From positions 1 to 34,133 of the forward strand of contig JAQTRT010000004.1 of the NCBI GenBank assembly GCA_028711675.1: a stretch of DNA of 34,133 nt, written 5' to 3'. This document shows, piece by piece, positions 1 to 34,133 of the stretch (positions within the stretch are counted from its first letter, which is position 1; every line of letters starts with the position of its first letter). The notes under the pieces were generated by a model. The model made no database searches, was not told the DNA's origin, and worked only from the letters and a program-made list of their open reading frames with translations. The stretch comes from a bacterium. Lineage in GTDB: Bacteria; Spirochaetota; JAHITG01. The translations under genes and the position numbers were made by a program.

Positions 1-15
1 GTGCTCTTCCGATCT
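1..15 (+). other. Illumina adapter remnant (GTGCTCTTCCGATCT), assembly artefact
   Basis: First 15 nt are identical to the 3' end of the Illumina TruSeq read-2 adapter (...GTGTGCTCTTCCGATCT); an A7G8 homopolymer follows shortly after. Confidence 0.93.
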
Positions 16-48
16 GTATTGATGTTTATAAAAAAAGGGGGGGGTTAA

Positions 49-438
49 AGTGTTGCCCGCAGCTTCTGGCCTCATTCCCCCGGTTATTATTATTGCACGG
101 TTACCTCTATCCTGGGCTTTGATTATATGAGGCATGCAGGAAAGATAACGGGACTGGCTGCTTATGGCGATCGCCGCGTGGCCTATGATAAAGTTAAAGC
201 CATGATTTGGACGGATGGCCTGCATATCGAAGTCAGTCCTCTGGACTATACCTTACGCCATGAATATTTACTTCATAAAAAACTGACCGGTATCAGCGTT
301 ATTCTTAATACGAGCTTTAATATGCATGAGGAGCCTATTGTATGTTCACCCCAGGATGCCATCCGTTCATTCACGCAGGATCATCTGGATTATCTGGCTA
401 TCGGGGATTATCTGGTGAAATTTAAGGAGAACAGGTAA
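49..438 (+). pseudogene. Carbamoyltransferase (NodU/CmcH-like) fragment, 5'-truncated and apparently missing its central region
   Basis: Open frame from the stop at 46-48 reads ...SPGYYYCTVTSILGFDYMRHAGKITGLAAYGD (N-domain motif) and then about 45 aa later TGISVILNTSFNMHEEPIVCSPQDAIRSF (C-domain motif); these are normally a few hundred residues apart. Confidence 0.7.
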
Positions 439-456
439 GAAGGAGCGGTACCGGCC

Positions 457-2508
457 TTGTCCGGAATCACAATGAATATGAAAAAACCCATCCGTTTTAT
501 TTTATTCGCCGGGATATGTGTGTGGCTGGCCATCCTGTACTGGTATTCCGAAAGGAAGATGTGGTTTCCCATGCGCTCCCTGCAAGACCTTCTGGAAACG
601 GTTTTTTATTTTTTTGCCTCAGGGACCCTTTTTCTGTGCGCTTACGGCCTGGGTGCAAAGTTATTCGGGATATCCGGCCTGAAGTTCAGCCATGATACCG
701 ACAGGTATATTTTTGGTACAGGGCTTGGCGTGGGGTGCTTCTCATACATTATCCTGTTCCTGGGCGTGACAGGCGTCCTGTACGCCTGGGCCGTAGGGGC
801 GCTCCTTCTTGTCATCAGCGTGTGGGCGCGCAGGGAAATGGCCGGTCTTCTCCTGCATCTGAAAGAGACGGTAAAAAAAGGGGCCTTTGCCCGGTTGGAC
901 CTCTCCGGCTGGGAGCAAGCATTCCTGCTTTTCATCGTCCTGTATGCGGCCCTTAATTTCCTGAACAGCCTCGTGCCTTCCTGGAGGTTCGGGGATGCGG
1001 AAAGTTATCATATGCCCGCTTTAAGCCTGTACCTGAAATATCATCGGATATTCTTCATCCCTCATATGCGCGGCGCCCATATGCCGTTCACCGTCAACCT
1101 GTTCTATCTCCCTGCTCTTCTCACCGGGAATAAGGTGGCGGCCATGGTCATCGCGCAGTTCCTGCATACTGTGTTCGGTCTGCTTTCCTTGTTCATCCTG
1201 TACCGCATGGCGCTCCGTTATATGCCGCGGCCGTATGCCCTCCTGTCCGCCGGTATTTTTTATTCCATGGGTTTTATCGGCGTCTCTTCTTCCGGGGCCA
1301 TCGTGGACCTGGGCCGTTTCTTTTTTGAGATACTGGCTGTGTACGGCTTTTTTCTTTGGGATGACGCGCAAGGGAAAGAACGGAGGAAATGGCTTGTCCT
1401 TTCCTCCGTTGCCGTGGGCCTGGCCATGGGTAGCAAGATACTCAGCTGGGTCTCCTTCTTTTTCCTCACGGCAGGAGTGGCCTGGAGGAGCCTGGCCAGG
1501 ATAAAAAGACCGGCGCTGGTCTTTAAAGAGAGCGGCCTGTATTTGCTGATCGCGTTTCTTGTGGTCCTTCCATGGCATGTCCGTTCCTTTCTCTATACAG
1601 GCAATCCCTTCGCCCCTTTTCCCGTCATCCAATACGCTGCAAATTTCCTGACAACAGGGAGCATGGGGGTACAAAACCGTGATGCGGGATTTATCACTGT
1701 GTCCCTGTCCCTGTCGGATATACTATCCATCCCGTGGCAGATGACCATAGACGGTTTCCGTTTCGGGAACAGCCAGTGGCCGGCTAACATTTTTTACCTT
1801 GCCCTTCTTCCCCTGGTCTTTTTTGTTTTCCGGTCTATGCCGGCGCATATCCTTTTCATGCTTTTTTTCTCCCTGGCCTGGTTTATCTTCGGCGCCGTTC
1901 CCCTGGGCTTCCGGTATTATATAATATCCTTTGCCCTGCTCTCCATAACGGTCGTGTACTCCGTCTGGCGCCTGTTCAGCAGGACATGGATGGTCAGGGT
2001 CCTGTTCGGGCTCTTTATGGCGGTCTTTATCTCCGACCTGTATAAGTTCATTTCCTACGGCGACCTGACCAGGCATCTGCCCGTTATTTTCGGGCTCCAG
2101 ACAAGGGAATATTACCTGTCGGAGAACCTGAGCCACTACAGCGCGGAGGTTTTTGCCAATCACAACCTGTCGGACCATGACAGGATCCTGCTCCTCGGTA
2201 GCAACCAGTTCTATTATTGCGACAGGGATATTGAGGGCGACATGGAAAGGTTCTTTGAGGACCGGCGCCGGGCTAATTCAAGCGGGTCCATCCGGAAATA
2301 TCTCCATAGCAGGCGATATACCCATGTGCTCATCGATATCAGGTCCTTAAGGGACCGGGAGGGGAAGGCGGTTTATCCCATCAGTGACATCGGCCGTTAC
2401 GACCTTTCGCAGCTCGACCACCCCTTTTTCCGGACGGGATTCTACAAGACCTGCGCCAAAGCTCTTTTTTTATCAAAAGGGGCGTGCCTTTATTCCCTGA
2501 ATCAATAA
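457..2508 (+). CDS. Polytopic membrane glycosyltransferase-like protein (GT-C / GT39-like) with C-terminal soluble domain
   Basis: 683 aa, many TM segments, acidic loop FGDAESYHMPALSLYLKYHR, soluble C-terminus; TTG start with upstream AAGGAG; ATG at 472 or 478 also possible. Confidence 0.7.
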   Translation: MSGITMNMKKPIRFILFAGICVWLAILYWYSERKMWFPMRSLQDLLETVFYFFASGTLFLCAYGLGAKLFGISGLKFSHDTDRYIFGTGLGVGCFSYIILFLGVTGVLYAWAVGALLLVISVWARREMAGLLLHLKETVKKGAFARLDLSGWEQAFLLFIVLYAALNFLNSLVPSWRFGDAESYHMPALSLYLKYHRIFFIPHMRGAHMPFTVNLFYLPALLTGNKVAAMVIAQFLHTVFGLLSLFILYRMALRYMPRPYALLSAGIFYSMGFIGVSSSGAIVDLGRFFFEILAVYGFFLWDDAQGKERRKWLVLSSVAVGLAMGSKILSWVSFFFLTAGVAWRSLARIKRPALVFKESGLYLLIAFLVVLPWHVRSFLYTGNPFAPFPVIQYAANFLTTGSMGVQNRDAGFITVSLSLSDILSIPWQMTIDGFRFGNSQWPANIFYLALLPLVFFVFRSMPAHILFMLFFSLAWFIFGAVPLGFRYYIISFALLSITVVYSVWRLFSRTWMVRVLFGLFMAVFISDLYKFISYGDLTRHLPVIFGLQTREYYLSENLSHYSAEVFANHNLSDHDRILLLGSNQFYYCDRDIEGDMERFFEDRRRANSSGSIRKYLHSRRYTHVLIDIRSLRDREGKAVYPISDIGRYDLSQLDHPFFRTGFYKTCAKALFLSKGACLYSLNQ

Positions 2509-2523
2509 GGAGAAGAGGATAGC

Positions 2524-3699
2524 ATGAAGATCTTACAGGTGTTCGATTTTTTTTCGCCGCTCCACGGCGGCGGGATCGTGTCGGTCGTTTATCAGCTTTC
2601 CCGCGCCCTCGCGGACAGGGGGCATGATGTCAGCATTTATACGAGCGATTTTGAGCGTGATGATGAGTATATCCGGTCCATCCCGAAAGTAAAGGTCCAT
2701 ACTTTCCGCAGTGTCCTGGACCTGTACGGCTTCCACTTCACACCTGACGTAAAAAGAGAGGCAAAGGCACATTTAAGAGATTTTGATATCGTCCATTTTC
2801 AGTGCTACCGGAGCTATCAGAACGCCGCTCTTTTTAAATATTTAAAAAAGTTCAAGATCCCTTATGTGATCGATTCACACGGCACTGTCTCGAGCACAGT
2901 GAGGCAGGGCCGGAAAAGGATCTTCGATCTCCTGATCGGATACCGCATGATCAGAAACGCCAGCCGCTGCATTGCTGAGACAGAAGTGGGTATCGACGAA
3001 TACATGACCATGGGCGTGGACGATGAGCGTATCGTCCTCCTGCCTCCCGGCTTTAATACGGATGAGTATAAGGTTCTGCCGGCTGAGGGAAATTTCCGAA
3101 AAAAATTCAGGATAACGGCTAAAAAACTGGTCATGTTCTTCGGCCGGATCAACCATATCAAGGGAGTTGATTTTCTTGTTGAGTCGTTCGGAGAACTGGT
3201 GAAAGAAGAGAAGGACGCTGTACTGGTGCTGGCAGGACCTGACGACGGCTTAAAACCAGTGCTGCTGGAAATGATCAAGAAACTGAATCTCGGGGATAAG
3301 GTCCTGTTTACCGGGTTCTTAAGCAATGAAGATAAGCTGAACGCGCTTGTGGATGCGGATCTGGTGGTACAGCCCTCCCGGTATGAGAACGGTATAGCCT
3401 GGTCATCCCTGGATGCGCTGATGTGCAATACCCCCATTATCGTTTGTGAAGGGACAGGTTCTGCCGAAGATGTCAGGAAGATGGACGGCGGTTTTATCGT
3501 GCCGTTCGGTGCAGCGCAGGAAATGAGGAAAATGATGATATATGTCCTGGAACACCCCGAAGCAGGGGACCAGAAAGTGAAAAATGCCAAGAAATACATT
3601 GAAGAGAACCTCTCTTTGCACCGTAATATTATAGAGTATGAGAATATGTACCAGCAGTGTATCACGGAGAATAAAATAAAAACAGCGGTAAGTCTGTAA
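2524..3699 (+). CDS. Glycosyltransferase family 4
   Basis: N-terminal FFSPLHGGGIVSVVYQLSRALADRGHDVSIYTSD and GRINHIKGVDFLVESF / VLAGPDDG / VQPSRYENGIAWSSLDALMCNTPIIV are GT4 (GT-B) signatures. Confidence 0.9.
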   Translation: MKILQVFDFFSPLHGGGIVSVVYQLSRALADRGHDVSIYTSDFERDDEYIRSIPKVKVHTFRSVLDLYGFHFTPDVKREAKAHLRDFDIVHFQCYRSYQNAALFKYLKKFKIPYVIDSHGTVSSTVRQGRKRIFDLLIGYRMIRNASRCIAETEVGIDEYMTMGVDDERIVLLPPGFNTDEYKVLPAEGNFRKKFRITAKKLVMFFGRINHIKGVDFLVESFGELVKEEKDAVLVLAGPDDGLKPVLLEMIKKLNLGDKVLFTGFLSNEDKLNALVDADLVVQPSRYENGIAWSSLDALMCNTPIIVCEGTGSAEDVRKMDGGFIVPFGAAQEMRKMMIYVLEHPEAGDQKVKNAKKYIEENLSLHRNIIEYENMYQQCITENKIKTAVSL

Positions 3700-3744
3700 A
3701 GAGTTGAGGCATCAAATTACCGAATAAACAATAAGGATGATGAT

Positions 3745-4734
3745 ATGATTAAAAAAAACAAAAAAAAACCCATGAAGCCTGATCTGAAGCAGCTTTTCCT
3801 TTCCATGACCCGCTTGAGGATGTTCGAGGAGCGTGTGGCGGACCTGCTTTTAAAGGATGAGATCAAATGTCCGACCCATTTGTATATCGGACAGGAGGCT
3901 GTGGCTGTTGGCGTATGCGAAGCTTTGAAAAAAGATGATTATGTCTTCAGCACGCACAGGAGCCATGGCCATTACCTGGCCAAGGGCGGGGATATGAAGA
4001 AATTAATGGCTGAATTGTTCGGGAAGAGTACGGGATGTTCACAGGGCCGGGGCGGGTCCATGCATATTGCCGCACCGGATATCGGATATCTGGGTTCCAC
4101 GGCCATTGTGGGGGCGGACATTCCCATCGGCGTAGGCGCCGGACTTTCCTCCTGCGTAAGAAAATCAAAGCAAATATCGGTCATTTTTTTCGGTGACGGG
4201 GCGGTTGATGAGGGTGTTTTCTATGAGTCCATCAATTACGCCTCTTTGTATAAATTACCGGTGCTGTTCATATGCGAGAACAACCTGTTTTCCACCCATC
4301 TGAGGATCTGCTTCCGCCAGCCGGCTGACAATATTTTTCAGCGGATCAAGACCTTTAAAATGCCTTCTAAAAGGATCGACGGGAATGACGTGCTGGAAGT
4401 TTATAAGAATACATGTGCGGCAGTGGATCACATCCGTCAGGGGAAAGGGCCTTATTTCCTCGAATGCCGGACATACCGGTGGCGGGCTCATGTGGGTCCC
4501 TGGCTGGATATTGATTTTGATTTCCGGTCCAAAGCGGAAGTGGAAAGCTGGATCAGGAAATGCCCCATCAAGAAACTGGAAAAAGCAATGCTGAAGAAAA
4601 AAGATTTTTCCGCAGCGGAAAGGGACCGGATCATTGCTGATGTTAAGAATGAAATCGATGAAGCGTACCGGTTCAGCCAGGAGAGTCCTTATCCTGATGC
4701 CAAAGAACTTTTAAATCATGTCTTCAGGGATTAA
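3745..4734 (+). CDS. Thiamine-diphosphate-dependent dehydrogenase E1 component, alpha-subunit-like
   Basis: ThDP motif GDGAVDEGVFYESINYASLYKLPVLFICENN; HRSHGHYLAKGGD; GCSQGRGGSMH; YRWRAHVGP. Confidence 0.92.
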   Translation: MIKKNKKKPMKPDLKQLFLSMTRLRMFEERVADLLLKDEIKCPTHLYIGQEAVAVGVCEALKKDDYVFSTHRSHGHYLAKGGDMKKLMAELFGKSTGCSQGRGGSMHIAAPDIGYLGSTAIVGADIPIGVGAGLSSCVRKSKQISVIFFGDGAVDEGVFYESINYASLYKLPVLFICENNLFSTHLRICFRQPADNIFQRIKTFKMPSKRIDGNDVLEVYKNTCAAVDHIRQGKGPYFLECRTYRWRAHVGPWLDIDFDFRSKAEVESWIRKCPIKKLEKAMLKKKDFSAAERDRIIADVKNEIDEAYRFSQESPYPDAKELLNHVFRD

Positions 4735-4818
4735 GACCCTGCCGCAGGGTTAGGTCTCAGTAACAACATCCCTTTCGATGTGTTATATCCAGGTAATGAA
4801 CAGGTCTATAGACCTGTT
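4733..4818 (+). promoter_or_regulatory. Cluster of three intergenic stem-loops between the E1-alpha and E1-beta genes
   Basis: ACCCTG-CCG-CAGGGT (4736-4750); TAAC(A)ACATC-loop-GATGTGTTA (4761-4785); perfect palindrome AACAGGTCTATAGACCTGTT (4799-4818). Confidence 0.6.
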
Positions 4819-4859
4819 GCTGTTTAAATTATTTTTAATAGAAAATTAAGGAGAAATTC

Positions 4860-5852
4860 ATGAGAAAGATAAAATACTCACAGGCCATTAACGAAGCTTT
4901 TCACCAGGTAATGAACCGTGAGAAGAACGTCATTGTCATGGGGATCGGCGTGAACAGCCCCTGGTATGTCGGGCACACCATGGAAGGATTGTTTAAAAAG
5001 TTCGGATGCAACCGGGTGATCGATACGCCTGTTTCCGAGAACGGTTTTACCGGAATCGCTGTGGGCGCGGCCATGTCGGGATTAAGGCCTGTGGTCATCC
5101 ATCCGCGCATGGATTTCATGTACTATTCCTTTGACCAGATCATCAACCAGGCAGCCAACTGGCATTATATGTTCGGCGGCAGCGTGAACGTTCCCCTTAC
5201 CCTGCGCGGCATCGTGAACCGGGGCGGCGAGCAGGCTGCCCAGCATTCCCAGAGCATCCAGGCCTTGTTCATGCACATCCCGGGCCTGAAAGTGGTCATG
5301 CCCGCCACTCCCTCCGACGCCAAGGGGCTTCTTATTTCCAGTGTCCTGGATAATAATCCGGTGATCTATATTGATGACCGGTGGCTGTACGACATTGAAG
5401 ATGATGTACCGGATGGATTTTATCAGGTTCCCATCGGTGAAGCCAAAGTACTGAAACAAGGCAAGGATGTGACCATTATCGCCTCTTCGTACCTTGTTTA
5501 TGAAGGATTAAAAGCAGCTGAAAAACTGGGCGCGTTAGACAATATCGACGCTGAACTGCTGGACCTGCGCACCATTAAACCGCTGGACACCAGCCGGATA
5601 TTTGATTCCGTAAAGAAAACCGGCCGGGTGGTCATTGCGGACGGAGGCTGGCAGACAGCCGGAGCCAGCGCTGAGGTCTCTGCTCTTATCAGTTCCGAGA
5701 TCTTCAGTTCTCTGAAAGCACCTGTCAGGCGGGTGTGCCTGCCGGATGCACCGGCACCTGCCAGCAAGACACTGGAACAGGTTTATTATCCGCATTCAGA
5801 GGATATTTATTTGTCTGTTAAACAGGTTATGGGATATAAAGAGAAAGCATAA
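4860..5852 (+). CDS. Thiamine-diphosphate-dependent dehydrogenase E1 component, beta-subunit-like (transketolase pyrimidine + C-terminal domains)
   Basis: SENGFTGIAVGAAMSGLRPVVIHPRMDFMYYSFDQIINQAANWHYMFGG, QHSQSIQALFMHIPGLKVVMPATPSDAKGLL; AAGGAG RBS. Confidence 0.92.
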   Translation: MRKIKYSQAINEAFHQVMNREKNVIVMGIGVNSPWYVGHTMEGLFKKFGCNRVIDTPVSENGFTGIAVGAAMSGLRPVVIHPRMDFMYYSFDQIINQAANWHYMFGGSVNVPLTLRGIVNRGGEQAAQHSQSIQALFMHIPGLKVVMPATPSDAKGLLISSVLDNNPVIYIDDRWLYDIEDDVPDGFYQVPIGEAKVLKQGKDVTIIASSYLVYEGLKAAEKLGALDNIDAELLDLRTIKPLDTSRIFDSVKKTGRVVIADGGWQTAGASAEVSALISSEIFSSLKAPVRRVCLPDAPAPASKTLEQVYYPHSEDIYLSVKQVMGYKEKA

Positions 5853-5937
5853 AAAAGGTTTTAAAGGCAGTAAAGGTTAAAAAGGTATTAAGGTAAGGAT
5901 AAGTTACCTTTAAAACCTTTATTACTTTTTATGCCTT
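5851..5937. repeat. Imperfect hairpin of 9-bp-periodic AAAGG / CCTTT units (copy 1)
   Basis: GG ends at 5858, 5867, 5876, 5885 (then 5893, 5898); inverted CC (or AC) starts at 5907, 5916, 5925, 5934; central stem AAGGTAA...TTACCTT (5890-5896 / 5904-5910). Confidence 0.7.
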
Positions 5938-5984
5938 CGTGTCTTCGCGGCTAAATAGATTAAAAAATTTTGGAGGTTAAAGAT

Positions 5985-7100
5985 ATGGGTTACAAAGTGC
6001 CATTTGTGGATCTGCCTAAACATTATCAGGAGCTTGAAAAAGAATTAATGCCGGTGATCAAGGATGTTCTGTTCACCAGAGCTGACCTGATCATGCGGGG
6101 TGATTTAAAGGAATTTGAGGAAGGTATAGCCAGGTTCGTCGGCACACGGTATGCTGTAGGTTTGAACAGCGGTACAGATGCTATTTTCTTGTCTTTGCTT
6201 GCTGCCGGAATAGGCAAGGGCGACGAGGTCATTACCGTGGCGCATACTTTTGTGGCTACGGTCGCGGCCATCCATTTCAGCGGTGCCACGCCTGTGCTGG
6301 TGGATGTAGGCAGGGACCATAATATGAACGTGGACCTGATCGAGAAAGCCATTACGAAAAAAACCAAGGCTATCATACCGGTGCATCTGAACGGCCGTAT
6401 CTGTCATATGAAAAAGATCATGGAGTTAGCTAAAAAACATGATCTAGCCGTGATCGAAGATGCCTGCCAGTCCCTGGGCGCGAAATTTGACGGCCAGACA
6501 GCCGGTTCCATCGGCTTGACCGGCTGTTTCAGTATGTATCCTTTTAAGATCCTGGGCGGTCCGGGTGACGGCGGTATTCTGGTGACCAATGATAAGGCGA
6601 TCGAAGAGAAGATCCGGCTCTACAGGGATCACAGCTTGAACCGGAAGACGATGGAGATCGTGAATTTCGGATTTAACAGCAGGCTGGATAATTTTCATGC
6701 TGCCATTCTCAATGTAAAATTAAAATATCTGCCCAACTGGATTATACGAAGAAGAGAAGTGGCCAAGATCTATCAGGATGGTCTCAGGGACGTTAAAGAG
6801 ATCACCCTTCCTTTGATCCTCGATGAGAACCCTTCTTTCCACGATGTGTTCCAGAATTATGTGATCACCTGTAAGGAACGGGATCAACTGGCCGGATTTT
6901 TCACGGAGAACGGAATTGAGACCCTGATCTCCTGGAGAATTCCCATGCATTTCCATAAAGGATTGAATTTGAACCATTTCAAGCTGCCTGAAACAGAAAG
7001 GATCTCCCGTGAGGTGGTCTCGCTCCCCATGAATACGGAGATCACCAATGACCAGGTCCAGTATGTGGTCGAGACCATCCGTAAATTCTATAAAAAATAA
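5985..7100 (+). CDS. DegT/DnrJ/EryC1/StrS family PLP-dependent aminotransferase
   Basis: LNSGTDAIFLSLLAAGIGKGDEVITVAHTFVAT, VIEDACQSLGAKFDG, SMYPFKILGGPGDGGILVTND (PLP lysine); start chosen at 5985 after GGAGG. Confidence 0.93.
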   Translation: MGYKVPFVDLPKHYQELEKELMPVIKDVLFTRADLIMRGDLKEFEEGIARFVGTRYAVGLNSGTDAIFLSLLAAGIGKGDEVITVAHTFVATVAAIHFSGATPVLVDVGRDHNMNVDLIEKAITKKTKAIIPVHLNGRICHMKKIMELAKKHDLAVIEDACQSLGAKFDGQTAGSIGLTGCFSMYPFKILGGPGDGGILVTNDKAIEEKIRLYRDHSLNRKTMEIVNFGFNSRLDNFHAAILNVKLKYLPNWIIRRREVAKIYQDGLRDVKEITLPLILDENPSFHDVFQNYVITCKERDQLAGFFTENGIETLISWRIPMHFHKGLNLNHFKLPETERISREVVSLPMNTEITNDQVQYVVETIRKFYKK

Positions 7101-7105
7101 ACAGT

Positions 7106-7876
7106 ATGAAACAGGATTTTTCAAGCATCACGGAGCTGCCGGGCAACCGGATCACTTCCGGCATGCTGGAGATGATCTGTCTCCGGTATCATACGGCTGC
7201 CCGGTATGCGAAGAAGAAAAGGGTCCTTGAGGTCGGGTGCGGACCGGGCCTGGGCCTGGGTTATCTCAGCCGCAGGGCCGGATTTGTAGTGGCAGGGGAT
7301 TATACAGAAAATAATCTCCTGATCGCCAAACGGCATTACAAAAATAAAGTACCCCTTTTATGCCTGAACGGGGAGGAACTGCCTTTCCGGAAGGGTGTAT
7401 TCGATCTGGTCCTGTTGTTCGAGGTCCTGTTCTATTTCCGGGATCCCGCGGCTTTCATCAAAGAATCCAGCCGTGTCCTGACAAAGGGAGGGCAATTGAT
7501 CCTGTGCCTTCCCAACAAGGATATTTCGGGTTTCATCCCCAGTGAGTTCAGTGTTCGGTATTTCAGCGTTCCTGAGTTAGCTATCCTCTTATCCCGTGAA
7601 TATAAAAATGTTCGTCTTTATGGCGCCTTCCCGCTTGCCCGTGAGCCGGTTAAAACGAAACTACGGCTATTCCGGCTGTCATTGGCGAAAATTTTTAATT
7701 ATTTCCCTGGCGGGAAGATGTTAAAAGAATGGCTGAAACGGTTTCTTATGAAAAAAAACATTGTGCTGGGCCATGAAATCAATGGTGATCTGTCAAAAGG
7801 CATAAAGATGTTCCCTCTTTCTGATAAGGAAAAGAATAACTTGTTTCAGATTATTTATGTGATAGCTGAAAAATGA
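7106..7876 (+). CDS. Class I SAM-dependent methyltransferase
   Basis: VLEVGCGPGLGLGYLSRRAGFVVAGDYT (motif I), FDLVLLFEVLFYFRDPAAFIKESSRVLTKGGQLILCLPN. Confidence 0.88.
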   Translation: MKQDFSSITELPGNRITSGMLEMICLRYHTAARYAKKKRVLEVGCGPGLGLGYLSRRAGFVVAGDYTENNLLIAKRHYKNKVPLLCLNGEELPFRKGVFDLVLLFEVLFYFRDPAAFIKESSRVLTKGGQLILCLPNKDISGFIPSEFSVRYFSVPELAILLSREYKNVRLYGAFPLAREPVKTKLRLFRLSLAKIFNYFPGGKMLKEWLKRFLMKKNIVLGHEINGDLSKGIKMFPLSDKEKNNLFQIIYVIAEK

Positions 7877-7881
7877 GGAAA

Positions 7882-7938
7882 ACCGGGAAGGAGAAATACA
7901 TTTTCTGTTTTCTTCCGGTCGTTCGGCCGTTATTTTTT
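7882..7938 (+). terminator. Possible terminator-like stem-loop
   Basis: ACCGG(G)AAG ... CTTCCGGT stem (7882-7890 / 7912-7919) with a T-rich stretch about 13 nt downstream; imperfect. Confidence 0.3.
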
Positions 7939-7955
7939 ATAAAGGATAAAGATCA

Positions 7956-9386
7956 ATGAAAATTCTTCTTGCTGAAGCGCCTTTTTCTTATACAGATTCC
8001 ATTATTAAAGGGGAGAGATATTTCCCCCTTGGCATTGGATACATTGCTTCATATATCAGGCAGTCTCCCGGCAGGGATGTGAAGATATTTATCGGGGATA
8101 TGCTGCAATTTGAAAAGGCCGTATCCCGCGACCTTCCCGATGTTGTGGGGATAACCTGTATGACGAACACTTATCCCACTGCAGCCCAAATGGTCCAGAT
8201 AGTTAAAAAAAGTAATCCGCGCTGCCGGATCATCCTGGGCGGGCAGCATGTTTCCAGTGTACATGCTGATGTGCTTCGCGATATTCCTGAAGCTGATTTT
8301 TTAGCTGTTGGTGAAGGCGAGATTCTAATGGACAGGTTCCTCAGGGAACTGGTATCAGGCAAGCCGGCTTGGGAACATGTTCCGGGTTTGGTTTACCGGA
8401 TTTCCGGGGGAATAAAAGAAGTCCCTGTCGGACCGGTGAATGATCATATCGAACAGTTCCCTTTTCCGGCCAGAGACCTGGTTGATCTTAATCAGTATAA
8501 ATCCCATCCCCAGATGCGTTTCGGCAGGAGCACGGCATCCATGATCACCAGCCGCGGCTGTCCATGGCTGTGCACTTATTGTTCATCTCATGTTACAATG
8601 GGTAGAAAATACCGGTTTCTCAGTGCGGATTATGTATTGAATGAGATCCAGGAGATTTATCATCGTTATCATATCAATAATATCATATTATGGGATGATC
8701 TATTTACACTTAACCATGACAGAGTTCACGAGATTTGTGAAAAAATAATAAAATCAGGATTGAATATCAATTGGTTCTGCCAATCCAGAACAGACCGGCT
8801 TAACCAGGAGATTGCTGATATTATGCGGCGGGCTGGATGTAAAATGATCTCTTTCGGTATAGAGAGTGGCAATGAAAAAACTCTGGAAAGGATCAGGAAG
8901 AATGTAAAATTGGATGTCGTTACCCAGACTATTGGCTTTTGCCGCAAAGCAGGGATCAGAACCCAGGGCAGTTTTATTCTGGGCTTTCCCTGGGAAACAA
9001 AAGAGGAGATGGAGGATACGATAAAGTTTGCTTCCCGGAGCAATTTAGATATCGCCCTGTTTTTCTCCTTTACACCGTACCCGGGCACCACAGAATGGCA
9101 ATATGTTCCTGAAGAGGCGAAGCCAAGAAATATAGGTGAATGGGAAAGGTTTGTCTGCAATAATCTGTACGGCAGGACATGGAACTCCTGTCTGGACCAG
9201 AAACATATGAAGATCATGGTATCCAAGGCTCACTGGAAATTTTATTTCCGTTTCAGCCAGATTTTCAGAATGGTGAAACGGATCGCTTCGGCGGAAGAGC
9301 TGGTCGCTTACATTAAGGCAGCTTTTAATTTGCTGTATTCTATTTTAAAGATTTTATCGAGGAATTTTAAAAAAAGGAGGTTGTAA
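7956..9386 (+). CDS. B12-binding-domain radical SAM protein
   Basis: N-terminal cobalamin-binding-like segment (PDVVGITCMTNTYPTAAQMVQIVKKSNPRCRIILGGQHVSS), radical SAM CxxxCxxC in SRGCPWLCTYCSSH, ISFGIESGNEKTLERIRKN, FILGFPWET. Confidence 0.92.
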   Translation: MKILLAEAPFSYTDSIIKGERYFPLGIGYIASYIRQSPGRDVKIFIGDMLQFEKAVSRDLPDVVGITCMTNTYPTAAQMVQIVKKSNPRCRIILGGQHVSSVHADVLRDIPEADFLAVGEGEILMDRFLRELVSGKPAWEHVPGLVYRISGGIKEVPVGPVNDHIEQFPFPARDLVDLNQYKSHPQMRFGRSTASMITSRGCPWLCTYCSSHVTMGRKYRFLSADYVLNEIQEIYHRYHINNIILWDDLFTLNHDRVHEICEKIIKSGLNINWFCQSRTDRLNQEIADIMRRAGCKMISFGIESGNEKTLERIRKNVKLDVVTQTIGFCRKAGIRTQGSFILGFPWETKEEMEDTIKFASRSNLDIALFFSFTPYPGTTEWQYVPEEAKPRNIGEWERFVCNNLYGRTWNSCLDQKHMKIMVSKAHWKFYFRFSQIFRMVKRIASAEELVAYIKAAFNLLYSILKILSRNFKKRRL

Positions 9387-9398
9387 CAGTAGATTTGA

Positions 9399-10718
9399 AT
9401 GAAACGCGTTTTAATTATAACTGACCTTCTTCAATCCTCACCCAGGATACCAGGATTGGCAAAATATCTGCCGGAACTGGGCTGGGAATCCATTATTATT
9501 ACTCCCAGTACAGAAAAAAATTTCAGGGGTAAGTTCAGTTCAGCTTTAGGTTTTATAAAAAAGGGGATAAAGGTCGTTGAAACGGATTCTCCTGAACGGT
9601 TTGTCTTTTTAAAGAAAATCCTGGGATTAAAAGGAGGCAGGAATTTCCGGCAGGAGATCAGCCAGAAATATGGAATGGCCAGTAAACTATCCGAATATTT
9701 TTTTAATTTAATCGGCGCCATTGTCAATTATCCGGATGCGGATAAAACCTGGAAGCCTGCAGCCCTTGAGGCTGCAAAAGATATCATAAAGAAGCATAGG
9801 ATAGATGTTGTCCTAAGCAGTTCTTCCCCGGTCATCAGTCACCTGGTGGCTCATGAGATAAAACAAAAATATCACATTCCCTGGGTTGCTGACCTGAGAG
9901 ACCTCTGGTCGCAAAACCATAATTATTATTACGGACCAGTAAGGTGCTTTATTGACCGATGTCTGGAGAGAAGAACGCTTGGTTTGGCCGACGCCCTCAT
10001 CACTGTCTCCGAACCATGGGCAGCCAAACTGAATGAGTTGCATCGAGTAAAAAGGGTCTATTCCATTACCAATGGATTTGATCCTGACAGGCTTAAAAGG
10101 AAAATGTCTCCTCTTACCAAAGCTTTCACCATCACCTATACAGGTAATCTTTATAAGGGTAAACAGGACCTGGAACAGTTCTTTATCGGTCTAAGCCATC
10201 TTATCAATAACGGGAAGATGGATAAGGAAAAAGTACGCGTGCGGGTATACGGACCGGTAGAAATTTGGATCGAAGAGCTGATAATGAGATACCGTTTAAA
10301 TGATGTGGTCAAACAGTACGGGATAATCTCAAGAGAGGATGTCCTTTTGCGGCAGAATGAGTCACAGCTGCTTTTATTAGTATGCTGGAAAGGTCGCAAA
10401 GAAAAAGGGTGCTATCCATTAAAAACGTTCGAATATCTCTCGGTCCGTCGGCCTATTTTTGCTGTGGGTGGCGAGGGTGGCGATGTTATTGAAAAACTGC
10501 TGGACAAGACAAAATCCGGTTTTTACTGCAGAGATGTCGAAGAAATAAAAATCCGGTTAATGGAGCTGTATCACCAGTACCTTCAGCATGGGAAGGTCCG
10601 TTATCAAGGGAAAACAGATCAAATTAATGCATACAATTATTGTGAAATGACGCGGCAGTTCGTAATAGTGTTCGACCAGGGGGGCTACACGCATAATGGT
10701 AACGACACAAAACATTAG
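9399..10718 (+). CDS. Glycosyltransferase, GT4-like
   Basis: VLIITDLLQSSPRIPGLAKYLPELGWESIIITPST, WVADLRDLWSQNHNYYY, ITYTGNLYKGKQDLEQFFIGL, KTFEYLSVRRPIFAVGGEGGDV. Confidence 0.8.
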   Translation: MKRVLIITDLLQSSPRIPGLAKYLPELGWESIIITPSTEKNFRGKFSSALGFIKKGIKVVETDSPERFVFLKKILGLKGGRNFRQEISQKYGMASKLSEYFFNLIGAIVNYPDADKTWKPAALEAAKDIIKKHRIDVVLSSSSPVISHLVAHEIKQKYHIPWVADLRDLWSQNHNYYYGPVRCFIDRCLERRTLGLADALITVSEPWAAKLNELHRVKRVYSITNGFDPDRLKRKMSPLTKAFTITYTGNLYKGKQDLEQFFIGLSHLINNGKMDKEKVRVRVYGPVEIWIEELIMRYRLNDVVKQYGIISREDVLLRQNESQLLLLVCWKGRKEKGCYPLKTFEYLSVRRPIFAVGGEGGDVIEKLLDKTKSGFYCRDVEEIKIRLMELYHQYLQHGKVRYQGKTDQINAYNYCEMTRQFVIVFDQGGYTHNGNDTKH

Positions 10719-12153
10719 ATCCGGAAAAAAGATGCTGGAAAAAAAGACGGCTTTGATATTTTTATTCCTTATCACCTGTATGCTGATATATAGTCTTGTA
10801 ACAAGTTTGAGTATTTTCATTCTGCTCTTCATGTTTGTGACTGTTGTTGCCCTTTCACTGGCAAATTTCAGCCAGTGTATCTTTTTGTTCATTTTTCTTT
10901 CCCCTTTTCATTTTTTTTTCAAGGAATTGTTTCCTTTTCCCATAACGGATGTGTGGCGGGATATATACCTGGTTGCGATGATCTACAGCTGGTTCATTCA
11001 GGTATTGTCTAACAGGCTGAAGATCGCTAATAAAAATCTCGTCTCCATTATGATCCTTTTTTATCTATTGTGGGGAGTCATTGAGACATTAAATTCCGTT
11101 AATCTGTTAACAGGCCTGGTGGGATTCCGTTTTATGTTCGTGTCTGTCCCTTTGTTTTTTATTGCCTTTTCCACAATAAAAAGCGATAAGGAAATAAAAA
11201 GATATTTATGGGCTTTTCTTGCAAGCGGCTTTATCATTACTGTTTTTGCTCTCCTGCAGTTCGTCCTGGTCTCTTTACTCCATGTGATCCCTATGGGGAC
11301 CTCCATTGATTTTGGCCGTAAATATTCCTTCTCGGGAAGCTTGTTCCGCGGTTTCATTGCTTTGGAACGTTCTACTTCGCTTCTTTCCAACCCGAATGAA
11401 CTGGGTAATTTCCTCCTGGTCTGCTTTATTTTAGGAATCGTCCTTTCTTATTTTAAGGCCGATAAGAACCGCTTTCTGGTGCCGTATATCATCCTTGTAC
11501 TTCTGGGATTGTTTACTGCCATGTCACGGACAGCCTTAGTGGGGCTGGTGGTCTCTGTAGCAGTTCTGATCGTTATAAGCCGGAAAAAAGAACTTTTTTT
11601 TAAAAGTTTCATGGTCTTTACCTGTATAGTTGTAGTGTTCTCTTCTTATATTATAAAACTATTCAGGCCTATCCTTGATCTGTCCGACCCGTATTTTATT
11701 AATTCCGTCCAGGGTTTACCTTACTGGAAATTTGTTAAAGATGCTCTTTTTTTGGGGCATGGTTTCTCGGCTACTCAGAGCACTGCAATGAAATTAGGCA
11801 TTAAACAATTCGGTAATATCCCGGTTGGAGCGGTGGATGTTTATTTTATTCAAATGATCATCCAGATCGGCCTGGTGGGATTTTTATTCCACTTCTTTAT
11901 CTGTCTTTTACTTATGATGTATTCCTATATGAATTACAGGAATAAAAATCTTCCATACTATTACCGTACCTTGTCCCTGGCTGTTCTGGGTGTTCTGCTG
12001 GCCTTTCTCGTGGTGGGTCTGCATACGTCCCCGTGGGAATATGTTTCCTTATCCAGTTTTTATTATATCCTGGCCGCTATCGTTGTCTTTATTTATCAGC
12101 AAGGTATGAAAAAATCATCTCTGCTCCAGACCGGGCCGGAGCAGTCCGGCTGA
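10696..12153 (+). CDS. O-antigen ligase / polymerase-like polytopic membrane protein
   Basis: About 10-12 hydrophobic segments, ERSTSLLSNPNELGNFLLVCFILG, TAMSRTALVGLVVS, LGHGFSATQS... typical of Wzy/WaaL. Confidence 0.8.
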   Translation: MVTTQNIRSGKKMLEKKTALIFLFLITCMLIYSLVTSLSIFILLFMFVTVVALSLANFSQCIFLFIFLSPFHFFFKELFPFPITDVWRDIYLVAMIYSWFIQVLSNRLKIANKNLVSIMILFYLLWGVIETLNSVNLLTGLVGFRFMFVSVPLFFIAFSTIKSDKEIKRYLWAFLASGFIITVFALLQFVLVSLLHVIPMGTSIDFGRKYSFSGSLFRGFIALERSTSLLSNPNELGNFLLVCFILGIVLSYFKADKNRFLVPYIILVLLGLFTAMSRTALVGLVVSVAVLIVISRKKELFFKSFMVFTCIVVVFSSYIIKLFRPILDLSDPYFINSVQGLPYWKFVKDALFLGHGFSATQSTAMKLGIKQFGNIPVGAVDVYFIQMIIQIGLVGFLFHFFICLLLMMYSYMNYRNKNLPYYYRTLSLAVLGVLLAFLVVGLHTSPWEYVSLSSFYYILAAIVVFIYQQGMKKSSLLQTGPEQSG

Positions 12154-12179
12154 AAGAATATCAGTATGAGGAGAAAGAT

Positions 12180-13268
12180 ATGAAAGTCATGACGATTCTC
12201 GGGACCAGGCCGGAGATCATCCGGCTGAGTCTGATCATTAAGAAACTGGATAAAGCCGTGAAACATGTTCTGGTCCATACGGGGCAGAATTACGAAAAGA
12301 AATTGAACGGGATCTTCTTCAAGGACCTGGACCTTCGGGCGCCGGACCATTATCTGGGTGCCAGGGCTGATTCATTCGGTTCGCAGGCAGCCATCATCAT
12401 TCAGAAGATAGAGAAGCTGTTCCTGGACCTGAAGCCGGACAGGGTCCTGGTCCTGGGTGACACGAACAGCGGGCTCTCCAGTATCGTGGCTGAAAGAATG
12501 ATGATACCCGTGTATCACATGGAAGCCGGGAACCGGTGTTATGACCTGAAAGTCCCTGAGGAAAAGAACAGGAGGATCATTGATTCCATCTCTTCTTTTG
12601 CCCTTCCTTATACCCCGGGCAGCCGCGAGAATCTGATCAGGGAAGGACTGCCCAAACAAAGGATCTTTATCTCAGGTAATCCCATCTTTGAGGTCCTTAC
12701 CCATTACCAGGACCGGATCGATGCCAGCAGTATTTTAGACAGGATGGGGCTTGAGGAAAAGAAATACTTCCTGGTTACCGCCCACAGGTCGGAGAATGTG
12801 GATACCAGGCCCATGCTGCAGAAGATCCTGAGGGGCCTGGAATTGGTCCTGAAAAAATACGGTCTTCCTGTTGTGGTCAGCGTTCATCCGAGGACCAGGC
12901 ATAAACTGGAGAAGTTCAAGCTTGCGCCGAAAAATAAGAAAATGGTGCTTTCCGGTCCTTTCGGATTTTTTGATTTTGTGAAGCTGGAAAAGAACGCGCT
13001 GTGCGTGCTGACCGACAGCGGAACGGTCCAGGAAGAATGCTGTATCTTTCACGTTCCGGCCGTGACCATGCGGGATACGACGGAAAGGCCGGAGACCGTG
13101 GAATGCGGAAGCAATATCGTTTCAGGACTTGAGCCGGATAATATCGTTCAATGCACCGGGATCATGCTTTCCGGCGGCCGGGCCTGGGATTATCCGGAAG
13201 GGTACAGGGATGAGAATGTTTCGGACAAGATCGTTAAATATATTACCGGGGAGTATTCCTATGTTTAA
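12180..13268 (+). CDS. Non-hydrolysing UDP-HexNAc 2-epimerase (WecB superfamily, WbjD/FnlC-like)
   Basis: MTILGTRPEIIRLSLIIKKL, HTGQNYEKKLNGIFF, VLGDTNSGLSSIVAERMMIPVYHMEAGNRCYDLKVPEEKNRRI, VTAHRSENVD; start at 12180 after AGGAG (the ORF-track start lies inside the upstream gene). Confidence 0.9.
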   Translation: MKVMTILGTRPEIIRLSLIIKKLDKAVKHVLVHTGQNYEKKLNGIFFKDLDLRAPDHYLGARADSFGSQAAIIIQKIEKLFLDLKPDRVLVLGDTNSGLSSIVAERMMIPVYHMEAGNRCYDLKVPEEKNRRIIDSISSFALPYTPGSRENLIREGLPKQRIFISGNPIFEVLTHYQDRIDASSILDRMGLEEKKYFLVTAHRSENVDTRPMLQKILRGLELVLKKYGLPVVVSVHPRTRHKLEKFKLAPKNKKMVLSGPFGFFDFVKLEKNALCVLTDSGTVQEECCIFHVPAVTMRDTTERPETVECGSNIVSGLEPDNIVQCTGIMLSGGRAWDYPEGYRDENVSDKIVKYITGEYSYV

Positions 13269-14253
13269 GAATAAGATCGTTTTGATCACGGGCGGCACAG
13301 GGTCCTGGGGCAATGAACTGACAGCCCAGCTGCTGGGAAAGGGGGCCGGAGAGATCAGGATTTTTTCCCGCGGTGAATTTGCCCAGGTCACGATGGAAAG
13401 AAAATTCAATGACCGCAGATTGAAATTCGTCATCGGCGATATCAGGGATTTTGACGCCATTAACCGTGCCTGCCGAAGCGTGGATTATATCTTTCATCTG
13501 GCTGCCCGGAAACATGTGCCGGTCTGCGAAGAACAGCCGCAGGAAGCCATCAAGACCAATATCGCGGGAACCACCAATCTCATTCATGCCGCTGTTGATA
13601 ACCGGGTCAAAAAAGTAATCGATGTTTCAACGGACAAGGCTGTCGATCCCCTGAACCTGTACGGCATGACCAAGGCTGTAGGCGAGAAGCTGATCGTCCA
13701 GGCCAACAACCTTTCTTCCGGGACCAGGTTTGTCTGCATCCGGGGCGGTAATGTCCTGGGGTCCAACGGCAGCGTGGTTCCGTATTTCATCGATCAGATC
13801 AGGCGTTATAATTGTCTGGAGATCACGGATGAACGGATGACCAGGTATTTCCTCACCCTGCACGATGCCATCAGCCTGCTTTTCAAGGCTTCTGAAAAGG
13901 GCATCGGCGGCGAGACCTTTGTCATGAAGATGCCGGCCTGCCGCATCCTGGACCTGGCCAAGGTCCTGATCCATCATTACGGGAATAAATCGACCAGGAT
14001 AAAGGCCATCGGAAGCAGGCCCGGCGAGAAAATCGATGAGGTTCTTGTGTCACGGTACGAGGCCGTTAATACCTATGAGATCCTTGATAATTATTATTTG
14101 ATCCTGCCGATGCTCTCCATCCAGGGTCTTTCCGGTCATTATAAAAAAATGCGGCTCAGGAAGGTTCATCTGGAGGAATATAACTCCTCCTGTTCGCTCA
14201 TGAACAAGCAGGAGATCAGGAAGATGCTGGTCAAAGGCGGATTCATCCGATGA
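13261..14253 (+). CDS. UDP-HexNAc 4,6-dehydratase / polysaccharide biosynthesis SDR (CapE/WbjB-like)
   Basis: ITGGTGSWGNELTAQLL, RIFSRGEFAQVTMERKF, HLAARKHVPVCEEQPQEAIKTNIAGT, DVSTDKAVDPLNLYGMTKAVGEKL. Confidence 0.9.
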   Translation: MFKNKIVLITGGTGSWGNELTAQLLGKGAGEIRIFSRGEFAQVTMERKFNDRRLKFVIGDIRDFDAINRACRSVDYIFHLAARKHVPVCEEQPQEAIKTNIAGTTNLIHAAVDNRVKKVIDVSTDKAVDPLNLYGMTKAVGEKLIVQANNLSSGTRFVCIRGGNVLGSNGSVVPYFIDQIRRYNCLEITDERMTRYFLTLHDAISLLFKASEKGIGGETFVMKMPACRILDLAKVLIHHYGNKSTRIKAIGSRPGEKIDEVLVSRYEAVNTYEILDNYYLILPMLSIQGLSGHYKKMRLRKVHLEEYNSSCSLMNKQEIRKMLVKGGFIR

Positions 14254-15110
14254 AAAAAGTTATGATCTTCGGCTCTGCGGGAATGGCCGGTCATATGGTG
14301 ACCCGCTATCTTCAGTCACTGAAAAAATATATCCTGACAGATATCGGGTACGGCTTTAAGCTTAATCCGGATACGGTCCTGATGGATATCAAGGACCGGG
14401 CTTTGGTGGAAAAGATCATCAGAGAAAAGAAGCCCGAAGTCATTATCAACTGTATCGGGCTTCTGGTAAAAGATTCAGAGGAACAGCCGGATGAGGCTGT
14501 TTATGTGAACAGTTATTTTCCCCATTTTCTGGAACGGACAGGGAAAGTGAATAATATCAAGATCATCCATTTAAGCACGGATTGTGTTTTTTCCGGAAAA
14601 AAGGGGAGTTACCGGGAGACGGATACCAGGGACGGGGAAGGATTTTATGCCCGGAGCAAAGCCCTGGGCGAGATCATAAACAAGAAGGACCTTACTTTCC
14701 GGACATCCATCATCGGTCCGGAATTAAAGGAGAATGGGACAGGCCTGTTCCACTGGTTCATGACCCGGGAAGGAGAGGTAAACGGTTATACCGATGTGTA
14801 CTGGACAGGCGTAACCACTCTGGAACTGGCGAAAGCCATGGACGCGGCCATGGACCAGGACCTGACAGGTCTTTATCATTTGACCCCGGAGAAGAAGATC
14901 TCCAAATACGAGCTGCTCCGCCTGATCAAGGAGAGATGGGGAAAGAAAGGGATCACGATCCATAAGGATACAGGGTCCCGAAGCGATAAATCCCTTGTAA
15001 ATTGCCGGAAGGACTTTCATTACCGGGTCAAGGATTATGAGGGTATGGTCGGGGATCTGTACGAATGGATGAGGCCGCAGAAAGATCTGTACGGACGGTA
15101 TTTTCGCTGA
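14250..15110 (+). CDS. RmlD-like NDP-4-keto-6-deoxysugar reductase (SDR), no cupin domain
   Basis: MIFGSAGMAGHMVTRYL, IINCIGLLVKDSEEQPDEAVYVNSYFPHFLE, HLSTDCVFSGKKGSYRETD; ATGA overlap with upstream gene. Confidence 0.88.
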   Translation: MKKVMIFGSAGMAGHMVTRYLQSLKKYILTDIGYGFKLNPDTVLMDIKDRALVEKIIREKKPEVIINCIGLLVKDSEEQPDEAVYVNSYFPHFLERTGKVNNIKIIHLSTDCVFSGKKGSYRETDTRDGEGFYARSKALGEIINKKDLTFRTSIIGPELKENGTGLFHWFMTREGEVNGYTDVYWTGVTTLELAKAMDAAMDQDLTGLYHLTPEKKISKYELLRLIKERWGKKGITIHKDTGSRSDKSLVNCRKDFHYRVKDYEGMVGDLYEWMRPQKDLYGRYFR

Positions 15111-16318
15111 TGGAGGGACGCTGCCTGCGCATACTGATCCTGACAGAACGGTTCTATCCGGAAGAGTTTATCATCAATGACCTGGTCACGGAATGGTCCG
15201 GAAGGCAGGACCGCATCGATGTCCTGACGCAGGTCCCCAGTTATCCTCTGGGACGCGTTTTCGGCGGATACAGGAATAAACTGTTCCAGAAAGAGAAAAG
15301 GGGCCCCGTGACAATATACCGCTTCTTTACTCTCCTGGGATATCAGAAAAGCCTTCTTTTAAAAATATTGAACTATTTTAATTTCGCGCTGCTGGGCAGT
15401 CTGGCAGCTGTTGTAATGGGGAACCGGTATGACAAGGTCTTTATCTACCAGACAGGTCCCCTGACTATGGCCCTTCCGGCTGTCCTTATCCATAAACTGT
15501 ATAAAAAGGAACTGACCATCTGGACCCAGGACGTGTGGCCTGATACCGTATATGCTTATGGTTTCAGGAAGACACGGCTTCTTTCGTTCTTTCTGGATTC
15601 TCTTGTACGGATGGTTTACCGCAGCTGCAGGAATATCTTTGTTTCCTGTGAAGGATTCATAAAAAGGATTAAGCCCTATGTCCCGGGCCGCGCCATCCGT
15701 CATTTCCCCAACTGGCCGTTATTGGGAAGATATGACCACGGGACCAGGGTCCGCCTTTCCCGTAAGTTCAATTTTACTTTTGCCGGTAATATCGGCAAGG
15801 TCCAGAACCTGGAGAACGTGATCAGGGGATTTTCCCTGGCAGTGCAGTCCCGGGACAAGATGCAGCTCAACCTTGTCGGGGACGGCTCGTATCTGGCTTA
15901 TCTGCGGGACCTGGTGAAGAGGGAGAATGTGCGGAACGTGGTCTTCTGGGGAAGAAAGGCCCTGACCGAGATGCCCGGTTATTTTAACGCGAGTGATGTT
16001 CTTGTCATTTCTTTAAAAGATAATCCTTTGTTCGCGCTGACCATCCCGTCCAAGTTCCAGACCTACCTTCAGGCCGGTAAACCCATTTTTTGCATTATGA
16101 AAGGAGAAGTGAAGGACCTGGTTGAAAGATACGGGATAGGCCTTTGCAGCCGGCCGGATGATATTAAGGATATCAGGGATGGTTTTATCCGGTTCTTCCG
16201 TATGAACCGTACGCAAAGGTCCCGTTATTCCAAAAAGAGCCGTTATTTGCTCGAATGGCTTTTCAACCGGGATAAGATCCTGGCAGACATGAATAATATT
16301 TTCTGGAAACAGAAATAA
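15110..16318 (+). CDS. Glycosyltransferase family 4, WbuB-like
   Basis: ILILTERFYPEEFIINDLVTEWSG, IWTQDVWPDTVYAYG, FAGNIGKVQNLENVIRGF, FQTYLQAGKPIFCIMKGEV; start at 15110 overlapping upstream stop. Confidence 0.85.
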   Translation: MEGRCLRILILTERFYPEEFIINDLVTEWSGRQDRIDVLTQVPSYPLGRVFGGYRNKLFQKEKRGPVTIYRFFTLLGYQKSLLLKILNYFNFALLGSLAAVVMGNRYDKVFIYQTGPLTMALPAVLIHKLYKKELTIWTQDVWPDTVYAYGFRKTRLLSFFLDSLVRMVYRSCRNIFVSCEGFIKRIKPYVPGRAIRHFPNWPLLGRYDHGTRVRLSRKFNFTFAGNIGKVQNLENVIRGFSLAVQSRDKMQLNLVGDGSYLAYLRDLVKRENVRNVVFWGRKALTEMPGYFNASDVLVISLKDNPLFALTIPSKFQTYLQAGKPIFCIMKGEVKDLVERYGIGLCSRPDDIKDIRDGFIRFFRMNRTQRSRYSKKSRYLLEWLFNRDKILADMNNIFWKQK

Positions 16319-16364
16319 AAACAGTATATTCTTTTTTATCCTTCTGTCAAAAGGAGCGTTTTGT

Positions 16365-17438
16365 ATGAGCGATGTTTTTTTCTGGATTTTTATCTTCCTC
16401 GGCACGTTTATACTGTCCGCGCTTTTTACGTTCATCTGCATCAAGGTCGCGAAAAAATTCCGGATCGTGGATATGCCCAATGAGAGAAAGATCCACAAGG
16501 AACCTGTCCCTTATTTGGGCGGTGTGGCCATTTATTTTTCTTTCATGATCATCATGTTTATAAGCCTGAAAATATCCCCCACATTCAATCTTTACACCCA
16601 GGGTGTCATGGGTGTGGTGATCGCCAGCCTGATCGTGTTCCTCCTGGGAATATACGATGATGTCAAAGGGTGCAACGCGTCCCTTAAATTCACCGGCCAG
16701 ATCATCAGTGCCCTGGTGCTGATCCGTTTTGGTTTTTTTATCGACAGGATCACTAATCCCCTTGGCGGTATCATTTACTTCCCTTACTGGCTCTCCCTCA
16801 TCGTGACCGTATTCTGGATCGTGGGTTTGATCAATGCCATCAATCTTCTGGACGGTCTGGACGGTCTGGCCGGCGGTGTCATCGCTGTGGCTTCCTTTTT
16901 TTTATTCATCATCGCGCTCATCTCGAACAATATCAATGTTACTGTCCTTTCTTTACTGTTATGCGGTTCCAGCCTGGGCTTTTTAGTGTTTAACTTTCCG
17001 CCTGCCCGGATCTTCATGGGTGATACCGGCAGCATGTTCCTGGGCCTTGTTTTTTCCCTTATGGCCATTATGGGCAACCGTAAGAGCGCGGCAGCCATCA
17101 ACCTTCTCGTCCCTATCGTCCTTTTAACCATTCCCATCATCGATACCCTGCTGGCTATTTTAAGGAGAGCGAACCGCGGTAAACATATCTTTCAGGCGGA
17201 CAAGGAACATATCCATCACAGGCTGCTGAATCTGGGTATCCCGTACAGAAAGGTGATCATTCTGATCTATCTTTTCTGTTTCTATCTCGGTCTTGTTTCA
17301 CTTTTATCCCTCTATATTATGAAGGAAGTTTTTTTTATCATCCTTTTAATCATCGGGACCAATGTCCTGATCGGTCTGTATATCCTGAATATAGTGGAAG
17401 ACCGGATAGAAAAAAATATAAAAGAGAACGGATCATAA
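16365..17438 (+). CDS. Undecaprenyl-phosphate HexNAc-1-phosphate transferase (MraY/WecA/TagO family)
   Basis: NERKIHKEPVPYLGGVAIY, GIYDDVKG, INLLDGLDGLAGG, RIFMGDTGSMFLG, DKEHIHHRLL. Confidence 0.94.
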   Translation: MSDVFFWIFIFLGTFILSALFTFICIKVAKKFRIVDMPNERKIHKEPVPYLGGVAIYFSFMIIMFISLKISPTFNLYTQGVMGVVIASLIVFLLGIYDDVKGCNASLKFTGQIISALVLIRFGFFIDRITNPLGGIIYFPYWLSLIVTVFWIVGLINAINLLDGLDGLAGGVIAVASFFLFIIALISNNINVTVLSLLLCGSSLGFLVFNFPPARIFMGDTGSMFLGLVFSLMAIMGNRKSAAAINLLVPIVLLTIPIIDTLLAILRRANRGKHIFQADKEHIHHRLLNLGIPYRKVIILIYLFCFYLGLVSLLSLYIMKEVFFIILLIIGTNVLIGLYILNIVEDRIEKNIKENGS

Positions 17439-17469
17439 TTTCTAAAAAAAAAGTAAAGGGGTAAGGATA

Positions 17470-18339
17470 ATGAAAGGTGTTATTTTAGCAGGGGGTGCGG
17501 GGACAAGGCTGTATCCCCTGACCACGGTCACGTCCAAACAGCTCATGCCTGTCTATGACAAGCCCATGATCTATTATCCTCTTTCCGTCCTGATGCTTGC
17601 CGGGATCAATGAGATCCTTGTCATCTCCACTCCTCATGATCTGCCCAGGTTCAGGGACCTGTTCCGGGACGGATCATCTCTGGGATTGAAGATCTCATAC
17701 AAGGAACAGCCCAGGCCTGAAGGCATTGCCCAGGCTTTTATAATCGCGGAGAGTTTCCTGGGCCGGGATTCTGTCTGCCTCATACTGGGAGATAATCTTT
17801 TTTACGGCCAGGGATTCGGTTCGGTCCTCATGAGGCTGAGCGAATTGAAAAAAGGAGCCGTGATCTTCGGATACGGAGTCAAGGAACCGCAGCATTACGG
17901 AGTGGTGGAATTTGATAAGAAAGGCAATGTCCTCAGTATAGAAGAGAAGCCTAAACAACCCAGGTCCCATTACGCTGTACCGGGCCTGTATTTTTTTGAT
18001 AATGAGGTAACGGGGGTCGTGAAAGGACTGAACCCTTCCGCCCGGGGTGAACTGGAAATAACGGATGTGATCAGCCAGTATTTAAAAAAAGGTCTGCTGA
18101 AAATGGAGCTGATGGGGCGCGGCTACGCATGGCTGGACACAGGTACTCATGACAGTCTTCTGGAAGCATCCAATTTCATCTCCACGATCGAGAACAGGCA
18201 GGGACTGAAGGTGGGATGCATCGAAGAAGTGGCTTACCGTAAAGGTTTCATTTCCAGGGATGAACTGACGAAGCTGGTTAAGGCCATACCGGAGAACAGT
18301 TACAGGCAATATCTGGAACAGATACTGGCTGATGATTGA
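17470..18339 (+). CDS. rmlA: Glucose-1-phosphate thymidylyltransferase
   Basis: MKGVILAGGAGTRLYPLTTVTSKQLMPVYDKPMIYYPLSVLMLAGI; LGDNLFYGQGF; VEFDKKGNVLSIEEKP. Confidence 0.97.
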   Translation: MKGVILAGGAGTRLYPLTTVTSKQLMPVYDKPMIYYPLSVLMLAGINEILVISTPHDLPRFRDLFRDGSSLGLKISYKEQPRPEGIAQAFIIAESFLGRDSVCLILGDNLFYGQGFGSVLMRLSELKKGAVIFGYGVKEPQHYGVVEFDKKGNVLSIEEKPKQPRSHYAVPGLYFFDNEVTGVVKGLNPSARGELEITDVISQYLKKGLLKMELMGRGYAWLDTGTHDSLLEASNFISTIENRQGLKVGCIEEVAYRKGFISRDELTKLVKAIPENSYRQYLEQILADD

Positions 18340-18405
18340 GCAGAGCCTGTGAAGATGAAGAAAGGACGGAATGAGCGGTTATTATACCGGGTTGACCATT
18401 GATAT

Positions 18406-19278
18406 ATGATATGGCTTATCGGAAATAAAGGAATGCTGGGGCATGATGTTGAGCTGCTTTTAAAACAGGAGAAAAAACCTTATCTGGCCTCGGACAGGGA
18501 TGTGGATATCACGCGGCCTGATCAGATAAAGGATTTTATCCGTGATACCAGGATCGAATATATCATAAACTGCGCAGGGTACACAGCCGTGGACAAGGCT
18601 GAAGAGGAGAAAGAAAAAGCTTTGCAGATCAACGGAGAGGCTGTGAAGAACCTGGCTGGCGCGGCCCTGGAAAAACAAGCAGTCCTTATCCATATTTCCA
18701 CGGATTATATTTTCGACGGGATGAAAAGCGAACCTTACCGGGAGGAAGACGAACCGAAGCCTCTTTCCCTGTACGGTTTGAGTAAATTGAAGGGAGAAGA
18801 GCATGTCTTGAATATGCTGAAAAGATATTATATCCTGCGCACAGCCTGGCTGTACGGGAAGAACGGCAGGAATTTTGTTTTTACCATGCTGAATTCATTG
18901 AAGACAAAAGATGAGATCAGGGTTGTGGATGACCAGCAGGGAACGCCAACGTATTCAAAGGACCTGGCCGCAGCTATCCTGGTGATACTCCGGACACCTC
19001 TTCTCCCTTACGGTATCTATCATTTTACCAATGAAGGCGAGACAACATGGTTCGGATTCACCGGGGAGATCTACCGTCAGGCTGTGCAGATGAAAATGGT
19101 CGATCCTCCTGTAACATTACGGCCTGTTACAACAAAAGAGTATCCCTTGCCTGCCAGGAGGCCGAAATACTCCGTTCTGTCCAGGGATAAGATTAAAAAA
19201 GCCCTGAATATCAGGATCCGGGAATGGAAGGACGCCCTTGGGGACTTTCTCCAGACGGTTAAGGAAGATGAAAGATGA
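18406..19278 (+). CDS. rmlD: dTDP-4-dehydrorhamnose reductase
   Basis: GNKGMLGHDVELLL, DVDITRPDQIKDFI, INCAGYTAVDKAEEEKEKALQINGEAVKNLA, STDYIFDG, LYGLSKLKGEE. Confidence 0.93.
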   Translation: MIWLIGNKGMLGHDVELLLKQEKKPYLASDRDVDITRPDQIKDFIRDTRIEYIINCAGYTAVDKAEEEKEKALQINGEAVKNLAGAALEKQAVLIHISTDYIFDGMKSEPYREEDEPKPLSLYGLSKLKGEEHVLNMLKRYYILRTAWLYGKNGRNFVFTMLNSLKTKDEIRVVDDQQGTPTYSKDLAAAILVILRTPLLPYGIYHFTNEGETTWFGFTGEIYRQAVQMKMVDPPVTLRPVTTKEYPLPARRPKYSVLSRDKIKKALNIRIREWKDALGDFLQTVKEDER

Positions 19279-19320
19279 TCAGACCGCAAGCTGTAATAAC
19301 TTTAAGATATAAGAGATGGT

Positions 19321-19430
19321 TTTCAAGGTAGTAAAGGCAATAAAGGTCATAAAGGTTTTAAAGGTTTAAATGGGGATTTGTCTTTACCTTTAAGGCCTTT
19401 CTGCCCTTTCAAACCTTTACAGCCTTTTTT
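19321..19430. repeat. Imperfect hairpin of 9-bp-periodic AAAGG / CCTTT units (copy 2)
   Basis: GG at 19327, 19336, 19345, 19354, 19363 and CC at 19387, 19396, 19405, 19414, 19423: five units each arm, exact 9-bp period; right arm ends in T6. Confidence 0.8.
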
Positions 19431-19474
19431 ATCACATAATGTCTATGCTGTTTAATCATCAGGATAAATGAAAA

Positions 19475-20545
19475 ATGACGAGAGCATTGAACAATATCCT
19501 TATCACGGGCGGAGCCGGGTTCATCGGTTCTAATTTTATACATTATCTCTCCGGTCAAAAGGATTTCCAGGGCCGGATCATCAATGCAGACTGTCTTACC
19601 TATGCCGGCAATCCGGAGAACCTGGCTGAAATAGAGGAAAAATGGGGCGGGAAAAGGTATTTCTTCGTGAAAGCGAATATCCGGGATCACGCCTCCATGA
19701 AAGCCCTGTTCAGTAAATATAATATTGATACAGTGATCCATTTTGCGGCTGAATCACATGTCGACCGTTCCATCTACGGCCCTAAGGAGTTTATTGATAC
19801 CAATATTATCGGGACATTCACCCTGCTCGAATCGGCCAGGGAATCATGGAAGGAACGGGATGATGTCCTTTTTCATCATATCAGCACGGATGAGGTGTTC
19901 GGTTCTCTCGGGGAGAAAGGAGCCTTCAGTGAAGAGACCCCGTACAGGCCTAACAGCCCGTATTCCGCCTCAAAAGCCAGCTCGGACCATCTGGTACGGG
20001 CTTATTTTATGACCTATGGCCTGCCGGCCACAATCTCCAACTGTTCCAATAACTACGGGCCGTACCAGTTCCCGGAGAAGATGATCCCTTTGATGATCCT
20101 GAACGCTCTGGAAGGTAAAGACCTTCCTGTTTACGGTGACGGACAGAACATCAGGGACTGGCTGTATGTCCGGGATCACTGCGATGCGGTCTGGACCATC
20201 GTAAATAAAGGGAAGAAAGGCGAAACATATAATGTGGGCGGAGAGAATGAGTGGAAGAACATCGACCTTGTCCGTCTTTTATGCAGACAGGTGTCAGATC
20301 TGACCGGCCGTTCCAGTGATGAATATACGGACAGGATACGGTTCGTTAAGGACAGGCCCGGCCATGACAGGCGGTATGCCATAAACTGCGGAAAGATCAA
20401 AAAGGAACTGGGCTGGAAGCCTTCTTGTCATTTTGAACAGGGCCTGCTTGAGACCATTGTATGGTACCGGGACCATTCCCCATGGGTCAATAACGTGAAG
20501 AACGGATCATACAAGGAATGGGTGGAGAAGCATTACCACGGATAG
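19475..20545 (+). CDS. rmlB: dTDP-glucose 4,6-dehydratase
   Basis: [76 protein letters not shown]. Confidence 0.97.
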
Positions 20546-20585
20546 GATGGAGGATAACCGATCTTTCCGGCATCAGGGAGATACT

Positions 20586-22169
20586 ATGGAACAGAATATA
20601 AAAGAGCAGAGCATAAAGGTCGGCCTGATCGGAGCAGGGGAGTGGGGCAAGAATTTACTGAGGAATTTCAAGGACCTGAACGTCCTGGAAAAAGTATGCG
20701 ATCTGAGCGAGAAGACCCTGGAGCAGAGGAAGAAGGAGTATCCTGATCTTCTTTTTACCGACCGTCCTGAGGATATCCTGGAAGAGAACGCGATCAATGC
20801 CGTAGTTATTGCCGCCCCGGCGGTGACGCACTATGAACTCGTGCGTTCCGCCCTGCTGAATGGAAAGCATGTGCTTGTGGAAAAACCCATGGCCATGGAC
20901 GTGGGACACGGTGAGGAGCTGGTAGCGCTGGCTGCGCAGAAGAAGAAGACCCTGATGGTGGGGCATATTCTGCAGTACCATCCCGCGGTTATTAAGATCA
21001 AGGAATTGATCAGCCGGGGTGAATTGGGTAAGATAGAATATATTTATTCCAATCGTCTTAATATCGGGAAATTAAGGACAGAAGAGAACATTCTCTGGAG
21101 CTTTGCCCCGCATGATGTGTCCGTGATCCTGGCCCTGATCAATGAGTATCCTGAGACAGTGACAGCCCAGGGCGGAGCGTATCTTCAATCCCACCTGTAT
21201 GATGTGACCATGACAAATTTCAGTTTCAAGAGTGGGATCAAAGGGCATATTTTTGTTTCCTGGCTGCATCCGTTCAAGGAGCAGAAACTGGTAATTGTGG
21301 GGAGTAAAAAGATGCTGGTCTTTGACGATATGAGCAAGGAAAAACTGTTCCTGTACGAGCATAAGATCGAATGGATCAACCAGGTTCCGATTGCCCAGCG
21401 GAATGAACCCATCGTCATCCCCGTTGACCGCGCCGAACCGTTGAAAGAGGAATGCCTTCATTTCCTTGATTGTGTCCGGACCGGGAAAATGCCCGTGACG
21501 AACAGCGAGGAGGGATTAAGAGTACTGCGGTTCCTGAAGATGGCGGAAGATTCATTGAGAGAAATGGGGGTTCCCATGAGAAAAGAGAGAGAAAAGATAT
21601 ACTACAACCACCCCACGTCCGTTGTGGAAGAAGGGGCTTCCATCGGCAGGGATACAAAGATCTGGCATTTTACGCACATCATGAAAGGGGCCCGGATCGG
21701 CGATAACTGTAATATCGGCCAGAACGTTTATATTGATAAGAAGGCCGTGATCGGCAACCGCGTAAAGATCCAGAATAATGTTTCGGTATATGATGATGTG
21801 ACGCTGGAAGATGAAGTCTTCTGCGGCCCGTCCATGGTCTTTACCAATGTGATCAATCCGCGCAGTTTTATTGAAAGGAAGGATGAATACAGGAAAACCA
21901 TTGTCAGGAAAGGGGCCTCGATCGGCGCTAATGCTACAGTTGTGTGCGGCCATACCGTCGGACGGTATGCGTTCGTGGGTGCCGGTTCGGTCGTGACCAG
22001 GGATATACCTGATTACGCCCTGGTCGTGGGCGTGCCGGCCAGGATCTCGGGCTGGATGTGTAAATGCGGCAATAAGCTCAGCTTTAAAAAGAAGAAAGCC
22101 CGCTGTCTGAACTGCGGCAGCACCTATAAACTTTCCGGAAAAAAAATCACGGCAATAAAGGAGAAATGA
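20586..22169 (+). CDS. Fusion: Gfo/Idh/MocA-family oxidoreductase (WlbA-like) + left-handed beta-helix N-acyltransferase (WbpD/WlbB-like) + C-terminal Zn-ribbon-like segment
   Basis: [39 protein letters not shown]; from about 21600 hexapeptide repeats [34 protein letters not shown]...; C-terminal CKCGN...CLNCGS. Confidence 0.93.
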
Positions 22170-22633
22170 ACCAGACTATGCTTTCTCCTTTGCTCATGAA
22201 AAGTAATCTTGCCGCAGGTTTTCTTCTTTTCTTCCTTCTTTTGAACGTCCTTTTTTCCGCTTCCCATTATTTTTCCGAGATAAAGTATATTTCCGTCACA
22301 CGGAATCTGGATCAGGAAGAACGTCTGAACCGTAAATACGGCGATTTTTACGATCTCTGCAGGATCATCCGGAAAGGAACCACTGAGACCGAGAGCGTAT
22401 TCTTCTTCAGGGATGTGATGGACGTGGTCCATCACAGACCTCTCCTGTCGGGATTCCTGTTCCCGAGAAAGATATACTGGGACTGCGATATAGATAAGAT
22501 CAGGGAGAAGAACGGCCGGGGAGTGCTCCTTTGCCGGGACCTGAAGGTGATAAGCGGCTTTTCCCCGGGTAAGCTCCGGGTCCAAAGGATAAAATGGCAG
22601 AAAAAAAATATTTACCTGGTCCGGTTTAACTGA
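22166..22633 (+). CDS. Hypothetical small protein: one N-terminal TM segment plus soluble domain
   Basis: 155 aa; hydrophobic [17 protein letters not shown] followed by charged domain with [24 protein letters not shown]-type overlaps at both ends. Confidence 0.65.
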
Positions 22634-24066
22634 TGGCGTTCCTTCTTCTTTTTTTTCTGTCTCTGGTCTTTACTCTTGTCCTGATGAAGTTTTTCCCTGA
22701 TCCTCTCCTGGCCCTTTTGCTGGGATTCGGCACTGCCTTGTTCTATATCAACAGCGCCCTTGTCTTTAACTCTTTTGTCTTTCATACATTGTCGCCCGCT
22801 GTTTTCCTGATCGAATCAGGCCTGTTATGCCTGCTCTTTCTTGTTCCCGGTCCTTTTCGTGTGAAGACAGGTCTGGCCGGAATAAGATCCTTTCTCAGGG
22901 ATAAAACGGATATGCGGATCTTCCTTTTCAGCCTGGCTGTCCTTATTATCAATATCCTGATCAATGCTTACAACGGCCCGGTGGAATGGGATTCGGTCAC
23001 GACCTATGACTTGAGAGCCCGTTATTTTCTTTCCCTCGGGAAGATAACTTCAGTGGAACCAAAAGAGGGGATTTATTTCGGGGTCTTTAAATATCCGATC
23101 CTCTCCACTACTCTTCATCTTTTCTTTTATTTGTTCAAGACCCAGGGTGTAAAAGCGCTTTATTCTTTTTTTGCTTTTTCCCTTTCCATGGGAGTAGGCG
23201 GATTCGTGTATCTCCTGACACAGAGGAGGAGAGCTTCGCTGATATTCGGATTCCTGCTTTTTTTTCTGAGCCCGGTCATCACATTTTATTCCTTCATCTC
23301 ATACCCGAATTTATTGTTCGCCTTTTATTATCTCATCAGCCTGATGACGCTGTTCCTGTTCCTCCGGTCTCGTGAACAAAAATATTTAATTACAAGCGCC
23401 CTGTCTTTGGCTGTATGTTTCTGGATCCGGATGGAGGCAGTGTTCTTCCTGCCTACTGTGTTCTTTCTTTTTTTGTGTTTTAAAAATAAAAAATGGCTGA
23501 AAGATATGATGCTTTATGCTGCTGTTGCTATCCTGGCAGGCTGTATCTGGTATCTGGTCATTTACCTGGAGAACGGTTTAACGGAAAACATGTCCACAGG
23601 GATCTTCAAACTGGGGCAGCGAGCCGATGCACTGAAGAACCTTCACAGTATCAAAACAGGAGTTTTTTATTTGATATTAAAATATTTCGTAGGTTTTATC
23701 AACCATACGGAGATTGTTTTTGGTTCATTTCCTGTTAATATCTTTCTTTATACCTGGTACCTGTTCCCCGTTCTGATGTTTATCAAAAAGGATGAGCAGT
23801 GCTGTTTCGGCCCTTCCTTCTTGATTTGGGCTCTTGTAGCTAACCTGGTCATGTGGTTCATGACCTGGTATTTTGCCTTTGGGGACTGGGCTATCCGTTT
23901 ATCCGGATTAAGGACGCTTCTTCATTTTTATCCGGTTCTTTTTATATTCATCATACAAAAGCTCGTTCTCTGGATGCCGGCCGGTTTTCTGGAAAGAAAA
24001 GCCGGGGCAGGCGAACTGAAGACCAGTCATGAAAAAAAGAGTGATAGCCGTTATCCCGGCCTATAA
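22633..24066 (+). CDS. Polytopic membrane glycosyltransferase-like protein (GT-C / ArnT-PMT-like)
   Basis: 477 aa, many TM segments, acidic first loop NAYNGPVEWDSVTTYDLRARYFLSLG. Confidence 0.7.
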   Translation: MAFLLLFFLSLVFTLVLMKFFPDPLLALLLGFGTALFYINSALVFNSFVFHTLSPAVFLIESGLLCLLFLVPGPFRVKTGLAGIRSFLRDKTDMRIFLFSLAVLIINILINAYNGPVEWDSVTTYDLRARYFLSLGKITSVEPKEGIYFGVFKYPILSTTLHLFFYLFKTQGVKALYSFFAFSLSMGVGGFVYLLTQRRRASLIFGFLLFFLSPVITFYSFISYPNLLFAFYYLISLMTLFLFLRSREQKYLITSALSLAVCFWIRMEAVFFLPTVFFLFLCFKNKKWLKDMMLYAAVAILAGCIWYLVIYLENGLTENMSTGIFKLGQRADALKNLHSIKTGVFYLILKYFVGFINHTEIVFGSFPVNIFLYTWYLFPVLMFIKKDEQCCFGPSFLIWALVANLVMWFMTWYFAFGDWAIRLSGLRTLLHFYPVLFIFIIQKLVLWMPAGFLERKAGAGELKTSHEKKSDSRYPGL

Positions 24067-24751
24067 TGAATCGGGAAAGATCAGCAGGGTTGTTCAAAAA
24101 GTAAAAGCCCAGAAAAAATGGGTGGACGCGATCCTTGTTGTGGATGATTGTTCCACGGATGATACAGGCCGGGAAGCCCGCCGGGCTGGCGCCCTTGTCA
24201 TCCGGCATACAAAAAATAAAGGTGTAGGGGCAGGTATCCGTACGGGCCTGCGGTACGGATACAGGAAAGGATTTGAAGTGGGTGTTATCCTTTCAGGCGA
24301 TGATCAGCATGTGCCTGCCGAACTGCCTGCTGTGGTGGGACCTGTTCTAGCGAATCATTGTGATCTTGTACAGGGATCGCGGTATATGAGAGGCGGTTCC
24401 ACGGTGAACCAGAACCTTTTCCGGAAACTGACCACATTATTCTACCGGGTCCTTTTTTTTCTTATTACCGGCGTCCCTTGTTCGGATATCACCAACGGAT
24501 TCCGGGCGATCCGTCTGAAGAATATTTTTTCTGATCCTGCGATCGATCTGGACCAGGAGTGGCTGGACCGTTATGAGCTGGAAGTGTACCTCCTGTATAA
24601 GGTTTATACCTCCCGCTCTTTCCGGAAAAGGGAAGTGCCTATTACTATCGTGTATCATCCCGGAAAGGGCAGTACCAAGATGATCCCTCTGCTGGACTGG
24701 TGGAGGATGCTCAGGCCTTTGATCTATTTGAAATTAAGGATAAAAAAATGA
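24029..24751 (+). CDS. Glycosyltransferase family 2, dolichyl/polyprenyl-phosphate sugar synthase (DPM1)-like
   Basis: VIAVIPAYNESGKISRVV, VVDDCSTDDTG, HTKNKGVGAGIRTGLRYG, GDDQHVPAELP, DITNGFRAIR. Confidence 0.9.
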   Translation: MKKRVIAVIPAYNESGKISRVVQKVKAQKKWVDAILVVDDCSTDDTGREARRAGALVIRHTKNKGVGAGIRTGLRYGYRKGFEVGVILSGDDQHVPAELPAVVGPVLANHCDLVQGSRYMRGGSTVNQNLFRKLTTLFYRVLFFLITGVPCSDITNGFRAIRLKNIFSDPAIDLDQEWLDRYELEVYLLYKVYTSRSFRKREVPITIVYHPGKGSTKMIPLLDWWRMLRPLIYLKLRIKK

Positions 24752-25740
24752 ACAAGCATTTAAATTATGCTATTTTAAAGAATTATGAGAAGAAAAAAAT
24801 TCTGGTGACAGGCGGAGCCGGTTTTGTCGGCAGTAACCTGGTTAAAGAGCTTATCCAGCTGGGAGCGGATGTAACGGTCCTGGATGACCTGTTCACGGGT
24901 TCCCTGGACCATTTAAAGGGAGTGAACGGCTATCATTTTATTAAAGGAGATGTAAGGGACGAGAAATTGATACCTGAGACTGTCGGGGAGTTTGAATATG
25001 TTTTCCACCTGGCAGCCCGGAACATCATTATTTCCCTGAAGAACCCGAAAGAAGATTACAGCGTCAACATCGGCGGCACCTTGAATTTGCTGATGGCACT
25101 CAGGGACTCGAAGAATCTCCGGAAACTGATCTATTCCTCGTCCGTTTCCATCTACGGGAATCCAAGGTATCTTCCTATCAACGAGGATGATCCTATCAGC
25201 CTGCTGAACCCGTATGCCACCAGTAAATTCGCGGGCGAGAATTATACCGTTGTCTTCTATGAGAACTTTAACCTGCCTGTTACTGTTGTGCGTTATTCCA
25301 ACGTGTACGGGGATTTTCAATCCCCGCGTAATCCTTACTGCGGAGTGGTGGGCAAGTTCATCGAAAAGATCAGCAGGGGCCAGGTTCCTGAGATACACGG
25401 CGACGGCGCCCAGACACGGGATTTTACTTATATCAAGGATGCTGTGGAGGCCACGCTCCTGGCCGGTATCCTGGAAAGAAGCATGGGTGAGATCTTTAAC
25501 GTGGGAACAGGCGTGGAAACGAGCATCAATTATCTGACCGAGGTTCTGCTGGACATCTATGATAAAAAGGAGCTGAAACTGAAATATATCGATAAACGGG
25601 ATATTGATAACATCCGGCGCCGGGTCGTGAACATTGAAAAGATAAGGCAGAAATTAAAATGGTTCCCCCAATATAATCTGAAACGGGGTTTGATGAACAC
25701 AGTGGAGTGGTATGAGAAACACAAGGCAGGGGAGAAATGA
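24748..25740 (+). CDS. NAD-dependent sugar-nucleotide epimerase/dehydratase (extended SDR)
   Basis: ILVTGGAGFVGSNLVKEL, DVRDEKLIPETV, HLAARNIIISLKNPKEDYSVNIGGTLNLL, SSSVSIYG, YATSKFAGENY. Confidence 0.92.
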   Translation: MNKHLNYAILKNYEKKKILVTGGAGFVGSNLVKELIQLGADVTVLDDLFTGSLDHLKGVNGYHFIKGDVRDEKLIPETVGEFEYVFHLAARNIIISLKNPKEDYSVNIGGTLNLLMALRDSKNLRKLIYSSSVSIYGNPRYLPINEDDPISLLNPYATSKFAGENYTVVFYENFNLPVTVVRYSNVYGDFQSPRNPYCGVVGKFIEKISRGQVPEIHGDGAQTRDFTYIKDAVEATLLAGILERSMGEIFNVGTGVETSINYLTEVLLDIYDKKELKLKYIDKRDIDNIRRRVVNIEKIRQKLKWFPQYNLKRGLMNTVEWYEKHKAGEK

Positions 25741-25808
25741 CCGGTCCGGTCAAGCCCCCACATTTAATTTTTTTTTGCTAATTTATTTTAAAAGAATAGG
25801 TTAACGAT

Positions 25809-27083
25809 ATGGAAAATATTTTAATGAGAGATAAGATCAATGCATTTTTTGACCGGGCTATCCGGGTCAGCCTTATTGTTTTTGCCGTCGGGTCCCCTTT
25901 CTCCATCAGTTTTGCCCAATTCGGCCTTGTTCCGGCCATTCTCTTCTGGCTCACCCAGGGAATACTCAATAAGTTCAAAGGTGTAAAAGGAACGCCGGTT
26001 GATATTCCCGTGATGATATTCCTGGCCGGACAGCTGATCACCAGTATCTTCTGTGAATATTCCAAAACAGCTTTTGCGGAATACCAGGGTGAATGGCAGA
26101 TCCTGATGCTGTATGTGATCATGAACAAGGTAGACCGGGAGTTCGGTAAAAAGCTCATTAAGATCCTTTTTGTCGTCTGTGTTCTCGTTTCCCTTTTCGG
26201 GTTTTACCAGCATTTTACCGGATGGGGCCTGAAGATACATAATTTCAGGGTCGAGGCCATCCGCCTGAAAACAAGCACCTATATTTTTTATGATATCGTA
26301 GGAGGGTTCGGGCTTCATCTTACGTTCGGCGGGTATTATATGATGATCGCCCTGCTGGGCTGGGTTTATCTTATCAGGGAAAAAAAGAACAGGCTGTTTT
26401 TTATCATCGGCACGGTCATCATCACCCTGGCGGTCGTGGGGAGCTATGCGCGTACCGCCTGGTTCGGGATCCTGGCCGGGGCCTTGTTTCTGATCTTTAT
26501 CCTGGTAAAGGAGAAGAAAAAACTGTTATCATGCCTTTTGATCCTTCTGCTGGTTGTGGGAAGTATGATGTTCCTGAAACCTGTCCGTAACAGGGCTTTA
26601 AGCATCAAGAACCTTACACATGACAGACGTTACCAGATCTGGCGGGTAGCCCTGCTGATGATCAAAGACCATCCTTTCCTGGGCGTCGGGAACGGCAATT
26701 TTATGAGATATTATCCCGGGTACGCTATGAAAGAAACCCCGGGTTCCCTGTTCCCTCCGGATAAGCCCATGGGCCATCCGCACAATGATCTGCTCATTGT
26801 TTATCTGACCGCGGGTCTGACAGGTTTCATCGGATACCTGCTTATGTGGTTCACGCTTTTTCAGCAGGGATTGAAATATATGAGGACCAGCCCGGACCAA
26901 AAGTACCTGATGGCAGGCCTGCTGGCCGGTCTGGCGGCTTTTTTTGTGGCAGGTCTGGGCCAGTGTTATTTTACGGCCAGTACGAATTCCATGCTCCTCT
27001 GGTTCTTCATCAGCATGGTTTCTCTTTTATTGATGGAAAAAGATAAGCAGGATTTCCCCGTTAATCCGTTTAGGAGAAAATGA
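25809..27083 (+). CDS. O-antigen ligase / polymerase family membrane protein
   Basis: Multiple TM segments, GSYARTAWFGILAG, DHPFLGVGNGNFMRYYPGY...MGHPHNDLLIVYLTAGLTGFIGYLLMW (Wzy_C/WaaL signature). Confidence 0.87.
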   Translation: MENILMRDKINAFFDRAIRVSLIVFAVGSPFSISFAQFGLVPAILFWLTQGILNKFKGVKGTPVDIPVMIFLAGQLITSIFCEYSKTAFAEYQGEWQILMLYVIMNKVDREFGKKLIKILFVVCVLVSLFGFYQHFTGWGLKIHNFRVEAIRLKTSTYIFYDIVGGFGLHLTFGGYYMMIALLGWVYLIREKKNRLFFIIGTVIITLAVVGSYARTAWFGILAGALFLIFILVKEKKKLLSCLLILLLVVGSMMFLKPVRNRALSIKNLTHDRRYQIWRVALLMIKDHPFLGVGNGNFMRYYPGYAMKETPGSLFPPDKPMGHPHNDLLIVYLTAGLTGFIGYLLMWFTLFQQGLKYMRTSPDQKYLMAGLLAGLAAFFVAGLGQCYFTASTNSMLLWFFISMVSLLLMEKDKQDFPVNPFRRK

Positions 27084-27475
27084 ATTTGGCTTACGGTATC
27101 CTGGTATTATTGGTCTCCCATGTGCTTTTTTTATTCAGGAACAAAGAGGTCATTGTCCTTCTGTTTTCCGTGGATACGCTGGTCCTGTCCCTCCTCCTCC
27201 CTCTTTTTTTTCGTTTCATTCTCGTTCTTCTTTTTGTTGTTTATCTCTTGTCCCATTTAAGGACAGGATTCCCGGTGCTGAAAAACCATGGTTTTTTTTT
27301 CCTTGTCCTGCTGCTGGGCAGCTGTTATTTTTACGCTTATTATTTTTTCATCATCCATTTCCCTTATCTGGTCCATCGGACCATGCCCCCGGATAAACTG
27401 GCGGTTTTTCCCTGCCTGATCCTTTTTTTCGCCGGATGGCTTGTGGCATATGAGAAATATTTTAAAAAACCTTAA
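27080..27475 (+). CDS. Hypothetical small hydrophobic membrane protein
   Basis: 131 aa, about four TM segments, ATGA overlap with upstream gene and overlap with downstream gene. Confidence 0.6.
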   Translation: MNLAYGILVLLVSHVLFLFRNKEVIVLLFSVDTLVLSLLLPLFFRFILVLLFVVYLLSHLRTGFPVLKNHGFFFLVLLLGSCYFYAYYFFIIHFPYLVHRTMPPDKLAVFPCLILFFAGWLVAYEKYFKKP

Positions 27476-28763
27476 TATCCATGATTACCTGATCATGCTG
27501 CTCCTGTTGATCCCTTTTTTCCCTTTGAGCCCCATCCCTTTCTCCATCGGCCATATTTACTGTCATGAGATCATCGTTTTGTCCTATTCTCTGGGGAACC
27601 TTCTCCTTTTCCTTTTTAATAAAGAGGAGAGAAAAAGTATTGTCCGTTTTAACGATATCCAGAAAACCGGACTGATGCTCCTTATCTTCGTTCTCATTAA
27701 TTTCCTGTTCTCGTTCCAGCTTTTGAAAGGCATGGATCAGGCCAATTTCATCAAAAGCATCAAGGTCCACATTAATGTGCTTCGGGGATACGGCGCGTTC
27801 TTCATGGTCTTTATTCTTTTCAGTCATAATGTACGGAAGAGTACATTAAAGACTAAAGGCATCATCACCCTGCTCTTTACGGTCTTTTGCATCAATCTGT
27901 TGTTTTTTTTTATCCTGCTGCTTCCTCATGTGGAATTAAAGAAACTGATCCTGAACACCCAGTATTATCTTGAGTTCAGGAATAAATCCATTGATTATAA
28001 ATATAATTTTCCGGACGGTGCGTACGCACTGTTCATTATGGCTTTTTCCCATTATCTTTTCTGCTGTTATCAAAAAACATACCAGAGGATTCTCCTGGGA
28101 TTCGGATTTATCCTGAGCATTATCACGATCTTCGCCACTTTTTCAAGGATCTTTTTACCGGGATTTTTCCTGCTTATCCTTTTCTTCCTTATTTTCCTTT
28201 ATCCCGGGAAAGTAAAGCTGGTCTTCCTGGGTTTGGGGGCCTTTTTCCTTTCCCTGGGCGGGTTCCGGATTATCTGGGAGCGCCTGGTCCATTACCGGTT
28301 CAATATTACAGGGATCGGCTCAGGCCGTTTTGTTCTGGTGAGCTCCATTTTTAATATTTTTGCTGATAACATCAATAACCTTCTATACGGGATCGGGACA
28401 GGAAATTATTTTTATTATACGCATTCCTATGTGCTTAATCCGATCTTTGTGGGCTACAGCACTCCGCATAACCAGTTCCTGACTGTCCTGACCGATACGG
28501 GTCTGTTGGGGTATTTTCTTTTTTTATTTTTCCTTCTCTCGCTCATCAGGCAGGCCTGGAAAAATGCACGCTCCGTGCTCCTTCCTGAAATGAAAACGTT
28601 TTACCTGGGCCTTATGGGCCTGTTCCTGACATTCTGTTCTATGTCCTTGTTTGCTGAGATGATCGTCAGTTATCATCCGCCCATGAACCATTATCTGGTC
28701 TATCTCTGGATGGTCTTAAGCCTCTGCAGTGTCCCCGGTGATGTGTCCTGCCATGAAGCATAA
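27450..28763 (+). CDS. O-antigen ligase / polymerase-like membrane protein
   Basis: FATFSRIFLPGFFLLIL, LLYGIGTGNYFYYTHSY...GYSTPHNQFLTVLTDTGLLGYFLFLFFL; start assigned to the ATG at 27450. Confidence 0.8.
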   Translation: MRNILKNLNIHDYLIMLLLLIPFFPLSPIPFSIGHIYCHEIIVLSYSLGNLLLFLFNKEERKSIVRFNDIQKTGLMLLIFVLINFLFSFQLLKGMDQANFIKSIKVHINVLRGYGAFFMVFILFSHNVRKSTLKTKGIITLLFTVFCINLLFFFILLLPHVELKKLILNTQYYLEFRNKSIDYKYNFPDGAYALFIMAFSHYLFCCYQKTYQRILLGFGFILSIITIFATFSRIFLPGFFLLILFFLIFLYPGKVKLVFLGLGAFFLSLGGFRIIWERLVHYRFNITGIGSGRFVLVSSIFNIFADNINNLLYGIGTGNYFYYTHSYVLNPIFVGYSTPHNQFLTVLTDTGLLGYFLFLFFLLSLIRQAWKNARSVLLPEMKTFYLGLMGLFLTFCSMSLFAEMIVSYHPPMNHYLVYLWMVLSLCSVPGDVSCHEA

Positions 28764-30183
28764 ATTCTTAAAAAACGCCTCATTTTATTTTTCCGCCAAG
28801 ATCGTCTCGTTTATTTGTTCCTTCTTTGCGGCTGTCCTGATGGGCCGCTACCTCGGGGTCAGCCATTACGGTATCTATAGTTTTGCCATAGCCATCGGGA
28901 ATATCCTTGTGGTTTTCCTGAACATGGGAGCGCGCAATTTTATCACGCGCGAGATCATTCATCAGTCGCGTTTCATCGACCGGTTCCTGGGTAATATTTT
29001 CCTGATCCGCTTTATCCTTGTCTTATTGATGGAAGCGGGATTATTCATATATTTACAATTGAGCCGTTTCGATACTTTGACCAATATCGTCGTGGTCGTG
29101 GTGGTCAATACGGTTTTCCTGAATTCTTTCCTGATGATCTACTTTGCCCTGTACAGGGCAAAGGAGGTCTATACCATTGAGATCCTGAACGAGATCATCA
29201 TAAGTGCCCTGACCGTTCTGGGGTATTTCGTCATATTACGGAGCGGATACCGGATCAAGACCCTTGTCCTTTTCCTTCTGTCGCTCTCGTTTGTCCAGAA
29301 CCTGATCCTGGGCTACCGTTCCGCCAGACTGATGAACATATCCTGGACCGGTTCTCTGAGGAGGGCGAATCTTAAGGATGCTGTAAAGGTTTTTTATGAC
29401 ACACTTCCTTTTTTCCTGACCTCGGTTTTTTCCGTTATTTATTTCCGCATCGCCACGATCATGCTGAGGATGTACTGTTCTTCCTGGGAAGTGGGATTAT
29501 ATTCCAGTGCCTATAAGTTCCTGGAAATGAGCTCCTATCTGCCTGATACCATCGTTTACATCCTGTTCCCCATCCTGATCAAGCAGTCTCTGAAAAACCA
29601 CAAGAACCTTGTTTTTTATTACCAGAAGGTCTTCAAGTTCTTTCTCCTGATCGTCATTCCCCTGGCCCTGATCCTTAATATTTATTCGGGCGATGTGATC
29701 CGCCTTATCTGGGGCCCTCAGTTTTTTTCCGCGGGCCGCCCGCTCAGGGTCCTGGCTTTTGCTATTATTTTCCTTTTCTTCAATTATATCATGGGTAATA
29801 TCATTGTAGCCCTGAAACAGGAGAAATACCTGACGCTCAATACCTTTATCACAGCGCTGGTCAATATAGCGGCTAATCTTTATTTCATCCCCCGGTATAA
29901 GGAACTGGGCGCAGCCTGGACCACGATCATTTCCGAAGGCTTGTTCTGTGTGTTGAATTATATCGTCATCAGCCGGACCCTTACCCGTCAGGCCATGCCT
30001 CTTCCTGTGTTCAGCAGGATCATAGGCGTTAATATCCTTTTTATTGTGTTTATCCGGTTCGTTTCCATCCCGTCCCTTTTTGTGGGTCCTCTGGTCTATC
30101 TGGCCTTTTATACCGGCCTGGTCCTTCTTTTCAGGGTCCTGGACGAATCGGATTATCGGCTGATCAGCGTGAACAGATCATGA
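28753..30183 (+). CDS. Oligosaccharide flippase family protein (Wzx-like, MOP superfamily)
   Basis: MKHKFLKNASFYFSAKIVSFICSFFAAVLMGRYLGVSHYGIYSFAIAIGNILVVFLNMGARNFITREI; ~12-14 TM pattern. Confidence 0.9.
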   Translation: MKHKFLKNASFYFSAKIVSFICSFFAAVLMGRYLGVSHYGIYSFAIAIGNILVVFLNMGARNFITREIIHQSRFIDRFLGNIFLIRFILVLLMEAGLFIYLQLSRFDTLTNIVVVVVVNTVFLNSFLMIYFALYRAKEVYTIEILNEIIISALTVLGYFVILRSGYRIKTLVLFLLSLSFVQNLILGYRSARLMNISWTGSLRRANLKDAVKVFYDTLPFFLTSVFSVIYFRIATIMLRMYCSSWEVGLYSSAYKFLEMSSYLPDTIVYILFPILIKQSLKNHKNLVFYYQKVFKFFLLIVIPLALILNIYSGDVIRLIWGPQFFSAGRPLRVLAFAIIFLFFNYIMGNIIVALKQEKYLTLNTFITALVNIAANLYFIPRYKELGAAWTTIISEGLFCVLNYIVISRTLTRQAMPLPVFSRIIGVNILFIVFIRFVSIPSLFVGPLVYLAFYTGLVLLFRVLDESDYRLISVNRS

Positions 30184-31382
30184 AAGATAAGAGCGTTCTC
30201 TTCATTGCTTATGACAGCCTTACGAAACCCATCCTGCAGTCACAGGGTCTGCCGCATCTCCGGATGCTGTGCCGGAACGGATTCCGCTGCGGGCTGGTCA
30301 CGTTCGAAACAAAGGCCCCTGACCGCCTGGAGGCTGAAAAACTCCTGGGCCCTGTCAGATGGTATCCGGTCAGACAGCGGCTGCTGAGGCTCAAACCGCA
30401 GAGCTTATGGGATATCCTTCAAGGTGTGTTCCGTGTTTTTTTTATCCTGTTGAAAGACCGGTATGCCATTCTTCACTGCCGGAGTCATATTGCAGAAGCC
30501 ATAGGCCTGGTTAATTCGCTTCTCTTACGGAAAAAGAATATTTTTGATATGAGAGGGCTTTATCCGGACGAGTATGTGCTTTCCGGCTATATCAGGAAAC
30601 GGTCCTTTCTGTATAAGCTCTATAAGAGCCTGGAATATGTGGAGGTGAAGCTTTGCTCCAGAGTGGTCGTGGTTTCGGAACGGTTCAGAAAATATATCAA
30701 TCTTCTGTATCTCCATGACCGGCCCGGGTCAGGGAAGATCCGGGTCATTCCCTGTGCTGCGGACCTGAGCCGTTTCAGGTACAACAGCCCGGCACGCCGC
30801 AGGATCAGGACGGCACTGAACCTGGAGAAGCGACTGGTATTTGTGTATTCCGGGTCTCTGGCTGAGTGGCATTTATGGAGAAAGTCAATTGATTTTTTCA
30901 GGGTCATCAGGAAGAGGATCCGGAATGCTTTTTTCCTGTTCCTGACATATGAACCCAGCCGGCCTGTAGAGGAATATTTTAAAGAGAAGAAAGTCAATTC
31001 AAGGGACTTTCGCATTCTGAACCTGAGATCCGAAGATGTCCCCTCTTATCTCCTGGCCGGTGACTTTGGCTTGATGTTCATCCGTCCGGATATTTCCAAA
31101 CAGGTCTGTTCGCCGATCAAGTTCGGCGAATACCTGGCTTGCGGCCTCCCTGTCATTACCAATTACGGAATTGGGGATACGGCCCGATACATCGGCCGGT
31201 ACAAGACCGGTCTTCTGTACACTATGGATGAACTGTCGCGGCCGGGTATGATCAATATGAAATTCATGACAGAGTCCGGTAAAGTAAAAAGGCTCAATGG
31301 CCCGGCCGTAGCCCGGAGGTTTTTTGATCTCCGGAGCGCGGTTCGTGCTTACAGGCGTATTTACGAGGAATTGCTCTCTTGA
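30180..31382 (+). CDS. Glycosyltransferase, GT4-like
   Basis: KNIFDMRGLYPDEYV, VVVSERFRKYIN, IRVIPCAADLSRF, VFVYSGSLAEWHL, PIKFGEYLACGLPVI; ATGA overlap. Confidence 0.83.
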   Translation: MKDKSVLFIAYDSLTKPILQSQGLPHLRMLCRNGFRCGLVTFETKAPDRLEAEKLLGPVRWYPVRQRLLRLKPQSLWDILQGVFRVFFILLKDRYAILHCRSHIAEAIGLVNSLLLRKKNIFDMRGLYPDEYVLSGYIRKRSFLYKLYKSLEYVEVKLCSRVVVVSERFRKYINLLYLHDRPGSGKIRVIPCAADLSRFRYNSPARRRIRTALNLEKRLVFVYSGSLAEWHLWRKSIDFFRVIRKRIRNAFFLFLTYEPSRPVEEYFKEKKVNSRDFRILNLRSEDVPSYLLAGDFGLMFIRPDISKQVCSPIKFGEYLACGLPVITNYGIGDTARYIGRYKTGLLYTMDELSRPGMINMKFMTESGKVKRLNGPAVARRFFDLRSAVRAYRRIYEELLS

Positions 31383-32263
31383 TTGAAGTGGCTGTCATCA
31401 TCGTGAATTACAGGAGCAGTCATCTGATCGCTCCTTTGATCCAAAGTATCAGGAAACATACCAGAGGTTCCCGGTATCAGATCATTGTGGTGGACAACAA
31501 TTCCCGGGATAAGGACCTTGTCTCTGTACTGGGCCGGAATGTCCGCCTGATCAAGCTGAAAGAAAACCGGGGATTTGCCGCTGGGAACAATGCCGGTATC
31601 AAGGCTGTTAAGGCCCGGTATTACTGTCTGATCAATCCGGATGTGGTTTTATTGAACGACGCCATCACAATCCTGAAAAATAACCTCAAAGGAGAATACG
31701 GTATCACCGGGCCTGCTATCTATACAGCGGAGAAAAGACAGGTCTATCCGTACTATCGTTTTGGCGATGCGCTTTACGAGATCAGCCGTCTTGCCCGGCT
31801 GGAGAGGCTTTATCAGTGGAATTATAAAAAGCATTATAGGTCAGACCGTTTCGAAGCTGACTGGGTGACCGGCGCGTTCTTTATGGTCAAACAAGATGTA
31901 ATCCAGGAGATCGGTCTTATGGACGAGGCTTATTTCCTGTATTCGGAGGAGACCGATTACTGCTGGCAGGCCCGTAAAAAAGGATGGAGGGTCCTTCTTA
32001 ACCAGGGAGCCAGGGTCATTCACCTGGAAGAAAGCTCGACAGCCAGGATCAGCGGATTCCGGCTTTATTATCAGTACAGGTCCAAACTGCGGTTCATCCG
32101 GCGGTATTACGGCTTGTTCCAGTACAGCCTCCTTAAATTATTTTATTCTTTGGATATCATTATAAAGATGCTGGTGCGCCTGGTCTTTCAGCCCGTGCAT
32201 AAGGAGAAGTTCATAAAATTTTATTTTTTGCTCCTGAAAGAGATGGTGAAGAATGAGATATGA
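31379..32263 (+). CDS. Glycosyltransferase family 2 (rhamnosyltransferase-like)
   Basis: VAVIIVNYRSSHLIAPLIQSI, IIVVDNNSRDKD, LKENRGFAAGNNAGIKAV, LINPDVVLL, WVTGAFFMVKQDVIQEIGLMDEAYFLYSEETDYCWQARKKGWRV; TTG start at 31379. Confidence 0.92.
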   Translation: MIEVAVIIVNYRSSHLIAPLIQSIRKHTRGSRYQIIVVDNNSRDKDLVSVLGRNVRLIKLKENRGFAAGNNAGIKAVKARYYCLINPDVVLLNDAITILKNNLKGEYGITGPAIYTAEKRQVYPYYRFGDALYEISRLARLERLYQWNYKKHYRSDRFEADWVTGAFFMVKQDVIQEIGLMDEAYFLYSEETDYCWQARKKGWRVLLNQGARVIHLEESSTARISGFRLYYQYRSKLRFIRRYYGLFQYSLLKLFYSLDIIIKMLVRLVFQPVHKEKFIKFYFLLLKEMVKNEI

Positions 32264-33362
32264 CCTGAACGGCCGGAGGGTCCTGGTCCTGAAACTGCAG
32301 GGTCTGGGAGATACAGCGCTTCAGATCCCTTTCCTGACAGGTTTGATCCGGGAATATCCCCGGATAAAGCTGGATGTAGCTGTCAGCCGGAATGATTCGG
32401 ACATCCTGTTAAAACTTTATCCGTTCAAGAGCATCAGGACAGTCTTTGCGGTCTCTCCCGGGATCAAAGGTTATCTCGGGTTCGTTCTTAAGATGTTGTT
32501 AAGGCGTTATTATCTTATTATCCTTCCTTATAAGAGCGGTAAGAAAGAGAACCTTCTTTCTTTCCTTTCCTTCTGTCCCAGGCGTGCGGGCTTTGTGTAT
32601 TACCGGGTATGGAAGGAGTATTATCGCCCTTTGCTCGATTTTCTGGTCAACCGGCCTTTGGATCCTGATGTCCGGCGTCATTTGACGGAACTGAATACAG
32701 ACCTGCTTTCCTATTTGACCGGGAAAAAGATACAGGCAAGATTGGAAAAAAGGCCTTTGCGTCTTAATGCACGGGCCGTCGAGGCTTTTCTGCGGCAGCA
32801 GAGAATAAGGCCTTATATGGTCTTTCACCTGGGCGCGGGTGATGTGAATAAATTATGGCCCCTTGAATCGTATGTCAGGCTTCTGCGTCTGGTCCTGGAT
32901 AAGTACAGGAACGTGAAGATTGTTCTGGTGGGAAAAGGATATGATAAAGAGCTGAATCAGGCAGTCAAGGAAAAGATCGGGTCGGAGAGGATCATCAGAT
33001 ATGAACAGTATGATTTAAATGATCTGCTGGTGCTGTTGAGGAAAGCCTCTCTGGTCATGGGAAATGATTCGGGTGTCATGCACCTGGCTGCTCTGGTCCG
33101 CACGAAGGTCCTGTCCCTATGGGGTTATACGGATCCCGATCATATATCGCCTGCAGGGGAAGGGGTTTATATCATCAGGAAAAGGATCAGCTGCAGTCCT
33201 TGTTACAAGGTTACTTTTTCCGTCCCCTGCACCTATGAAAAGAAAAGGTGCCTGTATGGTATTTCTGTCGGGTCCGTGTGGCCGGTCCTGGTTAATGTGA
33301 TGGAAGGAAAGAAGGTCAAAGGTAAAAAATTGAACACGGGCGCCACAATCGTCACGGTATGA
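32253..33362 (+). CDS. Glycosyltransferase family 9 (LPS heptosyltransferase-like)
   Basis: VLVLKLQGLGDTALQIPFLTGLI, YMVFHLGAGDVNKLWPLESYVRLL, VMGNDSGVMHLAALVRTKVLSLWGYTDPDHISP. Confidence 0.92.
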   Translation: MRYDLNGRRVLVLKLQGLGDTALQIPFLTGLIREYPRIKLDVAVSRNDSDILLKLYPFKSIRTVFAVSPGIKGYLGFVLKMLLRRYYLIILPYKSGKKENLLSFLSFCPRRAGFVYYRVWKEYYRPLLDFLVNRPLDPDVRRHLTELNTDLLSYLTGKKIQARLEKRPLRLNARAVEAFLRQQRIRPYMVFHLGAGDVNKLWPLESYVRLLRLVLDKYRNVKIVLVGKGYDKELNQAVKEKIGSERIIRYEQYDLNDLLVLLRKASLVMGNDSGVMHLAALVRTKVLSLWGYTDPDHISPAGEGVYIIRKRISCSPCYKVTFSVPCTYEKKRCLYGISVGSVWPVLVNVMEGKKVKGKKLNTGATIVTV

Positions 33363-34133
33363 AGATTCTTTTTGTTTCACCGCTCAACAGAAGATATCAT
33401 CTGTATAATTACGCCGTCTATGACAGCTTGAAGAACGGCTTGAAGCACTCGGTTCCTGTTTTTAATTTCCGGATGAAGCTTATTCCCGACATAGACCGTT
33501 GTGTGTTCAGGCGTTTCTCGATATTAGGGTATCTGAACACGATACTGGTTTACTTTTTGTTCTTTCTTTATTCTCTTGTTCTCAGGCCTGAAATGATTTT
33601 TGTTATCAAGGGTGATCTTTTCCGTCCTTTCTGGCTCAGGTTCATCAGGCAATTCCTTCCGGCTGTTCGTTTTATTAACTGGTTCATGGATATGCCTCAT
33701 CTGAAATCCCTGGCGTTCCGTATCGGACCGGCTTATGACCTTTTTCTTGTGAATGATTCCTCGGGATTGGATGAATTGAGGCAGAAGGGGATCAGGGCTG
33801 AGTTCATTCCTTTCTGTTTTAGCTCTTTGTTTGGAGCCTCCGGGATAAAAAGGCCAAAGGATAAACGGGCCGGACAATCCGGATTGGTGTTTGTAGGTAC
33901 ATACAGCCCTTTGCGGGAGAAGGTCTTAAGCTGTTTGACCTCGTTCCCCCTTGAGATACACGGCCCGGGCTGGCTTGATTCAGGACTGCGGGCATGGGTC
34001 AGGAGTAACGGTGTTTACGGGGAAGAGATGTTCCGGCTTTTTCAACGCGCGAAGGTCGTTCTGAACATCAACCAGAACTTCCTTGTCCGGAGAAATCCTG
34101 CTTCGTGTATGAATATCCGGATCGTTGAAGTAC
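33359..34133 (+). CDS. Glycosyltransferase-like protein (CgeB-like), truncated by the window end
   Basis: Open frame from ATG 33359 (overlapping the upstream stop) to the window end: MKILFVSPLNRRYHLYNYAVYDSL...AGQSGLVFVGTYSPLREKVLSCL...RAKVVLNINQNFLVRRNPASCMNIRIVEV. Absent from the ORF track because no stop is reached. Confidence 0.7.
   Translation, partial: MKILFVSPLNRRYHLYNYAVYDSLKNGLKHSVPVFNFRMKLIPDIDRCVFRRFSILGYLNTILVYFLFFLYSLVLRPEMIFVIKGDLFRPFWLRFIRQFLPAVRFINWFMDMPHLKSLAFRIGPAYDLFLVNDSSGLDELRQKGIRAEFIPFCFSSLFGASGIKRPKDKRAGQSGLVFVGTYSPLREKVLSCLTSFPLEIHGPGWLDSGLRAWVRSNGVYGEEMFRLFQRAKVVLNINQNFLVRRNPASCMNIRIVEV

Follow-up and report, generated by a model that had tools for sequence, protein, structure and literature searches.

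The rmlD and rmlB genes lie next to each other in a 34,133-nt stretch of DNA from a Spirochaetota bacterium (the whole stretch that was analysed, hereafter the window), with rmlD ending at position 19278 and rmlB starting at 19475. The junction between them holds an inverted array of short periodic units, designated copy 2, which spans 19324–19427; direct reading of the sequence placed both of its arms in exact 9-bp steps. The left-arm cores are CAAGG at 19324 and AAAGG at 19333, 19342, 19351, and 19360, which puts GG at 19327, 19336, 19345, 19354, and 19363; a sixth, degenerate core (AATGG) follows at 19369. In the right arm, CCTTT starts at 19387, 19396, 19405, 19414, and 19423, and the centre is 22 nt when taken as 19365 to 19386. 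The preliminary description had placed five GG units (19327–19363) opposite five CC units (19387–19423) at 9-bp spacing with a T6 end, which reading of the sequence confirmed. Its assignment of AAAGG to all left-arm cores held for four of the five but not for the first, CAAGG. It was also right that the spacers vary while the cores are complementary: the arms match in their AAAGG/CCTTT cores, and the spacers do not.

As that description also had it, another copy shares this design: copy 1 (5854–5938), 13.5 kb apart from copy 2. Both copies are located inside a long co-directional polysaccharide cluster. Many elements of the genome are enclosed by outer 8-bp arrays, GCCACNAAGRCACNAAG..CTTNGTGGC, and copy 1 retains the right-hand part of one. 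The coordinates of both copies are given in Table 1.

Table 1. Coordinates of the two array copies and of the rmlD-rmlB junction in the window.
Feature	Position	Strand	Remark and basis
Copy 1 left arm, AAAGG array	5854..5894	+	1 nt past upstream stop codon; scans
Copy 1 right arm, CCTTT array	5907..5938	-	pattern and array scans
Copy 1 outer 8-bp-periodic array GCCGCGAAGACACGAAGG	5934..5951	-	second type of unit, enclosing the AAAGG arrays
Copy 2 left arm	19324..19373	+	cores CAAGG, AAAGG (four) and degenerate AATGG; sequence, pattern scan, array scan
Copy 2 centre, hairpin apex	19374..19386		degenerate core to first CCTTT; sequence, RNA fold
Copy 2 right arm, five CCTTT at exact 9-bp spacing	19387..19427	-	sequence, pattern scan
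T6 run	19425..19430	+	includes TTT of the last core; sequence
rmlD-rmlB junction, 196 nt	19279..19474		comparison with three same-phylum genomes (L295, L296, L297)

The window contained 15 matches to AAAGGN4AAAGGN4AAAGG with at most two mismatches, compared with 0.25 ± 0.54 in shuffled sequences. Across the whole genome (2.94 Mb in 340 contigs, 79% complete), there were 74 forward and 78 reverse exact three-unit matches (152 together), and the reversed pattern had none. These counts indicate that the array pattern is not due to chance. We then catalogued arrays in 60 stretches (654 kb including the window), consisting of all contigs with a three-unit array and five others, so that the family statistics below are drawn mainly from contigs selected for carrying arrays. 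Successive cores in these contigs were spaced by 9 bp in 311 cases and by 18 bp in 58, against a background of about 5–15 for each of the other distances; the reversed control had 15 at 9 bp. The catalogue comprises 80 arrays or elements, namely 41 simple facing pairs, 9 composite, 2 RR, and 28 single-armed. Facing arms point inwards in every case, CCTTT preceding AAAGG in none of the 80. Two-armed elements are roughly 50–190 nt long, mostly 70–125 nt. Degenerate partner arms beside the single-armed arrays scored a median of 8 compared with a shuffled mean of 7.7, only slightly above shuffle, which means that many of the single arms may be remnants.

The unit consensus from 468 units is AAAGG-Y-W-N-T, with 70 different spacer tetramers and a core conservation of 90–99% per position, a figure inflated by the array-finding procedure. 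The centres of recurring types are either a 13–14-nt GGAAATTCC-like palindrome or a longer type with ACTTCTGTTGACAATGTC. Spacers showed no likeness between arms beyond composition (identity 0.461 vs 0.444 ± 0.018). Pairing of spacers across arms was 0.559 vs 0.550 (P=0.34), that is, no selection for an RNA hairpin was detected; too few substitutions were available for comparing RNA with DNA selection via G-U wobble asymmetry. Among four recent copy pairs, cores were changed at 9% and spacers at 14% (P=0.17), and strong current selection on the core was not detected.

A second inverted array, 8-bp-periodic CACNAAGR with tips GCCAC/GTGGC, occurs standing alone or flanking AAAGG arrays, with 31 matches vs 1 on the reversed sequence (examples are L171:2126-2303, L203:11903-11928, and L214:8909-8934, among others). 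Beyond the AAAGG arrays at L214:5049-5200, L219:15464-15500, and L211:11310-11345, there is a common flank, roughly TTATTRCTCTTAGACTAGYAGACT, which is possibly a third outer unit type.

Pairs of copies at unrelated loci provided evidence for dispersal. L174 and L185 are 93.5% identical over 124 bp; the match spans the element and stops at the outer GTGGC tip, and the sequences differ beyond its left end. L208/L209 and L213/L214 are homologous in inverted orientation. A MITE of a DDE transposon would carry terminal inverted repeats like those of a transposon in the genome, with a target-site duplication; here, the outer tips GCCAC..GTGGC recur among elements. Near-identical copies at unrelated loci mean that the family has been dispersed, and with about 80 arrays or elements genome-wide, the dispersed element class proposed earlier stands. 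At the rmlD-rmlB junction itself, the gene order rmlA-rmlD-rmlB is kept in three same-phylum genomes, and their rmlD-rmlB gaps are 9, -14, and -4 nt compared with 196 nt here. This comparison supports that copy 2 lies in a lineage-specific insertion, as judged from gap lengths. The clean insertion boundaries that the preliminary description hoped to read at this junction are unreadable at phylum distance, and neither a target-site duplication nor a base-resolution empty site was seen.

The elements form a dispersed, intergenic, non-coding family of palindromic repeats. We consider it rather likely that they are copied whole, survive behind stop codons, and form a 3' hairpin where transcribed. 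Gene positions bear on this reading, with genes called by a simple codon-scored ORF model and distances accordingly approximate. Elements overlapped a predicted gene in 7 of 80 cases and were otherwise extragenic. Fifty elements lie in co-directional gaps no longer than 600 nt; 33 of them begin at most 20 nt past the upstream stop codon, vs 16.4 expected for uniform placement (P<0.001), and 35 of the 50 are closer to the upstream stop than to the next start (P=0.007). Collagen-like coding, in which the 9-bp unit would give Gly-X-Lys, was also considered and rejected: stops occur in that frame in 6.4% of units vs 7.3% expected from composition. Annotators should beware that such arrays can yield spurious Gly-X-Lys (collagen-like) reading frames.

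An alternative is that the AAAGG units are double-stranded DNA sites bound by an oligomerising protein, either of the nucleoid or a regulator, with two oligomers meeting at the centre. The near-invariant core with variable spacers, the strict 9-bp spacing, the lack of spacer complementarity between arms, and the exclusively inward polarity would all suit such an array. However, the copies are dispersed together with homologous centres and flanks rather than being sites at one gene class, and they lie behind stop codons instead of at promoters. Moreover, 9 bp is not a helical turn of B-DNA, so successive sites would come off one face of the helix. We regard a protein-binding array as unlikely.

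The fate of the elements in RNA was assessed by folding. Copy 2 folds with -40.2 kcal/mol (z -4.1), and each of 13 folded copies was predicted to form one long hairpin with z from -3.6 to -7.3, below every shuffle. The predicted hairpins contain small, mostly symmetric internal loops. At the Rfam gathering score there was no match in the window and none on the element at another 12 loci, the only matches being two tRNAs; at a relaxed threshold, the matches were mostly eukaryotic miRNA-type hairpins far below gathering scores. These hairpins could also be intrinsic or bidirectional terminators, or attenuators, in which AAAGG..CCTTT stems with T-rich tails halt transcription on either strand. 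The hairpin and T6 of copy 2, the location behind stop codons, and an inverted symmetry that would serve both strands are in line with this function. On the other hand, both window copies lie within the co-directional cluster described above, T enrichment past the last core is modest, and a terminator scan of 19200–19520, which includes copy 2, found no intrinsic-terminator-like site; intrinsic terminators have a GC-rich stem with a U tract right behind it. Convergent gaps are not in excess either: the co-directional/divergent/convergent counts are 52/7/5 for elements and 388/50/42 for all adjacent pairs. A terminator or attenuator is thus quite improbable. The preliminary description had offered a mobile palindromic repeat, a protein-binding array, and an mRNA processing or termination element; the first fits best, and termination is little favoured by these data.

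The dispersed palindromic repeat was next followed across bacteria. With the strict facing pattern, the window's genome gave 64 matches; 60 relatives, among them a member of its family and another of its order, gave none. Of 298 genomes of the phylum, 3 had the outer-array pattern, the window's genome being one of them. A search across 85,462 species genomes, itself a sample, yielded at least 109 matching stretches from many phyla, some of them plain single palindromes that happen to satisfy the pattern. Periodic elements numbered 23 in the Phycisphaerae genome Zod_Metabat.1221, 18 in Victivallales RGIG2574, 14 in Chlamydiae BWMinControl_Nextera80_MAG2, and 11 in Thermoflexus RSWP15, and the reversed pattern gave 0; in the order of the 14-element Chlamydiae genome, 2 of 38 genomes were carriers. 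Elements sampled from many phyla lay, in co-directional gaps, at a median of 37 nt from the stop and 56 nt from the start. Thus similar arrays are scattered patchily over many unrelated phyla. The preliminary description would have been refuted by the absence of further copies in the genome and of similar structures in related genomes; copies abound in the genome, the 60 relatives have none, and similar elements occur in unrelated phyla. Two queries against a plasmid collection gave no BLAST match with the low-complexity filter on, and a full-text search of the literature for the printed unit sequences found nothing relevant, the sole match being a paper on fish eDNA; the rest of the literature search yielded comparators alone.

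In the Chlamydiae metagenome-assembled genome G080 (L313-L324), palindromes of great length are built in modules from AAAGGACNT and 7-bp AAAGGAC units. By inspection, spacers are complementary across the arms in some of them, unlike in the window's genome.

A candidate mobiliser was sought among Y1_Tnp-domain proteins, since a RAYT-like transposase had been suggested earlier. The window's genome encodes two, of about 320 aa (L193:4104-4442 and L196:6225-6539), and Y1_Tnp genes are present in most element-bearing genomes. The elements might therefore be REPINs that depend on a RAYT (Y1 tyrosine transposase) for their mobility and so belong to the REP/RAYT system proper; as short, extragenic, palindromic, high-copy inverted doublets, they look the part. 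Nevertheless, a three-unit AAAGG 9-bp array was found in the fetched flanks of 0 of 22 Y1_Tnp loci, comprising the 2 own loci and 20 from element-rich genomes, a subset of the Y1_Tnp genes of those genomes. According to the literature, RAYT genes invariably have two flanking REPs (PMC2817692), so the lack of array flanks leaves membership in a RAYT system unsupported. In addition, genome G094 has 9 strict elements and no Y1_Tnp match. The suggested RAYT link therefore failed at these loci, and we consider it very unlikely. Most of the 20 loci from other genomes (L275-L294; Y1 transposase genes of Phycisphaerae, Chlamydiae, Thermoflexus, Acidobacteria, and others) are flanked by different, GC-rich palindromes, and these look like RAYT/REP pairs.

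Slippage expansion of a simple tandem repeat within an ordinary inverted repeat, which would explain the exact 9-bp periodicity and the varying unit number, is scarcely credible, because adjacent units of an arm resemble each other less than randomly paired units do (identity 0.362 vs 0.442 ± 0.013; identical neighbours 4 vs 13.4 expected). This avoidance is absent from the Chlamydiae and Acidobacteria elements (identical neighbours 17 vs 15.7), in some of which, by inspection, the arms match each other with the spacers included.

For the dispersed palindromic repeat, we propose the following course. The family would spread when an enzyme supplied in trans copies the entire palindrome. Insertions would persist chiefly behind stop codons, where reading frames and ribosome-binding sites are spared. 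When transcribed, an element is predicted from the folding models to end up in the 3' untranslated region of the upstream mRNA as a long hairpin, interrupted regularly by small internal loops. By analogy with REP elements, this hairpin would probably retard degradation by 3' exonucleases or tune read-through from one gene to the next. More tentatively, palindromes of 8–9-bp units with an (N)AAGR core may constitute one cross-phylum selfish or regulatory class with its own copying enzyme or reader protein. The spacer consensus would then be particular to each host lineage, and new units could be added such that neighbours stay different; we hold this to be a possibility on the doubtful side. 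If the class is real, it would be a widespread and so far unnamed intergenic hairpin family of uncultured bacteria, with a periodic modular build that the known REP/RAYT mechanism does not account for. It would also serve as a test system both for the spread of palindromic repeats without an obvious transposase and for the effects of hairpins behind stop codons on operon expression.

Several known repeats resemble these elements in part. TAACTGA repeats of marine Beggiatoaceae (PMC4679880) are likewise high-copy intergenic arrays of short units with a patchy occurrence across phyla, but they are 7-nt direct repeats with no inverted arm and lie upstream of start codons. Bacterial stem-loop sequence families (PMC2267715) are alike by their description as intergenic repeats foldable as stem-loops; 67 of the 92 families reported there were previously undescribed. 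The closest comparison is with the REP/BIME/REPIN elements of enterobacteria and Pseudomonas, which are also short, extragenic, palindromic, and multi-copy, form inverted doublets and transcript hairpins, and often lie no more than 15–20 nt behind stop codons (PMC12306157, PMC3116915). They have one conserved palindrome of 16–35 nt, whereas each arm of the elements here is a tandem run of 3–6 units of 9 bp, in which a 5-nt core alternates with variable spacers. Furthermore, no cognate RAYT with arrays on its flanks was seen, and similar arrays occur in unrelated phyla. A REP is defined as an extragenic, palindromic stem-loop of 14–40 nt in E. coli with a highly similar common motif in multiple copies (PMC12306157). 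The family described here is extragenic, palindromic, and multi-copy; it is not short in this sense and has no highly similar common motif, since its members share no more than the 5-nt core and the spacing. Its location, copy number, and hairpin form make it REP-like, but its build is not that of a REP and no tie to a RAYT is supported.
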